Source: Arthrobacter crusticola (GTDB taxonomy: Bacteria; Actinomycetota; Actinomycetes; Actinomycetales; Micrococcaceae). From it: a stretch of DNA of 64,000 nucleotides. Below, piece after piece: positions 1 to 64,000 of the stretch (positions are counted from its first letter, which is position 1; every line of letters begins with the position of its first letter). The stretch lies in contig NZ_SMTK01000001.1 of the NCBI RefSeq assembly GCF_004357995.1, positions 372,001-436,000 of the forward strand. The letters are read 5' to 3'. Made by a program: the position numbers and the translations under genes. Below the pieces are notes generated by a model. The model was not told where the DNA came from, did no database searches, and saw only the letters and a list, made by a program, of their open reading frames with translations.

Positions 1-210
1 CGCCGGACCCAGGCCCGCGTCACCTGCCCCACGCTGGTGACGGCCTCCCGCCACGACGGCGGCGTCGCCTACTCCCACGCCGAGGACTTCCGGGACACCA
101 TCCCCACCGCACGGCTGGTGGAGCTGTCGGCGCCCAGCCACCTCTTTTGGCTCGGGACCAGCCGTGGTGAGGCCGCGTCAGCGGTCCGGGAGTTCCTGGC
201 GCCGTCCTGA
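1..210 (+). CDS. Alpha/beta hydrolase, C-terminal fragment
   Basis: Frame 1 is open from the first base to a TGA at 208-210 and gives 69 residues. It reads as the end of an alpha/beta hydrolase: a strand CPTLVTASRHDG holding the usual late acid residue (the Asp of RHDG), then a helix and APSHLFWLG, where the His sits in the position of the catalytic histidine, followed by a final helix ending EFLAPS. The N-terminal nucleophile region lies outside the window, so the subfamily and substrate cannot be stated. It converges with the ABC exporter genes that follow on the minus strand. Confidence 0.7.
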   Translation, partial: RRTQARVTCPTLVTASRHDGGVAYSHAEDFRDTIPTARLVELSAPSHLFWLGTSRGEAASAVREFLAPS

Positions 211-325
211 TTCCTCCGAGCCACCCGGAGGGCCGGCTGGCGGGCTCGCTGGAGCGCCGGCCGGAGCGCTGCACTCCCGGCCGGTGACCGCCGATCGGGT
301 GGGGAGAAACCTACACGGAGAGGAA

Positions 326-1984
326 CTACACGGAGAGGTCCCGGCGGCGGAACGCCGGGACCGCCGCCGCCAGCAGCACCAGGGCGGTGAGGCCCATCAG
401 CAGCAACGGGCCGGCGTTCAGCGGAACCGAAGGCACCGCCGGCACCAGGCCGAAGGGTTCGGCCTCCAGCAGGGCCTCCGGGAGCCGGAGGATCGGTCCA
501 TAGAGGCCGATCAGCAGCGAGGCGATCAGGATCAGCCACACCCACCACGAACCCGTCCTCAGGCCGTAGGCCAGCGCCGTCAGGGCCGCGAAGCAGGAAA
601 CCAGGGGAAGGTAGGCCAGGGACGCCGCGGTGAATTCCAGCGCCAGGTTCCGCGCATCCGGTTCGACGGACGCCACCGCGCCGGCTCCCAGCCCGAATCC
701 GGCGGCCAGCAGGAGCAGTGTGTCTGCTGCAAGGGTGACGGCGAGGAAGTGAAGCATCAGCCGGTCCCGCCCGGCGCCGGCGGCCAGCAGAAGCGCGGTG
801 CGCCCCGAGTCCTCCTCCCGGCGCAGCCGGTTCACCGTGACCACCACATGGACGGCGACCGCCATCGCGAAGTATCGAAGGAACGCTGAAAGGGCCGCCC
901 GCAGGGCGTCTCCGCCCGGCGGGCCCCCGATCACCGCCGCGAGCTCGGGGCGGGCCTCGAAGCTGTCGACGATGGCCTGGCCCATCGAACCGGTGAGCAG
1001 GGCAAAGGCGAAGAGGCCGAGGCACCAGCTGAGGATGCTGACGCGCTCGAGCCGAAACACCAACCCCGCGGGAGAGGTCAGGGCCCGCGTGGCGCGGCTG
1101 GGGCCCGGGCGGGCGGCGATCAGGCCCGCCCCGAGGTCCCGCCGGGAGGCCAGCAGGTACGCGGCCAGGCAGAGCAGGGCGGCGAGGACCACCGCGGGCA
1201 GCAGCGGCCACCAGCGCAGGTCGACGAACGCCCGGGTCTGCTGGCTCCACCCGATGGGGGAGAGCCAGGACAGTGCAGTTCCGCCGACGCGTTGAGCGTC
1301 GCCGATCCCGCGGAGGAGGTAGGCAAGCCCGAGGGCCCCTCCGGCCAGGCCCGTGGCGCCTCGGGCCGACTGGCTGAGCTGGGCCGTCACCGCGGCGGCC
1401 GCGCCGAAGACAACACCGGCGGCCCCGACCCCGGCGGCGAGGGCGAGGGAGTCGGCACGGGCAAGCCCGTTGCCAAGCATCGCAACGGTCAGGACGACGG
1501 CGACGGCGCCGTTAGCCACCAGCAGCGCCGCCAGGGCGGCCGTGAGCGGGGCATGCCGCCCCACGACGCCGGCCCGCACCAGTTCGGCCCGCCCGGATTC
1601 CTCCTCGGCCCGGGTGTGCCGGACCACCAGGAAAATGGACATCAACGCCGCCGCGACCGCCAGCATGCCCAGCACTTCGTTGGCCAGCAGAGCGCCCAGC
1701 GTGTAGTGCTCCAGCCCGTACCCCGGACCGGACAGCAGTGCGCCGGAGGGGTCTTTCAGGATGGCCGCACGGGTCTGCAGGGCCGCCTGATCCGGGTAGG
1801 CCAGCGGAAGGACCGCGCCGAAGTAGCCGACGAGTCCGCCCAGGGCCACGGCCCAGAGCGGAATCCGGAGGCGGTCCCGCAGCAGGGCGAAGTGGAACAG
1901 CCTTCCCGTTCCGGCGAGGGCGCCCGCAGTGCGGGCGCCCCGAAGCCCGTCCCGCTGCCCCCGGGAAGGGGCTGCGGCGCTCAT
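326..1984 (-). CDS. ABC-2 type exporter permease
   Basis: A 552-residue membrane protein with about twelve hydrophobic segments in two similar halves, each starting with a conserved FRLER/FHFALLRDRLRIPLW type entry helix and containing a RxEEExGRxELVRAG-like loop (RHTRAEEESGRAELVRAG near residue 125, RLRREEDSGRTALLLAAG near residue 390). This is the architecture of the actinobacterial drug or polyketide exporter permeases that pair with a separate ATPase. Its ATG overlaps the stop of the upstream ATPase gene by four bases (ATGA), so the two are translationally coupled. The substrate is unknown; a hydrophobic toxic compound is the usual role for this family. A TetR gene lies just upstream and probably controls the pair. 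Confidence 0.85.
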   Translation of the reverse strand: MSAAAPSRGQRDGLRGARTAGALAGTGRLFHFALLRDRLRIPLWAVALGGLVGYFGAVLPLAYPDQAALQTRAAILKDPSGALLSGPGYGLEHYTLGALLANEVLGMLAVAAALMSIFLVVRHTRAEEESGRAELVRAGVVGRHAPLTAALAALLVANGAVAVVLTVAMLGNGLARADSLALAAGVGAAGVVFGAAAAVTAQLSQSARGATGLAGGALGLAYLLRGIGDAQRVGGTALSWLSPIGWSQQTRAFVDLRWWPLLPAVVLAALLCLAAYLLASRRDLGAGLIAARPGPSRATRALTSPAGLVFRLERVSILSWCLGLFAFALLTGSMGQAIVDSFEARPELAAVIGGPPGGDALRAALSAFLRYFAMAVAVHVVVTVNRLRREEDSGRTALLLAAGAGRDRLMLHFLAVTLAADTLLLLAAGFGLGAGAVASVEPDARNLALEFTAASLAYLPLVSCFAALTALAYGLRTGSWWVWLILIASLLIGLYGPILRLPEALLEAEPFGLVPAVPSVPLNAGPLLLMGLTALVLLAAAVPAFRRRDLSV

Positions 1985-2883
1985 GAGCGCGCGCCCTGCG
2001 CGTCCGGGCTGTACTGGTGGACGAACAGTTCCTCGAGGGTGGGCGGTGTCGAGGTGAGGCTGCGGATATCCAGGGGCAGGAGGTGCTCAAGCACCGCGGG
2101 CAGGGCGCCGTCCTCGACACTGAAGAGCAGGCGCTCGCCGTCCCGGCGGACGTCGTGGACCCCGGGCAGCAGGGCGACACCCGACGGATCCTTCCCGCAC
2201 ACCACTGACACCGCCGCACGGGCCAGGTGCCGCAGCTCACTGAGGGCACCCGACTGAACGGTCCGCCCCTGTCGGATGATCGTCACCCGGTCGCAGAGGG
2301 TTTCCACCTCGGCGAGGAGGTGGCTTGAGAGCAGCACGGTGCGTCCGGCCGCCCTGGCCTCCCGAACGCAGTCCTGGAACACCCGCTCCATCAGGGGATC
2401 GAGGCCGGAGGTGGGTTCGTCGAGCACGAGGAGCTCGACATCGCTCGCGAGCGCCGCGACGAGTGCGACCTTCTGGCGGTTTCCCTTGGAGTAGGTCCGG
2501 GTTTTCTTGCTCGGGTCGAGATCGAAACGCTCAAGGAGGTCGCTGCGGCGCCTGCTGTCTGCGCCGCCGCGCAGGCTTACGAGGAGGTCGATCGCCTCGC
2601 CTCCGGTGATCTTCGGCCACAGGTTCACGTCCCCGGGAACGTAGGAAAGCCTGCGGTGGAGCCGGACCGCCTCCGTCCACGGGTCCTCCCCGAAGAGCCT
2701 CGCAGTCCCGGAGTCGGCCTTTGCCGCGCCAAGCAGGATCCGGATGGTGGTGGACTTGCCGGCTCCGTTGGGGCCGAGGAAGCCGTGGACCTCTCCGGCC
2801 TCAAGCCGCAGGTCCAGTTCGTCGAGTGCCCGGACGGCACCGAAGTTCTTGCTCAGTTTCTGCACGTCAATGACGGGGTTCAC
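1981..2883 (-). CDS. ABC exporter ATP-binding protein
   Basis: A 300-residue ATPase subunit that powers the adjacent permease. Walker A is GPNGAGKST near residue 38, the signature region reads YSKGNRQKVALVAAL, Walker B is ELLVLDEPTSGLD, and the switch histidine is in LLSSHLLAEVE. After about residue 215 there is a C-terminal domain of the type seen in DrrA-like exporter ATPases. The gene ends by overlapping the permease start and is preceded by 27 bases separating it from the TetR gene, so TetR-ATPase-permease looks like one minus-strand transcription unit. Confidence 0.9.
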   Translation of the reverse strand: MNPVIDVQKLSKNFGAVRALDELDLRLEAGEVHGFLGPNGAGKSTTIRILLGAAKADSGTARLFGEDPWTEAVRLHRRLSYVPGDVNLWPKITGGEAIDLLVSLRGGADSRRRSDLLERFDLDPSKKTRTYSKGNRQKVALVAALASDVELLVLDEPTSGLDPLMERVFQDCVREARAAGRTVLLSSHLLAEVETLCDRVTIIRQGRTVQSGALSELRHLARAAVSVVCGKDPSGVALLPGVHDVRRDGERLLFSVEDGALPAVLEHLLPLDIRSLTSTPPTLEELFVHQYSPDAQGARS

Positions 2884-2910
2884 GGGGTGCTCCTGATGGA
2901 AGGGCCGGGG

Positions 2911-3615
2911 TCAGCGGGGGGATTCTTCCTGCGGAGGGTCCGGAACGTACATCAGGTAGGTGTCGAGCATGGAACGGTCGGTGGTAAGCCCCTGGGAGAA
3001 GAGTTCGAGGGTCGGCGATGCGTGGCGTTCAAGGTACCCGCGCAGGATCGAGGAAAAGTCATGGGGGTCCTGCGGCGGGTGCACGCTGAGATCGAGCAGC
3101 ACCGCGCCGAACCCCTGCAGGGCCAGGCAGCGGGCCCGTGCCTTCTCGTCCCGGGAGGGGCGGATGGTGCCCGCTGCCACCCCTTCGGCGAGCCACCCCT
3201 CCACCTCCTCGGCGAAGTGGTCGAGGAAGGACCCGGCAGCGGATCCGCCCTCCTGAAGGCAGCGGATGGCGTAGGCCAGGAGGTGGGCGGACTCCTCGAC
3301 GGTGGCCAGGCCGATCAGGCCCTCGACCGCCGCCGGCCCGCCCGTTGCCTGGCTCTTGTAGGAGCGGATCTGCTCGAGGACATAGCCGTCGCAGGCTTCC
3401 CGGAGGCCGTCCTTCGAGCCGAAGTGGTGAAGGACCAGAGCCGGGCTCACCCCGGTCTCCCGGGCAATGGCGCGCAGTCCCACCCGGAAGCCGTCGCGTC
3501 CGAACAGCCGGACCGCGGCGTCGCGGAGACGTGCCCTGGCCGTCCGGTCCTCCGGGCGGTCAGCTCGAACGAAGGCGCCGGCTGAACGCATGTTCAGCAT
3601 GCTAACCACCCGCAC
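2911..3615 (-). CDS. TetR family transcriptional regulator
   Basis: A 234-residue regulator. The N-terminal helix-turn-helix domain runs about residues 25-70 (RARLRDAAVRLFGRDGF, then LRAIARETGVSPALVLHHF with GSKDGLREA), which is diagnostic of TetR proteins; the C-terminal helical domain is the ligand-binding part. Three in-frame ATG codons occur close together (3615, 3600, 3591) and the real start could be any of them. The inverted repeat at 3581-3598 overlaps the last of these, so the protein may repress its own gene and, by readthrough, the exporter. Its inducer is probably the exported compound or a relative. Confidence 0.85.
   Translation of the reverse strand: MRVVSMLNMRSAGAFVRADRPEDRTARARLRDAAVRLFGRDGFRVGLRAIARETGVSPALVLHHFGSKDGLREACDGYVLEQIRSYKSQATGGPAAVEGLIGLATVEESAHLLAYAIRCLQEGGSAAGSFLDHFAEEVEGWLAEGVAAGTIRPSRDEKARARCLALQGFGAVLLDLSVHPPQDPHDFSSILRGYLERHASPTLELFSQGLTTDRSMLDTYLMYVPDPPQEESPR
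3581..3598. promoter_or_regulatory. Perfect inverted repeat at the TetR gene start
   Basis: GCTGAAC-GCAT-GTTCAGC is a perfect 7-bp inverted repeat with a 4-base spacer, and it runs directly into the palindrome AGCATGCT at 3596-3603. Position at the 5' end of the TetR gene and symmetry fit an autoregulatory operator. This is inference from position only. Confidence 0.4.
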
Positions 3616-3671
3616 AGTGGCGCACTAGGGCCGAAAGGACCGATCCTGTCCGGGGCGGGCCCGGCCCGGGC

Positions 3672-4916
3672 TCAGGGGCGTGCCGAGGCCAGTGCGAAGA
3701 GCCGCGACCGGTGGTGGGTCGCCGAGTCCAGGAGTGCGCGTTCCTCTGCGGCCTGCGCGGTCCGTGGCCGGCCGTTGACCATCTGCTGACGGGCAAAGGC
3801 GAGGCGGGTAGCGGCGCGGATGAAGGCCTTCATCTCGCTGCGGGCGCCGAAGGAGCCAGCCCAGGCGAGGGCCTGCGCCCGCCCCGGACCGGTGGCGAGC
3901 ATCGACACCTCCTGGGAGGTGAACCAGCCGGCGTCGACATAGTCACCGAGCCGGGATTCGGTCAGTCGGCGCTCCGCCCGCCGGATCAGCACCACCGCGA
4001 CGATCGCCACGCAGAACAGCGGGACCTGGACGAGCAGGTAGAAGGAGAAGAAGTCATCGAACAGCAGCACCGTCCCCCCGTTCCAAAGCATGTGCCCGGC
4101 GATCGCGGGGACCAGGCCCAGGAGGAAGGCCGGCAGCACCCGGGCCGGGCCGCCGCCCCGGCTGACCGCCCGCCCCACCACGAAGCCCAGGGCGGCGGTG
4201 AACATCACGTGGGCGAACGGCGAGAACAGCCCGCGCAGCACGAACACGCCGACGACCGCACCCAGGGTTCCCGACTCAAGGATGGCCGAACTGAAGTAGA
4301 GGATGTTCTCGGTGAAGGCGAACCCCGCGGCGATGGTGCCGGCATAGACGATGCCGTCCACCGGGCCGTCGAAGTGGCTGCGCCGGGAGTAGACGAGGAT
4401 CAGCACCCCGAGTCCCTTGGCGAATTCCTCGACGACCGGGGCCTGCAGGACCGGGCCGATGACGTCGGTCGAGGTTGAGTCAAGGGCCACGCTGAGCAGG
4501 CCGAGGACGTAGTTTCCCAGCAGCAGCGTCACGACCACGGAGATCCCCGCACCCCACAGGAAGGCGAACAGCAATGCGCCGCGGGGCTCCGGATCCCAGC
4601 GGTCGATCCAGCCGATGCCGAGGGCACAGATGCCCAGCGGCACCAGTGCCAGCACCGCGCACAACACCAGTGCCGTCGTGCCAAGGGACTGCGACAGGAA
4701 CCAGACGAGCGCCGCGAGCACCAGGGCGGTGACGAGCAGCAGCACGACGTTGAGGGCGCCGGCTCCGCGCTTCACGGGCCGGTCCCATACCGGAGGCGGG
4801 GGAGCGAGCCCGTTCCACTGGGGCGCCGGCGGTGCCGAGCGCTGGGTTGAGGCCTCCCACCAGGAAAGCCCCTGATGGCCGGGGCGGGCCGAACCGGACG
4901 GATCGTAAAGCGACAT
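3672..4916 (-). CDS. PrsW-family intramembrane metalloprotease
   Basis: A 414-residue protein with a proline-rich cytoplasmic N-terminus (about 60 residues), then roughly eight membrane segments and a 70-residue soluble tail. It carries the family motifs: the EEFAKG glutamate pair near residue 155, the FTENILYF loop, HVMFTAALG and AGHMLWNG with their histidines. PrsW-type proteases cleave within or near the membrane; in Bacillus PrsW acts on an anti-sigma factor, but the substrate in actinobacteria is not known. It is divergent from pyrR with 96 bases between the starts. Confidence 0.85.
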
Positions 4917-4978
4917 ACGCCCAGACTATTCGCCGTGAGTCCTGTGATACTTTTGAGAACGCAGCCAACCTTTAAATG

Positions 4979-4994
4979 CCGTCCTGTGAGGCGG
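4979..4994 (+). promoter_or_regulatory. PyrR-binding RNA hairpin in the pyr leader
   Basis: The transcript can form a 5-bp stem (CCGUC paired with GGCGG, one G-U pair) capped by the hexaloop CUGUGA. This matches the CNGNGA loop and flanking bases of the PyrR binding loop known from Bacillus. The 3' side of the hairpin runs straight into the pyrR Shine-Dalgarno sequence (GGGGAAGGAGG, 4992-5003), and no terminator follows. The layout therefore fits translational repression, as described for mycobacterial PyrR: PyrR with UMP would hold the hairpin and hide the ribosome site of the whole operon. Confidence 0.8.
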
Positions 4995-5012
4995 GGAAGG
5001 AGGAAGCGTGAT

Positions 5013-5600
5013 ATGACCGTGCCCGCACCGCATGCCGGAGCCGCACCGCGCGTTGTTCTCGCCGAAGCCGATATAGACCGCGCGCTCACCCGCATCGCCC
5101 ACGAGATCCTCGAAGCCAACAAAGGCTCCCAGGACCTGGTCCTCCTCGGCATTCCCCGCAGGGGTTTCCCGCTGGCCCAGCGCCTCGCCCGCCGCATCGG
5201 CGCCGTCGATCCGTCCGTTGACCCCCGCGCCATCACCGGTCAGCTCGATGTCACCATGTACCGGGACGACCTGCAGCGCAATCCCACCCGCCCGCCGCGG
5301 GCCACCCAGCTCCCGCCGACGGGGATCGACGAGAAGGTCGTGGTCCTCGTCGACGACGTCCTGTACTCCGGGCGGACCATCCGCGCCGCCCTTGACGCGC
5401 TGGCCGACCTGGGCCGGCCCCGCATCGTGCGGCTCGCCGTCCTGGTGGACCGCGGGCACCGGGAGCTTCCGATCCGCGCCGACCACGTGGGCAAGAACCT
5501 CCCGACCTCCTCGGCGGAACGGGTCCGGGTCCACCTCGAGGAGATTGACACCGCCGGTGGTCGTCCCGTGAACGAAGTGGTCATCGAGGGCGGCGCATGA
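5013..5600 (+). CDS. pyrR: Bifunctional pyr operon regulator / uracil phosphoribosyltransferase
   Basis: A 195-residue PyrR. The phosphoribosyltransferase PRPP motif is [13 protein letters not shown] around residues 110-122, and the C-terminal [12 protein letters not shown] loop is typical of PyrR. It senses uridine nucleotides, binds the leader RNA and can salvage uracil. The open frame runs further upstream to 4875, but the ATG at 5013 is chosen because a strong AAGGAGGAAG ribosome site sits 8 bases before it and the PyrR hairpin immediately precedes that. It is the first gene of the pyrimidine operon, and its stop overlaps the pyrB start (ATGA). Confidence 0.95.
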
Positions 5601-6628
5601 AGCACCTCCTCTCCACCCATGACCTCGCCCTGCCCGACGCGCTGCGCCTGCTCGACACCGCGGAGGAGATGGCGGCGGTGGGCGAGCGCGAAATCAAGAA
5701 GCTGCCCGCCCTGCGCGGGCGCACCGTGGTGAACCTGTTCTACGAGGACTCGACGAGGACCCGGATCTCCTTCGAGGCCGCCGCCAAGCGGCTCTCCGCG
5801 GACGTCATCAACTTCGCCGCCAAGGGCTCCTCGGTCTCCAAGGGCGAATCACTCAAGGACACCGCCCAGACGCTTGAGGCGATGAGCGCCGACGCCGTCG
5901 TCATCCGCCATCCCGCCTCCGGCGCCCCCGCCCGCCTGGCCGCATCCGGCTGGATTGACGCGGCGGTCCTCAACGCCGGCGACGGCACCCACGAGCACCC
6001 CACCCAGGCGCTGCTCGACGCCTTCACGCTCCGCCGCCACTGGGCGAAGGTGGCCGGCACCGGCTCTCCCGGCAGCGACCTCGCCGGCATGCGGGTCCTG
6101 ATCGTGGGGGACATCCTCCACTCGCGCGTCGCCCGCTCCAATGTGTGGCTGCTGAAGACCCTCGGCGCCGAGGTCACCCTGGTGGGTCCGCCCACCCTGC
6201 TCCCCGTGGGGGTCGACACCTGGCCCTGCACCGTGCGGTACAACCTGGACGAGGCGCTCGCCGACCGGCCCGACGCCGTGATGATGCTCCGGCTGCAGGC
6301 CGAGCGGATGAACGCCGCCTTCTTCCCCTCCACCCGGGAGTACTCCCGGCGCTGGGGGTTCGACGACGCCCGCCTCGCGGCGCTCGACACCCTGGGCCTC
6401 GGCGACACGGTCATCATGCATCCCGGACCCATGAACCGGGGTCTGGAGATTTCGGCCGCCGCGGCGGACTCGGTCCGCTCCACCGTGCTGGCCCAGGTGC
6501 GCAACGGCGTCTCGGTGCGCATGGCCGCGCTGTACCTGCTGCTTGCCGGCGGCACCCACGACGACCCGGCCGCGCCGACCGTGCGCGCCAACCCCGCACT
6601 TTCCCCCACGAAGGAGCCCGCAGTATGA
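5597..6628 (+). CDS. pyrB: Aspartate carbamoyltransferase catalytic subunit
   Basis: 343 residues, a normal length for the catalytic chain. It condenses carbamoyl phosphate with aspartate, the first committed step of UMP synthesis. Visible landmarks are the phosphate-binding [13 protein letters not shown] loop (about residues 50-62), [10 protein letters not shown], the [11 protein letters not shown] motif that holds the carbonyl-binding histidine, and the late HPGPMNRG segment. No pyrI regulatory chain is present, as usual in actinobacteria. Starts within the pyrR stop and ends overlapping the pyrC ATG. Confidence 0.97.
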
Positions 6629-7980
6629 CCGGCGCAGAACCGACACCCGGAAACGGGTACCTGATCCGGGGCGCCTCCCCGCTGGGCGGATCCCGCCAGG
6701 ACCTGCTGATCCGGAACGGACGCATCGTGCGGGTTGGTGCCGGCGCCGCCCCGGAACCCGGAACCCGCGTCATCGACGCCGACGGGCTGATCGCCCTTCC
6801 CGGCATGGTGGACCTCCACACCCACCTGCGCGAGCCCGGCCGCGAGGACGCGGAAACGGTCGAGACCGGATCCCGTGCCGCCGCACTGGGCGGGTTCACC
6901 GCGGTTCACGCCATGGCCAACAGCTCGCCGGTGGCCGACACTGCCGGCGTCGTCGAACAGGTGTACAGCCTCGGGCAGCGCGCGGGCTGGGTGGAGGTCC
7001 GCCCGGTCGGCGCCGTCACCGTCGGTCTGGCGGGGGAGCGGATGGCCGAACTCGGCGCCATGGCCGAATCCCGCGCTCGAGTGCGCGTCTTTTCCGACGA
7101 CGGCATCTGCGTCTCGGACCCCGTTCTAATGCGCCGTGCCCTCGAGTACGTGAAGGCCTTCGACGGGGTGATCGCCCAGCACGCCCAGGAGCCCCGGCTC
7201 ACCGAGGGGGCGCAGATGAACGAGGGCGAGGTCTCCGCCGTCCTGGGCCTGACCGGGTGGCCGGCCGTCGCCGAGGAGAGCATCATCGCCCGCGACGTGC
7301 TCCTGGCCCAGCACGTAAACTCGCGGCTGCACGTCTGCCACGTCTCCACCGCCGGGTCCGTCGAGATCCTGCGCTGGGCCAAGGCCCGCGGCATCCGTGT
7401 CACCGCCGAGGTCACCCCGCACCACCTGCTGCTCACCGACGACCTCGTGCGCAGCTACAACCCCGTCTACAAAGTGAACCCGCCCCTGCGCACCGCCGAT
7501 GACGTGCAGGCACTGCGGGAGGCCCTCGCCGACGGCACCATCGACGCCGTCGGAACCGACCACGCCCCGCACCCCAGCGAGCACAAGGAATGCGAGTGGG
7601 CGCAGGCGGCCATGGGCATGACCGGTCTTGAGACCGCCCTGTCCGTGGTGCAGCACACCATGGTCGAGACCGGCCTGCTCGACTGGGAGGGTTTCGCCCG
7701 CGTCACCTCCACCCGGCCGGCCGAGATCGGGCGGCTCGCCCACCAGGGCAGGCCGCTGACCGAAGGGGAGCCGGCCAACGTCGTCCTGGTCGACCCGGCC
7801 GCGCGGTGGACCGTCGATCCGAATAAAATGGCAACGATGGGACGCAACAGTCCTTTCGCCGGGATTGAGCTTCCCGGCCGGGTCCAGGCGACGTTCTACC
7901 GCGGCCACCCCACCGTCCTCGACGGCGCCCTCAACGCGCCGCTCACCCCGGCTGCAAAGGAAACCGCGTGGACTGGCTAG
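6625..7980 (+). CDS. pyrC: Dihydroorotase
   Basis: A 451-residue class I dihydroorotase that cyclises carbamoyl aspartate. The zinc site is visible as [10 protein letters not shown] (about residue 59), VCHVSTAGS, and the late GTDHAPHP with the catalytic aspartate. The frame is open far upstream inside pyrB, but the ATG at 6625 overlaps the pyrB stop by four bases and follows AAGGAG (6611-6616). The next gene starts inside its 3' end by 13 bases. Confidence 0.96.
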
Positions 7981-8507
7981 GCCCGCTCAGCCTCACCGTT
8001 TTGATTGTCGGCGCCGTCTTCGCCCTAATGGCCGTGGGCTGGCGCAACCGGCTGCGCCGGCAGGCCGCGGTGCCCGCCCCGCCGGCCGCCCCGGCCGACC
8101 CCGGCCCGGAGCTGTACCGGACCGAAGGCCAGTACGTGGCCACGACCACCGCGGGGGACTGGCTCGACCGCCTCGCCGTCCACGGCCTGGGGGTGCGCTC
8201 CGAGGCGGTCGCCACGGTGCACCCCGACGGCGTCCTGCTGGCCCGCCGGGGCGCCCCGGACGTGTACGTGCCGCGGAATGCCCTCACCGGAGTGCGCCTC
8301 GAGTCGGGCATGACCGGCAAGTTCGTTGAAAAGAACGGCCTGGTCGTCCTTTCCTGGCGGCTCAACGGCGAAGGCGTCGACACCGGCTTCCGCACCCGCC
8401 ACGCCACCGACAAGGCACAGCTTCTCGCGGCGGTCGCCGCCCTCACCCCAGCCACCCCACCGTCGAACGATTCCCCGATTGATCCCGAAGGCAGGAACCC
8501 CCAGTGA
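7968..8507 (+). CDS. PH-like membrane protein of the pyr operon
   Basis: 179 residues beginning with one membrane helix (about residues 4-24), a basic NRLRRQ stop-transfer segment and a proline/alanine linker. A small beta-rich domain follows that resembles the PH-like domains of actinobacterial membrane proteins. A gene of this type sits between pyrC and carA in many actinobacteria, including mycobacteria, and its role there is unknown. GTG start inside pyrC; its stop overlaps the carA GTG (GTGA). The tight coupling suggests that it is made in step with the pyrimidine enzymes. No enzymatic motif is visible. Confidence 0.85.
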
Positions 8508-9720
8508 ACCAACCCCCCACGTCCCCGGCAGCGGCGGTGCTCGTCCTTGAAGACGGCAGGTCCTTCCGCGGCCGCAGCTACGGCGCCGAGGGCACGGCCC
8601 TCGGTGAGGCGGTGTTCGCCACCGGCATGACCGGCTACCAGGAGACCATCACCGACCCCTCCTACGCCCGCCAGCTCGTGGTGCAGACAGCACCGCACAT
8701 CGGCAACACCGGGGTGAACGCCGACGACGCCGAGTCACGGCGCATCTGGGTGGCCGGCTACATCGTGCGCGATGCGGCCCGCCGCCCGTCCAACTGGCGC
8801 TCCGAACTGAGCCTCGACGCCCAGCTCCGCGACCAGGGCGTCGTGGGGATCGAGGGCGTTGACACCCGCGCCGTCACCCGCCACCTGCGTGAGCGCGGCG
8901 CCATGAAGGCCGGCATTTTCTCCGGCGCCGCCGCCGCCCTGCCCGCGGCGCAGCTGCTGGAACAGGTCCAGGCGCAGCAGTCGATGGCCGGGGCGCGCCT
9001 CGCGGAGGAGGTGAGCGCCGAGGCGGTGTACACCGTCGAACCGGCCGACCACGGGTGGGACGGCGAGCCCCGGTTCACCGTCGCCGCCCTGGACCTCGGG
9101 ATCAAGACCATGACTCCCCGGCACTTCGCCCAGCGCGGGGTGCGCACCGTCGTCTTCCCCGCCGACACCTCCTTCGAGGACCTCACGGCGGCGGGTCCGG
9201 ACGGCGTGTTCATGTCCAACGGTCCCGGGGACCCGGCGACGGCTGACGTGCAGGTCGAGCTGCTGCGGCGGGTCCTGGAGCGGCGGATCCCGTTCTTCGG
9301 CATCTGCTTCGGCAACCAGATCCTCGGCAGGGCTCTGGGCTTCGGCACCTACAAGCTGCGCTACGGCCACCGCGGCATCAATCAGCCCGTCCTTGACCGG
9401 CGGACCGGCCGGGTCGAAATCACCTCCCAGAACCACGGGTTCGCGGTCGACGCACCGCTCGAGGGCCCCGTCGAGGCGCCGCACGGCGGCTTCGGCCGCG
9501 TCGAAGTCAGCCACATCAGCCTCAACGACTCGGTGGTCGAGGGGCTCGCGTGCCTCGACCTTCCCGCCTTCTCCGTCCAGTACCACCCCGAAGCGGCGGC
9601 CGGCCCCCACGACTCCGCCTACCTGTTCGACCGCTTCATCGACCTGATGGGCGCCGCTCACGGCGCGCAGCAGGCCAGCCCCGACAGCACCGCCCCGAGC
9701 ACCCCCCAGGAAGAGAACTG

Positions 9721-9721
<1 letters not shown>
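8504..9721 (+). CDS. carA: Carbamoyl-phosphate synthase small (glutaminase) subunit
   Basis: 405 residues. The N-terminal CarA-specific domain is followed by a class I glutamine amidotransferase domain from about residue 190. The nucleophile is Cys268 in GICFGNQ, and the catalytic His-Glu pair lies in QYHPEAAAG. It releases ammonia from glutamine for CarB. The GTG start overlaps the upstream stop, and the TGA shares one base with the carB ATG (TGATG). Confidence 0.97.
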
Positions 9722-13021
<3,300 letters not shown>

Positions 13022-13032
<11 letters not shown>

Positions 13033-13912
13033 CACCGGCACCCGGCCCGCCGGCGCGCCCCGCGAACCGTTCGGGGTGCGCCTTGCGGCCGCCCGGCGGC
13101 GCCGCGGCGGCCTGTGCATCGGGATCGACCCGCACCCGGCCCTGCTGGCGGCCTGGGATCTGCCGGACAGCCCGGCGGGCCTTGAGCGGTTCTCCCTGGC
13201 GGCACTGGAGGTCCTCGGGCCCGAGGCGGCGGCACTGAAGCCGCAGGTGGCCCTGTACGAACGGCACGGCTCGAAGGGCCTGGCCGTGCTCGAGATGCTG
13301 CTGGCCCGGGCGGCAGAGGCGGACGTGCTGACGATCGCCGACGCCAAACGGGGCGACATCGGCTCGACGATGACCGCCTACGCCGAGGCCTGGCTGGGCG
13401 ACGGCGCGCCGCTCGCGGCGGACGCCGTCACGCTTAACCCGTACCTGGGCTTCGAGTCGCTGCGCCCGGCCCTCGACCTGGCCGCGGCCACCGGGCGGGG
13501 CGTGTTCGTCCTGGCCCTCACTTCCAACCCCGAGGGAGCTTCGGTGCAGCACGCCGGCGGCGCCGAATCGGTCGCCCTGAGGATCGTGAGGGCCGCCGCG
13601 GCGGAGAACCGTGCAGCGGCGGAGGCCGGAGCCCCCGGGTCCGTGGGCCTGGTCATCGGCGCCACCGTCGGATCCGCGGTGACGTCCCTGGGCCTTGACC
13701 TCGGTGCGCTGAACGGGCCCATCCTGGCTCCCGGTGTGGGAGCGCAGGGTGCGGGCGCCCGCGAACTCGAGGCGAGCTTCGGAGCCGCCCGCCCCCTGGT
13801 GCTGCCGACCTCGAGCCGGGCGGTCCTTGCAGCGGGGCCGGATCCGGCACGGCTTCGGGAGGCCGCGCGGTCCGCCCGCCGGGAACTCGATCCGCTCCCG
13901 GCAGTGGATTGA
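13022..13912 (+). CDS. pyrF: Orotidine 5'-phosphate decarboxylase (class 2)
   Basis: 296 residues of the long actinobacterial type. The catalytic Asp-Lys-Asp array is visible in [14 protein letters not shown], and the phosphate-binding end is [11 protein letters not shown]. It converts OMP to UMP, the last step of the pathway. The ATG at 13022 lies inside the carB 3' end. pyrD and pyrE are not in the window. This closes the pyrimidine operon; mihF follows after 98 bases. Confidence 0.95.
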
Positions 13913-14010
13913 TTTTGGGCCGATCGAGAGGATAGGTTCAGATCCAGCCCATTCTCCAAGACCAGCGGTGACCGGCATTTCACCGGGGCCGTCCAATGCA
14001 GGGAGCACTT

Positions 14011-14349
14011 GTGAGCCTGAAGCCTTTGACGGACGTCGAACGAACTCAGGCACGGAAGAAGGCCACCGCCGCGCGGGCAGCACGCGCCGAAATCAAGTCA
14101 AGCCTCAAAGCAGGTAAAGTCTCAGTAGCGGAAGTCATCGAGAGCAGCGCCGATGACGAGGCTGTGGGGCGGCTGAAGGTCCTCGACCTGCTCAAGGCCC
14201 TGCCAGGCGTGGGCGACGTACGGGCGGCGGCCATCATGAGCGCCGTCGGCATTGCCCCCACCCGCCGCGTGCGCGGGCTGGGAATCCACCAGCGCAAAGC
14301 GCTCATTGACCATTTGAACGATTCGAACCCTGGCTCCGCCAGGAAGTGA
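14011..14349 (+). CDS. mihF: Actinobacterial integration host factor
   Basis: 112 residues from the GTG at 14011, which follows GGGAG by six bases; an ATG at 13996 would add five residues but lacks a ribosome site. This is the monomeric actinobacterial IHF, a nucleoid DNA-bending protein unrelated to HU. The N-terminal basic helix ([15 protein letters not shown]) and the helix-two-turn-helix core with [16 protein letters not shown] and [14 protein letters not shown] are characteristic. In mycobacteria it is essential. Its stop is nine bases before the preferred gmk start, so mihF and gmk are probably co-transcribed. Confidence 0.93.
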
Positions 14350-14357
14350 GGAACTAC

Positions 14358-14927
14358 GTGTCGAAGCCGCGGCTGACAGTACTGGCCGGGCCAACGGCCG
14401 TGGGCAAGGGAACCGTCTCCACCTACATCCGGGACAACTATCCCGACGTGTGGCTCTCGGTGTCGGCCACCACCCGGCCCCCGCGCCCCGGCGAGGTCCA
14501 CGGGATCCACTACTTCTTTGTCTCTCCGGAGGAGTTCGACGCCCTCGTCGCCGACGGCCAGCTGCTCGAATGGGCCGTGGTGCACGGACGCAACCGGTAC
14601 GGCACCCTGCGCAGCACCGTTCAGGAGGCCATGGACGAGGGCAGGTGCGTGCTCCTGGAGATCGACCTGCAGGGTGCCCGGCAGGTCAAGGAGACGATGC
14701 CGGAGGCCAATTTCGTCTTTCTGGCCCCGCCCACCTGGGAGGAACTGGTCCGCCGGCTGATCGGCCGCGGCACCGAAAGCACCGAGGAACAGCAGCATCG
14801 GCTGGAAACAGCTAAACTGGAGCTTGCCGCCGAACCGGAGTTTGACCACACCGTGGTCAATGACAGTGTCGAACACGCGGCTGACGAGCTTGTTTCGCTG
14901 ATGGGACTGCGCCCCCTGCAGCGCTAA
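14358..14927 (+). CDS. gmk: Guanylate kinase
   Basis: 189 residues. It phosphorylates GMP to GDP. The P-loop is GPTAVGKGT (residues 11-19), followed by [11 protein letters not shown] for GMP binding and the late [10 protein letters not shown] lid region. The GTG at 14358 is chosen because AGGAAGTGAGG ends six bases upstream; an in-frame GTG at 14346 overlapping the mihF stop would add four residues and leaves too little spacing for that site. It is followed by rpoZ, a pairing also found in proteobacteria. Confidence 0.93.
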
Positions 14928-14984
14928 AGCGCAGGCCATGAATAAGTAACAGCTCAAGTAACGCCTATTTTTTGGAGATATTTC

Positions 14985-15245
14985 GTGTCAACACAGCCCG
15001 AAGGCATCATCAACCCGCCGATCGATTCGCTCCTTGAGGCATCGGACTCGAAGTACGCCCTGGTCATCTACGGTGCCAAGCGCGCCCGCCAGATCAACGC
15101 CTACTACTCCCAGCTCCACGAAGGCCTCTTCGAGTACGTCGGCCCCCTGGTCGACACCCGGCTGAACGAGAAGCCGCTGTCCATCGCCCTGCGCGAAATC
15201 GACGAGGGAATGCTCGTCGCCGCCCCCATGGAGCAGGCCGAGTAA
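14985..15245 (+). CDS. rpoZ: RNA polymerase omega subunit
   Basis: 86 residues with the omega core: [28 protein letters not shown], where the conserved Ala-Arg-Gln helix contacts beta prime, and a C-terminal [14 protein letters not shown]. It assists assembly of RNA polymerase. GTG start preceded by TTGGAGA. Confidence 0.95.
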
Positions 15246-15270
15246 CGGCCCCGACGGGCAGGATCCGAAC

Positions 15271-16491
15271 GTGAGGGTAGTCCTCGGCGTTGGAGGAGGG
15301 ATCGCGGCGTATAAGGCCGCATCCCTCCTCCGCCTCTTTACCGAGGCAGGCCACGAAGTCACGGTCATCCCGACCGACAACGCCACCAAGTTTGTCGGCG
15401 CCGCGACCTGGGAGGCCCTCTCCGGGCGCACCGTGAGCAACAGCGTCTTCGACGACGTGGAGAAGGTCAACCACGTCCGGCTCGGGCACGAGGCGGACCT
15501 GATCGTCGTCGCCCCGGCCACCGCGGACATCCTCGCGCGCGCCGCCGCCGGTCTCGCCAACGACCTGCTCACCGGCACACTGCTGATGGCCTCCGGGCCG
15601 GTGTTTATGGCCCCGGCGATGCACACGGAGATGTGGCGGCACCCCGCGACCACCGCGAACGTCGACCTCCTGCGCTCCCGCGGGGTCCACGTGATGGAGC
15701 CCGCCACCGGCCGCCTGACCGGGACCGACTCCGGACCCGGTCGGCTTCCCGAGCCCGCCGACATCTTCACCGCAGCCCTCGCCTTCCACCGCGGCCGCAC
15801 CGGTGCCGCCGCCGGGCCGCTGGCCGGACGCACCGTCACCATCACCGCCGGCGGAACCCGCGAGCCGCTCGACCCGGTACGCTTCCTCGGCAACCGGTCC
15901 TCCGGCAAGCAGGGGATGGCCCTCGCCGAGGCGGCCCTGGCCGCCGGCGCGTCGGTGAACCTCATCGCCGCCGCTGTCGAGGTGCCGGCCCCTGCCGGGG
16001 TGCGTCTGACCCGCGTCGAAACCGCCCTCGAGCTGCGCAGCGCCGTCCTGGCCTCCCTCGCGGAGTCCGACGTGCTCATCATGGCGGCCGCCGTGGCCGA
16101 CTTCCGCCCGGCCCAGGTGGCGGAGTCGAAGATCAAGAAGACCGACGACGCCGCCGAGCCCGTCCTGCAGCTGGTGCGCAACCCCGACATCCTCGCCGAA
16201 AGCGTGCTGCGGCGCGCCGACACGGGAGGCCCCGCGGTGATCGTGGGGTTCGCCGCCGAGACCGGCGACCCGGACGCCGACCCGCTGACGCACGCCCAGC
16301 TGAAACTCAAACGCAAGGGCTGCGACCTGCTGGTCCTCAACGTGGTGGGCCGGGACCTCGTCTTCGGCTCCGACACCAGCGCCGCGCTCATCCTGGCGGC
16401 CGACGGCAGCGAGCCGCTGCCGGTCGAGGGCAGTAAACGCGAGGTCGCCGAGGCGGTCCTCGCCCGCGCCGCGGCGGCGCTGAACCCCTGA
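15271..16491 (+). CDS. coaBC: Bifunctional phosphopantothenoylcysteine decarboxylase / phosphopantothenate-cysteine ligase
   Basis: 406 residues making 4'-phosphopantetheine for CoA. The N-terminal FMN decarboxylase (about 1-180) has the GVGGGIAAYKA start, His68 in VNHVRLG and the PAMHTEMW motif. The flap reads GTDSGPGRLPEP, with no cysteine where the E. coli enzyme has its active-site one, as is common in actinobacteria. The C-terminal CTP-dependent ligase half starts with the GGTREPLDPVR motif and has AAVADFRPAQ and the KIKK lysines. It starts 25 bases after rpoZ. Confidence 0.95.
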   Translation: MRVVLGVGGGIAAYKAASLLRLFTEAGHEVTVIPTDNATKFVGAATWEALSGRTVSNSVFDDVEKVNHVRLGHEADLIVVAPATADILARAAAGLANDLLTGTLLMASGPVFMAPAMHTEMWRHPATTANVDLLRSRGVHVMEPATGRLTGTDSGPGRLPEPADIFTAALAFHRGRTGAAAGPLAGRTVTITAGGTREPLDPVRFLGNRSSGKQGMALAEAALAAGASVNLIAAAVEVPAPAGVRLTRVETALELRSAVLASLAESDVLIMAAAVADFRPAQVAESKIKKTDDAAEPVLQLVRNPDILAESVLRRADTGGPAVIVGFAAETGDPDADPLTHAQLKLKRKGCDLLVLNVVGRDLVFGSDTSAALILAADGSEPLPVEGSKREVAEAVLARAAAALNP

Positions 16492-16542
16492 ACCAGCGCA
16501 GTTCCCTGTTACGCCGCCCGCACCTTACGTACCCGAACCAAG

Positions 16543-16548
16543 TAGAGT
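16543..16548 (+). promoter_or_regulatory. Possible -10 element giving a leaderless metK mRNA
   Basis: TAGAGT lies six bases before the metK GTG, which places the expected transcription start on the GTG itself. No convincing -35 box or SAM riboswitch is seen. The same hexamer with the same six-base spacing precedes the ATG of the putative leuS leader peptide. Confidence 0.4.
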
Positions 16549-16554
16549 GAGCAC

Positions 16555-17769
16555 GTGAATCCTGCCAGCCCCAATCCCGCCGCGCTGCGGCTTTTCAGCT
16601 CCGAATCGGTCACCGAGGGCCATCCAGACAAGATCTGCGACCAGATCAGCGACGCCATCCTCGACGCCATGCTCCAGGCGGACCCCGACGCCCGGGTGGC
16701 CGTGGAAACCCTGGTCACCACCGGCCTGGTCCACGTCGCGGGCGAGGTCACCACCGAGGCGTACGTTGAAATCCCCGAGATCGTGCGCAACACCATCCTC
16801 GGAATCGGCTACGACTCCTCGGCCAACGGCTTTGACGGCGCCCGGTGCGGCGTCTCGGTCTCCATCGGCCAGCAGTCCCCGGAGATCGCCTCCGGAGTCT
16901 TCCACTCGCTCGAGGTGCGTGAAGGAAAAGGCCTCGACCCGTACGACGCCCAGGGCGCCGGCGACCAGGGCATCATGTTCGGCTACGCCAGCGACGAAAC
17001 CCCCGTGCTCATGCCTGCGCCGATCTGGCTGGCGCACCGGCTCTCGGAGCAGCTCACGGCCGTGCGCAAGGACGGCACGCTTCCCTACCTGCGGCCCGAC
17101 GGCAAGACCCAGGTCACCATCGGCTACGACGGCGACACCCCGGTCTCGGTCGACTCCGTGGTCATCTCCTCCCAGCACGCCGCCGAGGTCTCCCTCGACG
17201 AACTGCGCGCGGACCTCGTCACCCACGTCATCAACCCGGTCCTCGAGACCTCGGACCTCGACGCCTCCTCCGTGCGTCACATCCTCAACCCGGGCGGGGC
17301 CTTCGTTATCGGCGGTCCGGTCGGGGATGCCGGCCTGACCGGCCGGAAGATCATCGTCGACACCTACGGCGGAAGCGCCCGCCACGGAGGGGGAGCCTTC
17401 AGCGGCAAGGACCCCTCCAAGGTCGACCGCTCCGCCGCCTACGCCATGCGCTGGGTCGCCAAGAACGTCGTGGCCGCAGGACTGGCCCGCCGGGCCGAAA
17501 TCCAGGTCGCCTACGCCATTGGCATGGCGCATCCGGTCGGGATCTACGTCGAGACCTTCGGCACCGAGACGGTCGACCCCCTGGCGATCGGCAGGGCGAT
17601 CCGGGAGATCTTCGACCTGCGCCCGCTCGGCATCATCAACGCCCTCGACCTGAAGCGGCCGATCTACCAGAAGACCGCGGCCCACGGGCACTTCGGCCGC
17701 GAGGACGAGGGGTTCAACTGGGAGCTGACCGACCGCGTCGACAAGCTGCGGAGCTACTTCAACGCCTGA
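16555..17769 (+). CDS. metK: S-adenosylmethionine synthetase
   Basis: 404 residues, standard length. It makes SAM from methionine and ATP. Landmarks are [15 protein letters not shown] near the start, [12 protein letters not shown] (ATP-binding signature I) and [16 protein letters not shown] (signature II, phosphate-binding P-loop-like). It sits in the usual actinobacterial place between coaBC and priA. There is no clear ribosome site, and a -10-like hexamer sits six bases upstream, so the message may be leaderless. Confidence 0.97.
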
Positions 17770-17788
17770 TCGGCGGCATAATCTCCCT

Positions 17789-19897
17789 ATGACCACCAGC
17801 ACGGGCGCCGACGGCGGGCAGTTGTCACTGCTCCATGGCTTCGGCGCGCCGCGCCTGCCCTCGGGCAGCCCCGGCGCGGCGAAGACCAACCCGGTGGCGC
17901 AGGTGATCCTTGAATCCCCGCTGCCACACCTCGACCGGGTCTTCGACTACTACGTCCCGGAGGAACTCGACGGCGAGGCGGTGCCCGGCGCCCGCGTGAA
18001 GGTCCGCTTCGCCGGGCGGGAGCACACCGGGTACATCGCCGGCCGCATCCCGTCCTCGGAGGCCAAGGCCACCCTGCTTCCCCTGGCGAAGGTGGTCTCC
18101 TCCCACCCGGTCCTCACCCCCGCCGTCCTGGAGCTGGCCCGGGCCGTGGCCGCGCGCTTCGCCGGGACGGTCAGCGACGTCCTGCGGGCGGCGGTGCCTC
18201 CGCGGGCGGCGCGCGTCGAGAAGGAGTTCGACGGTGTGCCGGCCCCGGCCGCGGGACCGGTGCAGCTGCCCGCGGTGGTTCCCGCCCGCTCCGCCGGCTC
18301 GGGGAGCTACAGCCGGTACGTGCACGGTGAGGCGTTCCTGCTGCACCTTGCGGCCGGGGAGTCCCCGCGTGCGGTGCTCACAACGGTCGGTGGGTACGGG
18401 CCGCAGTCCTGGCCGGAGGAGCTCACCGACGCGGTGGCCGCGGTGGTCACCAGCGGCAGGGGCGCCGTCGTCGTCGTTCCCGACCAGCGCGACCTCGCCC
18501 GGGTGGAGGCGGCCCTGGTGCGCCGGCTGGGCGAGGAGGCCGTGGCCCGCATGACCGCGGAGGACGGCCCGACGCCGCGCTACCGAAGTTTCCTGCGCCT
18601 GCTGCACGGGCAGGCCCGGGTGGCCGTCGGCACCCGGTCGGCGGCCTATGCGCCGGTGCGGGACCTGGGACTGGTCGTGCTGTGGGATGACGGCGACGAC
18701 CTTCACTTCGAGCAGCGCGCGCCCTACCAGCACGCCCGCGAGGTGCTGCTGCTGCGCGCCGAACAGGAGGGGACGGCGGCGTTGATCGCCTCGGTCTCCC
18801 GTAGCGCCGAGGCGCACCGCCTCGTTGAGACGGGTTGGGCGCGGTCCATCCACGCCGAGCGCTCCGAGATCCGCCGCCGGGTCCCGCGCGTCCAGCACGC
18901 CACCGACGCCTTCCAGCTCGAACGCGACCCCCTCGCCGCGCAGGCACGGATTCCCTCGGTGGCCTGGCGGGCGGCCCAGGACGGGCTCACCCGGGGCCCG
19001 GTGCTGCTTCAGGTGGCCCGCACCGGGTTCTCTCCGGCCACCGCCTGCGCCACCTGCCGGCAGCCGGCCCGCTGCCGCCACTGCACCGGTCCGTTGGCCC
19101 AGCAGAGCCGCGGCGGCATTCTGGGCTGCCGGTGGTGCGGGCGTCCGGACCCGAACTGGCACTGCCGCACCTGCGGGGGCACCGCGATCCGGGCCACCGT
19201 GGTCGGCGCCACCCGCACCGCCGAGGAGCTGGGTCGGGCCTTCCCCGGAACCGCCGTCGTCTCCTCCGCCGGCGAGCACATCGTCGACACCGTGCCGGAC
19301 ACCCCGGCGGTGGTCATCGCCACCCCCGGCGCCGAGCCAATCGCCGAGCGCGGCTACGCGGCGGTCATCCTGCTTGACGGCACGGCCATGCTCAGCAGGG
19401 AGTCGATGCGGGCCGGGGAGGACACCCTCCGGCGCTGGTTCTCGGCGGCCGCGCTGGCCCGGCCGGCGGGCGAGGGCGGCCTGGTGGTCGTTTCGGCCGA
19501 TGACGACACGACCGTGGGGCAGCTCGTGCGCTGGGATCCGATGGGGGCGGCAGCCCGCGAGGTGGCGCTGCGCCAGGAACTCGGCCTTCCACCGGCGGTC
19601 CGCTACGCGGCCCTGACCGGAAGCCGGGAGGCACTGGCTGCCTTCATGGAGGGACTCGACCCTGACCTGTTCCTGCGCACCGTCGGACCGGTTCCGGCAC
19701 CGCCGCCGCCGTGGCGGGCCGCCGAGCGGGACCCGGGCCACCTCGCCGGCGAGGGAGCGAGCCGGCTGCTTCTGTTCTTCAACTACCGTGGAGCCGCCCA
19801 GGCCGTCGGTGCGCTGCGCACCCGCCGCGCGGTGCTTTCGGCCCGCCGTACCACCGAGCCGGTGTCCATCCGCTGCGACGCCCTCGACCTGCTGTAG
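17789..19897 (+). CDS. priA: PriA-like primosomal protein, helicase motifs lost
   Basis: 702 residues in the position and overall layout of PriA. The N-terminal 3'-DNA-binding domain is preserved (residues 35-140, LPHLDRVFDYYVPE). Eight cysteines in two zinc-binding sets remain (CATCRQPARCRHC and CRWCGRPDPNWHCRTC). The Walker A GxGK(S/T) loop is absent, and the DEAH box position reads WDDGDD. This degenerate form is typical of actinobacteria and implies a structural rather than motor role in replication restart. The start ATG is 20 bases after metK. Confidence 0.9.
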   Translation: MTTSTGADGGQLSLLHGFGAPRLPSGSPGAAKTNPVAQVILESPLPHLDRVFDYYVPEELDGEAVPGARVKVRFAGREHTGYIAGRIPSSEAKATLLPLAKVVSSHPVLTPAVLELARAVAARFAGTVSDVLRAAVPPRAARVEKEFDGVPAPAAGPVQLPAVVPARSAGSGSYSRYVHGEAFLLHLAAGESPRAVLTTVGGYGPQSWPEELTDAVAAVVTSGRGAVVVVPDQRDLARVEAALVRRLGEEAVARMTAEDGPTPRYRSFLRLLHGQARVAVGTRSAAYAPVRDLGLVVLWDDGDDLHFEQRAPYQHAREVLLLRAEQEGTAALIASVSRSAEAHRLVETGWARSIHAERSEIRRRVPRVQHATDAFQLERDPLAAQARIPSVAWRAAQDGLTRGPVLLQVARTGFSPATACATCRQPARCRHCTGPLAQQSRGGILGCRWCGRPDPNWHCRTCGGTAIRATVVGATRTAEELGRAFPGTAVVSSAGEHIVDTVPDTPAVVIATPGAEPIAERGYAAVILLDGTAMLSRESMRAGEDTLRRWFSAAALARPAGEGGLVVVSADDDTTVGQLVRWDPMGAAAREVALRQELGLPPAVRYAALTGSREALAAFMEGLDPDLFLRTVGPVPAPPPPWRAAERDPGHLAGEGASRLLLFFNYRGAAQAVGALRTRRAVLSARRTTEPVSIRCDALDLL

Positions 19898-19910
19898 CAC
19901 GGGCCGGTCC

Positions 19911-19926
19911 GGCGCCCATGGGCGCC
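19911..19926. terminator. Short palindrome between convergent priA and ybaK
   Basis: GGCGCCC-AT-GGGCGCC, seven-base arms, lies between two convergent genes and could serve as a bidirectional terminator. No T tract is present. Confidence 0.35.
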
Positions 19927-19930
19927 CGCC

Positions 19931-20374
19931 TCAGGCCGAGATGTCGGCGACCGTGGCCTGCAGCCCTGCAATGAGCTGGTCGGCGTCCACCACGGCCCCG
20001 ACACCGTGTTCGCCGCTGCCCATGCCGATCCGGCGGCCGGCGATCCGTTCGTCGGCGAACACGGGCCAGGCCCGAGTGCTGCCGAGCGGGGTGATGGTGC
20101 CGCGTTCGTACCCGGTCATGGCCAGCGCAACCGAGGCGTCGGGGAGCAGGAGCTTGTTGACGCCCACCACCGCCCGGAGCTTCGGCCAGGCGATCTGCCG
20201 CTCCAGGGGGACCAACGCGAAGAGGAAGGTGCCGTCGTGGCGTTTGACCAGCATCGATTTCACGAAGTCGGCCCGGTCGAGCCCGAGCTCGGCGGCGTGC
20301 GTGCGCTCAACGAATTCAATGGAAATGCCGCGCGCGGCCGCGTCGGCCTCCACCCGTTCCCGTCCCGTTCCCAC
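19931..20374 (-). CDS. YbaK/EbsC-type aminoacyl-tRNA deacylase
   Basis: 147 residues of the YbaK fold, the free-standing relative of the ProRS editing domain that hydrolyses mischarged tRNA such as Cys-tRNA(Pro). Visible are FVKSMLVKRHDG with the catalytic lysine, LKAVVGVNK-like KLRAVVGVNKLLLPD, and the MTGYERGTITPLG segment common to the family. GTG start with AAGGAAAGG upstream. Which mischarged tRNA it edits cannot be read from the sequence. Confidence 0.85.
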   Translation of the reverse strand: MGTGRERVEADAAARGISIEFVERTHAAELGLDRADFVKSMLVKRHDGTFLFALVPLERQIAWPKLRAVVGVNKLLLPDASVALAMTGYERGTITPLGSTRAWPVFADERIAGRRIGMGSGEHGVGAVVDADQLIAGLQATVADISA

Positions 20375-20444
20375 CTGGCACCTTTCCTTCCGCGGCCCGG
20401 CGGGGCCCGCTGCCTGCGGATCCCGCCGGGATTTTGTCCGACAG

Positions 20445-20467
20445 ACCGGCGGCGGGCCGCCGCCGGT
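20445..20467 (-). terminator. GC-rich hairpin after the dioxygenase gene
   Basis: ACCGGCGGCGG and CCGCCGCCGGT form a nearly continuous perfect inverted repeat, 22 bases past the stop of the minus-strand dioxygenase gene. It is stable but has no T tract. Confidence 0.5.
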
Positions 20468-20488
20468 TCGGCTCAGGCGCGCCGGCGC

Positions 20489-21355
20489 CTAGGCATCGCC
20501 CATCATCAGGCCCTCGATTGAGTGCTTCTGGGTGATCGGCGTCAGCTCGTCCACGATCGGGCAGCTCAGGTGGTTCCGGACACGCTCGGGGAGCGAGTCG
20601 TAGAACTTCCGGGTGACGGCCATATCGTGGTGCTCGGCGTTGCCCGCACCGGGGGCGTCCACTCCGAGCACCAGGACCGGCCGTGACTTCTGCGAGAAGT
20701 TCTGGGTCCCCCGGTGGATGGTCAGCGCCGAGCGGGCGGAGATGTCACCCATCTTCGGGTACTTGCGCTGGGCCAGCGCCTCGTAGCGGCCGTAGGCCGA
20801 CTTCGGGGGGAACATTTCGTGATCGAACCCTTCCGGCAGATCCCACTGGGTGGTGGGGGCCACCTCGAAGGGCCCCATGTCCTCCTCGGTGTCCACTGCC
20901 GTGAGGTTGAAGGCCAGGGAGGTCAGGCGCCCGCCCACCCGGGTCTCCTCGGGCATGGGGAAGTCCCGGTGCCACGGCTGGTTGACCGCGCCGGCCCCGG
21001 GAATGTCGAAGCCGAGCTCGACGAACTGGTAATCCGGGCCGAGCACGGACCCGCAGACCATCCGCACCCAGGGGTGGTCGACAAGCTCAAGCCACCCGCT
21101 CATCTGTTCAGGGTGGATTTCCACGTAGTGGCGGTTCGGCCCACGGCCGACGGCGCCGCCCGGCCGGGAGAGGGCCTCCTTGAAGGCGACGTCGATGTCT
21201 TCGGCCATCCGCTGCGCCCACTCGCGGGAGAAGGCGCCCTTCCGGGCGATGATCCCGTCCGTGTAGAGCCCGGTCACGGCTGCCACAACTTCAGCATCGG
21301 CTCCGTCGGGGATCGGGAAGTCCAGCGGCTCAACGCTATTGGCAAGGTAAGTCAT
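20489..21355 (-). CDS. Phytanoyl-CoA dioxygenase (PhyH) family oxygenase
   Basis: 288 residues from the ATG at 21355, chosen because an AAAGGAC ribosome site lies just upstream; the frame stays open to 21490. The Fe(II)/2-oxoglutarate site is visible as HRD in QPWHRDFPMPEE and the distal histidine in ALTIHRGTQN. The family hydroxylates small molecules ranging from ectoine to natural-product scaffolds; nothing in the neighbourhood identifies the substrate. No ectoine genes are next to it. It is followed by a hairpin terminator and preceded by a GNAT gene on the same strand. Confidence 0.8.
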   Translation of the reverse strand: MTYLANSVEPLDFPIPDGADAEVVAAVTGLYTDGIIARKGAFSREWAQRMAEDIDVAFKEALSRPGGAVGRGPNRHYVEIHPEQMSGWLELVDHPWVRMVCGSVLGPDYQFVELGFDIPGAGAVNQPWHRDFPMPEETRVGGRLTSLAFNLTAVDTEEDMGPFEVAPTTQWDLPEGFDHEMFPPKSAYGRYEALAQRKYPKMGDISARSALTIHRGTQNFSQKSRPVLVLGVDAPGAGNAEHHDMAVTRKFYDSLPERVRNHLSCPIVDELTPITQKHSIEGLMMGDA

Positions 21356-21405
21356 GAGGTCCTTTTCCATTGACTGCTTTGGCATGAAAGCCTCAATCTT
21401 ATCCG

Positions 21406-21930
21406 TCAGGCGGGGGCAGCGAAGAGTTCGCAGGCGGTGTCGTAGTATCTCGTGGACACCCCGAGGTGCCGCATTCCGATCCTCTCGCACACCCGCTGCG
21501 AGCGCCGGTTTTGGAGATGGGTGACCGCGACGACCCGCTCCAGACCCTGCGCGAAGCCATGCTGCAGCACGGCGGACGCGGCCTCGGCTGCGTAGCCCCG
21601 GCCCCAGAAGTCCGGGTGGAAATGCCAGCCGATTTCGGTCTCCCCGGCCGGATCCGATACTCCGGCGGACAGCGGGATCGGCTTGAGCAGGAGCACCCCG
21701 GCCAGCCGCCGGGTTTCATCCACCTCCACCGCCCAGATCCCGTGCACCCCGTCGTCCCGGCGCCGCCAGGCCTCGAGCCGCTCGTGTGCCTCCGCCGGGT
21801 CCACCATGAGGTGCGGGCTTCGGCCGATGAAGCGCTGGACCTCAATCCGCGAGTAGAGGTCGAGGACGAAGCCGGCGTCCTCCTCCGTCCAGTTCCGCAG
21901 TGCCAGGCGGTCCGTGGAGTAGGTGCGCAT
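21406..21930 (-). CDS. GNAT family N-acetyltransferase
   Basis: 174 residues of the RimJ/RimL-like acetyltransferase type: TDRLALRNWTEEDAGFVLDLY at the start, EIGWHFHPDFWGRGYAAEAASAVL with the acetyl-CoA pyrophosphate loop (GRGYA), then NRRSQRVCERIGMRHLG. The substrate is unknown; both N-terminal amino groups and small antibiotics are used by relatives. It lies 50 bases upstream of the dioxygenase and may share its transcript. Confidence 0.85.
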   Translation of the reverse strand: MRTYSTDRLALRNWTEEDAGFVLDLYSRIEVQRFIGRSPHLMVDPAEAHERLEAWRRRDDGVHGIWAVEVDETRRLAGVLLLKPIPLSAGVSDPAGETEIGWHFHPDFWGRGYAAEAASAVLQHGFAQGLERVVAVTHLQNRRSQRVCERIGMRHLGVSTRYYDTACELFAAPA

Positions 21931-22315
21931 TCCTCAAGTCTGCCACGCCCGATACGGGCGGGCGGCGGAAGATCCGCCCACCGGCAGGCCCGTCGGCCGG
22001 CCTGACGTCCAGCCCGGATCCGGCATCCAAAAAATAGTAGACAGAGTTGTTCGCCGCTCCGTAGCCTTCTGTGGGTCAGTTGTGAAGAATGAGCAATGTG
22101 TCACCAATTGAGACACAGCGGCAGAGCCACCGGAGCATGGTCCGGAACAGGGTGGCACTGCAACCCGGTCGCCCCGCACCGGTTCCGGACCCGCATCCCA
22201 CCCGACCGACGCCGGGCAGCGCCCCTCGGACGGCTGGCCCGGCAGCGGACCGGGACAACAGCACCCCCTCACCCCGCGCAGCCCGCTGCGCCTACCGGTA
22301 CCCGATGGAGACCCC
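21931..22315. other. Intergenic region before the subtilisin gene
   Basis: About 385 bases between the divergent GNAT and subtilisin genes. It holds a small inverted repeat GTGTC-N9-GACAC at 22098-22116 that could be an operator, in a less GC-rich patch (22020-22120) likely to carry the protease promoter. No gene is supported here. Confidence 0.5.
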
Positions 22316-24175
22316 TTGCGCATCCTTGCCCCACTTCGTTCCGTGCTGACCGCTGCCCTGGTGGTCCCGGTCCTGCTGTCAACGACCGCGTCGGCCCAGG
22401 CCCTGCCCGGGGTCCCCGCGCCGGCCGCCCCGGCCGGCACCACCCACGCCGAGCGGGACGGCGCCCAGGCCCGGTACCTTGTCCAGTTTGTCCCCGGTGC
22501 CGACGTCGCCGCGCAGGCGCGGGAGCTGCGCTCGCGTGGGATCGGCGTCGGACGCACCTTCTCGGCCGCGGTGCGGGCCGCCGTCGTGACCGCAACCCCG
22601 GGCCAGGCCGCCGCTCTCGAACGGAAGGCCGGGGTCGCCGCGGTGGAGGTCGACGCACCGGTTGGCATCTCCGGAACGCAGTACTCCGCGCCGTGGGGCC
22701 TCGACCGGATCGACCAGCGGGCCCTTCCGCTGTCCGGAACCTATTCGACTCCCACAACCGGCGCGGGCGTGAGCGCCTATGTGATCGATACCGGCGTGCT
22801 GGGCTCGCACACCGACTTCGGCACCCGCGTCGCACCCGGGTGGAGCGCCGTGCCGGACGGGCCGGGCGCCGGGGACTGCAACGGACACGGGACCCACGTC
22901 GCCGGGACCGTCGCCGGGGCCACCTATGGTGTCGCCAAGGCCGCAACCATTGTCCCGGTGCGGGTGCTTGACTGTGCCGGGTCCGGTTACACCTCCGACG
23001 TGGTGGCGGGACTTGACTGGGTCGCGGCCCACCATCCGGCAGGCGCCGCAGCGGTGGCCAACCTCAGCCTCGGCGGAGGGACCAGCACGACCGTCGATGC
23101 GGCGCTGCAGGGAGTCATCAATGACGGTGTGACGGCGGTCGTGGCCGCAGGGAATTCCGCGGTGGATGCCTGCGGCGCGTCCCCGGCGCGGGTCCCGGCT
23201 GCCCTGACCATCGCCGCCAGTGACCGTACGGACGCCCAGGCCTACTTCTCCAATTACGGCACCTGCGTCGACTTGTACGCACCGGGAGTGGCCATCACCT
23301 CCGCCTCGCACTCCTCGACGACCGGCTCCGCCTCGCTCTCCGGGACCTCGATGGCGGCTCCGCATGCCGCCGGCGCCGCGGCCGTGCTCCTTTCGCAGAA
23401 TCCCGCACTCACGCCCGCCCAGGTATCGGCCTCACTGACCGGCGGTTCGACTCCCGGCGTCATCACCGGCGCCACCGCCGGCACGCCCAACCGGCTGCTG
23501 TACGCGGCGCCGGGCACCGCGGCCCCCGATGCCGCCGCGCCCACCGTCACCGGCCGCACCCCCGGAACCAACGCCCTCAGCGTTGCCGGCTCGGGCAATG
23601 TGACGGCCACCTTCAGCGAGGCCGTCCAGGGCGCGGGCACCTCGACGTTCGTACTCAAGGATGCGGGAGGCGCCGTTCTTCCCGCGGCGGTGACCTACAA
23701 CTCCACCACCCGCACCGCTGTGCTCGATCCTGCGTCGCCCCTGGCGGCCGACCGGAGGTACACCGCCACCCTTCTTGGCGGTCCCTCGGCCATTCGGGAT
23801 GCGGCCGGTAATCCGCTGGCGACGACGGGGTGGTCTTTCACCACCGGACCGGCTCCCACCGTCACCGGGCGCACCCCCGCCATCAACGCGGTGGGAGTCA
23901 GCCGAAGCGCCAACGTCGCGTCAACCTTCAGCGAGCCGGTCCAGGGCGCAGGGACCACCACCTTCCGACTGACGAACACGGCGACCGGCGCGGCGGTGTC
24001 GGCGGCCGTCGCACGGAACGGCACCACGAACCAGTGGATCCTCAATCCCGGGGCGACTCTCGCGGCGAACACGCGGTACACCGTCACGCTCACCGGTGGC
24101 ACCACGGGCATCCGGGACCTGGCGGGCAACCCGTCGGCCGGCTCGAGCTGGACCTTTACCACCGGCTCCTACTAA
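22316..24175 (+). CDS. Secreted subtilisin-like (S8) serine protease with two Ig-like domains
   Basis: 619 residues. The N-terminus is a signal peptide (RILAPLR, then a hydrophobic stretch, cleavage near ASAQA at residue 28), then an inhibitor I9 propeptide (about 52-114) and an S8 catalytic domain with Asp158 (VIDTG), His191 (GHGTHVAG), oxyanion Asn280 and Ser345 (SGTSMAAPH). Two tandem SbsA-type Ig-like domains follow (about 410-512 and 514-617), each starting TVTGRTPxxNA and ending in a WxFTTG motif. It begins at TTG, with GGAG five bases before; no better start gives a full signal peptide. It is probably an exported scavenging protease whose Ig domains bind polymer or cell wall. Confidence 0.9.
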   Translation: MRILAPLRSVLTAALVVPVLLSTTASAQALPGVPAPAAPAGTTHAERDGAQARYLVQFVPGADVAAQARELRSRGIGVGRTFSAAVRAAVVTATPGQAAALERKAGVAAVEVDAPVGISGTQYSAPWGLDRIDQRALPLSGTYSTPTTGAGVSAYVIDTGVLGSHTDFGTRVAPGWSAVPDGPGAGDCNGHGTHVAGTVAGATYGVAKAATIVPVRVLDCAGSGYTSDVVAGLDWVAAHHPAGAAAVANLSLGGGTSTTVDAALQGVINDGVTAVVAAGNSAVDACGASPARVPAALTIAASDRTDAQAYFSNYGTCVDLYAPGVAITSASHSSTTGSASLSGTSMAAPHAAGAAAVLLSQNPALTPAQVSASLTGGSTPGVITGATAGTPNRLLYAAPGTAAPDAAAPTVTGRTPGTNALSVAGSGNVTATFSEAVQGAGTSTFVLKDAGGAVLPAAVTYNSTTRTAVLDPASPLAADRRYTATLLGGPSAIRDAAGNPLATTGWSFTTGPAPTVTGRTPAINAVGVSRSANVASTFSEPVQGAGTTTFRLTNTATGAAVSAAVARNGTTNQWILNPGATLAANTRYTVTLTGGTTGIRDLAGNPSAGSSWTFTTGSY

Positions 24176-24185
24176 CCGGGACAGC

Positions 24186-24213
24186 GACCGGCCCGCCGGG
24201 GGGCGGGCCGGTC
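24186..24213 (+). terminator. Terminator hairpin of the subtilisin gene
   Basis: A perfect 12-bp inverted repeat (GACCGGCCCGCC / GGCGGGCCGGTC) with a GGGG loop starts ten bases after the protease stop. No T run follows, as is common in GC-rich actinobacteria. Confidence 0.7.
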
Positions 24214-24540
24214 GATCCCTGCGAAGCCCCGGTCGGCACCTAGACTCTCGAGGCGCGCCGTTACAGCGGGGGCGGAAACACCCGGGCGTGGATTCGGGGA
24301 GTGGTCGATGGGGGAGCCGGCGGTGTTGGTGTTTTCATGGATCGAACGGGGCACACTCCGGGGCAGGTTCTGCGTCCCTCGGGTTGTTCGTGCCACGAGC
24401 GGGCGGCGCCCTTGAGGGGATCGCTTTGGTGGTCCCGGGGGTTAGGTATTCTGGGACTGCGGTGGGAGTCCTTCTGATCCTTGGCTGCCACCGCCGTCCA
24501 GCTGGCTGAACGCGCCCGGCAGGAGTGACTGCTGACGGCT
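24214..24540. other. Gene-free stretch between convergent genes
   Basis: About 330 bases between the protease terminator and the end of hpaI. Short open frames exist, but none has a ribosome site with protein-like content. I see no recognisable element. Confidence 0.5.
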
Positions 24541-25353
24541 TCAGTAGCCAGCCGGGGCGCCGCCCGTGGAGCCGCCCGCGGTGTACTCGGCGGCCAGGGC
24601 CTCGGATCCGCGGGCCAAGAGGGCGACGTCGGCCCCGACCAGGATAAAGGAGGCCCCTGCCTCGAGGTAGCCGCGCGCCGCGTCGGGCCGGAAGGCGTTG
24701 ACGCCGGCAGGAGTGCCCGCGGCGCGGGCGGCGCGAAGGCACCTTTCGACGGCATCGCGCACGTCGGGGTGTTCCTGTTCTCCGAGGAGGCCCATCGATG
24801 CGGCGAGGTCCGACGGGCCGAGGAAGATCGAGTCGACCCCGTCCACGGCGAGGATGTCCTCGACGGCGTCGACCGCGGCCGTTGACTCGATCTGGACGGT
24901 GACGCTGATGGTTTCGCCCGCACGCGCCAGGTAGTCGGGGATCCGGTTCCAACGGGCGGCCCGGGCCAGGGCCGAACCCACCCCGCGCACCCCGTGCGGC
25001 GGGTAACGGGTCGCGGCCACGGCCGCCGCGGCCTCGGCGGCTGTGTTCACCATCGGCACGAGCAGGTTCTGCACGCCGAGATCCAGGTACTGCTTGATGA
25101 GCACCGTGTCGTTGGCCGGCGGGCGGACCAGGGTGGTGACGGGGTACCCGTTGACGGCCTGAAGCTGGGCGAGGATGGATTCGAGGCCGTTGGGGCTGTG
25201 TTCGGCGTCCACCAGCAGCCAGTCGAGGCCGGAGCCGGCGCAGATCTCGGCCACCAGGGGGCTGCCGGAGCAGACCCACATTCCGGCCAGTGGGCGGTCC
25301 GCGGCGGCCAGCGCTTCCCGGAAGGTGGCGTCGGGGGCTAGTCGAAACGGCAT
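24541..25353 (-). CDS. hpaI: 4-hydroxy-2-oxoheptanedioate aldolase
   Basis: 270 residues of the HpcH/HpaI class II aldolase family, which splits 4-hydroxy-2-oxoheptanedioate into pyruvate and succinate semialdehyde. The metal and pyruvate site is visible: WLLVDAEHSPNG with the catalytic His, LVRPPAND, TVQIESTAAVDAVEDI with the metal-binding Glu, and the GPSDLAASMG loop. The open frame continues upstream inside hpaH; the ATG at 25353 is the natural start and overlaps the hpaH end by 16 bases. It is the last gene of the catabolic operon. Confidence 0.92.
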   Translation of the reverse strand: MPFRLAPDATFREALAAADRPLAGMWVCSGSPLVAEICAGSGLDWLLVDAEHSPNGLESILAQLQAVNGYPVTTLVRPPANDTVLIKQYLDLGVQNLLVPMVNTAAEAAAAVAATRYPPHGVRGVGSALARAARWNRIPDYLARAGETISVTVQIESTAAVDAVEDILAVDGVDSIFLGPSDLAASMGLLGEQEHPDVRDAVERCLRAARAAGTPAGVNAFRPDAARGYLEAGASFILVGADVALLARGSEALAAEYTAGGSTGGAPAGY

Positions 25354-26123
25354 GTGATGCTCCCCAGGGGTCCGTAGTCGGCGTGGATTGTGTCTCCGGG
25401 ATCCACCCAGAGCGGCCGGGTGAAGGAGCCGGCGAGGATGGTATCGCCGGCCCTCATGCCCTCGCCATGGGCGGCGATCTTGTTGGCGAGCCAGTGCACC
25501 CCGGCGGCGGGATGGTTCAGGACCCCGGCGGCCACTCCCGTCTCCTCGACGGTCTGGTTCTTGTAGAGGATGGCGGCCACCCAGCGCAGGTCGACCGCGT
25601 CCGGACGCACCGGATTGCCGCCGAGCACCATGGCGCCCATCGCGGCGTTGTCGGCGATGGTGTCGACGATGGTGCGTCCCTCCATTTCGATCCGCGAATC
25701 GAGGATCTCCAGGGCAGGCACGACGTAGTCGGTGGCGTTCAGGACGTCGATCATCGTGCAGCCCGGTCCGGCGAGGTCGGTCTTGAGCACGAAAGCGAGC
25801 TCCACCTCGACCCGGGGACGGGTGTACCGGTTCCACTGCACCGAGCACCCGGATTCGAAAACCATGTCATCGAAGATCGCGCCGTAGTCGGGCTCGGTGA
25901 TGCCCGTGGCCGCCTGCATCGCCCTCGACGTGAGGCCGATTTTCCGGCCCACGAGCCGGCGGCCGGCGTCCTCGCTGCGCTGCCGCCACAGGCGCTGGAC
26001 GGCGTAGGAATCCTCGACGGTCATGGCGGGGTAGCGGGCGGTGAGCAGGGGAACCGGGGTGCGGGAGCGTCCGGCCTCCAGCAGTTCGTCGGCGATCGAT
26101 TCAATGGCGGCGGGATTCAGCAT
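25338..26123 (-). CDS. hpaH: 2-oxo-hept-4-ene-1,7-dioate hydratase
   Basis: 261 residues of the HpaH/MhpD hydratase family, related in fold to fumarylacetoacetate hydrolases. It adds water to 2-oxohept-4-ene-1,7-dioate. Key segments are GRKIGLTSRAMQ, the metal-ligand run PRVEVELAFVL (E-x-E), and LAGSFTRPLWVDPGDT near the end. It lies between hpaD and hpaI in the operon, in the order of the lower pathway. Confidence 0.92.
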   Translation of the reverse strand: MLNPAAIESIADELLEAGRSRTPVPLLTARYPAMTVEDSYAVQRLWRQRSEDAGRRLVGRKIGLTSRAMQAATGITEPDYGAIFDDMVFESGCSVQWNRYTRPRVEVELAFVLKTDLAGPGCTMIDVLNATDYVVPALEILDSRIEMEGRTIVDTIADNAAMGAMVLGGNPVRPDAVDLRWVAAILYKNQTVEETGVAAGVLNHPAAGVHWLANKIAAHGEGMRAGDTILAGSFTRPLWVDPGDTIHADYGPLGSITCRFD

Positions 26124-26177
26124 ACGGTGCTCCGTTCAGCAGCAGGAAGGGGAAGCGCCCGCGGGCGGGCGTCGGGG

Positions 26178-27254
26178 TCAGAGCTGGGCGCCGACCTTGA
26201 ATCCCTTATCCTCCCCGCCGGGCTGGCGGGTGTAGGAAAAGCCGTCGGCGCCCACCGTGACGGCCATCTCGGAGGCGTCGGTGCGCGCGATGACGGGCTG
26301 GGGGTTGCCGTCGAGGTCGAGCACGAGGGAGGCCTCGGTGTACCAGCTGGGGACGACAGGGTTGCCCCACCAGTCGCGGCGCTGGTTGTCGTGGACGTCC
26401 CAGGTCACCGTGGGGTTGTCGGGGTCGCCCGTGTAGTAGTCCTGGGTGTAGATCTCGATCCGGTGCCCGTCCGGGTCCAGGATGTACAGGTAGAACGCGT
26501 TGGAGACCCCGTGCCGGCCGGGCCCGCGTTCGATCCGGTCGCTGATCCGCAGGGCGCCCATCTTGTCGCAGATCTGGATGATGTTGTGCTTCTCGTGGGT
26601 GGCGAAGGCAACGTGGTGCATGCGCGGGCCGTCGCCGCCGGTCAGGGCGGTGTCGTGGACCGTCTGCTTACGGTGCAGCCAGGCGGCGTAGGTGACGCCG
26701 TTGGAGTCCTGGATGTCTTCGGAGACGCGGAAGCCAAGGTCTTCAAGGTACTTCCGGCCGCGGGGGACGTCGGGGGTGACCTGGTTGAAGTGGTCGAGGC
26801 GGACGAGCTCACCGGCGGAGTAGAGGTCGTACCGCTGGGTCAGGCGTTCGACGTGCTCGGTCTCGTAGAAGAATTCGTACGGAAAGCCCAGAGGGTCCTC
26901 GACGCGGACGGAGTCGCCGATGCCCTTGGTGAACCCTTCGGTCCGGCGCTCGGTGCGGCAGCCAAGCTCCTTGTAGTAGGCCTCCGCGGCGTCCACCTCG
27001 GCAGGGGACTTCACGCGGTAGGCGAAGGCGGCGACGGCCGCCACCGGCCCCTGCCGCAGGACGAGGTTGTGGTGGATGAACTCCTCGAGGGAGCGCAGGT
27101 AGATGGTGCTCTCGTCCTCCTCGGTGACGTGGAGGCCGAGGACGCCGACGTAGAACTCCCGGGACCGCGCGAGGTCGGTGACAACGATCTCCATGTAGGC
27201 GCAGCGGACAATGTCGGGCGCCGGGAGGGTGGGGGTGGGGACGAAGTCGGTCAT
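26178..27254 (-). CDS. hpaD: Homoprotocatechuate 2,3-dioxygenase
   Basis: 358 residues of the vicinal-oxygen-chelate extradiol type. It matches the well-studied Brevibacterium fuscum enzyme so closely that numbering is preserved. Metal ligands fall at His155, His214 and Glu267, and the active-site residues Asn157, His200, Arg243, His248, Tyr257 and the Arg292-Arg293 pair are all present. The enzyme cleaves 3,4-dihydroxyphenylacetate to 5-carboxymethyl-2-hydroxymuconate semialdehyde with Fe(II). Conservation of the carboxylate-binding residues supports homoprotocatechuate as the true substrate. It is followed by hpaH and preceded by hpaE. Confidence 0.96.
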   Translation of the reverse strand: MTDFVPTPTLPAPDIVRCAYMEIVVTDLARSREFYVGVLGLHVTEEDESTIYLRSLEEFIHHNLVLRQGPVAAVAAFAYRVKSPAEVDAAEAYYKELGCRTERRTEGFTKGIGDSVRVEDPLGFPYEFFYETEHVERLTQRYDLYSAGELVRLDHFNQVTPDVPRGRKYLEDLGFRVSEDIQDSNGVTYAAWLHRKQTVHDTALTGGDGPRMHHVAFATHEKHNIIQICDKMGALRISDRIERGPGRHGVSNAFYLYILDPDGHRIEIYTQDYYTGDPDNPTVTWDVHDNQRRDWWGNPVVPSWYTEASLVLDLDGNPQPVIARTDASEMAVTVGADGFSYTRQPGGEDKGFKVGAQL

Positions 27255-27305
27255 TGAGGTTCTCTCTTCTTCGAGCAGGTGAGGGAGGTGCGGAAGGTTC
27301 CGGGT

Positions 27306-28847
27306 TCAGCCTTCGTTGGCTGCGGAGGCCTCGATGTTTCCGAATTTTGGGGTGTGGACGGTGCCGAGGCTGATGTGGACCGCCTGCTGGTCGGTGTAGA
27401 AGTCGATGGAGCGGTAGCCGCCCTCGTGGCCCAGCCCGGAGGCCTTCACCCCGCCGAAGGGGGTGCGCAGGTCGCGCACGTTGTGGCTGTTGAGCCACAC
27501 CATGCCGGCCTCGACGTTCTGGGAGAAGGTATGCGCCCGGGTGAGGTCCTGTGTCCAGATGTAGGCGGCGAGCCCGTACCGGGTGTTGTTCGCGAGCTCC
27601 AGGGCCTCGGCGTCGGTGTCGAAGGGGGTGATCGCGACCACCGGGCCGAAGATCTCCTCCTGGAAGATCCGTGCCTCGGGGGACACGTCGGCGAAGACTG
27701 TGGGGGCGATGTAGTTGCCCTCCGGCAGGTGCTCGGGGCGCCCGCCGCCGGCCAGCAGCCGGCCCTCGGTCTTGCCGACCTCCACGTAGGAGGCGACCTT
27801 CTCGAAGTGCACGGGGTGGACCAGGGCGCCGACCTCGGTCTTCGGGTCGTGTGGATCGCCTACGACGATGTTCCTTGCGCGGGCGGCGAACTTCCCGCAG
27901 AACTCTTCGTAGACCGGGCGTTCGACGAGGATGCGCGACCCTGCCGTGCAGCGCTCGCCGTTGAGTGAAAAGACGCCGAAGAGCGCCGAGTCGATGGCGG
28001 CATCGAGGTCGGCGTCGGCGAAGACGACGCAGGGGCTCTTGCCGCCGAGTTCCATGGACAGGCCCTTGAGGTTGGCGGCTGCGTTGCGGAAGATCGTCTG
28101 CCCGGTCGTGGTCTCACCGGTGAAGGAGATCAGCGGAACGTCCGGGTGTTTCACGAGCGCGTCCCCGGCCTCCTCGCCGAGGCCGTTGACGAGGTTGAAC
28201 ACCCCGTCGGGCAGCCCTGCGTCCCGAAAGATCTGCGCCCAGAGTGAGGCCGAGAGCGGCGTGAACTCGGCCGGTTTGAGGACGACCGTGTTCCCGGTGG
28301 CCAGGGCCGGTGCGAGCTTCCAGGATTCGAGCATGAAGGGGGTGTTCCAGGGGGTGATGAGGCCGGCTACGCCGATCGGTTTCCGGTTCACGTAGTTGAG
28401 CTGGGAACCGGGAACCTTCATGGCGTCGTCGAACTGTGCCACGACGAGGTCGGCGAAGAATCGGAAGTTCTCCGCTGCGCGCAGTGCCTGTCCCTTGGCC
28501 TGGGTGATCGGCAGCCCGGTGTCGAAGGTTTCGAGTTCGGCGAGGCGCGCTTCCTGCGCCTCGACCGCGTCGGCGATCCGGTTGAGGACCCGGGCGCGTT
28601 CGCGGGGCTTCATCGTCGGCCACGGGCCGTCGAGGAAGGCCTTCCGGGCGGCGGTGACGGCCCGGTCGACGTCCTCCTGCTGGCCAGCGGCCGCGGTGGC
28701 GTAGGTGCTGTTGGACACCGGGTCCAGAACGTCGAAGGTCTGCCCGCCGAGCGAGTCGACGAACTCACCGCCGATGTAGTGCTGGATATGCGAGGGCAGC
28801 CCTTCCGGGACGTGCCGGCCGAGTGCTGTGCTGCTGGAGGTCGTCAT
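27306..28847 (-). CDS. hpaE: 5-carboxymethyl-2-hydroxymuconate semialdehyde dehydrogenase
   Basis: 513 residues of the NAD-dependent aldehyde dehydrogenase superfamily. The cofactor region is VVLKPAEFTPLSA and SFTGETTTGQ. The general base glutamate is in SMELGGKSPCVV, and the nucleophilic cysteine is in NGERCTAGSR. It oxidises the ring-cleavage product of HpaD to 5-carboxymethyl-2-hydroxymuconate. Its place next to hpaD makes the specific assignment secure. The ATG lies nine bases after the GntR stop. Confidence 0.93.
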   Translation of the reverse strand: MTTSSSTALGRHVPEGLPSHIQHYIGGEFVDSLGGQTFDVLDPVSNSTYATAAAGQQEDVDRAVTAARKAFLDGPWPTMKPRERARVLNRIADAVEAQEARLAELETFDTGLPITQAKGQALRAAENFRFFADLVVAQFDDAMKVPGSQLNYVNRKPIGVAGLITPWNTPFMLESWKLAPALATGNTVVLKPAEFTPLSASLWAQIFRDAGLPDGVFNLVNGLGEEAGDALVKHPDVPLISFTGETTTGQTIFRNAAANLKGLSMELGGKSPCVVFADADLDAAIDSALFGVFSLNGERCTAGSRILVERPVYEEFCGKFAARARNIVVGDPHDPKTEVGALVHPVHFEKVASYVEVGKTEGRLLAGGGRPEHLPEGNYIAPTVFADVSPEARIFQEEIFGPVVAITPFDTDAEALELANNTRYGLAAYIWTQDLTRAHTFSQNVEAGMVWLNSHNVRDLRTPFGGVKASGLGHEGGYRSIDFYTDQQAVHISLGTVHTPKFGNIEASAANEG

Positions 28848-28855
28848 TGGGGTTC

Positions 28856-29557
28856 CTAACTGGAATCGGCGGCAGAGGACTGCGCGAGGTAGGCGTCAAG
28901 GGTGGCACTGCGGTGGAGGCGGGCGGCCTTCTCGATGGCGTCGGCACCGGCTTGCGACTCGATGAGCCTCAGCAGCGCTTCGTGCTCATCGACGGACTCG
29001 GTGGCGCGGCCGGGAACGAAGCGGAAGGTCGAGGAGCGCAGGGAGGCCAGCCGGTTCCAGCCGCGGTGCACCAGGTCGAGGATGTGCGGGTTGGGGCAGC
29101 GTTCGAAGAGGACGCTGTGGAACTCCTGGTTGAGCCGGGTAAAGCGTACCGGGTCGAAGTCCTTCAGGCAGGTGCGCATCTCCTCGTTCACGCCCCGGGC
29201 CCGGGTGATGTCAGCGGCCCCGAGCAGGGGTGAAGACAAGGCGGTGGCCGCGCCCTCGACGATGCTGAGGGTCTGCATCGTGTAGAGGTACTCGGTGGGG
29301 TCGATTCCCGCCACGGTGGCACCAATATTGCGCTCGAAGGTCACCAGGCCTTCGGCCTCGAGCCGGCGGATCGCTTCGCGGATCGGCACAACGCTCACCC
29401 CCAGGTCCCCGGCGATCCGCGCGAGCACCAGCCGGTGTCCCGGGGAGTAGGTGCCCTCGACGATGCGGGCCTTGATGAGCGCGTAGGCCTGCTCTGACTT
29501 GCTGCCGGCGGGCGCCGCAGGAACGGTTTCAGCCACGCTCGGCCGCCCACTGGTCAT
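28856..29557 (-). CDS. GntR/FadR-type regulator of the hpa operon
   Basis: 233 residues. The winged-helix domain is at residues 20-85 (EQAYALIKARIVEGTYSPG, VSVVPIREAIRRLEAEGL). An all-helical FCD domain follows, with the metal-binding pattern NQEFHSVLF, DEHEALL and LHRSA. Such proteins usually bind a pathway acid and release DNA. It sits inside the operon, overlapping the hpaG 3' end by 29 bases, so it would be made with the enzymes it controls. The palindrome TCGTATACGA at 31031-31040 resembles FadR/VanR-family operators and is its most likely site. Confidence 0.88.
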   Translation of the reverse strand: MTSGRPSVAETVPAAPAGSKSEQAYALIKARIVEGTYSPGHRLVLARIAGDLGVSVVPIREAIRRLEAEGLVTFERNIGATVAGIDPTEYLYTMQTLSIVEGAATALSSPLLGAADITRARGVNEEMRTCLKDFDPVRFTRLNQEFHSVLFERCPNPHILDLVHRGWNRLASLRSSTFRFVPGRATESVDEHEALLRLIESQAGADAIEKAARLHRSATLDAYLAQSSAADSS

Positions 29558-31004
29558 ACCGGGCGCGCCAGGCGGCGTTCAGGGGGTAGAGCCCGTCGAC
29601 GCTGTGGCCCTGTTCGACCATTTCGGCGATGAACGCCTCCTCGCGCTCCTGGGCGATTGAATCGTCGGCCAGTTCCCCGGCGAGCGCCGGGGGGATCACC
29701 AGGATGCCGTCAGCGTCCGCGACGATGATGTCGCCGGGCTGGACCGTGGCGCCGCCGCAGGCGATGGTGATGTCGGTGTCCCACGGGATGTGCCGGCGGC
29801 CGAGGACGGCGGGATGGGGATTCGCGTAGTAGGTAGGCATGTCCAGGGCGGCCACGGCGGAGACATCCCGGACCCCGCCGTCGGTGATGATCGCCGCGGC
29901 GCCCCGGACCTGAGCGCGGAGGGCCAGGATGTCGCCGACGGTGCCCGTTCCCTTTTCCCCGCGCGCCTCCATCACCAGGACCTCGCCCTCGTTGACGGAG
30001 TCGATGGCCCGCTTCTGCGCGTTGTAGCCTCCGCCATGGCCCGCGAAGAGATCCTCCCGGTTGGGCACGTACCGCAGGGTGCGGGCCAGCCCCACAATCC
30101 GCCGCCGGGGGCGGGTGGAGGTGAGACCGTCGATGCTGACATTGTTGAGGCCGCGCCTGCGGAGCTGTGAGGACAGGGTAGCCGTGGAGACGCTTTCGAG
30201 GGCTGCCTTCAACGCCGGGGTGAGGACCGGTTCCGGTGCCGGCAGGCCGGCGGCTTCGCGGGAGCCATATGCTTCCTCCCGCTGGAGGTCATCGGCTCGG
30301 GGGAGAGCACCGAAGTCCGCGAAGGAAACCGATCCCTGCTCGACGCGGGTGAGCAGCCGTCCGGAGGTCGGCCCGGTGCTCCCGTCCGCCGTCCGGGCGT
30401 CTGAGACTTCGACCTCGACGACGTCGCCGGGCGCGGCGACCGAGGCCCCCGCGGGGGTGCCGGTGAGGATGATGTCGCCCGGCTCGAGGGTCAACAGCTG
30501 GGACAGGTCGGCGATGAGCCGCGCGAAGGGAAAGAGCAGGTCCGCGGTGGTGTCGTCCTGGACCAGGGCACCGTTGTGCCAGGTGCGGATGCGCAGGGAG
30601 GCCGGATCGACCGAGTCCGCAGGAATGAGGCCGGGGCCGATTGGGGTGAACCCGTCGCCTCCCTTGGAGCGCAGGTTGGAGCCCTTGTCCGCGTACCGCA
30701 GGTCGTAGACGCCCAGGTCGTTGCTGGCGGTGACCCAGCCGACATGGTTCCAGGCGGCGTCGATGCCGACGCGGCGTGCCGGGCTCCCGATGATCAGCGC
30801 GATCTCGCCCTCGAAACCGAGGAGGTCACAGCCGGCCGGGCGTTCTACCGGGGATCCGCTGAGCGCCAGGGAGGACGGCGGCTTCAGGAAGTAGGAAGGC
30901 TGCTCCGGCCTGCGTCCCCGCTGGGCGGCCCGGCTCGGATAGTTCAGGTGCACGGCAATGACCTTGCGGGCCGCGGCCAGGGTGGATTCGGTGGCCAGTT
31001 CCAG
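29529..31004 (-). CDS. hpaG: HpaG-type isomerase fused to an RraA-like domain
   Basis: About 491 residues from a CTG at 31004, or 474 from the GTG at 30953. The N-terminal fumarylacetoacetate hydrolase domain (about 17-245) has KVIAVHLNYPSRA, the metal ligands of GFEGEIALIIG and SNDLGVYDLR, and LTGTPAGAS. After about residue 265 comes an RraA-like domain with the VGDILALRA loop and IITDGGVRDVSA. In E. coli HpaG both halves are FAH-like and perform decarboxylation of OPET and isomerisation; here the second half is replaced. I infer that the RraA-like part supplies the decarboxylase step, since relatives are aldolases and oxaloacetate decarboxylases. It is the first gene of the operon, downstream of a good promoter. 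The CTG is preceded by GAGGAG at ideal distance, and the upstream frame has no ATG, GTG or TTG. Confidence 0.8.
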   Translation of the reverse strand: MELATESTLAAARKVIAVHLNYPSRAAQRGRRPEQPSYFLKPPSSLALSGSPVERPAGCDLLGFEGEIALIIGSPARRVGIDAAWNHVGWVTASNDLGVYDLRYADKGSNLRSKGGDGFTPIGPGLIPADSVDPASLRIRTWHNGALVQDDTTADLLFPFARLIADLSQLLTLEPGDIILTGTPAGASVAAPGDVVEVEVSDARTADGSTGPTSGRLLTRVEQGSVSFADFGALPRADDLQREEAYGSREAAGLPAPEPVLTPALKAALESVSTATLSSQLRRRGLNNVSIDGLTSTRPRRRIVGLARTLRYVPNREDLFAGHGGGYNAQKRAIDSVNEGEVLVMEARGEKGTGTVGDILALRAQVRGAAAIITDGGVRDVSAVAALDMPTYYANPHPAVLGRRHIPWDTDITIACGGATVQPGDIIVADADGILVIPPALAGELADDSIAQEREEAFIAEMVEQGHSVDGLYPLNAAWRARYDQWAAERG

Positions 31005-31030
31005 GGGGCGCTCCTCAGGGAAGTACGAAA

Positions 31031-31040
31031 TCGTATACGA
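31031..31040. promoter_or_regulatory. GntR-type operator palindrome in the hpa promoter
   Basis: TCGTATACGA is a perfect 10-bp palindrome of the TNGTATACNA form bound by FadR/VanR-subfamily GntR proteins. It lies immediately downstream of the hpaG -10 box, covering the expected transcription start, where bound repressor would block initiation. Confidence 0.6.
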
Positions 31041-31069
31041 AGCGTAGGAGGAGTCGAAGGGCGCGTCAA
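31041..31069 (-). promoter_or_regulatory. Promoter of the hpa catabolic operon
   Basis: On the minus strand TTGACG (31069-31064) and TACGCT (31046-31041) are separated by 17 bases, a good vegetative promoter. It gives a leader of about 30 bases ending in GAGGAG and the CTG of hpaG. Confidence 0.65.
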
Positions 31070-31159
31070 GGGGTGCGTCTGTTCCCGTCCCTCAGAATCG
31101 GCAGGGTCAAGGCCCGGGGCCGGCGTCCGGACCCCGGGCGTGCCGGTAGAACCGGGCCC

Positions 31160-31188
31160 TTGTCCGCCCACCGGCCCGGCAGTAGCAT
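31160..31188 (+). promoter_or_regulatory. Promoter of the FAD hydroxylase gene
   Basis: TTGTCC (31160-31165) and TAGCAT (31183-31188) with a 17-base spacer. The predicted start, near 31195, lies just upstream of the inverted repeat at 31203-31219. Confidence 0.5.
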
Positions 31189-31202
31189 CAGCCGTACGAT
31201 AG

Positions 31203-31219
31203 TCGAACGAGGCGTTCGA
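31203..31219. promoter_or_regulatory. Inverted repeat, probable IclR operator
   Basis: TCGAACG-AGG-CGTTCGA, perfect seven-base arms, with symmetry continuing outward as CGAT and ATCG after two mismatched positions. It lies between the predicted promoter and the hydroxylase start. The coupled IclR gene downstream is the natural candidate ligand-responsive binder. Confidence 0.55.
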
Positions 31220-31255
31220 TAATCGGACATTCACCACAACGAAGTGAGGAAGCCC

Positions 31256-33157
31256 GTGCAGTTCCACCACCACGGATACGTCTCGGGGGACCCCCGCATC
31301 CAGCCCGCGGCCGGCACCGGCATCGACCGCCCCGAAGAACTTCCCGATCAGGTCGACGTGCTGATTGTGGGCTCCGGCCCCGCCGGCATGATCACCGCCG
31401 CCCAACTGTCCCAGTTTCCCGGCATCACCACCCGGATCGTGGAGCGGCGGGACGCCCGGCTCGCCATCGGCCAGGCCGACGGCATCCAGGCACGCAGCGT
31501 CGAGACCTTCCAGGCCTTCGGCTTCGCCCAGCGGATCACCGAGGAGGCGTACCGCATCGTCGAGATGGCGTTCTGGAAGCCGGACCCCGCCGACCCGGCT
31601 CGCATCATCCGCACCGCCCGGCCCGAAGACGACCCGACGGTGATCAGCGAGTTCCCCCACCTCATCGTCAATCAGGCGCGCGTGCTCGACTACTTCGCGG
31701 AGTTCATGAGGAACTCGCCGACTCGAATGACCCCGGACTACGGCTTCGAGTTCGAAGACCTTGAGGTGACGGGCGACGGGGAGTACCCGGTGAAGGTGAC
31801 GCTGACGCACACCGCGGGGGAGCTGGCGGGCACTCCACGGACCGTGCGGGCGAAGTACGTGGTCGGCGCAGACGGTGCCCGCAGCCGGGTGCGCCGGGCC
31901 ATCGGCTGCACACTGGCCGGCGACCAGGCCCGGCATGCCTGGGGTGTCATGGACGCGCTCGCGGTCACCGACTTCCCCGACATCCGCCTCAAGTGCGCGA
32001 TCCAGTCGGGTGGGGGCGGCAGCATCCTGCTTATTCCGCGAGAGGGCGGGCATCTGTTCCGCATGTACGTCGATCTGGGCGAGGTCCCGCCGGACGACAA
32101 CGGCGCCGTGCGCCGGACCACCCTCGAGCAGATCATCGCCAAGGCCAACACGATCCTCAGCCCCTACACGCTCGATGTCCGCCACGTCGCGTGGCACAGC
32201 GTGTACGAAGTGGGCCACCGTCTCAGCGACCGGTTCGACGACGTCCTCCCCGACGAGGTGGGACTCCGCACGCCGCGGGTCTTCATCACCGGGGACGCAT
32301 GCCACACACACAGCGCCAAGGCCGGCCAGGGCATGAACGTATCGATGCAGGACGGATTCAATCTCGGCTGGAAGCTCGGGCACGTGCTGGAGGGGCGCAG
32401 CCCCGAGGCCCTGCTGTCGACCTATTCCGCGGAGCGTCAGGTCGTGGCGAAGAATCTCATCGAGTTCGACAAGGAGTGGTCGACGCTCATGGCCAAGAAA
32501 CCGGAGGAGTTTGAGGACCCGTCCGAGCTTGAGGACTTCTATGTGCGCACCGGCGAATTCCCAATGGGCTTCATGACCCAATACTCGCCGTCTCTCCTGG
32601 TCGCCGAACCCGTCCACCAGCACATCGCTTCCGGATTTCCGATCGGCAAGCGGTTCAAATCCGCGCCCGTCGTGCGGGTGTGCGACGGCGTTCCCCTGCA
32701 CCTCGGCCACCAGGCGACCGCTGACGGCCGCTGGCGGATCTACGTCTTCGCCGACACGGCCGCGCCCGGGGCCGAATCCGGCGTGGCGGCGCTCGCCGAC
32801 TGGATGGCCAATGCGGCGGAGTCCCCGCTCGCGGCCACCCCGCAGGGCCTCGACCCCGACGCGTGGTTCGACGTCGTGGTCATCCACCAGCAGAAGCACA
32901 CCCGGATCGACATCGGGGACGTGCCGGGCGTCTTTCGGCCCCCGGTGGGGCCGTTCCGGCTCACCAACTACGAAAAGGTCTACGCGACGGACCCGGCAGC
33001 GGACATCTTCGACCTGCGGGGCATCGACCGGGCCGGTGCGGTCGTCGTCGTCCGCCCGGACCAGTACGTGGCGAACGTTCTACCGTTGGCGGCCACCGCG
33101 GAGCTGGCCGCGTTCTTCGCACCCCAGCTCCTGGCCCGCCCGGTCGGGAGCGCGTGA
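31256..33157 (+). CDS. FAD-dependent aromatic hydroxylase, 3-hydroxybenzoate 4-hydroxylase (MobA) type
   Basis: 633 residues, a single-component flavin hydroxylase of the phenol hydroxylase/MobA class. It has the FAD GSGPAGM loop (39-45), the VVGADGARSRVRR motif with the DG signature (about 203-214), the GDACHTHSAKAGQGMN motif, and a C-terminal thioredoxin-like domain. From memory of the Comamonas MobA structure, the substrate contacts Asp75, His135, Lys247 and Tyr271 align here as Asp75, His135, Lys246 and Tyr271. It would add a hydroxyl next to the phenol group using NAD(P)H. GTG at 31256 is preferred over 31244 because it follows AGTGAGGAAG. It may feed the neighbouring ring-cleavage pathway, but the residues point to 3-hydroxybenzoate. 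Its stop overlaps the IclR GTG. Confidence 0.85.
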   Translation: MQFHHHGYVSGDPRIQPAAGTGIDRPEELPDQVDVLIVGSGPAGMITAAQLSQFPGITTRIVERRDARLAIGQADGIQARSVETFQAFGFAQRITEEAYRIVEMAFWKPDPADPARIIRTARPEDDPTVISEFPHLIVNQARVLDYFAEFMRNSPTRMTPDYGFEFEDLEVTGDGEYPVKVTLTHTAGELAGTPRTVRAKYVVGADGARSRVRRAIGCTLAGDQARHAWGVMDALAVTDFPDIRLKCAIQSGGGGSILLIPREGGHLFRMYVDLGEVPPDDNGAVRRTTLEQIIAKANTILSPYTLDVRHVAWHSVYEVGHRLSDRFDDVLPDEVGLRTPRVFITGDACHTHSAKAGQGMNVSMQDGFNLGWKLGHVLEGRSPEALLSTYSAERQVVAKNLIEFDKEWSTLMAKKPEEFEDPSELEDFYVRTGEFPMGFMTQYSPSLLVAEPVHQHIASGFPIGKRFKSAPVVRVCDGVPLHLGHQATADGRWRIYVFADTAAPGAESGVAALADWMANAAESPLAATPQGLDPDAWFDVVVIHQQKHTRIDIGDVPGVFRPPVGPFRLTNYEKVYATDPAADIFDLRGIDRAGAVVVVRPDQYVANVLPLAATAELAAFFAPQLLARPVGSA

Positions 33158-33909
33158 GCCGGATGGTCATCCGGGAGCCGGCGGTGTCCCCGGGCGTTAC
33201 CGCCCCGAAGGCCGCGGCGTCGTCCACCTCCCAGACCCTCGCGCGCGGCATTCGGGTTCTCGAAGTGCTTGCCGATTCCACCTCCGGCATGACCGTTGCC
33301 GAGATCGCCGGCTGCCTGGGGGTCCACCGCTCCATTGCCTACCGGATTCTGCGCACCCTCGAGGACCACTCCCTTGTGTTCCGGGACGACGGTGGACGGT
33401 TCCGGTCCGGGCCGGGGCTGGCGGCCTTGGCCAGGGGGGTGGCGCGGAAGCTGCAGAGCGCGGCCCTGCCCGAGCTGACGGCCCTGTCGGCCTCCCTGCA
33501 GATGAGCGCCTTCATCGCCGTGTGGGACCGCCGCCAGTGCGTCACCCTGGTGGCCGTCGAACCGCCCCACGGCGAAGGAGCACTCGTGCAGCGGCCGGGC
33601 ACCCGGCATTCCTTCACTGCGGGTGCACCGGGCATCGCGATCCAGTCGGCTCTGACCGAGGAGCAGTGGGAGGAACTGGCGCCCGGGGAGCCCTACCGGA
33701 AGGAGTCCCGGACGGCGGCGCGTACCGGCTTCGCCTACAGCCGGGACGAAGTGATTCCCGGCGTCAGCTCGATCGGGGCCCCGATCCGCGTCCAGGGGCA
33801 GCTTCCCGCCGCCCTCGCGGTTGTCTACCTGAGCAGCGAGGTGCCGGCTGAGCAGATCGGCGTCCGCGTCTCGGCTGCCGCGGCCGCCATCGAGAGCATT
33901 CTGAGGTAA
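33154..33909 (+). CDS. IclR family transcriptional regulator
   Basis: 251 residues. The winged helix-turn-helix domain covers about residues 22-85 (ARGIRVLEVLADS, MTVAEIAGCLGVHRSIAYRILRTLEDH). The C-terminal effector-binding domain ends in GVSSIGAPIRVQGQLPAAL, a usual IclR segment. IclR proteins commonly control aromatic pathways. The GTG overlaps the hydroxylase stop (GTGA), so the two are co-translated; the inverted repeat at 31203-31219 is its likely site. An internal ATG at 33163 is an alternative start. Confidence 0.88.
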   Translation: MSRMVIREPAVSPGVTAPKAAASSTSQTLARGIRVLEVLADSTSGMTVAEIAGCLGVHRSIAYRILRTLEDHSLVFRDDGGRFRSGPGLAALARGVARKLQSAALPELTALSASLQMSAFIAVWDRRQCVTLVAVEPPHGEGALVQRPGTRHSFTAGAPGIAIQSALTEEQWEELAPGEPYRKESRTAARTGFAYSRDEVIPGVSSIGAPIRVQGQLPAALAVVYLSSEVPAEQIGVRVSAAAAAIESILR

Positions 33910-34116
33910 CCGACGTGCCGCCGGGCCCTGCGGGTCCGACCCGGACATCGAGGGAGGAACGCGGCAGTGGATCGACGCCGGGGAGATATCCGCGGGAACG
34001 CAGCCCGGCTTTGCCTTCCCGAAAGCAGGAATACCGCATAGGGAAAGTCGGTTTTCCATGGAAACCGGCCGGCTGGAGTCCTGTATTTCTCCTCGGATTT
34101 CCCTAGGCTAACGAAT

Positions 34117-34749
34117 ATGGCCATCCTTCACAGAGCAACGCTGCGCCCGACCAAATTGGAACTCCTCGCCGACTGGCTGCCCGCCCAGCCCTGGTGGAGG
34201 AACAACAGTGTCACCGACCTGCAGAAGGTCGCCTCGTTCCGGTTCGACGACCCGGACGGCGAGGTCGGCGTGGAAACCCTCCTCATCACCACCGGCCGGG
34301 AGGTGGTTCAGGTTCCCCTGACCTACCGCTCGTCACCCCTCGCCGGAGCGGAGTCAGGCTTCGTCGGTGCCATGGACCATTCGGTCCTGGGGCAGCGGTG
34401 GGTCTACGACGCCTGCGTCGACCCGGTCTACAGCGCAGTGGTGTCGGCGGCGCTGCTCGGCGGCCCCGGCCAAGCGGATGAGTTCGTCGACGCCGACGGC
34501 CGCCTTGAGCCGTCCCCGCTGTCCGCCAGCGTCACCGTACTCCGCGGCCTGCCCGTGGCGGATTCCGGCGCCCCCGACGTCGGCGGAGCAGGGATGAAAA
34601 CCCATGTCCCCGGACGGGAATTCGACCTCATCCTGTTCCGGGTGCCCGACCTCTCCGGGCGCATGCAGGGACCAAACGCGCTGCTGGGCACCTGGCCCGG
34701 CCAGGAACCGCCCGTGCAGTTCCTTGCCGGCACTCCCCGCACGGGCTGA
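34117..34749 (+). CDS. Maltokinase N-terminal cap-like domain protein
   Basis: 210 residues that resemble the N-terminal cap of maltokinases: MAILHRATLRPTKLELLADWLPAQPWW, GVETLLITTGREVVQVPLTYRS and LGQRWVYDACVDPVY. The kinase domain itself is absent, so it is a stand-alone cap. Such proteins are found in actinobacteria, sometimes near alpha-glucan genes, but none lie nearby here. Function unknown; no catalytic motif is visible. It is preceded by TAGGCTAACGAAT directly before the ATG and no clear ribosome site, so its message may be leaderless. Confidence 0.75.
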   Translation: MAILHRATLRPTKLELLADWLPAQPWWRNNSVTDLQKVASFRFDDPDGEVGVETLLITTGREVVQVPLTYRSSPLAGAESGFVGAMDHSVLGQRWVYDACVDPVYSAVVSAALLGGPGQADEFVDADGRLEPSPLSASVTVLRGLPVADSGAPDVGGAGMKTHVPGREFDLILFRVPDLSGRMQGPNALLGTWPGQEPPVQFLAGTPRTG

Positions 34750-34911
34750 TCCCGGGCGCGGCCCGGTCCATGCCCTCCTGCGGGATGCCCGGGGGAATGG
34801 ATCTGCTCAATTCCTCGGCCGGGAAAAGGACGGGAAACAGGCGCCGTTACGGGTGGGACTGGACGCAATTGCTATATTGGCGGGCCTTCTGTACTTTTGG
34901 ACGCACAGCGG

Positions 34912-34929
34912 TCTTCCGGGTGAAACTCA
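34912..34929 (+). repeat. 18-bp dispersed repeat, copy 1
   Basis: TCTTCCGGGTGAAACTCA is identical to 48179-48196. Both copies lie in gene-free, T-rich surroundings, with TTTTGGA some ten bases upstream. Nature unknown; possibly a small interspersed repeat or a shared regulatory site. Confidence 0.6.
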
Positions 34930-34997
34930 GACGATTCCCAGTTCTCTTTGAGTCCTTGCGCATCAAGACCGGTGGCCACTCTTTCGATCGGCGTCGG

Positions 34998-35020
34998 CGG
35001 GCTTTGCAACGCCCGTTTTT
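34998..35020 (+). terminator. Hairpin with T run upstream of the secreted protein gene
   Basis: CGGGC and GCCCG form a 5-bp stem around an 8-base loop, followed by TTTTT at 35016-35020. It could end transcription from the gene 250 bases upstream or act as an attenuator in the leader of the next gene. Confidence 0.4.
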
Positions 35021-35101
35021 GGCGGCGCCGAATGGAGGGTGCCGCACGCTGGCACCGCGGGGTCGGCCCGCGGGGCATTTCCGGCTTCAGGAGAAAAAAC
35101 A

Positions 35102-35947
35102 GTGATGACTTCAAGGAAATGGGCCGCAGCGGGCTCCGCGGCCGCCGTCTTGACCGGAGGGCTTTTCTTCGGCGCACCGGCGGCCACGGCCGCGCCGGGC
35201 GACGCCGGATGCCTAACGGCTGCGGGCGTCTTCAACTCGGCGCTGGCCGGGGCGGGAATCACCGCGGGGTCGGTGGCGCGGCTCGAAGCGGCTTCCGCTG
35301 CCATCGCGCAGGCAGAGGGGGCCTATTCCGCACTGGTCGAGGTCGCTGCGGCGGAAGCCGGGCCGGCCCTGGAAGCCGGTTTCCTCGAAGTCGACGCCGC
35401 CGTGCTGGCTCTTGAGGACGCGGAGGTGAAGCTGGCAGCGGCCGTGAAGTCCGCGGACCCCCAGGCGATCCTCGACGCTGAGGCCGCCGTCACTGTCGCC
35501 AAGGATCGCTTGGGTCTGGCCGAACAGGCCATTCCCGGCCTCGAGGCGGCCTTTGCGGCCTCAATCGATACTCCGGAGATCGCAGCGGCCCAGGTGGTCC
35601 TCGACCAGGCGTTCGCCGAGTTCGAGGTGGCCCTTACCGGGATCGACATCAGCGAGGCGACCATGACGACGCTCCTTGCTCACTTCAAGGCTTTCCTCGC
35701 CGCCTGTGAGGGTCAGACCGGCCTGCCGCCCGTCGTGGTCCCCCAACCGGTCCTTGCTCCGGCGGCTCCACCCGCCGCTGCGCCCGCTCCCGTCAGGACC
35801 AACGTCGGGTTGAACATCCAGACCGCCGCGGTCTCGACCCCCGAAGACAACGCAGGCACTGCCCTGCTGGCGGGCCTGCTCGCCGCGGGCATCGTCGTGC
35901 CGGCGGCTGCGGCCCTGCGGATCCGCAGCCTGAAGCGCAACAGCTAG
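35102..35947 (+). CDS. Secreted, C-terminally anchored alanine-rich helical protein
   Basis: 281 residues from GTG 35102 (280 from the ATG one codon later); AGGAG lies eight bases before the GTG. It has a signal peptide with cleavage near ATAAPG (about residue 31) and a long helical, alanine- and glutamate-rich body (about 40-205) likely to form coiled coils. A proline/alanine linker (PVVVPQPVLAPAAPPAAAPAP) follows, then a hydrophobic C-terminal segment (about 252-272) and a basic tail RIRSLKRNS. This is the layout of a cell-envelope protein held by a single C-terminal helix. There is no LPXTG motif. Function unknown. Confidence 0.75.
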   Translation: MMTSRKWAAAGSAAAVLTGGLFFGAPAATAAPGDAGCLTAAGVFNSALAGAGITAGSVARLEAASAAIAQAEGAYSALVEVAAAEAGPALEAGFLEVDAAVLALEDAEVKLAAAVKSADPQAILDAEAAVTVAKDRLGLAEQAIPGLEAAFAASIDTPEIAAAQVVLDQAFAEFEVALTGIDISEATMTTLLAHFKAFLAACEGQTGLPPVVVPQPVLAPAAPPAAAPAPVRTNVGLNIQTAAVSTPEDNAGTALLAGLLAAGIVVPAAAALRIRSLKRNS

Positions 35948-36021
35948 CCTCAGCGCCGTCCCGGTGCCCGTGCTGGCACCGGGATGGCCTGGGCATTGCA
36001 GCTCCGCAGATGCCCGGCGTT

Positions 36022-37101
36022 TCAGCGGCTTCGGTGCTCCTTGATCGCCGCCTCGGCCGCGCCGATCAGCTGTCGAGCCGAGCGGTCCCAGGTGTAGGTG
36101 GCGGCCTGGGCCAGTCCGTCCGCCGAGGCCCGTGCCCACCGCCCGGCGGAGCCCAAGGAGCGGACGGCGTCGGTGAGGGCCGCAGGGTCGTCCGGGTCGA
36201 CCAGGAGTGCCGCCCCGCCGCCCACCTCCCGAAAGATTGGGATGTCGCTGGCGATCACCGGGGTTCCCGCCGCCATCGCCTCGATCACCGGCAGCCCGTA
36301 GCCCTCGGCCTTGGACAGCGTAATCAGCGCCGTTGCGGTGGCCAGAAGCCGGTCGTACTCTTCATCGCTGACGCCATTGTGAAAAACGACCGTCGCGCCG
36401 GCCGGGACCAGTGCCTCAAGTTCGGCCCGGCGTTCGCTGGTGATCCTGCTGAGCAGGTGCAGCGTGTACTCCCCGAGCCCGGCCATTCCCGCGAGGATCG
36501 TTTCGACGTTCTTGTAGGGCATGAACGAGCCCATGTAGAGGAGGGATTTCTCCGGCTCGACCGCGGGATCGCGGACGACGGCGGCCTCCTGCGGGGCGTT
36601 TCCGACAATGTGGACGGGCCGCCGGGTCAGGGCGTACTCCCGGATCAGCGAGGCGGTGGTCTCCGAGATGGTCGCCACGACGTCGGCGCGGTTCAGCAGC
36701 AGCCGCTGCGGCCAGTAGGCCAGGTGGTAAAGGCGCCACAGCGCCCGCACCGGCAGCGGAAGGAAGGGCGGGGGCGCGGGATTGGTGTAGTAGATCAGGT
36801 CGTGAAGGGTCAGGATCAGGGGGTACTTCCGGCCCCAGGTCCCCATGGTCTGCAGGGGACTGACGACAACGTCGGGGCGCAGGCGGTTCACCGTGCGGGC
36901 CACCAGGAGTTCGGCGGGGGAGAGCGGGCTGTTGGCCAGGACGTAGGGCACCTCGGGAAGCAGTGCCAGCTGCCGCGGATCGCTGATGAGCATCGTGACC
37001 TCGGCCAGCTTGGCGACCGCACCGATCAGGCTTGCCCCGTAGCGGCTGATCCCATCGTGGTGGTCGGTCCGCGTGAAGCGCGCATCGATGAGGATTTTCA
37101 C
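36022..37101 (-). CDS. GT4-family glycosyltransferase
   Basis: 359 residues with a GT-B fold. The N-terminal half starts MKILIDARFTRTDHHDGISRYG and includes LILTLHDLIYY. The C-terminal nucleotide-sugar half has LYMGSFMPYKNVET and the E-x7-E motif in EGYGLPVIEAMAAGTPV. It probably transfers a hexose from a nucleotide sugar to an unknown acceptor. The ATG overlaps the stop of the hydrolase gene (ATGA), so they are co-translated. It may act in envelope glycoconjugate synthesis, but there is no supporting cluster. Confidence 0.85.
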   Translation of the reverse strand: MKILIDARFTRTDHHDGISRYGASLIGAVAKLAEVTMLISDPRQLALLPEVPYVLANSPLSPAELLVARTVNRLRPDVVVSPLQTMGTWGRKYPLILTLHDLIYYTNPAPPPFLPLPVRALWRLYHLAYWPQRLLLNRADVVATISETTASLIREYALTRRPVHIVGNAPQEAAVVRDPAVEPEKSLLYMGSFMPYKNVETILAGMAGLGEYTLHLLSRITSERRAELEALVPAGATVVFHNGVSDEEYDRLLATATALITLSKAEGYGLPVIEAMAAGTPVIASDIPIFREVGGGAALLVDPDDPAALTDAVRSLGSAGRWARASADGLAQAATYTWDRSARQLIGAAEAAIKEHRSR

Positions 37102-38057
37102 TGCCGGCCCTCCGTCAGGAAGGCCGTAATCAGGGCCGCTGCTTCGAGTGGTTTTTCATAGTGGACGAGGTGTCCGGTGCCGGCAAGAACCTCCAGCCGT
37201 GACCCCGGGATCATCGCCGCGAGGCGGCGCTGCCCTTCGAGGGACCCCAGGTCGTCAAGTTCGGCGGCGATCAGCAGGACCGGGCCCGTCAGGGCGGCGG
37301 CGCTGTCGCGCACCGTGGCGCCGATCGAGGCCCGAAAGGCCTCGAGGACCACCCTGCGCTCCGCGAAGGCGCTGAAGTAGCGGGCGTGCTGGTCGTGGAT
37401 GTACGCGCGCAGCGCCCGGTCCCGGGTCTTGGCCATGAAGATGCTCATGACGCGCACGATCAGTGGGTTGGTCAGGAGTGCCAGGCCCGGCCGTTCGGGC
37501 AGGCGGGCACCGGCGGCGTAATACAGTTCCGCTGCCCGGGACGCCAGGCGGCTCGATCCCTCGAGGGCGGGTTCGCAGATGGGGTTAACCAGGATCAGGG
37601 CGGCGGTGCGGCCCGGGTTGTCCGCGGCGAACCGTGCCGCGATGACCGAACCGAAGGAGTGCCCAAGCAGGACCGTTGAGGGCCCGAGTCCCAGCGCCTC
37701 CAGGCTGTGGCGGACGAACCGAACGTAGGCGGAAACGTCGTGGGGACCGGCCAGTGCGTCCGAGGCACCGAAGCCGGGCAGGTCGGGCACGATCACGCGG
37801 TAGCCGGGCAGTCCCTCGACGATCCGCAGCAGCCCGTGGTGGTCGCCCCGGAAGCCGTGAACCAGGAACATCACCGGTGCCGCCTCATCCTCGGCGGCGG
37901 CCGGCCGGCCGGCGGGCCCGAGCGGTGCGAAGTCCCAGTACCGCTGGAGCTTTCCCTCCCAGGGCACTGTCCGTACCTGTGCGGTCCGCGGGGCAGCCGC
38001 CGCGGCCGGTTCGGCCGCGGCGGGCCCGGTCCCGGCATCAGGTCCGCGGCGCCTCAC
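37098..38057 (-). CDS. Alpha/beta hydrolase
   Basis: 319 residues from the GTG at 38057, which overlaps the aldo-keto reductase stop. The open frame continues upstream, but that part is antisense-like. An alanine-rich leader (about 55 residues) precedes the hydrolase core: the HG oxyanion strand FLVHGFRGDHHG, Ser134 in the nucleophile elbow LLGHSFGSV, a cap region, an acidic residue in LLIAAELDDLG, and the catalytic His in GTGHLVHYEKP. Substrate unknown. It is the middle gene of a minus-strand set with aldo-keto reductase and glycosyltransferase. Confidence 0.85.
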   Translation of the reverse strand: MRRRGPDAGTGPAAAEPAAAAAPRTAQVRTVPWEGKLQRYWDFAPLGPAGRPAAAEDEAAPVMFLVHGFRGDHHGLLRIVEGLPGYRVIVPDLPGFGASDALAGPHDVSAYVRFVRHSLEALGLGPSTVLLGHSFGSVIAARFAADNPGRTAALILVNPICEPALEGSSRLASRAAELYYAAGARLPERPGLALLTNPLIVRVMSIFMAKTRDRALRAYIHDQHARYFSAFAERRVVLEAFRASIGATVRDSAAALTGPVLLIAAELDDLGSLEGQRRLAAMIPGSRLEVLAGTGHLVHYEKPLEAAALITAFLTEGRQ

Positions 38058-38890
38058 GAGTTCACCCGGTCGGGGTGGGAGCCGAACCGGTGGCCCCGCT
38101 CCAACCCGTCGAGGGCCGCCCGGCGGTCCGGGGTGAGGATGAAATCGAAGAGGTCGAGGTTGCCCTGAATCCGCTCGGCGCTGCTCGCCTTGGGGATGAC
38201 GAGGTTTCCGCCGTCGAGGTGCCAGCGCAGGATCACCTGGGCCGGCGTGCGGTCCAGGTCCGAAGCGATACCAGTGATGACCGGGTCGGTCAGCACGTGG
38301 CCCCGCCCCAGGGGACTCCATGCCTGGGTGGCAATGCCATGTTCCGCGTGGAAGGCCCGGAGCTCGCGCTGCTGCAGGTAGGGGTGCACCTCGATCTGGT
38401 TCAGCGCAGGCACCACCCCGGTTTCGTCGAGGAGCCGCTCGAGGTGGGGCCGCTGGAAGTTCGACACCCCAATGGCCCGCACCCTGCCGTCCCGGTAGAG
38501 CTGCTCAAGCGCCCGGTAGGTCTCGACGTACAGCCCGCGCTCGGGCAGGGGCCAGTGGATGAGGTAGAGATCGAGGTACTCGAGGCCGAGGAGTTCGAGG
38601 GAGGAGTCGAAGGCCCGGAGCGTCGAGTCGTACCCCTGGTCCCTGTTGAAGACCTTCGTGGTGACGAAGATGTCGCTGCGCGTCAGTCCGCCGGCCAACG
38701 CCCGGCGCACCGCTTCGCCCACCCCTGCCTCATTGCCGTACATGGCGGCGGTGTCGAGGGTGCGGTAGCCGGCTTCGAGCGCCAGCGTGCAGAGGTCGGC
38801 GGTGTCGGCGGGGGGCACCTTGTAGACGCCGTACCCCACGGCATCGATCTCTACGCCGTTGTTCAGGGGAACTTTGGGGGCTCGTTGCAT
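38054..38890 (-). CDS. Aldo/keto reductase
   Basis: 278 residues, a short AKR of the 2,5-diketogluconate reductase type. The catalytic tetrad is Asp46, Tyr51, Lys79 and His112, in DTAAMYGNE, VTTKV and LIHWP. NADPH binding is supported by IPKASSAERIQGNLD. It may reduce glyceraldehyde or related carbonyls. Regulator and reductase are nine bases apart, suggesting that the SorC-type regulator controls this gene too. Confidence 0.88.
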   Translation of the reverse strand: MQRAPKVPLNNGVEIDAVGYGVYKVPPADTADLCTLALEAGYRTLDTAAMYGNEAGVGEAVRRALAGGLTRSDIFVTTKVFNRDQGYDSTLRAFDSSLELLGLEYLDLYLIHWPLPERGLYVETYRALEQLYRDGRVRAIGVSNFQRPHLERLLDETGVVPALNQIEVHPYLQQRELRAFHAEHGIATQAWSPLGRGHVLTDPVITGIASDLDRTPAQVILRWHLDGGNLVIPKASSAERIQGNLDLFDFILTPDRRAALDGLERGHRFGSHPDRVNS

Positions 38891-38899
38891 GGAACGACT

Positions 38900-39961
38900 C
38901 TACCGATCGGCGCGGGACGTGCCGGCCAGCCGCGCTGGAGCGCCGGGCTGCTCGTCGGCGGCGAGCTGCACCAGCCGGCGGGCGGAGGCCTCATCGAGGA
39001 TCAGGTCCGTGGCGAGGCCCGCGGCCAGTGCCCCCCGCAGGCCATTGATCTTCGTCTCCCCGGACACCACGCAGATCCGGCGCCGGACCTCCCGGAGGCG
39101 GTCGAGGTCGGGCCCGGTGCTGCGCTGGTTGAGCAGGATGTCGCGGTGGCTGCCGTCCTCCCGGAAGAACATCGTGGCCACATCGCCCACCACCTCGTCC
39201 TCGGCGAGCTGCGCGAGATCCTCGTCGTCGAGGTATCCGCCGCTGTAGACGTGGCTGGGGATGCCGGCGTCGATCGAGCCGACGCCGAAGACCGCCACCG
39301 TCATCCGGTGCTGGAGGTCAAGGATGCGCCGCACGCTGCGCTCGTTCCACATCGCCCGCTTGGTTTCGGCGTGGTCGAAGAAGGCGGGCACGGGAAACTG
39401 CTCAACGCGGGCGCCGTAGGCCTGGCCGAAGCGCCGCAAAATCTCACTGGCATAGGTGATGCCGGTGGTCTGGGTGTTTCCGGCGCCGTTGAGCTGCACG
39501 ATCGTGCTGTCGTGGATGTCCTTGCGGGTCAGGTGGTGGCTGACCGCGCTGAGGGTGGAGCCCCAGGCGACGCCGATGATCGCGTTGGAGTCCATCAGCG
39601 GGCTGATGGTGCGCGCCGCCTGGATGGCCACGCGCTCCAGTGCCTCGGAGTCGCTCACGCTGTCCGCGACCGGTACCACGTGCGCCTCCACACCGAAACG
39701 GCGGCGGATCTGCTGCTCAAGGACGGGCGCGCGCTCGGTGGGGTTGTTGACCGAGATCTGCACCAGGCCGGTCTGGCGGGCCAGAGACAGCAGCCGGGAG
39801 ACAGTGGAGCGGGAGGTCCGCAGTTCCCGGGCGATGGCGTCCATCGTCAGGTCCTGCAGGTAGTACATCTGGGCCGCACGGAGGGCGTCCCTGGACCGGT
39901 GGCCGGCGCCCTCTTTGTCGGTGGAGGTGCGGCGGCGTCGGGAGGAATCACGGGATGGCAC
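38900..39961 (-). CDS. SorC/DeoR-type sugar-responsive regulator of the glycerol region
   Basis: 353 residues from the GTG at 39961, preceded by GGGGGTGAG. The N-terminal helix-turn-helix is in LQDLTMDAIARELRTSRSTVSRLLSLAR. The large sugar-phosphate binding domain follows, with GVAWGSTLSAVSHHL and VFGVGSIDAGIPS. It lies divergent to glpD with 126 bases between starts, and the inverted repeat TGCAC-GTTT-GTGCA lies between them, so it very likely senses a glycerol metabolite and controls glycerol use as well as its own operon. The ligand is inferred from position, not from residues. Confidence 0.85.
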   Translation of the reverse strand: MPSRDSSRRRRTSTDKEGAGHRSRDALRAAQMYYLQDLTMDAIARELRTSRSTVSRLLSLARQTGLVQISVNNPTERAPVLEQQIRRRFGVEAHVVPVADSVSDSEALERVAIQAARTISPLMDSNAIIGVAWGSTLSAVSHHLTRKDIHDSTIVQLNGAGNTQTTGITYASEILRRFGQAYGARVEQFPVPAFFDHAETKRAMWNERSVRRILDLQHRMTVAVFGVGSIDAGIPSHVYSGGYLDDEDLAQLAEDEVVGDVATMFFREDGSHRDILLNQRSTGPDLDRLREVRRRICVVSGETKINGLRGALAAGLATDLILDEASARRLVQLAADEQPGAPARLAGTSRADR

Positions 39962-39983
39962 GTGTCCATTCTCACCCCCTTTC

Positions 39984-39997
39984 TGCACGTTTGTGCA
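39984..39997. promoter_or_regulatory. Inverted repeat between the SorC-type regulator and glpD
   Basis: TGCAC-GTTT-GTGCA, a perfect five-base inverted repeat just upstream of the glpD -35 box and 23 bases from the regulator GTG. A likely operator for the divergent regulator. Confidence 0.5.
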
Positions 39998-40003
39998 ATC
40001 TGG

Positions 40004-40032
40004 TTGACTGCTATTCCCAAACTTCAAAGAAT
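40004..40032 (+). promoter_or_regulatory. Predicted glpD promoter
   Basis: TTGACT (40004-40009) and AAGAAT (40027-40032) with a 17-base spacer. The start of transcription would fall near 40039, leaving a leader of about 50 bases. Confidence 0.5.
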
Positions 40033-40087
40033 AGGTCGGGCAGTCCCCCATCAGCAGCAATCTTTACGGTTACGGAGTAGTGCCTTA

Positions 40088-41833
40088 ATGAATACCGTCG
40101 ACAGCAACAGTGCCACCGGCAATGTCAGCGAACCGCGGACCGAGGTGAAAAAACTCCAGGAGCGCCCCCGAGCCTCGGTGCTCATCATCGGCGGAGGGAT
40201 CAACGGCGTCGGCACCTTCCGCGACCTCGCGCTGCAGGGCGTCGACGTCGCCCTGGTCGAGCGCGGCGATTACTCCCAGGGGGCCTCGGGCGCCTCCTCC
40301 CACATGATCCACGGCGGCATCCGGTACCTCGAAAACGGGGAGTTCAGGCTGGTGCGCGAATCCGTCGTTGAACGCAACCGCCTCCTGCGGGTCGCGCCCC
40401 ACTATGTGAAGCCCCTGCAGACGACCATCCCCATCTTCAGCACCTTCTCGGGCATCCTCGCGGCCCCGATGCGCTTCCTCACCCACAAGCAGGGAAAGCC
40501 CACCGAGCGCGGCGCCTTCCTGATCAAGGTCGGACTGAGCCTCTATGACTCCTTCTCCCGCGACGGCGGCTCGGTACCCCGCCACAAATTCGTCGGCCGG
40601 AAGAAGTCGCTGGCGCTTATGCCGGACCTGCGCCCGGACGTGAAGTACACCGCCACCTACTTTGACGCATCCGTTCACAACCCCGAACGTCTCACCCTCG
40701 ACGTCCTGCGCGACGGCCAGCTGGCCAACCCGACAGCCCGCGCCACGAACTACGTCAACGCCATCGGCGCCTCCGACGACGGCGTGCTGCTGCGCGATGA
40801 ACTCACCGGCGCCACGTTCACCTTCGAGGCCGACGTCGTCATCAACGCCACCGGTGCGTGGGTCGACGGCACCAACGCGGCCCTCGGCGCGGGAAGCTCC
40901 TTCATGGGCGGCACCAAGGGATCCCACATCGTCCTCGACTCCAAGGCGCTCCTCGAGGCAACCAACGGCCGTGAGATCTTCTTCGAGCACACCGACGGCC
41001 GCATCGTGCTGATCTACCCCATGGGCGACCGCGTGCTGGTCGGAACCACCGACGTCGACGCCGACATGAGCGTGCCCGCGGTGACGACCGACGAGGAGAT
41101 CGACTACTTCTTCGACCTGGTCCACCATGTCTTCCCCACCATTCAGGTCGGCCGGGAGGACATTGTGTACAGTTTTTCCGGCGTCCGGCCGCTGCCGCGC
41201 CACGACGACACCTCGCCCGGTTTCGTGTCCCGCGACTACCGCATCGAGAAGCGCGAAGAGCAGCGCGGCGGCCGCAAGGTGACCACGCTGAGCCTCGTAG
41301 GCGGCAAGTGGACGACGTTCAGGGCGCTTTCCGAGCACCTCGCCAATGACACCCTTGCGGTGCTGGGGGCTGCCCGGAAAACGTCCACGGCCAACCTCGC
41401 CATCGGCGGCGGCAAGGGCTTCCCGGCCGGTGAACAGGCGGAAAAACAGTGGATTGCCGCCGCGGTCCGGCCCGGGTACGACGAGGAACGCGTCGGGGTT
41501 CTGCTCACGCGCTACGGCGCGCGTGCCACCGACGTGCTCGAGTTTGTTGCGCAGGGACAAGATTCCGTGTTCAGTTCCACTAAGGAACTAAGTTCGCGGG
41601 AGGTGGAGTACATGGTGCGCAACGAGCAGGTCGGTCATCTGATCGACATTCTGATCCGCCGCACCTCGCTTGCCTTCCGCGGTCTGGTGACCGCCGAACT
41701 CCTGGCCGAACTGGCCGCGGTGCTCGCACCGCTGCTGGGCTGGGACAAGGAGGCCGCGGCCGCCGAGATCCGCCACGCCGAGGCAGTCCTTGCCGACGCG
41801 CACCGGGTCGAGGTTCGAAGCTTGATCGCCTAG
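40088..41833 (+). CDS. glpD: Glycerol-3-phosphate dehydrogenase (FAD)
   Basis: 581 residues from the ATG at 40088. The frame is open for another 2.4 kb upstream through antisense of other genes, which is not coding. The FAD fold begins VLIIGGGINGVGTFRDLA, then ASGASSHMIHGGIRYLENGEF, and GTTDVDADMS further on; a C-terminal helical domain typical of GlpD ends the protein. It oxidises glycerol 3-phosphate to dihydroxyacetone phosphate at the membrane and passes electrons to quinone. First of glpD-glpF-glpK, but separated from glpF by a terminator. Confidence 0.95.
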   Translation: MNTVDSNSATGNVSEPRTEVKKLQERPRASVLIIGGGINGVGTFRDLALQGVDVALVERGDYSQGASGASSHMIHGGIRYLENGEFRLVRESVVERNRLLRVAPHYVKPLQTTIPIFSTFSGILAAPMRFLTHKQGKPTERGAFLIKVGLSLYDSFSRDGGSVPRHKFVGRKKSLALMPDLRPDVKYTATYFDASVHNPERLTLDVLRDGQLANPTARATNYVNAIGASDDGVLLRDELTGATFTFEADVVINATGAWVDGTNAALGAGSSFMGGTKGSHIVLDSKALLEATNGREIFFEHTDGRIVLIYPMGDRVLVGTTDVDADMSVPAVTTDEEIDYFFDLVHHVFPTIQVGREDIVYSFSGVRPLPRHDDTSPGFVSRDYRIEKREEQRGGRKVTTLSLVGGKWTTFRALSEHLANDTLAVLGAARKTSTANLAIGGGKGFPAGEQAEKQWIAAAVRPGYDEERVGVLLTRYGARATDVLEFVAQGQDSVFSSTKELSSREVEYMVRNEQVGHLIDILIRRTSLAFRGLVTAELLAELAAVLAPLLGWDKEAAAAEIRHAEAVLADAHRVEVRSLIA

Positions 41834-41853
41834 CGGAAGGTCCGCGGGGGATC

Positions 41854-41881
41854 GGCCCCACCGCCCTTGGGCGGTGGGGCC
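41854..41881 (+). terminator. Terminator hairpin between glpD and glpF
   Basis: GGCCCCACCGCCC and GGGCGGTGGGGCC are perfectly complementary over 13 bases around TT (about 12 bp with a four-base loop in practice). It starts 21 bases after the glpD stop. No T tract. It separates glpD from glpFK transcription, at least in part. Confidence 0.7.
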
Positions 41882-41965
41882 ATCCAACGGCAGGTGTTGC
41901 CGGGGGAAGGGGGCCGCTCAGGCGGCGGCGCCTGCACACAAGTAAATACATACGAGGAGTCAAAG

Positions 41966-42712
41966 ATGTCTCTTGAAGTATTTGTTGCCGAAACGTTCGG
42001 CACCATGATTTTGCTGTTGCTCGGTTGTGGTGTCGTAGCCAACGTCGCCCTGGCAAAGACAAAGGGCAATAACGGCGGGTTCCTCATGGTCAACTTCGGC
42101 TGGGGGCTCGCTGTCTTCGCAGGCGTCTTCGTCGCGGCCCTGTCCGGTGCCCACCTGAATTTCGCCGTCACCGTGGGCCTGTGGGTGAACGGGGACGTCG
42201 AGTCCTTCGCCTCGGGGGTCGACAAGAACTTCGGCAACGCGCTGGGGTACCTCGCCGCACAGATGATCGGCTCCATCCTCGGCGCCGTCGTGGCGTGGCT
42301 GGCCTACAAGCAGCACTTCGATGACGAGCCGGATCCCGCCAACAAGCTGGGTGTCTTCTCCACCGGTCCCGCCATCCGCTCCTACGGCTGGAACCTCGTC
42401 ACCGAGATCATCGGTACCTTCGTCCTCGTCTTCGTGATCATCGCCTTCGGTTCGACGCCGAACGGGCTTGGCCCGCTGGCTGTGGCGCTCCTCGTCGTTG
42501 GCATCGGCGCCTCCCTTGGCGGACCCACCGGGTACGCCATCAACCCGAACCGCGACCTCGGCCCCCGCATCGCCCACGCCATTCTCCCCATCAAGGGCAA
42601 GGGCGGCTCCGACTGGGGCTACGCCTGGGTGCCGGTGGCCGGCCCCATCATCGGCGGCATCCTCGCCGGCCTGGTCGTCCAGCTGGTCGAGTTCCCCGCC
42701 CTCCCGGCGTAG
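41966..42712 (+). CDS. glpF: Glycerol facilitator (aquaglyceroporin) with variant pore motifs
   Basis: 248 residues with six membrane segments and two half-helices. GAGGAG precedes the ATG. The two canonical NPA boxes are altered: the first is Asn65-Phe66-Ala67 (AHLNFAVTV), and the second is Asn193-Pro194-Asn195 (INPNRDLGP). Both key asparagines and the selectivity-filter Arg196 are kept, and Asp197 follows Arg196 as in glycerol channels. Location directly before glpK makes glycerol uptake the clear role. The loop at 113-135 is long and charged. Whether the altered boxes change selectivity is not known. Confidence 0.92.
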   Translation: MSLEVFVAETFGTMILLLLGCGVVANVALAKTKGNNGGFLMVNFGWGLAVFAGVFVAALSGAHLNFAVTVGLWVNGDVESFASGVDKNFGNALGYLAAQMIGSILGAVVAWLAYKQHFDDEPDPANKLGVFSTGPAIRSYGWNLVTEIIGTFVLVFVIIAFGSTPNGLGPLAVALLVVGIGASLGGPTGYAINPNRDLGPRIAHAILPIKGKGGSDWGYAWVPVAGPIIGGILAGLVVQLVEFPALPA

Positions 42713-42780
42713 GGTCACCGCCCGCCCGGTGCCGTCCGCACCGGGCACCATCCGACATCATCTCAACAAAGGAGTAGGAA

Positions 42781-44295
42781 ATGTCGCAGTACGTTATCGC
42801 TATTGACCAAGGCACGACGTCGAGCCGGGCCATCGTGTTCGACCACAAGGGGGACATCGTCTCCTCGGGACAGAAGGAACACGAGCAGATCTTCCCGAAG
42901 GCGGGGTGGGTCGAGCACGATCCGGCCGAGATCTGGGACAACACCCGTGAGGTCATCGGCAGCGCCCTGTCCAAGGCGAACCTGACCCGCCACGACATCG
43001 CCGCGGTCGGCATCACCAACCAGCGCGAGACCGCCGTGGTGTGGGATAAGACCACCGGCAAGGCGGTCTACAACGCCATCGTGTGGCAGGACACCCGCAC
43101 ACAGAACATTGTCGATGAGCTTGCCTCAAACGGCGGTGTCGAGCGTTACAAGGAGAAGGTCGGCCTGCCCCTGGCCACCTACTTCTCCGGCACGAAGATC
43201 AAGTGGATCCTCGACAATGTCGATGGCGCCCGCGAGAAGGCCGAGGCAGGAGACCTCCTCTTCGGCAACACCGACTCATGGGTCACCTGGAACCTCACCG
43301 GCGGCACCGACGGCGGCGTGCACATCACCGACGTCACCAACGCCTCACGGACCCTGTTCATGGACCTGGAGACTCTCTCCTGGGACGAATCGATCCTCGC
43401 GGACTTCGGGGTTCCGCTGTCGATGATGCCCGCCATCAAGTCCTCCTCCGAGGTCTACGGCAAGGTCCACGGTTCCCAGCTGCTGCGCGAGGTTCCGGTG
43501 GCCGGCATCCTCGGCGACCAGCAGGCGGCGACCTTCGGCCAGGCAGCCTTCGCCAAGGGCGGTGCGAAGAACACCTACGGCACCGGCAACTTCATGATCG
43601 TCAACACCGGCGAGGAGATCGTCCACTCCAAGAACGGCCTGCTCACCACGGTCTGCTACCGCCTCGGGGACGCCAAGCCGGTCTACGCGCTCGAAGGATC
43701 GATTGCAGTCACCGGGTCCCTCATCCAGTGGCTCCGCGACAACCTCGGCCTCATCAAGAGTTCTCCCGAGGTGGAGCAGCTCGCGACGACGGTGGATGAC
43801 AACGGCGGCGTGTACATCGTCCCGGCATTCTCCGGCCTCTTCGCCCCTTACTGGCGTGCGGACGCCCGCGGCGCGATTGTGGGGCTGACCCGCTTCGTGA
43901 ACAAGGGACACATCGCCCGTGCGGCACTGGAGGCCACGGCCTTCCAGACCCGGGAGGTGCTGGACGCGGCCAACGCCGACTCCGGGGTGGACATGGAGGA
44001 CCTCCGGGTCGATGGCGGCATGGTCGCCAATGACGCCCTGATGCAGTTCCAGGCAGACATCCTCGGCATCCCGGTCATCCGGCCCAAGGTCACCGAGACC
44101 ACCGCGCTCGGTGCCGCCTACGCCGCGGGCCTCGCCGTCGGTTTCTGGAAGGACACCGACGAGCTCGCCACCAACTGGTCCGAGGACAAGCGCTGGAACC
44201 CCTCAATGGACGACGCCGAGCGCGACCGCCAGCTGCGCCTGTGGAAGAAGGCCGTCACGAAGACGTTCGACTGGGTCGACGAGGACGTTTCCTAG
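42781..44295 (+). CDS. glpK: Glycerol kinase
   Basis: 504 residues, standard length for the FGGY sugar kinase family. It phosphorylates glycerol to glycerol 3-phosphate, trapping it after GlpF entry. Landmarks are [15 protein letters not shown] at the start, [35 protein letters not shown] and the ADP-binding [31 protein letters not shown] gives a strong ribosome site. A terminator follows the gene. Confidence 0.97.
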
Positions 44296-44319
44296 CCCGG
44301 GATCCCCGCGGCAGCGCAG

Positions 44320-44354
44320 GCGCCCGTCCACCAGCGGTACCGGTGGACGGGCGC
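44320..44354 (+). terminator. Terminator of glpK
   Basis: A perfect 13-bp stem (GCGCCCGTCCACC / GGTGGACGGGCGC) with a nine-base loop, 25 bases after the glpK stop, followed by TTCTGTG. Confidence 0.75.
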
Positions 44355-44401
44355 TTCTGTGCTCCTGCAGCGAAACCGCCGGGAAGCCCACGGTTCTGCG
44401 C

Positions 44402-44407
44402 TAGAGT
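44402..44407 (+). promoter_or_regulatory. -10 element of the leuS leader transcript
   Basis: TAGAGT lies six bases before the ATG at 44414, so transcription should begin at or next to that ATG, making a leaderless leader peptide. No clear -35 box. Confidence 0.45.
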
Positions 44408-44413
44408 TGTTTC

Positions 44414-44440
44414 ATGTCAACTCGGCGACTTCTTCCCTAG
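44414..44440 (+). CDS. Putative leucine leader peptide upstream of leuS
   Basis: A nine-codon frame reading Met-Ser-Thr-Arg-Arg-Leu-Leu-Pro-stop, with two adjacent CTT leucine codons rather than the CTG/CTC used in most genes here. It is followed directly by a perfect hairpin (44440-44462) and then a terminator with a T run (44464-44490), ahead of leuS. This is the classic order of a ribosome-mediated attenuator, and leucine codons before a leucyl-tRNA synthetase gene make biological sense. The two hairpins do not obviously exclude each other, so the switch mechanism is not proven. It is too short for gene callers. Confidence 0.45.
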
Positions 44441-44462
44441 CCGCACGCGATTCACGTGCGGC
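44440..44462 (+). promoter_or_regulatory. Hairpin following the leader peptide stop
   Basis: GCCGCACG and CGTGCGGC form an 8-bp perfect stem with a seven-base loop. It begins at the last base of the leader stop codon, so a terminating ribosome would cover its 5' arm. Confidence 0.55.
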
Positions 44463-44463
44463 G

Positions 44464-44490
44464 GCCCCTCCCTGGACGAGGGGCTTTTGT
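44464..44490 (+). terminator. Intrinsic terminator (attenuator) upstream of leuS
   Basis: GCCCCTC (44464-44470) pairs with GAGGGGC (44478-44484) and is followed by TTTTGT. It lies 90 bases before the leuS start, so it should reduce read-through into leuS unless relieved. Confidence 0.65.
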
Positions 44491-44579
44491 GTGTCCGGGC
44501 CGGAAACCGCGGCGGCCGGCATGCGGGAACAGACGACGATGCGGCAATCGCGAAGAATGACAGGACAGGGTCAAAGACA

Positions 44580-47078
44580 GTGAGCACACCTATCGAGGCT
44601 GGACAGCCCGACGAGAACACCTACGACTTCGCCGCTCTGGAGGCCCGCTGGCCGGCGGTGTGGGATGAGCTGGAATTGTTCAAGCCGCTCGACGATGGCT
44701 CACGCGAGCGCCGGTACGTACTCGACATGTTCCCCTACCCCTCCGGTGACCTGCACATGGGCCATGCCGAGGCCTTCGCCATGGGCGACGTCGCCGCCCG
44801 CTGGTCCCGCCTGCAGGGCTACGACGTGCTGCACCCGATCGGGTGGGACTCCTTCGGGCTCCCGGCCGAGAACGCGGCCATCAAGCGCGACGCGCACCCT
44901 GCCGAGTGGACCTACGCGAACATCGAGACGCAGGCCCATTCCTTCAAGCGCTACGCGATCAGCGCCGACTGGTCCCGGCGGATCCACACCTCCGATCCCG
45001 AGTACTACCGCTGGACCCAGTGGCTGTTTACCCGGTTCTTCAACAAGGGCCTTGCCTACCGGAAGAATTCGCCGGTCAACTGGTGCCCCAAGGACCAGAC
45101 GGTGCTCTCCAACGAGCAGGTCATCAACGGGGCCTGCGACCGCTGCGGGACAATGGTCACCAAGAAGGACCTGAACCAGTGGTACTTCAAGATCACCGAC
45201 TACGCCGACCGCCTGCTTCAGGACATGGACCAGCTGAAGGGCCACTGGCCCGAGCGCGTGCTGGCGATGCAGCGCAACTGGATCGGCCGTTCCGAGGGTG
45301 CCACCGTGCGCTTCTCCATCGAGGCCGCCGATGACCGGCCGGCTCACGACGTGCCGGTGTTCACCACCCGCCCGGACACCCTCTACGGGGCGACCTTCTT
45401 CGTCGTCGCCGCCGACACCCAGCTCGCCCTCGACCTGGTCACCGCCGAGCACCGAGGCGCTCTCGAGGAGTACCGGGAGCAGGTCAAGCAGCTCTCCGAA
45501 ATCGAACGGCAGTCCACCGAACGCGAGAAGACCGGCGTATTCACCGGCCGGTACGCCGTGAACCCCCTCAACGGAGAGAAGCTGCCCGTCTGGGCCGCCG
45601 ACTACGTGCTGGCCGACTACGGCACCGGCGCGATCATGGCGGTTCCCGCCCATGACCAGCGCGACCTCGACTTCGCCCGGGCGTTCAACCTGCCGGTGCG
45701 CACGGTCGTCGACACCGGCGCCGAGGACCCGGCGGCCACCGGAACCGCAACCGCCGGTGAGGGCGTCCTGGTCAACTCCGGAGAGCTGACCGGCCTGGAC
45801 AAGCCCGCCGCCATCGCCCGCGCCATCGAACTGCTTGCGGCGCAGGGCACCGGCGAGCGGACGGTCAACTTCCGGTTGCGCGACTGGCTGCTCTCGCGCC
45901 AGCGGTACTGGGGAACCCCGATCCCCATCATCCACTGCGCCACCTGCGGCGAGGTCCCGGTGCCCGACGAGCAGCTGCCGGTCACCTTGCCCGAGGGCCT
46001 TCACGGCTCCCAGCTGAAACCGCGGGGCGTATCGCCGCTGGCCGCCGTCGAGGACTGGGTCAACGTGTCCTGCCCGTCGTGCGGCGGGCCCGCCAAGCGG
46101 GACACCGACACCATGGACACCTTCGTCGACTCCTCCTGGTACTTCCTGCGGTTCATCACCCCGGACCTGGAGACAGCGCCGTTCGACACCGACGCCGTCA
46201 ACCGGTGGATGCCCGTCGGCCAGTACGTCGGCGGCGTCGAACACGCCATCCTGCACCTGCTCTACAGCCGGTTCTTCACCAAGGTGCTCTTCGACCTGGG
46301 CCTGGTGAACTTCACCGAGCCGTTCTCTTCCCTGCTGAACCAGGGGCAGGTCCTCAACGGCGGCAAAGCCATGAGTAAATCCCTGGGCAACGGGGTGGAC
46401 CTCGGGGAGCAGCTCGACAAGTACGGGGTGGACGCCGTGCGCCTCACGATGATCTTCGCCTCCCCGCCGGAGGACGACGTCGACTGGGCCGATGTGTCGC
46501 CGTCGGGCTCGGCGAAGTTCCTGGCCCGCGCCTGGCGGCTGGGTGCCGATGTCGCCAGCGCCCCCGGCATCGACTTCGCCGCCGGGGACCGGGCGCTGCG
46601 CTCGGCCACCCACCGCACCCTGGCCGACGTGCCCGAGCTGATGGGCGCCAGCAAGTTCAACGTGGTCATCGCCCGGCTGATGGAGCTGGTCAACGCCACC
46701 CGCAAGGCCATCGACTCCGGCCCGGGCGGCAGCGACCCGGCCGTCCGTGAGGCGGCCGAGGCCGTGGCGGTGCTGCTGGGCATGTTCGCCCCGTACACCG
46801 CCGAGGATCTGTGGGAGCGGCTGGGCCACACCCCCGGGGTGGCCACCGCGTCCCTGCCGGCCGTGGAGCAGGACCTGCTTGCGCAGGAGTCCGTCATCGC
46901 CGTCGTGCAGGTGCAGGGCAAGGTCCGCGACCGGCTCACCGTTTCCCCGGACATCACCGAGGACGAGCTGCGGACCCTGGCCCTCGCCAGTGAGCAGGTC
47001 TCCCGGATCCTCGACGGCAGGGGCATCCGCACGGTCATCGTGCGGGCGCCCAAGCTGGTCAACATCGTGCCCAGCTGA
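44580..47078 (+). CDS. leuS: Leucyl-tRNA synthetase
   Basis: 832 residues from the GTG at 44580; upstream frame is not conserved sequence. Class I synthetase with the HIGH-type motif HMGH (59-62), a CP1 editing insertion (about 225-420), and the catalytic KMSKS-type loop KAMSKS (596-601), then an anticodon-binding helical domain and C-terminal domain. It charges tRNA(Leu) and clears misactivated norvaline or isoleucine. Preceded by a possible leucine leader and terminator; degV follows two bases after the stop. Confidence 0.95.
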
Positions 47079-47080
47079 GG

Positions 47081-47962
47081 ATGGCCAGCGACGGACTCCC
47101 GGCCGCGGTCGTGACCGACTCGGCGGCCGGGTTCCCGCCGGGCTGGCTCGACGGCCAGGGGCGCGCCGGGGGAGTCACGGTGGTTCCCCTGCCGGTCCTG
47201 ATCGCCGGTCAGATCTACAGCGACGGCGGCGACTCACTCGTCGAGCCCCTGACCATCGCGCTGGCGCAGGGCTCGGAGGTGCGCACGTCCCGGCCGTCGC
47301 CGGGCCAGTTCGAGCGCGCCTATCGGGCCCTCGAGGCCGAAGGCCATTCGGGCATCATCTCCATTCACCTCTCCGGGGCCCTGTCCGGCACGGTTGACGC
47401 AGCACGCCTGGCGGCCTCCTCGGTCGGCGTTCCCGTCGAGGTGATCGACAGCCGCACCGCCGGGATGCCGCTGGGCTACGCGGCCGTGGCCGCGCTGCAG
47501 TCCCTGCAGCAGGGGGCGAGCCTTGAGCGCAGCGCCGCCGCCGCGGCCATCGTCTGCCGCACCTCGGAGCTCTATTTCTACGTGCCGAGCCTTGACCAGC
47601 TGCGCCGCGGGGGACGGATCAGCGCCGCCGCGAGCTGGCTGGGCAATGTCCTCTCGGTGAAGGCGCTGCTGAGGATTCAGGACGGGCGCGTGGTCCCCGT
47701 GGAGAAGGTGCGCACGGCCGATCGGGCCCTTGACCGGCTCCTGGAAATCGTCCAGGGTGCCGCTGCGGCCCGGCCCGGTGGCAGCGAGATCACGGTGCAC
47801 CATTTCGGGAACGACGACGAGGCTGCCGGGTTCGCCGCCCGGCTGGAATCCTGCCTGCCAGGGACGCCCGTTTCCCTGGCCCGCTGTCCGTCGGTCCTGG
47901 CGGCGCATGCGGGCCTCGGAGTGATGGCCGTGGCCGTGGTTCCCCGCCCCTTGTCTTCATAG
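47081..47962 (+). CDS. DegV family fatty-acid-binding protein
   Basis: 293 residues with the two-domain DegV fold. TDSAAGFP marks the ligand-binding N-terminus, then TSRPSPGQFERAY, SIHLSGALSGTVDAAR and VIDSRTAGMPLGY, all family landmarks. DegV proteins bind free fatty acids; in firmicutes they are FakB and hand the fatty acid to the kinase FakA. No fakA is in the window. The last 85 bases of the gene region recur in degenerate form at 53660-53743. Confidence 0.9.
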   Translation: MASDGLPAAVVTDSAAGFPPGWLDGQGRAGGVTVVPLPVLIAGQIYSDGGDSLVEPLTIALAQGSEVRTSRPSPGQFERAYRALEAEGHSGIISIHLSGALSGTVDAARLAASSVGVPVEVIDSRTAGMPLGYAAVAALQSLQQGASLERSAAAAAIVCRTSELYFYVPSLDQLRRGGRISAAASWLGNVLSVKALLRIQDGRVVPVEKVRTADRALDRLLEIVQGAAAARPGGSEITVHHFGNDDEAAGFAARLESCLPGTPVSLARCPSVLAAHAGLGVMAVAVVPRPLSS

Positions 47963-47988
47963 CGCCAGCGCGGCCCCGTGTTCGGCCC
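47904..47988 (+). repeat. Left copy of the repeat flanking the degV-comEA insertion
   Basis: The intact degV 3' end (GLGVMAVAVVPRPLSS and stop) plus about 25 downstream bases including CGCCAGCGCGG. It matches 53660-53743 imperfectly. Confidence 0.7.
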
Positions 47989-48475
47989 AAGCACTCCCTT
48001 CCTCGGAGCTGGACTCGGCCGAGTCCCACTACCAGGTCGCGCTGATGGCACGAGAATTCAGTCTCAACAAAAGCTGATTGAGGAGCGACACCTCCTTGGA
48101 ACCTCGATCACAGAATCTGGAGCGTCTGAGATTGGCAGGCCATCACTTTCACATCCTGGATTTTGGATTTTGGGTCGATCTTCCGGGTGAAACTCACAAT
48201 GCGTCGGCTTTTGGTCATTGTTGGGGCCCGCTATCTCAGAAAATCTGCAGGCCTGCGCTATTCGAGTAGCCAAGCTTCTGAAAATCGTCCCGTGGCGGGG
48301 TTCGACTCGGAAGAGGCGACATGTGACAGCACTGGCCTAAGCTTTCCAAGGCGGGAATTAGATCTTCGGTGGCCTCTTGGATGCTCCGTGGTCTCTTCCG
48401 ACAAAAAGGGTTGTGCTGCGGACCTGTCTGGGTGTTGTGCACACATTTAGGACCGGAGGCCATAGACCCGACGAC
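47963..48475. other. Gene-poor left part of the inserted segment
   Basis: About 510 bases with lower GC than the flanks. It contains the second 18-bp repeat copy (48179-48196). A frame ending at 48076 reads ELDSAESHYQVALMAREF, which looks protein-like and may be the tail of a destroyed gene. No complete gene, tRNA or integrase is seen. Confidence 0.5.
48179..48196 (+). repeat. 18-bp dispersed repeat, copy 2
   Basis: TCTTCCGGGTGAAACTCA, identical to 34912-34929. It lies 283 bases left of the M48 protease stop, in AT-richer sequence. Confidence 0.6.
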
Positions 48476-50584
48476 CTAGATCGGTTTTCTGCCATGCACG
48501 CGTCGAGCGGCCACAGTGATGGCGTACCGGATCGTGACTACCACGCCGATGATTATTATTGAGACCGCAAGACCACGGGCCATGGCGGGTGACCACATCG
48601 ACGGAAGAACGCTCAACGGGGCTGAGTCCATGCTCGCCAACCAGAAAACAGCCACTCCAAGGGCGCAAAGGCCCAAGCTCAAAGGGCCGGCGATGAACAC
48701 CTTTGCAGGCCCGGTGACGGGGTCGACCAAACACAGAATTGTGCTCGGGGCCGCCCAGCAGCCCACTGTCGTCAATATCCACAGGAAATTAGCCTGGAAT
48801 GCAGCTTCGGCTGTAGTGGTGGAACCGATGAACAGAAGCTGCGAGACCAGAAAGACGCTCCCCGCAAGTCCTGCCGCCAAGCCCAAAAGCAACGGAAATC
48901 TGAGCGTGTCGCCCTTCGCAGGAAGCGCGGGGCTCGAGGACGTGGCCGCGGGTGAAGGGTTCGGGAAATACATCCAGTCCCGAGGGACGCGTCGACGTGC
49001 CCTTGGTCCCAGGAGCGAAGCGAGGAAGGCCACGACAGTCAGCAACACTGCCAAACCAATTCCTGGCACTTCGTCGTAGCCATACTGGATCCACAGGTAG
49101 GCCCCCGGCCACCCCGCTTCCGTCAGCGCTAAGTCCAGACTGTCCCCGATCCAGGTTGCCACCAGAAAGATTGTGACGTTGAGCAGTACGGCGGGAAGCC
49201 AAAAGTGCCATGGACGAGTCACGAAAAGCGCTAGGGGTAGGCAGAGTGCTCCGAACGCGGCACATAGGAAAACGGTGCCGAGCCCTGCAATCATTGGGGC
49301 AAGCAACGTCATAGGGTGGAAGGAGGCGGCGACGTCCTGACCGATCCCCGCCAACGAGACAAGTTGTCCAAGTGTTAGGCCCACCGACACACCTACTGCC
49401 GTTTTGAAGGCTTTGCGCATCGTCCGCGAGCCGGCACCATCCGTTCCATGAGCCAAAGAATCAGCGAACTGAGATCTCCAGACATCCAGACCGACCGTCA
49501 AGCCCAACAGCGACCCCGTCACCGCCGCTGAAGTCCAAATTCCACCTAGTATCAGACCCGTTCCGGACAGGAATGGTGTCGCACTGAAAACCACAAGTGG
49601 ACCCAGAACTCCAGCATGGAATCCCGCGGAAAGCGTTTGGAGTAGGCTGCTATCCGCTGCCAAGTGTGGCGACTCAAGGATAGCGAGCCGTTCGGACCGC
49701 ATCGGGTGACGCATGCGCAAGCCTTGAAGCCAGTTGCGAGAAGTGCCGGCGCTCAGCAGGCCAAGACTGGACCTGACGGCGTCGAGTGATGTTGGCTCCG
49801 CCGCAGCTCGAAGATCCGCGTCGTGCTCGCGTGACCTGAGCAGGGCGGCCGCTACGATCTCCACAACGACCGCAAGCAAGGCCGCTCGCCAAAGATAGTG
49901 GGGGAGGAGGGAAGGGCCTTCCCACAGGGCCCCCAGTACTGGGAACAGAAGGACCAGCAGCGCGACATACCAAGCGCTACGCGCCATCCAGGCCAGTTCG
50001 ACGTCCCGGTGCCGGATGTGCGCAAACTCGTGGAGCACTACCCCATCCGCTGGCCCTGGCCTTACCAACATGCCCACGACCTTCGGTGGAAGCGCCATGG
50101 CGGGGGAGCCGGGCCTTCCGAATGAAAAGGCATCACCCATCCTGGCGGGTCCGATGTACAGCCTCGGCATCCGGGGCAAACCTGCGAGCGAAGCCAACTG
50201 GGTGGACCGCTCCACCACCGCCCGATGCTTCGGCATCGGCAACTCAAGCGAACGACGGCGTTTGATCAAAGAGGGGAGAGCATACAGGACCGAGATGGCG
50301 AGCCCTGCCACCAGGACGGCGCCGGCAAATGACCACGAGCCGCGCCTGAATTCCACAGGTGCCATGCATATTTGGAACTGAACAACATCCACGGCTGAAC
50401 AGCTGTTAAGAGCCTGAACCCACTGTCTCCCCAAGAATAGATTGTGCATCCATGAACCCACGAATAGTCCAACGGCGAGGAGGGCGGCAATGAGGAGGAA
50501 GTACAACCCCGTGGTCGGTGCCGGAAATGCAAGGAGATTGACACGGCGAGCCGTGACCATTGATGCTGAAGGCTTCTTTTCCAC
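48476..50584 (-). CDS. Multi-pass M48-type zinc metalloprotease
   Basis: 702 residues. Two N-terminal membrane helices are followed by the protease core with the zinc site His185-Glu186-Phe-Ala-His189 (VLHEFAHIRH) and third ligand Glu253 in SREHDAD, as in M48 (HtpX/Ste24-like) enzymes. More than ten additional hydrophobic segments follow, far beyond the usual M48 length, making an integral membrane enzyme with a large C-terminal membrane domain (about 310-680). The GTG follows GAAGGGGTG. It lies 40 bases downstream of a small gene that is probably its partner. The substrate is unknown; the adjacent membrane-active-looking protein is a candidate. Confidence 0.8.
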   Translation of the reverse strand: MEKKPSASMVTARRVNLLAFPAPTTGLYFLLIAALLAVGLFVGSWMHNLFLGRQWVQALNSCSAVDVVQFQICMAPVEFRRGSWSFAGAVLVAGLAISVLYALPSLIKRRRSLELPMPKHRAVVERSTQLASLAGLPRMPRLYIGPARMGDAFSFGRPGSPAMALPPKVVGMLVRPGPADGVVLHEFAHIRHRDVELAWMARSAWYVALLVLLFPVLGALWEGPSLLPHYLWRAALLAVVVEIVAAALLRSREHDADLRAAAEPTSLDAVRSSLGLLSAGTSRNWLQGLRMRHPMRSERLAILESPHLAADSSLLQTLSAGFHAGVLGPLVVFSATPFLSGTGLILGGIWTSAAVTGSLLGLTVGLDVWRSQFADSLAHGTDGAGSRTMRKAFKTAVGVSVGLTLGQLVSLAGIGQDVAASFHPMTLLAPMIAGLGTVFLCAAFGALCLPLALFVTRPWHFWLPAVLLNVTIFLVATWIGDSLDLALTEAGWPGAYLWIQYGYDEVPGIGLAVLLTVVAFLASLLGPRARRRVPRDWMYFPNPSPAATSSSPALPAKGDTLRFPLLLGLAAGLAGSVFLVSQLLFIGSTTTAEAAFQANFLWILTTVGCWAAPSTILCLVDPVTGPAKVFIAGPLSLGLCALGVAVFWLASMDSAPLSVLPSMWSPAMARGLAVSIIIIGVVVTIRYAITVAARRVHGRKPI

Positions 50585-50624
50585 ACTTTCACCCCTTCAA
50601 TAGGGTTTCCAGGCTAAAGAAGAG

Positions 50625-51113
50625 CTATTTGCCAAGCACCCCAATGATGGCGCTGCCCAACAAGACAGCTTTGTCCTCGTCGAGCCCCAATCGGGTGGCC
50701 TGCTCCCTAGCAGCCGCAAAAATTTGAGCCCGTTGTTCCTTCGTAAGCTCCACACCATCAGGTGGAGAAGCCTGGTCGGTACCTACCCGCAACATTCTTT
50801 TCAGGGCCCCCGAGATCGCGGGGCTGGCCACATCTTTGGCCACGTCGCGCAGCAGGTCGCCGATCAGGTCAACGACAAATTCGGCCATTGCCAAGGCGAA
50901 GGGGGTCAAGAGAGCCAGTTCAAGGCCGAACCCTACTGCTTCATCCTTCTTATTAAGCATTAGGGTCGTTTGTGGATCCTCGTAGTATTCCTCGGCGACC
51001 TCGTCGAAAGTCAGCAACTCATCGGGGGCCGCACGATCAATGACGAGCCGAGCCAACTGCGTACTCAACTCGCGTAGTTCTTGGGTTTGCTGGTCCGTTC
51101 GTGGCTCTCCCAT
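50625..51113 (-). CDS. Hypothetical protein paired with the M48 protease
   Basis: 162 residues from the ATG at 51113, which follows AAGGGAG by six bases; the frame is open to 51152. The N-terminal half is charged and helical (TDQQTQELRELSTQLARLVIDRAAPDELLTF). The central part is hydrophobic or amphipathic (AVGFGLELALLTPFALAMAEFVVDLIGDLLRDVAKDV, about 75-112), and the C-terminus is helical again. I do not recognise the family. The central segment could insert into or lie on the membrane. Its gene leads the two-gene unit with the protease, and a TATAGA -10 (51152-51157, minus strand) lies upstream. Confidence 0.7.
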   Translation of the reverse strand: MGEPRTDQQTQELRELSTQLARLVIDRAAPDELLTFDEVAEEYYEDPQTTLMLNKKDEAVGFGLELALLTPFALAMAEFVVDLIGDLLRDVAKDVASPAISGALKRMLRVGTDQASPPDGVELTKEQRAQIFAAAREQATRLGLDEDKAVLLGSAIIGVLGK

Positions 51114-51812
51114 GGGTACTCCCTTGATGAGATTCAGCCAGCCTGTAGGCATCTATAACAAGAGCTATCCTCCCGCTAATAGGGAGTGACTACAAGTAAT
51201 TTGGGAGGCCCTCTGCACGCGCCGAGGAGCTGGGGCGGGCCAGGTATGCATGACTCGCAGCCTATCCTTTTGAACCGGTCATCGTTCTGTCTTGTCAGAC
51301 AATCTCCAGCGAGCTGTGGGCGGTCTGGGTAGCCTCGTCCATTACCCTGTTCCCCGAGACCCGCCGGTGGGCAGGGATGGGACCAGGACCCAGTTCTATT
51401 GGCATCCGTCCCTGGTGCGGGCTGTTCCCCTCTGCTCGCCTTTAAGAGCCACCGGCACCGACCGAGGTGGCGTTCGTTCATGGATTTACTCCCGCCACCA
51501 GGCGTTCAGATGGGAAACTTACCTAACGAGGTCTCGGACTGGTTCCAGGCAAAGGACGGCCGTCAGGTGGTGGGCGCGAGTTGATGAACACAAGCGCCTA
51601 ACGGTATCCGCGTCAGGGTATAAGCCAACCCGACTACGGATCGTGTATCCAGCTGCTCTTGTAGCGCCTACCTGGAGCCGAGCACCGTGCGAACGCAGGA
51701 GAGTAGCTAACAAGGGCCGCTTTGAGATTCGAGGCCAGGGAAATATGTAACTGGAAGAACCCCCTAAGTGAGGCGCTTACAGGGGTAAGGGGTCGTTCAA
51801 GGGGGAGCACTG
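51114..51812. other. Gene-free region inside the inserted segment
   Basis: About 700 bases between divergent genes. The left end carries the promoter of the protease unit. The plus-strand open frames (51292-51750, 51399-51584) lack ribosome sites and have arginine-rich, non-protein-like content, though the tail NEVSDWFQAKDGRQVV near 51520-51580 could be a gene remnant. Probably decayed DNA. Confidence 0.5.
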
Positions 51813-52001
51813 ATGGCAGCACATATGGAGTACATCCAGACGGACAACGGCAGGAACCTCACAGACCAGGTAAACCGGCTAATCCGCAGATTTGAGACTG
51901 GCCAAGTCAGCGTCCAAGTCGTCACTACTGTGGTGTCCGACCCGCGCACCCAGGGCGGAACCAAGCTCATCTACGAGGCTTACATTATTCATCCGGCCTA
52001 G
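51813..52001 (+). CDS. Small hypothetical protein (62 aa)
   Basis: ATG at 51813 preceded by AAGGGGGAG at good spacing. The sequence has an initial amphipathic helix (LTDQVNRLIRRFETG) and two predicted strands (VSVQVVTTVVSD, KLIYEAYIIHPA), giving a compact beta-alpha character without membrane segments. No family recognised. It overlaps the 3' end of the convergent membrane protein gene by 17 bases. Confidence 0.55.
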   Translation: MAAHMEYIQTDNGRNLTDQVNRLIRRFETGQVSVQVVTTVVSDPRTQGGTKLIYEAYIIHPA

Positions 52002-52674
52002 GGTAGTGAGCAATCTCTTCTAGATCCCCGTTGTGCCACCTCTTCCAGCGGGTACCGGCCGAGTCGGTAAAAGTCGCATACGCGCCATCGACCTTATCCG
52101 CTAGGTGGCGAAAGCTGTCAAAGGTGTGGGGCAGAATTGACTGGAAGTACTTCTGGCCGACCTCCCGGCGGGTCCTGTCGAGTACAACTGCGGCTATGCC
52201 GAAAACAGCGAGTTCTCCGTCATTGCGGACCTCGATTTGTACGCGGTCCGGAGGGTTTGTTCCTGGAGCCACATAAGCTGGCTTGAAAGGAACTATCCGG
52301 ACCGTCACAGCTTCCGCTTGCGCACGGCGCTTGGATTCCAATTCGGCGTGCCTGTCACGTACTTGCCGCTGGTACGTCAAGGCTGCAATCAGAAGCGCGC
52401 CGCCTGTCAGCGCCGCGCCGAGCGCTGTAGCCACAGCTCCCCAGAACGTCGAGATGGCACTTAGCCACTCCGCTGCATTTGCCTGTCCTGCCGTTGGACC
52501 TTGCAGCAGAGCTGATATGGAAGCTACGCCGGCGATAATGCCCAGCATGACGGCAACGCTGCCCAAGACAAGGGCCATGTTCTTCCACTTTAGAAAACGG
52601 CTCCAATGCCCTTTGAGAGTCTTCTGCAACGCCCTTAGCATGGACTCGGCGGGTGGCGTATCGGCTTCAGTCAT
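51985..52674 (-). CDS. Hypothetical two-helix membrane protein
   Basis: 229 residues. Two membrane helices (about 33-58 and 75-100) are separated by a short extracytoplasmic loop. A charged linker rich in Arg/Glu follows (YQRQVRDRHAELESKRR), then a cytoplasmic beta-rich domain from about 120 with a DRVQIEVRNDGELAVFGIAAVVLD segment. The start codon directly follows the stop of the upstream gene (TAGATG), so the pair is translationally coupled. Family unknown; it resembles small membrane proteins of accessory regions. Confidence 0.65.
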   Translation of the reverse strand: MTEADTPPAESMLRALQKTLKGHWSRFLKWKNMALVLGSVAVMLGIIAGVASISALLQGPTAGQANAAEWLSAISTFWGAVATALGAALTGGALLIAALTYQRQVRDRHAELESKRRAQAEAVTVRIVPFKPAYVAPGTNPPDRVQIEVRNDGELAVFGIAAVVLDRTRREVGQKYFQSILPHTFDSFRHLADKVDGAYATFTDSAGTRWKRWHNGDLEEIAHYPRPDE

Positions 52675-53145
52675 CTACCGGCTCGTGGACTTGAGGAAGA
52701 CATTCCAGCTCTTGTCATTTCCCTTGATTGAAGAGCAAGCGAACTGCATGGGGATGGTGTCGCCCTTGTCCGGGTTCGTGTATACGCCCGTGGTGTCGAA
52801 GCTGCCATCAGATTCCTTATACGTCGAGACTGTCTTAGCTGCTTTGACAACGGCCGTCGGGAGCTTCTGCTTTAGCCGCTGTTCGCAGACGTCGTTCGCA
52901 TCCTCGGCGTCCGTTTCCAACTGGTTGGCTACGGCTTGTTCGGCAGCCGCGGCAATCTCCGCCTTCTTCGAGGCCTCGGCGACGGCTGACGCTTCCGCAG
53001 CGGCCTCCTCGCTTGCCCGGATGGCCTGGGAGGACACGGCGATGGCGATGATGGCCAGGAGGACGACTATCACGGAGCCAGTGATGATGAGCAGCTTGTT
53101 GCGGTTGGCAGGCGGTTTCACTTCAGGCGTGGCTTCAGTAGACAT
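52675..53145 (-). CDS. Hypothetical membrane-anchored coiled-coil protein
   Basis: 156 residues. There is a short cytoplasmic tail and one membrane helix (about 18-40, KLLIITGSVIVVLLAIIAIAV). An alanine/glutamate coiled coil (about 45-80) follows, then a small extracytoplasmic domain with two cysteines (NDVCEQRLKQKL and MQFACSSIKGND) that could form a disulfide. The C-terminal domain resembles the small secreted domains found after such anchors in actinobacteria. Coupled to the downstream membrane protein gene. Function unknown. Confidence 0.65.
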   Translation of the reverse strand: MSTEATPEVKPPANRNKLLIITGSVIVVLLAIIAIAVSSQAIRASEEAAAEASAVAEASKKAEIAAAAEQAVANQLETDAEDANDVCEQRLKQKLPTAVVKAAKTVSTYKESDGSFDTTGVYTNPDKGDTIPMQFACSSIKGNDKSWNVFLKSTSR

Positions 53146-53766
53146 AGGTGCTTCTTTCGAGTGCTAGACGGGCTGAGTATGGGGGCCCAGTCAGCTTTCC
53201 CCCAGCAGCGCACCTTGCCCGTAGGTTATACGACCGCCACCAGAAGACGAAGTAGGGCACAAAAGACCACCCGGTGGAGATGGGCGATCAAACCAACGGG
53301 TGCCAATGATTTGTATTCACTTTAGCATGATAGGCCGTGATGGAATATGACTGTGCAAATTGCCAGTGCATAAATAGGCTATTTAGAGTCAAAATATGAA
53401 ACTATGACCACTCCTCGCCCGTGGCTCATAATACGTTCATAAGCAAGGCGATCAACAAGAACCGAACGAAGACGTTATACCAATTCACCCTCCTGGCGTC
53501 CTGCCCGCGGGCAGTTGCAGTCCGGGTGGGTGGTCACCGTTGCCCGGGTGGGCAGCACCGCGCCCCTCGCGCAGATGCCTCGGGTGCTGGGGACGTCTGG
53601 CGCCCGTGCTCGCGGCCGCGTTGTCCTCACTTGTCGTGGTGGGCGGTGGCTGCAGTGACGCGCCCTCGGGCCTTGGCGTAATGGCCGTGGCCGTCGTCCC
53701 CTGTCCGTTGTCCACATAACGCCAGCGCGGCGCTCGTCCGCCCGGGACCCCTGCCTATCGTGGCCT
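53146..53766. other. Right part of the inserted segment and degenerate degV end
   Basis: A distinctly AT-rich patch (about 53220-53480) gives way abruptly at about 53490 to GC-rich sequence containing the degenerate degV 3' copy (53660-53743) and then comEA. No gene is supported in this interval. Confidence 0.55.
53660..53743 (+). pseudogene. Degenerate second copy of the degV 3' end
   Basis: The frame ending with TAA at 53717-53719 reads GLGVMAVAVVPCPLST, against GLGVMAVAVVPRPLSS at the end of the intact degV. The match continues past both stops through CGCCAGCGCGG. The match fades upstream of about 53660. It sits directly before comEA, which normally follows degV, so it marks the right edge of the insertion. 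It is not expressed as a protein as far as can be seen. Confidence 0.7.
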
Positions 53767-54930
53767 ATGCCGAGACACCGCTGGGCCACCGCCGCTCCCT
53801 TCCTTCCCCTTCCGCCGCCCCCCGGTGGGGGTGGTAATGCAGTCGGTACCTTTCTGTCGAGCCGAGCGCGGCGCGCGGTCGCTTTCGGTGGAGATGGCAC
53901 CCCAGAGTCGGGGCCGGTGGCCGGCACCGTGGGGGAGGCGTCGGGCAGCGCGGCGGCCTCGGCCGCCCATAATCCCGCCGCTGTGGTCGATGTCGTCACC
54001 ACCGTGCCCGATGCTGCTGTCGGTGCTTCTGCCGGCCTGGGCGGCCCGCGCGGCCGCGGCAGCCCGGGCGACCTGGCCGAGGCCGACTTCGAGGCATCCC
54101 CGCCAACCCGCCGGTGGGCCGCGGCCCGTGGGGCGTCCTTGGTGTTTTTGGCCCTGGCGCTGACCTTGGGTGCCGGACTGTTTTTCGTCCGCAGCGAGTC
54201 TACGCCTCCGGTCGCCACCATCCCGCTCTCGGCCGAGGAGCAACGGTCAGGATCCGGGGTGGAGAGAGAGCGGGGTAGGCAGGCAGCTCCCGGCTCCGCA
54301 ACGGAATCGACCGCGCCGGGCTCGGAGCCGGCCGACGGGTCTGCGTCAGGGACCGCCGGATCGGAAGGTGATTCTGCCGGCGGCAGCGGGATTGAGATGC
54401 CCTTGGAAGGGGGTGACGCGGCTGCCGACCCGGGCGGCGTCTTCGTGCATTTGACAGGCGCGGTGGCGTCGCCGGGGGTGCGGGAGGTTCCGCAGGGTTC
54501 GAGACTGTTCCAGGTGCTTGAGCTAGCCGGAGGCGCAACACCGGACGCGGACCTTGCCAGAGTAAATCTGGCCGCCGTCGTGGTGGACGGAGGCCAGGTC
54601 CACGTGCCGAGGAAGGGTGAAGCGGTTCCGCTGGGGCCACCGGCCGGCTCTGGCGGTCCGCTCACGGGCGGCCGGACGCCGGGTGGTGGATCGAGTGGAG
54701 CGGGCACCGGGGGCACCGGTACCGGGATGCCCGCAGGGACGGTGAACCTCAACACCGCCGACGCACCTGCCCTGGAGTCGCTGCCCCGCGTGGGCCCGGT
54801 CCTCGCGGAGCGGATCATCGCGTGGCGGACCGAGCACGGCCCGTTCGCGCGGGCCGAGGATCTCGACGCGGTCCCGGGCATCGGGCCCGCCCTGCTCGAG
54901 GCGATGCTGCCCTTCGTGGTGGTGGGGTGA
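53767..54930 (+). CDS. comEA: ComEA-like DNA-binding protein
   Basis: 387 residues. A long low-complexity cytoplasmic part (1-120) is followed by one membrane helix (about 123-142), a second low-complexity linker, an SLBB domain (about 225-285, VFVHLTGAVASPGV) and a C-terminal double helix-hairpin-helix DNA-binding domain (about 320-387: NLNTADAPALESLPRVGPVLAERII, LDAVPGIGPALLEAM). It would bind incoming DNA outside the membrane for uptake with ComEC. The long N-terminal part is unusual, and the true start might be later. Confidence 0.85.
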   Translation: MPRHRWATAAPFLPLPPPPGGGGNAVGTFLSSRARRAVAFGGDGTPESGPVAGTVGEASGSAAASAAHNPAAVVDVVTTVPDAAVGASAGLGGPRGRGSPGDLAEADFEASPPTRRWAAARGASLVFLALALTLGAGLFFVRSESTPPVATIPLSAEEQRSGSGVERERGRQAAPGSATESTAPGSEPADGSASGTAGSEGDSAGGSGIEMPLEGGDAAADPGGVFVHLTGAVASPGVREVPQGSRLFQVLELAGGATPDADLARVNLAAVVVDGGQVHVPRKGEAVPLGPPAGSGGPLTGGRTPGGGSSGAGTGGTGTGMPAGTVNLNTADAPALESLPRVGPVLAERIIAWRTEHGPFARAEDLDAVPGIGPALLEAMLPFVVVG

Positions 54931-54936
54931 CGAAGC

Positions 54937-56571
54937 GTGCACTTCCGGTACCGCTGGCCTTCCCCGGCATCGACGCATCGACTCCGGACGGTTCCGCCTC
55001 TGAAACCCGACCTCCCGACCGACTTCCGCCTGGCCCCGGCCGCCGCCGCGGCATGGACGGCCGCAGCGCTGGCGACCGGGCTGCCCGCGGAGGAAGCCGC
55101 AGCCGGGGGAGCCCTGCTCGCCTGTGTCGGACTGATGCTCGGTCTGCTGTGCGTGGCGTACCGCGGGCGGGCCGCCGTGGCGCTGCTGGTCCCACTTCTC
55201 CTGCCGCTGGCCGCGGCGGGCCTGGCCATGCTGGCGGCCGCCGGAAGCCTTACGAGGTTCACTGGGGGTCCTGTCGACGAGGCTGCCCGTGCCAAGGCCT
55301 TCGCAACCGTCATCCTCCGCCCCTCCAGCGATGCCGTCCCCGTTCGGGGGGACTACGGGGAAGCGCGCTTCGTCCTGCGCGCCATCGTGACCGCGGGTTC
55401 CTCCTCCGGGCGCTCCTTCACGGCCGCATCCCCGGTCGTGGTGTTCGGGGACGGGCAGTGGAAGCAGATCGGCAGGGGCGATACGGTGCGGTCGGTGGGG
55501 AGGCTGCGCTCTCCGGACCAGCCCGGCAGGGAGGTGGCGGTGTTCCTTCCGGCCGCTCCACCCGTGGTGCAACCTGCCCGGGGCGCGGAGGACTACACGC
55601 GGCACCTCCGCCACAAATTCAGCAGCCGGGCCCTCGCCCGTGGAATGGGGGACGGTGGGCTGCTGCCAGGAATGGCAATCGGTGACCGCACGGTGCTCGA
55701 TGACCGGCTCGGGGAGGCAATGAAGGCCACCGGGCTAACCCACCTGACGGCGGTATCCGGCACGAACTGTTCCTACGTGCTGGCCTTTGCTTTCCTTGCT
55801 GCCCGCGCCGCCCGGCTGCCCCGGCCCGCCGCAGCCGGTGCTGCACTCGTCGCGCTGGGCGCCTTTGTCTTCCTCGTCCGTCCGGAACCGAGTGTGCTGC
55901 GCGCCGCGGTCATGGGAGCCATCGGGGTTCTCGCTGTCCTGACCGGCCGGGGCCGGATGTCCCTGCCGCTGCTGTTCCTGGCCGTGATCGTGCTCCTGGC
56001 GGCCGACCCGTGGTTGCACTCCTCCTATGCCTTCCTGCTGTCGGTGTCGGCCACAGCGGGGCTGATCCTCATCGGGCCGCTCCTTGCATCGCGTTTCGCG
56101 GCGGTCCTCCCGGTCTGGGTTGCCCGGCTGCTTGCGGTGCCGGTGGCGGTTCAGCTGGTCTGCACGCCGCTGCTCGTGATGCTGCAGCCGTCCCTGTCCG
56201 TCTATGCGGTGCCGGCCAATCTCGCCGCGGCGCCGGTGGTGCCGTTCGTGACGATCGCCGGAATGCTGGCGGTGGCCGCCCTGGCCGTATGGCCGCCGGC
56301 CGCGGAACCACTCCTGGCGGTCGGGCAGCTGGGCTCCGGGTGGGTGGCCACCGTGGCCAGGGTGGGAAGCGGCGCGCCCTTCGCGCAGGTGCCCTGGGTT
56401 CCGGGGGTGCCCGGCGCCCTCCTCGCTGCCGCGCTGTCTCTGCTGATCGTGCTCGGCGTCGCCGCCAGAGTGCACCCGAAGCGTGCATCCAGGCCGCCCC
56501 CGGTGGCCGTCCGGTACGGGCCGCCGCGCTGTGTCTGGTGGCCGGATGCTCCCTGGGGGCCGCCGGAGTGA
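54937..56571 (+). CDS. comEC: ComEC/Rec2 DNA-uptake channel, N-terminal part (frameshifted)
   Basis: 544 residues holding the N-terminal membrane helices, the OB-like domain (about 120-215) and the multi-helix competence domain (about 230-500) with the family motif LTHLTAVSGTNCSYVL. The last 30 residues (after VAARVHPKRAS) are out of frame. The beta-lactamase-like domain that should follow is encoded in the -1 frame from about 56503. One extra base in the C5 run at 56497-56501 would join them into one normal ComEC of about 821 residues. GTG start six bases after the comEA stop. Either a real disruption or a sequence error. Confidence 0.8.
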   Translation: MHFRYRWPSPASTHRLRTVPPLKPDLPTDFRLAPAAAAAWTAAALATGLPAEEAAAGGALLACVGLMLGLLCVAYRGRAAVALLVPLLLPLAAAGLAMLAAAGSLTRFTGGPVDEAARAKAFATVILRPSSDAVPVRGDYGEARFVLRAIVTAGSSSGRSFTAASPVVVFGDGQWKQIGRGDTVRSVGRLRSPDQPGREVAVFLPAAPPVVQPARGAEDYTRHLRHKFSSRALARGMGDGGLLPGMAIGDRTVLDDRLGEAMKATGLTHLTAVSGTNCSYVLAFAFLAARAARLPRPAAAGAALVALGAFVFLVRPEPSVLRAAVMGAIGVLAVLTGRGRMSLPLLFLAVIVLLAADPWLHSSYAFLLSVSATAGLILIGPLLASRFAAVLPVWVARLLAVPVAVQLVCTPLLVMLQPSLSVYAVPANLAAAPVVPFVTIAGMLAVAALAVWPPAAEPLLAVGQLGSGWVATVARVGSGAPFAQVPWVPGVPGALLAAALSLLIVLGVAARVHPKRASRPPPVAVRYGPPRCVWWPDAPWGPPE

Positions 56572-57401
56572 TCCTGCTCAGGCCACCTACGGGCGGTCCG
56601 GCGGGCTGGGTGGTGGCCGGATGTGACGTCGGGCAGGGCGACGCCTTCGTCATCAATACCGGGCCCGGGCGCGCTCTGGTCATCGATACGGGCCCCGATC
56701 CCGGCGCGATGGATGAATGCCTCTCTGACTTGGCGGTCACGGTGGTGGACCTGCTGGTGGTCACCCACCTCCACGAGGACCATTACGCGGGAGCAGCCGG
56801 TGTGTTCGAGGGACGGCAGGTGAAGGGGCTGGGCTATTCATCGGGTGAACCGACCCTGCCCCGTGAACTGGGTGCCCTCGCCCGTACCGCCGGGCTTGAA
56901 CCGGCGCGCATCGCCGCCGGAGATGTCGGCCGGGCCGGGGGAGTGAAGTGGGAAGCGCTGTGGCCGCCGCCGACCGGGGGTACCTCCGCCGGCGCGCCGG
57001 GCGGGACGGGGTACGGCAACGAGAATGACGCCAGCGCCGTGCTCCTCGTGGAGATCCCGGGTCCCGAGCGCCCCGCAACCGCGTTGTTCACCGGCGACAT
57101 TGAGCAGGAGGCCTCCCTGCGGCTGCTCTCCGGGCGCCCGGAGCTGGCCCGGGCCGGGGTGGACATCCTCAAGGTCCCGCACCACGGCGCCCGGAACGGC
57201 GGCACGGCGATCATCAAGGCGCTGCGCCCCGGCCTTGCCCTCATCTCGTCGGGGGAGGGCAACGACTACGGGCACCCGCACCCCCAGGTGGTGGCCGACC
57301 TGCGCCGGCAGTCCGTCTACGCGGCGCGCACCGACCGGCTCGGCACCTTCACCGTCGCCCTCGGAACGGCCGGCCTGGAGGTGAGGCCCATGGCCGACTG
57401 A
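56505..57401 (+). CDS. comEC: ComEC C-terminal metallo-beta-lactamase-like domain (second fragment)
   Basis: Continues ComEC in the shifted frame: one last membrane helix (VRAAALCLVAGCSLGAAGVILL) and the MBL-fold domain with ACDVGQGDAF-like CDVGQGDAFVINTG, THLHEDHYAG (zinc-site-like histidines), FTGDIEQEA and VPHHGARNGG. The frame is open upstream to 56010 but homologous only from about 56503. If translated alone it could start at the GTG at 56538. The 5' boundary given is the join, not a proven start. Confidence 0.75.
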   Translation, partial: GRPVRAAALCLVAGCSLGAAGVILLRPPTGGPAGWVVAGCDVGQGDAFVINTGPGRALVIDTGPDPGAMDECLSDLAVTVVDLLVVTHLHEDHYAGAAGVFEGRQVKGLGYSSGEPTLPRELGALARTAGLEPARIAAGDVGRAGGVKWEALWPPPTGGTSAGAPGGTGYGNENDASAVLLVEIPGPERPATALFTGDIEQEASLRLLSGRPELARAGVDILKVPHHGARNGGTAIIKALRPGLALISSGEGNDYGHPHPQVVADLRRQSVYAARTDRLGTFTVALGTAGLEVRPMAD

Positions 57402-57501
57402 GTAATCGACTGGCGGCCGGGGACGGCTTGGACAGCTTTGCCGGAGGTCGGCGGCATGGCACAGTGGGTCGGTACGCAGTTCGAGCAGGAATGAAGGTTT
57501 C

Positions 57502-58512
57502 GTGGCCACCAAGTCAAGCAGCAGCCGCCCCCCGGGGAAATCCCAAACGGTGTCCTGGCGGGAGGCGCGCCCTGCGCCCGTCGTCCTGCTCAGCGGGCCG
57601 GAGGACTACCTGGCCTCAAAAGCCTCCGAGCTGATCCGCACCCAGGTGCGCACCGCCCAGCCCGGTGCCGAACTCGTCACCCTCGATGCCGCCGCCTATG
57701 GTGCCGGCAGTCTGGGGCTGCAGTCCAGCCCGTCGCTGTTCGGGGACTGGAAGGTCATTGAGGTCGCCGGACTCGCCTCGATGAATGATGACTTCCTTCA
57801 GGATGCCCTCGCCTACCTGGCCGATCCGGCGCCGGACGTGGTGCTGGTGCTGCGGCACAGCGGCGGCAACCGCGGCAAGAAGCTCCTTGACGCCATTGCC
57901 GCGAGCGGCGGAGTCAGCGTCGACTGCCAGCCGCTGAAGAAGGACGCCGACAAGGCCGACTTCGTCTCGGCGGAGTTCCGGCTCGCCCGGCGCAGGATCG
58001 ATGGCGATGCCGTCCGTGCCCTGGTCGCAGCCGTTGGGTCGCAGCTCTCCGAACTCGCCGCGGCATGCCAGCAGCTGATTGCCGACACCGTCGGGGATGT
58101 CACATCGGAAGCGGTGGAGAAGTACTACGGAGGACGGGTCGAGGCGACAGGCTTCAAGGTCGCCGACGCCGCCCTCGCCGGGCGGACGGCGCAGGCCCTG
58201 TCGATGCTGCGCCATGCCCTGGCGACGGGGGCCGACCCCGTCCCGCTGGTGGCGGCCCTCGCCATGAAGGTCCGTGCCGTCGCGAAGGTCCACGGGGCGT
58301 CAGGCTCCTCCGCACAGCTGGCGCGGTCGCTGGGCATGGCCCCGTGGCAGGTCGACCAGGCGCGCAGGGAAGCCCAGCGGTTCTCCTCGGAGTCCCTGGC
58401 ACGGTGCGTGCGCGCCCTCGCCGACGCCGATGCCCAGGTCAAAGGCGGGTCGCGGGATCCGGTGTACGCGGTGGAACGCGCCGTCACCATCATCGCCCTC
58501 GGGGACCGCTGA
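57502..58512 (+). CDS. holA: DNA polymerase III delta subunit
   Basis: 336 residues. It opens the sliding clamp within the clamp loader. The fold is visible as an N-terminal nucleotide-binding-like domain (PVVLLSGPEDYLASKA, LFGDWKVIEVAGL, VVLVLRHSGGNRGKKLLD) without a functional Walker A, and a C-terminal helical collar with ALSMLRHALATGADPVPLVAALA and ACQQLIADT. Located after comEC, as in many actinobacteria. GTG start with AGGAATGAAGG upstream. Confidence 0.93.
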   Translation: MATKSSSSRPPGKSQTVSWREARPAPVVLLSGPEDYLASKASELIRTQVRTAQPGAELVTLDAAAYGAGSLGLQSSPSLFGDWKVIEVAGLASMNDDFLQDALAYLADPAPDVVLVLRHSGGNRGKKLLDAIAASGGVSVDCQPLKKDADKADFVSAEFRLARRRIDGDAVRALVAAVGSQLSELAAACQQLIADTVGDVTSEAVEKYYGGRVEATGFKVADAALAGRTAQALSMLRHALATGADPVPLVAALAMKVRAVAKVHGASGSSAQLARSLGMAPWQVDQARREAQRFSSESLARCVRALADADAQVKGGSRDPVYAVERAVTIIALGDR

Positions 58513-58670
58513 GCGCCGGAGACAGCCCGGCGCAGTCCGTCCGGTAGGACCCCGAAATCCCCCGGCGGCCGCTGTGCCGCGCCGTTATTCGCCGGGGCGG
58601 TGACTGAGCAGGACCCGTGGTGGGCCGGACTCCTAGCGGGTCCGACTCTCAGTGGTCAGGGCCGTTAACG

Positions 58671-58704
58671 ACCTGTGGCCGGTCCCGAGGGACCGGCCAC
58701 AGGT
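58671..58704. terminator. Bidirectional terminator between holA and rpsT
   Basis: ACCTGTGGCCGGTCC and GGACCGGCCACAGGT form a perfect 15-bp stem with a four-base loop between two convergent genes, 20 bases from the rpsT stop. No T tract on either strand, but very stable. Confidence 0.75.
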
Positions 58705-58723
58705 GTAAAAACCTGGGGAACGC

Positions 58724-58984
58724 TTAGAGCGCGTTGACCTTCTTGGAGATGGCCGACTTGCGGTTCGCTGCGTTGTTCTTGTGCAGCACACCCTTGCTGA
58801 CAGCCTTGTCGAGCTTGCGGCTGGCAGTCTGCAGTGCGGCCGCGGCGGCGTCCTTGTCAGAGGAATCCAGGGCGGTGGTTACCGCACGGATCGCCGTCTT
58901 GAGCTCGGACTTCACCGAGTTGTTGCGCTGCCTCGCCTTTTCGCTGGTGAGGATGCGCTTCTTCTGGGACTTGATATTTGCCAC
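58724..58984 (-). CDS. rpsT: 30S ribosomal protein S20
   Basis: 86 residues from the GTG at 58984 ([22 protein letters not shown]), which is the usual S20 length and start; the frame runs further upstream to 59107 but that part is not conserved. The protein is lysine-rich and helical, binding 16S rRNA. It is convergent to holA and lies in the usual place near lepA. Confidence 0.95.
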
Positions 58985-59169
58985 GTATGAGAACTTTCTT
59001 TGTATTGCGGACTGGTCGTGAGGGAATTTCGGTCCAACCATGAACTGAGCGGCGTGGGGATACCGTGTGGCGATTGGTCCAAAGTGCCCGTCGACCTGCG
59101 CGGACACACAGCTAGCTATCTTAGCAGAGTTCGACCGGTCCTGCGGTGGGCGCGGCCCGGCGGGCCGCG

Positions 59170-59661
59170 TCAGGTGCGCGGGATGCTCCCGACGACGGCG
59201 TCGAAAGCGGCCCTCGGCAGTACGGCGCCGTTGCGCCGGATGGCCGCCGGCTCAATGCGGAGGATCCGGTCCACCCGCACCTCGCTCGGGCGGCGCTTCG
59301 GATCCCAGGGTCCGGTGCCGATGTCCACGTACCGTGCGTCGGCGGAGCGCGCGTTGTTGCGGTCCCGCGAGGTCAGGGCCAGGCCCAGAAGGTGCCGTCT
59401 GTCCCGCCCGATCAGGAGGACGGGACGGTCCTTGCCCTGGCTCGGGTCCTCCTCGTAGGGCACCCAGGTCCAGACAATCTCGCCCGGGTCGGGTCGGCCA
59501 TCAGGCCGCGGCGAGTACGTGAAGCGACCCCGGGCAGGAATCCGCCGCGTGGACACGGGGCCGCGCGCGCCCGCCGGCGTCGTCGTGGGGGAGGACGCAC
59601 GCCGCAGCAGGCGCGCTGCCGCCCGGGACCATCGGAGCAGTGCGAAAGCATCGATTCCCAT
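59170..59661 (-). CDS. PemK/MazF-like protein without a partner antitoxin
   Basis: 163 residues with a basic N-terminal extension of about 55 residues and then a PemK/MazF fold: [32 protein letters not shown], where the GEIVW and KDRPVL motifs are characteristic. No antitoxin-like gene is adjacent. Orphan relatives of this kind beside lepA are common in actinobacteria, and their nuclease activity is uncertain. The extended N-terminus is unusual for a free toxin. Confidence 0.75.
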
Positions 59662-59803
59662 GGATCCACAGTAGCGGGGCCCGCCGGTTGCCCCGGGTGC
59701 CGCGTTCGGCCGGTAAGGACAGGGCGTGGGACACTAGTAGGGCAACGGATACCCGACGACGATCGGTCCCTTGTCAACCGTCCCGCAAGAGTGAGGAACC
59801 CAC

Positions 59804-61657
59804 GTGTCACCCATGGCCCGCACCGCTCCGGTGCCCGCCGCCACTGATCCGGCGATCATTCGGAACTTCTGCATCATCGCTCATATCGATCATGGGAAGT
59901 CCACGCTGGCGGACAGGATGCTCCAGCTCACCGGCGCGGTGGAGCAGCGTGACATGAAGGCCCAGTACCTGGACCGGATGGACATCGAGCGTGAGCGTGG
60001 CATCACGATCAAGTCCCAGGCCGTTCGGCTCCCGTGGGAGGTCGACGGCACCGCCTACGCCCTGAACATGATCGACACGCCCGGGCACGTCGACTTCACC
60101 TATGAGGTCTCCCGCTCACTGGCGGCCTGCGAGGGCGCGATCCTACTCGTCGACGCGGCGCAGGGCATCGAGGCGCAGACGCTCGCGAACCTGTACCTCG
60201 CGATCGAAAACAACCTTACGATCATTCCCGTACTGAACAAGATCGATCTGCCGGCTGCGCAGCCGGAGAAGTACGCGGCGGAACTGGCGAGCCTCATCGG
60301 CGGGGAGCCCGAGGACGTGCTGATGGTGTCCGGGAAGACCGGCGTCGGCGTCGAGGCCCTGATGGACAAGATCGTGCGCGACCTCCCGGCGCCGACCGGG
60401 GACCCCAACGCACCGGCCCGTGCCATGATCTTCGATTCGGTGTACGACACCTACCGCGGCGTCGTGACCTACGTGCGGGTGGTTGACGGGAAGCTCAGCC
60501 CCCGCGAACGCATCCAGATGATGTCGACCAGAGCGAGCCACGAGCTCCTCGAGATCGGGGTCAGCTCCCCGGAGCCCAAGCCGTCCAAGGGACTCGGCGT
60601 GGGCGAGGTCGGCTACCTGATCACCGGTGTGAAGGATGTCCGCCAGTCCAAGGTGGGCGACACCGTCACCAACCTCGCGAAGCCTGCGGCGGAGTCGCTG
60701 GGCGGCTACCAGGACCCGAAGCCGATGGTCTTCTCCGGTCTCTACCCGCTCGACGGCACTGACTATCCGGTGCTTCGTGACGCCCTCGCGAAGTTCACCC
60801 TCAACGACGCCGCCCTAGTCTACGAGCCCGAGACGTCCGCGGCGCTGGGCTTCGGATTCCGCGTCGGCTTCCTCGGCCTGCTGCACCTTGAGATCACGCG
60901 CGAGCGCCTCGAGCGTGAGTACAACCTCGATCTGATCTCCACGGCGCCCAACGTCGAGTACGAGGTCACCCTCGAGGACAAGCGCGTCCTGAAGGTCACC
61001 AACCCCAGCGAGTACCCGGCGGGCAAGATCTCCGAGGTGCGCGAGCCCATGGTGTCGGCGACCATCCTGGCGCCGTCGGAATTCATCGGCGCCATCATGG
61101 AGCTGTGCCAGCAGCGGCGCGGCGTGCTCGGTGGAATGGACTACCTGTCGGAGGACCGCGTCGAGATCCGGTACCGGCTGCCCCTGGCCGAGATCGTCTT
61201 CGACTTCTTCGACCTGCTGAAGTCCAAGACGCGCGGCTATGGGTCGCTCGACTGGAAGGCCGACGGCGACCAGGTGTCGGACCTCGTGAAGGTCGACATC
61301 CTCCTGCAGGGCGAGCAGGTCGATGCCTTCAGCGCCATCACCCACCGCGACAAGGCGTACGCCTATGGCGTCATGATGACGGGCAAGCTGCGCGAGCTCA
61401 TTCCGCGCCAGCAGTTCGAGGTGCCCATCCAGGCAGCCATCGGATCGCGCATCATCGCCCGGGAAAGCATCCGGGCCATCCGCAAGGACGTCCTGGCCAA
61501 GTGCTACGGCGGCGACATCACCCGAAAGCGCAAGCTTCTCGAAAAGCAGAAGGAGGGCAAGAAGCGCATGAAGATGGTCGGACGGGTCGAAGTACCCCAG
61601 GAGGCCTTCATCGCGGCCCTGTCCTCCGATGAGTCGAAGGACAAAGCCAAGAAGTGA
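59804..61657 (+). CDS. lepA: Elongation factor 4 (LepA)
   Basis: 617 residues from the GTG at 59804 (an ATG at 59813 is also possible). Translational GTPase with G1 AHIDHGKST (26-34), the G2 loop [11 protein letters not shown]3 DTPGHVDF and G4 NKID. The GTPase is followed by domain II, EF-G-like domains and the LepA-specific C-terminal domain ([16 protein letters not shown] through [22 protein letters not shown]). It back-translocates or assists stalled ribosomes. Confidence 0.97.
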
Positions 61658-61693
61658 TGTTTGGAAACACCCCTTCCACCCGGGGGGGATCCG

Positions 61694-62923
61694 GTGCCTA
61701 GCGCACTGCCCCTCGGACTCCCGGCGCCGGCCGACGGAGTTCTGCCGGAGCAGGCGCGGGAGGGCGCGGCCCAGCGGAATTTCGGACTCTATGTCCACAT
61801 TCCGTTCTGCGCCGTCCGCTGCGGCTACTGCGACTTCAACACCTACACCGCCACCGAGCTGGGTGGAGGCGGTTCCCAGGACCAGTACGCCGGGACCGTC
61901 CACCAGGAGCTCGCCCTCGCAGGCCAGGCGCTTGACGCCTCGGGTGTGCCGCGGCGGCCGCTCTCGACCGTGTTCTTCGGCGGCGGGACCCCGACCCTGC
62001 TTCCGGCTGAGGACCTCGCCGGTATCCTCTCCGCGGCCGTGGCGCAGTGGGGCCTGGTCGAGGGCGCGGAGGTCACCACCGAGGCGAACCCCGATTCGGT
62101 GACCGAAGAGTCTTTGCGGATCCTCGCGGCGGCAGGTTTCACGCGGGTGTCCTTCGGCATGCAGTCGGCGGTTCCGCATGTCCTAAAGGTCCTCGACCGG
62201 ACCCATTCGCCCGAACGGGTTCCGCAGGCCGTCGAATGGGCACGGCGCGCCGGCCTGAAGGTCAGCCTTGACCTGATCTACGGCACGCCGGGGGAGTCCC
62301 TCGAGGACTGGCGGCATACGCTGACCACGGCCCTGTCCTACGGACCGGACCACATCTCCGCCTACGCCCTCATCATCGAGGACGGGACCAAGCTCGCCGG
62401 GCGGATCCGCCGCGGCGAAGTGCCGCCGATCGACGACGACGACCACGCCGAGAAGTACGCCCTCGCGGACGAACTGCTCACTGCCGGCGGCCTTCGGTGG
62501 TACGAGGTCAGCAACTGGGCCCGTACCCCCGCTGACGAATGCCGCCATAACCTGGCGTACTGGCGGGGAGACGACTGGTGGGGTGCAGGACCAGGCGCAC
62601 ACTCACACGTCGGTGGCGTCCGCTGGTGGAACGTGAAGCATCCACGGGCCTACGCCGCCGCGCTCACGCCCGGTACGTCCCCAGCCGCTGGCCGCGAGGT
62701 GCTGAACGATCACGACCGGTACGTCGAGGACGTCCTGCTGAGGGTTCGGCTGCGCGAAGGACTGGGCATCGACCGGCTCGAGCCGGCGGGACGGCAGGCG
62801 GTTGCGGGGCTCATCGCCGACGGCCTCATTGAAGGGGCGGACGCCATCCGCGGCCGGGTGCGCCTGACGGGCAGCGGACGGTTGATGGCCGACGCCGTTG
62901 TACGCCGCCTCCTGCCCGACTAA
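61694..62923 (+). CDS. hemW: Radical SAM heme chaperone HemW
   Basis: 409 residues from the GTG at 61694, which follows a G-rich stretch; an upstream TTG at 61661 is less likely. The radical SAM cluster motif is Cys39-x3-Cys43-x2-Cys46 (PFCAVRCGYCDF), followed by FFGGGTPTLL, SFGMQSAV, LDLIYGTPGES and the C-terminal HemN domain. Relatives deliver heme to respiratory enzymes and were formerly misnamed oxygen-independent coproporphyrinogen oxidases. It follows lepA by 36 bases, the usual linkage. Confidence 0.93.
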   Translation: MPSALPLGLPAPADGVLPEQAREGAAQRNFGLYVHIPFCAVRCGYCDFNTYTATELGGGGSQDQYAGTVHQELALAGQALDASGVPRRPLSTVFFGGGTPTLLPAEDLAGILSAAVAQWGLVEGAEVTTEANPDSVTEESLRILAAAGFTRVSFGMQSAVPHVLKVLDRTHSPERVPQAVEWARRAGLKVSLDLIYGTPGESLEDWRHTLTTALSYGPDHISAYALIIEDGTKLAGRIRRGEVPPIDDDDHAEKYALADELLTAGGLRWYEVSNWARTPADECRHNLAYWRGDDWWGAGPGAHSHVGGVRWWNVKHPRAYAAALTPGTSPAAGREVLNDHDRYVEDVLLRVRLREGLGIDRLEPAGRQAVAGLIADGLIEGADAIRGRVRLTGSGRLMADAVVRRLLPD

Positions 62924-63062
62924 GAGCGCAGGGATCTTCTGATGCCTGACCGTGTGCGCAGCGGCATTTCCTGCGGGCGCTGTGGGGTGGTGCCCGACGC
63001 TCCTGCCCACTGACCATCCCTGGTGAGTGGGCAGGTACGGCCTCAGCCAGAAAGCGGAACGC

Positions 63063-63482
63063 TCAGCGCAGCGGGCGCAGGTTCAACGCGTACCGGTAGG
63101 GCCTTCCCCGGTTGACCTGGATGCCGGCAGTCACCGAGAACACCGCAATACCGACCCAGATCAGCGCGTTGACGACGGCGAACACCCCGCCGATAACGGG
63201 CAACAGGGAAAGCAGCCATGCCACGAAGGCAAGAATTGTGGGGGGAAGCGTGAAGTTCAGCGCTTCCTTCGATTCCTGGGCGGTAAAGGGGCCGCGGTCC
63301 TTGAAGATCAGGTAAATCACGAGCGACGGCACAAACCCGAGAATGCCGCCGAAATGCGCCAGCGTCGCGAACTGCCGGTCCTGGGAGGCCGTGAGGGGCA
63401 GGGCCGTGGCGGGCGCCCCTTCAAATGCGGACCGGTTTCCGCCAGTTCCGGAGTTCTGGGGTTGATCGGCAGTGTTTGGCAA
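63063..63482 (-). CDS. DUF4870 domain-containing membrane protein
   Basis: 139 residues. A polar N-terminus (about 35 residues) is followed by three membrane segments: FATLAHFGGILGFVPSLVIYLIF, the ESKEALNFTLPPTILAFVAWLL segment, and IGGVFAVVNALIWVGIAVFSVTAG. These match the DUF4870 (Tic20-like) pattern with its KEALNF signature. Function unknown. Minus strand, convergent to hemW. Confidence 0.85.
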   Translation of the reverse strand: MPNTADQPQNSGTGGNRSAFEGAPATALPLTASQDRQFATLAHFGGILGFVPSLVIYLIFKDRGPFTAQESKEALNFTLPPTILAFVAWLLSLLPVIGGVFAVVNALIWVGIAVFSVTAGIQVNRGRPYRYALNLRPLR

Positions 63483-63560
63483 CGAGTTTCTTCCTTTGCA
63501 GCGCGGCGGGTTGACCCCAGGACTTCCTCTAAGGGTACTTGGTGGGGTGTGCCCGCGGCA

Positions 63561-64000
63561 TCAGGATTCGGGGGAGTCGGCGGTGAGGAAATCGATCACT
63601 TCCTCGACCCGGCCCAGCAGGGACGGTTCGAGGTCGGCATAGGACTTCACACTTCCGAGAATCCGCTTCCATCCGTGGGCGACGGCGGCCTGGTCCGAGG
63701 AAGGCCAGCCGAGACCGGCGAGAATCCCCGTCTTCCAGTCCTGTCCCCGGGGTACCAGCGGCCAGGCGGCGAGCCCCAGCGCACCGGGCTTGACCGCCTG
63801 CCACACATCCACATAGGGGTGGCCCACAATCAGGACATTGCCCCGGGCGCCGGGCAGGGCCATCGCCTCCTGGGCGATCCGCGACTCCTTCGTTCCGGGG
63901 AGGAGGTGGTCCACAAGGATCCCGAGCCGCCGCTGCGGACCGGGATCGAAGGCCCTCACCGCCCCGGCCAGGTCGTCGACACCGTGGAGGGGTTCGACGA
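63561..64000 (-). CDS. DUF3097 family protein, C-terminal part
   Basis: The frame is open to the window edge, and the gene continues beyond it: HGVDDLAGAVRAFDPGPQRR reads through the GTG at 63959, which is not the true start. Recognisable family parts are LGILVDHLLPGTKESRIA, VLIVGHPYVDVWQAVKP and GWPSSDQAAVAHGWKRIL. These actinobacterial proteins are found beside lepA-hemW and have no established function; the DHLLPGTKES motif has toprim-like character. Confidence 0.8.
   Translation of the reverse strand, partial: VEPLHGVDDLAGAVRAFDPGPQRRLGILVDHLLPGTKESRIAQEAMALPGARGNVLIVGHPYVDVWQAVKPGALGLAAWPLVPRGQDWKTGILAGLGWPSSDQAAVAHGWKRILGSVKSYADLEPSLLGRVEEVIDFLTADSPES

Follow-up and report, generated by a model that had tools for sequence, protein, structure and literature searches.

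The spacer between degV and comEA of Arthrobacter crusticola as a possible composite scar with a remnant of comEA-targeting prophages

Genomic islands flanked by direct repeats at the 3' end of a gene form a general class. Competence genes are also known as targets of inserted elements: the available parts of the literature examined describe mobile elements or prophages in comK, comYC, comFA and comM (PMC4774983), comYC, ssbB and, for transposons, comEC as insertion targets (PMC12637031), and comGC as the target of an inserted element (PMC6008420), and they report no prophage in comEA. According to the accessible text of a further report, comEA is truncated by an insertion of unspecified nature in a bacterium given there as SC, which we read as Streptococcus constellatus (PMC3897883). 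Also described are chromosomal curing, in which integrated elements are removed by transformation (PMC12637031), and the salvage of comM (PMC11472951).

The window, the whole stretch of 64,000 nucleotides analysed here, has the following features at and between degV and comEA.

47081-47962, plus strand: degV, intact (Pfam DegV, E 2.7e-69), its last codons within the left repeat copy
47903-47974, plus strand: left copy of the doubled junction, degV 3' end; the box position reads TTGTCTTCATAG
47975-48045, no strand: GC-rich strip between the left copy and the lower-GC island; its similarity to the comEA leader is weak and inconsistent
48507-51197, minus strand: o175-M48 cassette (extent of the match), horizontally acquired, 79% nucleotide identity over 2695 nt to G396, a genome of another genus
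48476-50584, minus strand: M48/HtpX-like membrane metalloprotease, 702 aa, HEFAH at residue 185
50625-51152, minus strand: o175, upstream partner of the M48 gene
51800-53507, no strand: prophage-derived segment, bounded by the outermost of the discontinuous matches at nucleotide level (IMG/VR contig L135, elements of G402 and G006)
51813-52001, plus strand: o62, small protein of the prophage module
51985-52674, minus strand: o229, membrane protein with sub-threshold likeness to SLATT / 2TM effector domains
52675-53145, minus strand: o156, membrane-anchored protein of the prophage module
53508-53659, no strand: GC-rich strip, possible decayed degV fragment, unconfirmed
53660-53731, plus strand: right copy of the doubled junction, degV tail and comEA leader box
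53708-53719, plus strand: comEA leader box TTGTCCACATAA, DnaA-box-like
53756-53761, plus strand: -10-like TATCGT, 5 nt before the comEA ATG
53767-54930, plus strand: comEA, intact (Pfam HHH_3 and SLBB)

The gap between degV and comEA was determined in 35 of the 38 genus genomes, two of which gave no comEA start by the start pattern. It is 46-199 nt long in 29 of the 33 genomes with an identifiable comEA start, and degV and comEA are thus neighbours in relatives, as the original prediction held. The other four, the window and its three nearest relatives, have gaps of 951-5804 nt, and the site is empty in none of these relatives; the gap of G030, the next relative, measures 951 nt and has no doubled junction. 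The GC content of 48046-53507 is 0.580 against 0.686 for the window overall. The predicted entry of foreign, lower-GC DNA that is absent from relatives was supported by the gap sizes, the gene distribution and the GC content.

A repeat finder returned one flanking pair, 72 nt long, 81% identical and spaced by 5757, around 5.8 kb. As proposed, the intact degV ends at 47962, a second degV tail lies at 53672-53719, and CGCCAGCGCGG follows the stop in both copies; the second tail encodes LGVMAVAVVPCPLST and a stop, against LGVMAVAVVPRPLSS and a stop. The search of the own genome with 47081-48300, in which 40 of 147 first-look candidates were scored, gave two matches at E ≤ 0.001, namely the degV place itself and the comEA-side copy (E 8.1e-12). 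The latter was also found by nhmmer with a three-species degV profile in the stretch 47963-60000 (E 2.7e-7). With regard to a possible foreign degV 3' end, as considered in the original prediction, the 11 differences between the two tails are distributed 2/0/9 over the codon positions, as would be expected had both diverged while coding. The degV protein of the window is 97% identical to that of G012 and 96% to that of G013. The same flanks around other cargo were found in G012, where a doubled junction of 35 nt (83%, E 7e-8) surrounds a different cargo of normal GC, while the two ends of G013 (29 nt, 72%, E 0.06) are not significant alone. The G012 gene, which may be of the DUF4389 kind, is not part of the argument.

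The two copies had been regarded as the ends of one 5.7-kb insertion. This was not supported, because GC-rich strips stand between both copies and the lower-GC island (0.711 for 47963-48045 and 0.739 for 53508-53664) and the island consists of two unrelated pieces. The possibility that the copy at 53660 is a conserved comEA leader, raised in the original prediction, applies to its 3' half only, which is the genus-wide comEA leader; a reading of the copies as the att sites of a single insertion is therefore not the best one. A degV homology that reaches further upstream from the right copy (53508-53620) seemed in frame by eye and was left unconfirmed: it beat all shuffles against degV of G012 only (0 of 300 and 0 of 500 reached the score), and the profile search found no degV homology there. 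In the local alignment of 53508-53659 with degV, the score was reached by 0 of 500 shuffles for G012, 7 for G013, 29 for G030 and 71 for the own gene. The search behind the left copy for a remnant of comEA gave no convincing result either (14, 74, 272 and 6 of 500 shuffles with the leaders and comEA of the window, G012, G013 and G030).

The analysis of the comEA leader showed that 32 of 33 genomes of the genus have CACAT 53-55 nt ahead of the ATG, and that the full box [AT]TRTCCACATA[GA] is present in 22 of the 33. Within the window, TTRTCCACA occurs solely at this box. In the window, G012 and G013 the box ahead of comEA is preserved and its counterpart at the degV end has changed; in G008 and G026, too, the degV stop overlaps the box. 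TANSST was found in the last 20 nt ahead of the ATG in all 33 genomes; judging from sequence, TATCGT may be a -10-like element and the comEA transcript may be leaderless. The box contains TTGTCCACA, given in PMC4285127 as the DnaA box of M. tuberculosis and S. coelicolor. It differs from that DnaA box in being usually followed by TAG and, in many genomes, in beginning with A, and its role as a DnaA site is putative. A DnaA-box-like element at a fixed position before comEA, genus-wide, offers a concrete site for testing competence control.

The claim that the insertion holds only membrane or unknown genes failed for 48476-50584, which encodes an M48-type metalloprotease with HEXXH in the form HEFAH. 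The protein scored 23.7 bits with Pfam PF01435 (cut-off 20.3), and the NCBIfam HtpX models stayed far below their cut-offs. Its partner o175 was detected in four of 395 family genomes at E ≤ 1e-3, the window included, and adjoins M48 in all four and in a Caballeronia plasmid. In the plasmid collection o175 matched two records and the M48 protein none; o175 had no match among the viral contigs and no confident family in PHROGs, NCBIfam and PADLOC.

The second piece, of ~1.7 kb, is related to elements that lie inside comEA in G402 and G006, at the orthologous codon (~350) in two genera. In G402, about 45.8 kb separate the two parts of the split comEA (residues 236-353 and 348-386), and comEA of G006 is broken at the same place. 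Eight of nine scanned G402 proteins matched PHROGs, including terminase, portal, major head protein, head protease, tail protein and endolysin. The right junction of G402 carries a stop-interrupted serine-recombinase gene (resolvase domain), and an IMG/VR contig encodes a 459-aa integrase that is 90% identical; the G006 element is without the integrase. We define the comEA-targeting prophage family as G402, G006 and IMG/VR 2690315906. In the IMG/VR record comEA was sought and not found, and it is the identity of the integrase that suggests comEA as the probable target of this element. The junction pattern of G006 and G402 had no other match at ≤3 mismatches over 395 genomes, and the reversed control matched once (G276); as the pattern was built from these two genomes, the 2/395 matches arise by construction.

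The o62 protein is 63% identical to that of G006, 62% to G397, 53% to G402 and 52% to L135. For o156 the amino acid identity is 68% to L135 and 63% to G402, and it was not detected in G006; o229 reaches 32-33% in G402 and L135. Strong o156 matches occur in three of 395 family genomes (eight at E ≤ 1e-3, the five weak ones being dropped), and o229 in two of 38 genus genomes, the window included. Weak o62 matches in G077, G237, G273, G414 and viral contig L134 were also dropped. Of the four confident o62 loci in the 395 family genomes, three (window, G006 and G402) lie at degV-comEA-comEC in the same orientation, and that of G397 lies elsewhere in its genome. With degV as the reference, o62 and o229 have the same order and strand in the window, G006 and G402, and the window has the o62-o229-o156 module in the order and orientation of the family. 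The GC content of the island stands beside 0.572 for the G402 element and 0.569 for that of G006. No confident family was found for o62 and o156 in PHROGs, NCBIfam and PADLOC, and o229 showed only the likeness listed above. There were no matches of o229 to plasmids, of o62 to phages or of o156 to phages and plasmids.

Other genes of the related elements were not detected in the window island, and their integrase gave no tblastn match in the window. None of the PF00589 and PF00239 matches listed for the own genome (G000) falls inside the stretch or at C1:419-426 kb, in agreement with the earlier statement that no integrase remains. The codon ~350 site used by the related elements (about 54817-54825 in comEA of the window) is unoccupied, and phage structural genes with a serine integrase are lacking. 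As its only matches lie within 51800-53507, the window was filed as a remnant and not as a family member.

We consider it somewhat probable (about 0.55) that the locus is a composite scar, in which a remnant of a comEA-targeting prophage and other DNA occupy an older, widened spacer. The junction formed by the overlap of the degV end with the comEA promoter box would have been doubled in a common ancestor of the window, G012 and, probably, G013; the left copy would have kept the degV end and lost the box, and the right copy would have kept the box and be losing the degV tail. Such a doubling would leave a spacer between otherwise nearly abutting genes, where DNA may accumulate. The spacer of the window contains two acquisitions of unrelated origin, the o175-M48 cassette common to another genus and the 1.7-kb prophage remnant. 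The position of the latter beside comEA is most likely explained by an element of this kind that was once present in comEA, in the lineage itself or in its DNA donor; comEA may later have been restored with a fragment left upstream. We infer this order of events and the restoration of comEA. The island is not currently mobile, as the analysis revealed neither an integrase nor a pair of att repeats close to identity.

Counting against the scar reading, the segment is not at codon ~350 and there is no convincing comEA fragment to its left. The widened gap does not require the doubling, since the ends of G013 are not significant and the gap of G030 is without a doubled junction. The spacers of G012, G013 and G030 have no convincing element genes, so the doubling and the restoration of comEA need not be linked; tblastx matches of these spacers to stretches of G008 and G006 were rejected as scattered high-GC noise. 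At fourfold-degenerate sites the comEA identity is 0.695 between G012 and the window and 0.798 between G012 and G013, a greater divergence of the window gene than expected; leuS, degV and comEC stay close to proportion. A possible replacement of comEA in the window is not clearly indicated by synonymous identity. The comEC gene shows an apparent frameshift near 56520. A more specific course, chromosomal curing, is doubtful: DNA of a relative with the degV tail, the leader and an intact comEA would have recombined in and trapped the prophage fragment between the degV ends, and the doubled tail, with its differences mostly at third positions, would be the seam.

An integration hotspot would explain the copies as attL and attR of an integrase that targets the degV 3' end or the comEA leader, with different elements in relatives. 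In its favour are the doubled junction, which encloses differing cargo in the window, in G012 and, weakly, in G013, a layout like that of gene-end-restoring integration, and the nine of 11 copy differences at third codon positions. We nevertheless think it unlikely. No integrase was seen in or next to the window island, and none is evident from the spacer reading frames of G012 and G013 by themselves. Moreover, the copies are just 81% identical over 72 nt, where att-type direct repeats would be near-identical, their length is unequal between species, the GC-rich strips separate them from the island, and the related elements use a different site, within comEA.

Alternatively, the pieces could be chance neighbours, the old gap widening having made a neutral spacer in which a prophage piece landed independently of the integration site of the family. 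The spacer did also take unrelated DNA (o175-M48 in the window, other sequence in G012), the o62 copy of G397 lies elsewhere, and G030 combines a wide gap with the lack of a doubled junction. However, such a coincidence seems improbable with three of the four confident o62 loci at degV-comEA-comEC in one orientation; by post hoc arithmetic, a random landing within ~10 kb of the locus in a 3.67-Mb genome amounts to roughly 0.3%. That the 5.7 kb is ancestral core, lost elsewhere, is hardly credible: no support for it was found, the gap sizes in relatives contradict it, the GC content differs, and o156, o175 and o229 are confined to the few genomes counted above.

The scar reading can be set beside the known systems. 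As in repeat-flanked islands, foreign DNA lies between two copies of a gene end; unlike them, the locus has no integrase, its repeats are diverged, and a promoter element makes up half of the right one. The element of G402 and G006 is like the comYC, comFA and comM cases in lying inside a competence gene, at an orthologous codon in two genera, and differs from them in that the gene is comEA and that the junction recombinase gene of G402 is of the serine type. It shares the truncation of comEA with the insertion in S. constellatus, which its report does not show to be a prophage. Its presence there places comEA, in Actinobacteria, among the competence genes into which prophage-type elements have inserted; one junction carries a gene for a serine recombinase. 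The window, by contrast, has an intact comEA with a fragment upstream. Unlike published chromosomal curing, curing is read here from the anatomy of the locus alone; like it, the window presents an intact target gene beside the remnant of an element family targeting that gene, and thus what may be the aftermath in a lineage with intact comEA.

The original prediction of an insertion between degV and comEA, flanked by two copies of the degV 3' end, was borne out in its repeat, its coordinates and its drop in GC: a 72-nt pair, 81% identical, encloses DNA with a GC content of 0.580 (48046-53507). The features of the region are the following.

47081-47962 (+), degV
47903-47974, left repeat copy, the degV 3' end
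48507-51197, extent of the match to the cassette of o175 and an M48 metalloprotease gene
51800-53507, range within which the prophage DNA lies
51813-52001 (+), o62, prophage module protein
51985-52674 (-), o229, prophage module protein
52675-53145 (-), o156, prophage module protein
53660-53731, right repeat copy, degV tail and comEA leader box
53767-54930 (+), comEA

GC-rich strips adjoin both copies (47963-48045, 0.711; 53508-53664, 0.739). A search of the genome with its own degV matched its own place and the copy beside comEA alone (E 8.1e-12; 40 of 147 candidates scored), and pairwise comparison of the two junctions gives 83% identity over 65 nt (E 4e-17). The degV tails differ at 11 positions, split 2/0/9 by codon position, which suggests that they diverged as coding sequence; a foreign degV tail would give the same pattern.

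The gap from the degV stop to the comEA ATG was measured in the 33 genus genomes, from 35 of 38 examined, in which the comEA start was located by pattern. It spans 46-199 nt in 29 of them and is wide in four: G030 (951 nt), G013 (977 nt), G012 (2301 nt) and the window (5804 nt). By this distribution, the wide gap is the derived state. The nearest genomes by degV identity were G012 (97%), G013 (96%) and G030 (63%); among named genomes, the degV search returned Arthrobacter sp. MSA 4-2 (97%), an uncultured Arthrobacter MAG (96%) and Arthrobacter sp. Br18 (64%).

The doubled junction is present in the window and in G012, where left and right junction share 83% identity over 35 nt (E 7e-8) and the degV end is 81% identical to the window's right copy over 89 nt. 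In G013, only 29 nt match at 72% (E 0.06). The right copy is composed of the comEA leader and about 16 degV codons, and in all three genomes the box is retained upstream of comEA and changed at the degV end. CACAT lies 53-55 nt upstream of the comEA ATG in 32 of the 33 genus genomes; 22 carry the full box [AT]TRTCCACATA[GA] and the remainder variants, while a -10-like TANSST falls within the final 20 nt in all 33. This DnaA-box-like element, at a fixed distance upstream of comEA genus-wide (window 53708-53761), could serve the competence operon as an operator. Motifs of the type TCCACATAG also occur 3' of degV in Arthrobacter sp. YD4 (L119) and in two records of Sinomonas atrocyanea (L122 and L126); none was seen in the other eight named records examined.

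The box contains the degV stop codon in G008 and G026, an arrangement that the ancestor of the window group may have had. Both are imperfect examples of the ancestor: the G026 contig stops at this point, and ~72 kb downstream of degV in G008 yielded no comEA, comEC or holA. G008 (records L050, L088, L138 and L139) has degV together with the comEA leader, and sequence found beyond holA in G027 and G011 begins ~0.5 kb after degV; the missing genes reflect either a deletion or an assembly fault. The simplest account would be one old doubling of the degV-comEA junction, followed by a division of labour in which the left copy would terminate degV and the right copy promote comEA.

The G012 spacer holds a single long reading frame (GC 0.676), and that of G013 the same sequence with pieces deleted, together with other DNA. 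The cargo of the window is composite, with two foreign pieces. The first, the cassette, is related across genera: over 2695 nt it shares 79% identity with G396, a genome of another genus, where degV and comEA were not found around it in the 15 kb taken. The o175 gene occurs in 4 of 395 family genomes, the window included, and lies directly upstream of M48 in all four and in a Caballeronia plasmid. The pair (window 48476-51152; records L153, L158, L159 and L160) had no PADLOC match. A Streptomyces plasmid (L152) has, after o175, a frame whose start looks like that of M48 by eye, though no M48 match was obtained.

The second piece is related to prophage. Of 395 family genomes, 4 carry a confident o62 homologue (E below 1e-15), namely the window, G006, G402 and G397, and four further genomes gave weak matches. 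The order and strand of o62 and o229 relative to degV are identical in the window, G006 and G402. The o156 gene follows in the window and G402 and was not found in G006; in G397, o62 and o156 are located elsewhere. The same module is found on an IMG/VR contig, whose integrase shares 90% identity with the G402 integrase over 459 aa. Window o229 has similarity below threshold to SLATT and 2TM effector domains, and the module might on this basis be defence or exclusion cargo.

In two of these carriers, comEA is the insertion site of related elements. The G402 gene is split at residues 348-353 with ~45.8 kb between the parts (L132 ~1780; L137 ~11660), and 8 of 9 element proteins scanned matched PHROGs, including terminase, portal, major head protein, head protease, tail protein and endolysin. 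Next to the right junction lies a gene for a resolvase-type (serine-type) recombinase, whose reading frame is interrupted by a stop. In G006, comEA is broken at the same place (L038 ~3310), and a deletion on the right side extends into comEC; no trace of the integrase was found there, and by eye several reading frames of the element look similar to those of G402. The left junction reads GACTGGACGAT in both genomes, and the junction pattern had no other match among 395 genomes at up to 3 mismatches. In two genera, a prophage or prophage-like element sits inside comEA at the same HhH codon. The comEA of the window is intact. At ~56515-56525 its comEC differs by one base from that of G012 and G013, whose frame is open throughout, and the resulting frameshift breaks the gene; this reflects either a real loss or a sequencing error.

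The prophage fragment would have arrived at this locus by way of the family's tendency to insert into comEA, a gene that would later have been restored in the window lineage. By a simple calculation done post hoc, the chance of a random landing within ~10 kb of the locus is ~0.3%. Confidence in this history is moderate, because the rest of the prophage is missing, no convincing comEA remnant was found and G030 has a wide gap without doubling.

In the portions of the literature consulted, elements are reported in comK, comYC, comFA and comM (PMC4774983), in comYC and ssbB, with comEC hit by transposons (PMC12637031), and in comGC (PMC6008420). An unspecified insertion is mentioned for comEA of a Streptococcus anginosus group member (PMC3897883), and no prophage in comEA appears in the work on elements in competence genes, as far as examined. 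In the same portions, transformation is discussed as a way in which elements are removed (PMC12637031), and salvage of comM by recombination is considered for Acinetobacter (PMC11472951). In view of this literature on such elements and their removal, the window is classed as a remnant related to competence-gene elements rather than as an active element.
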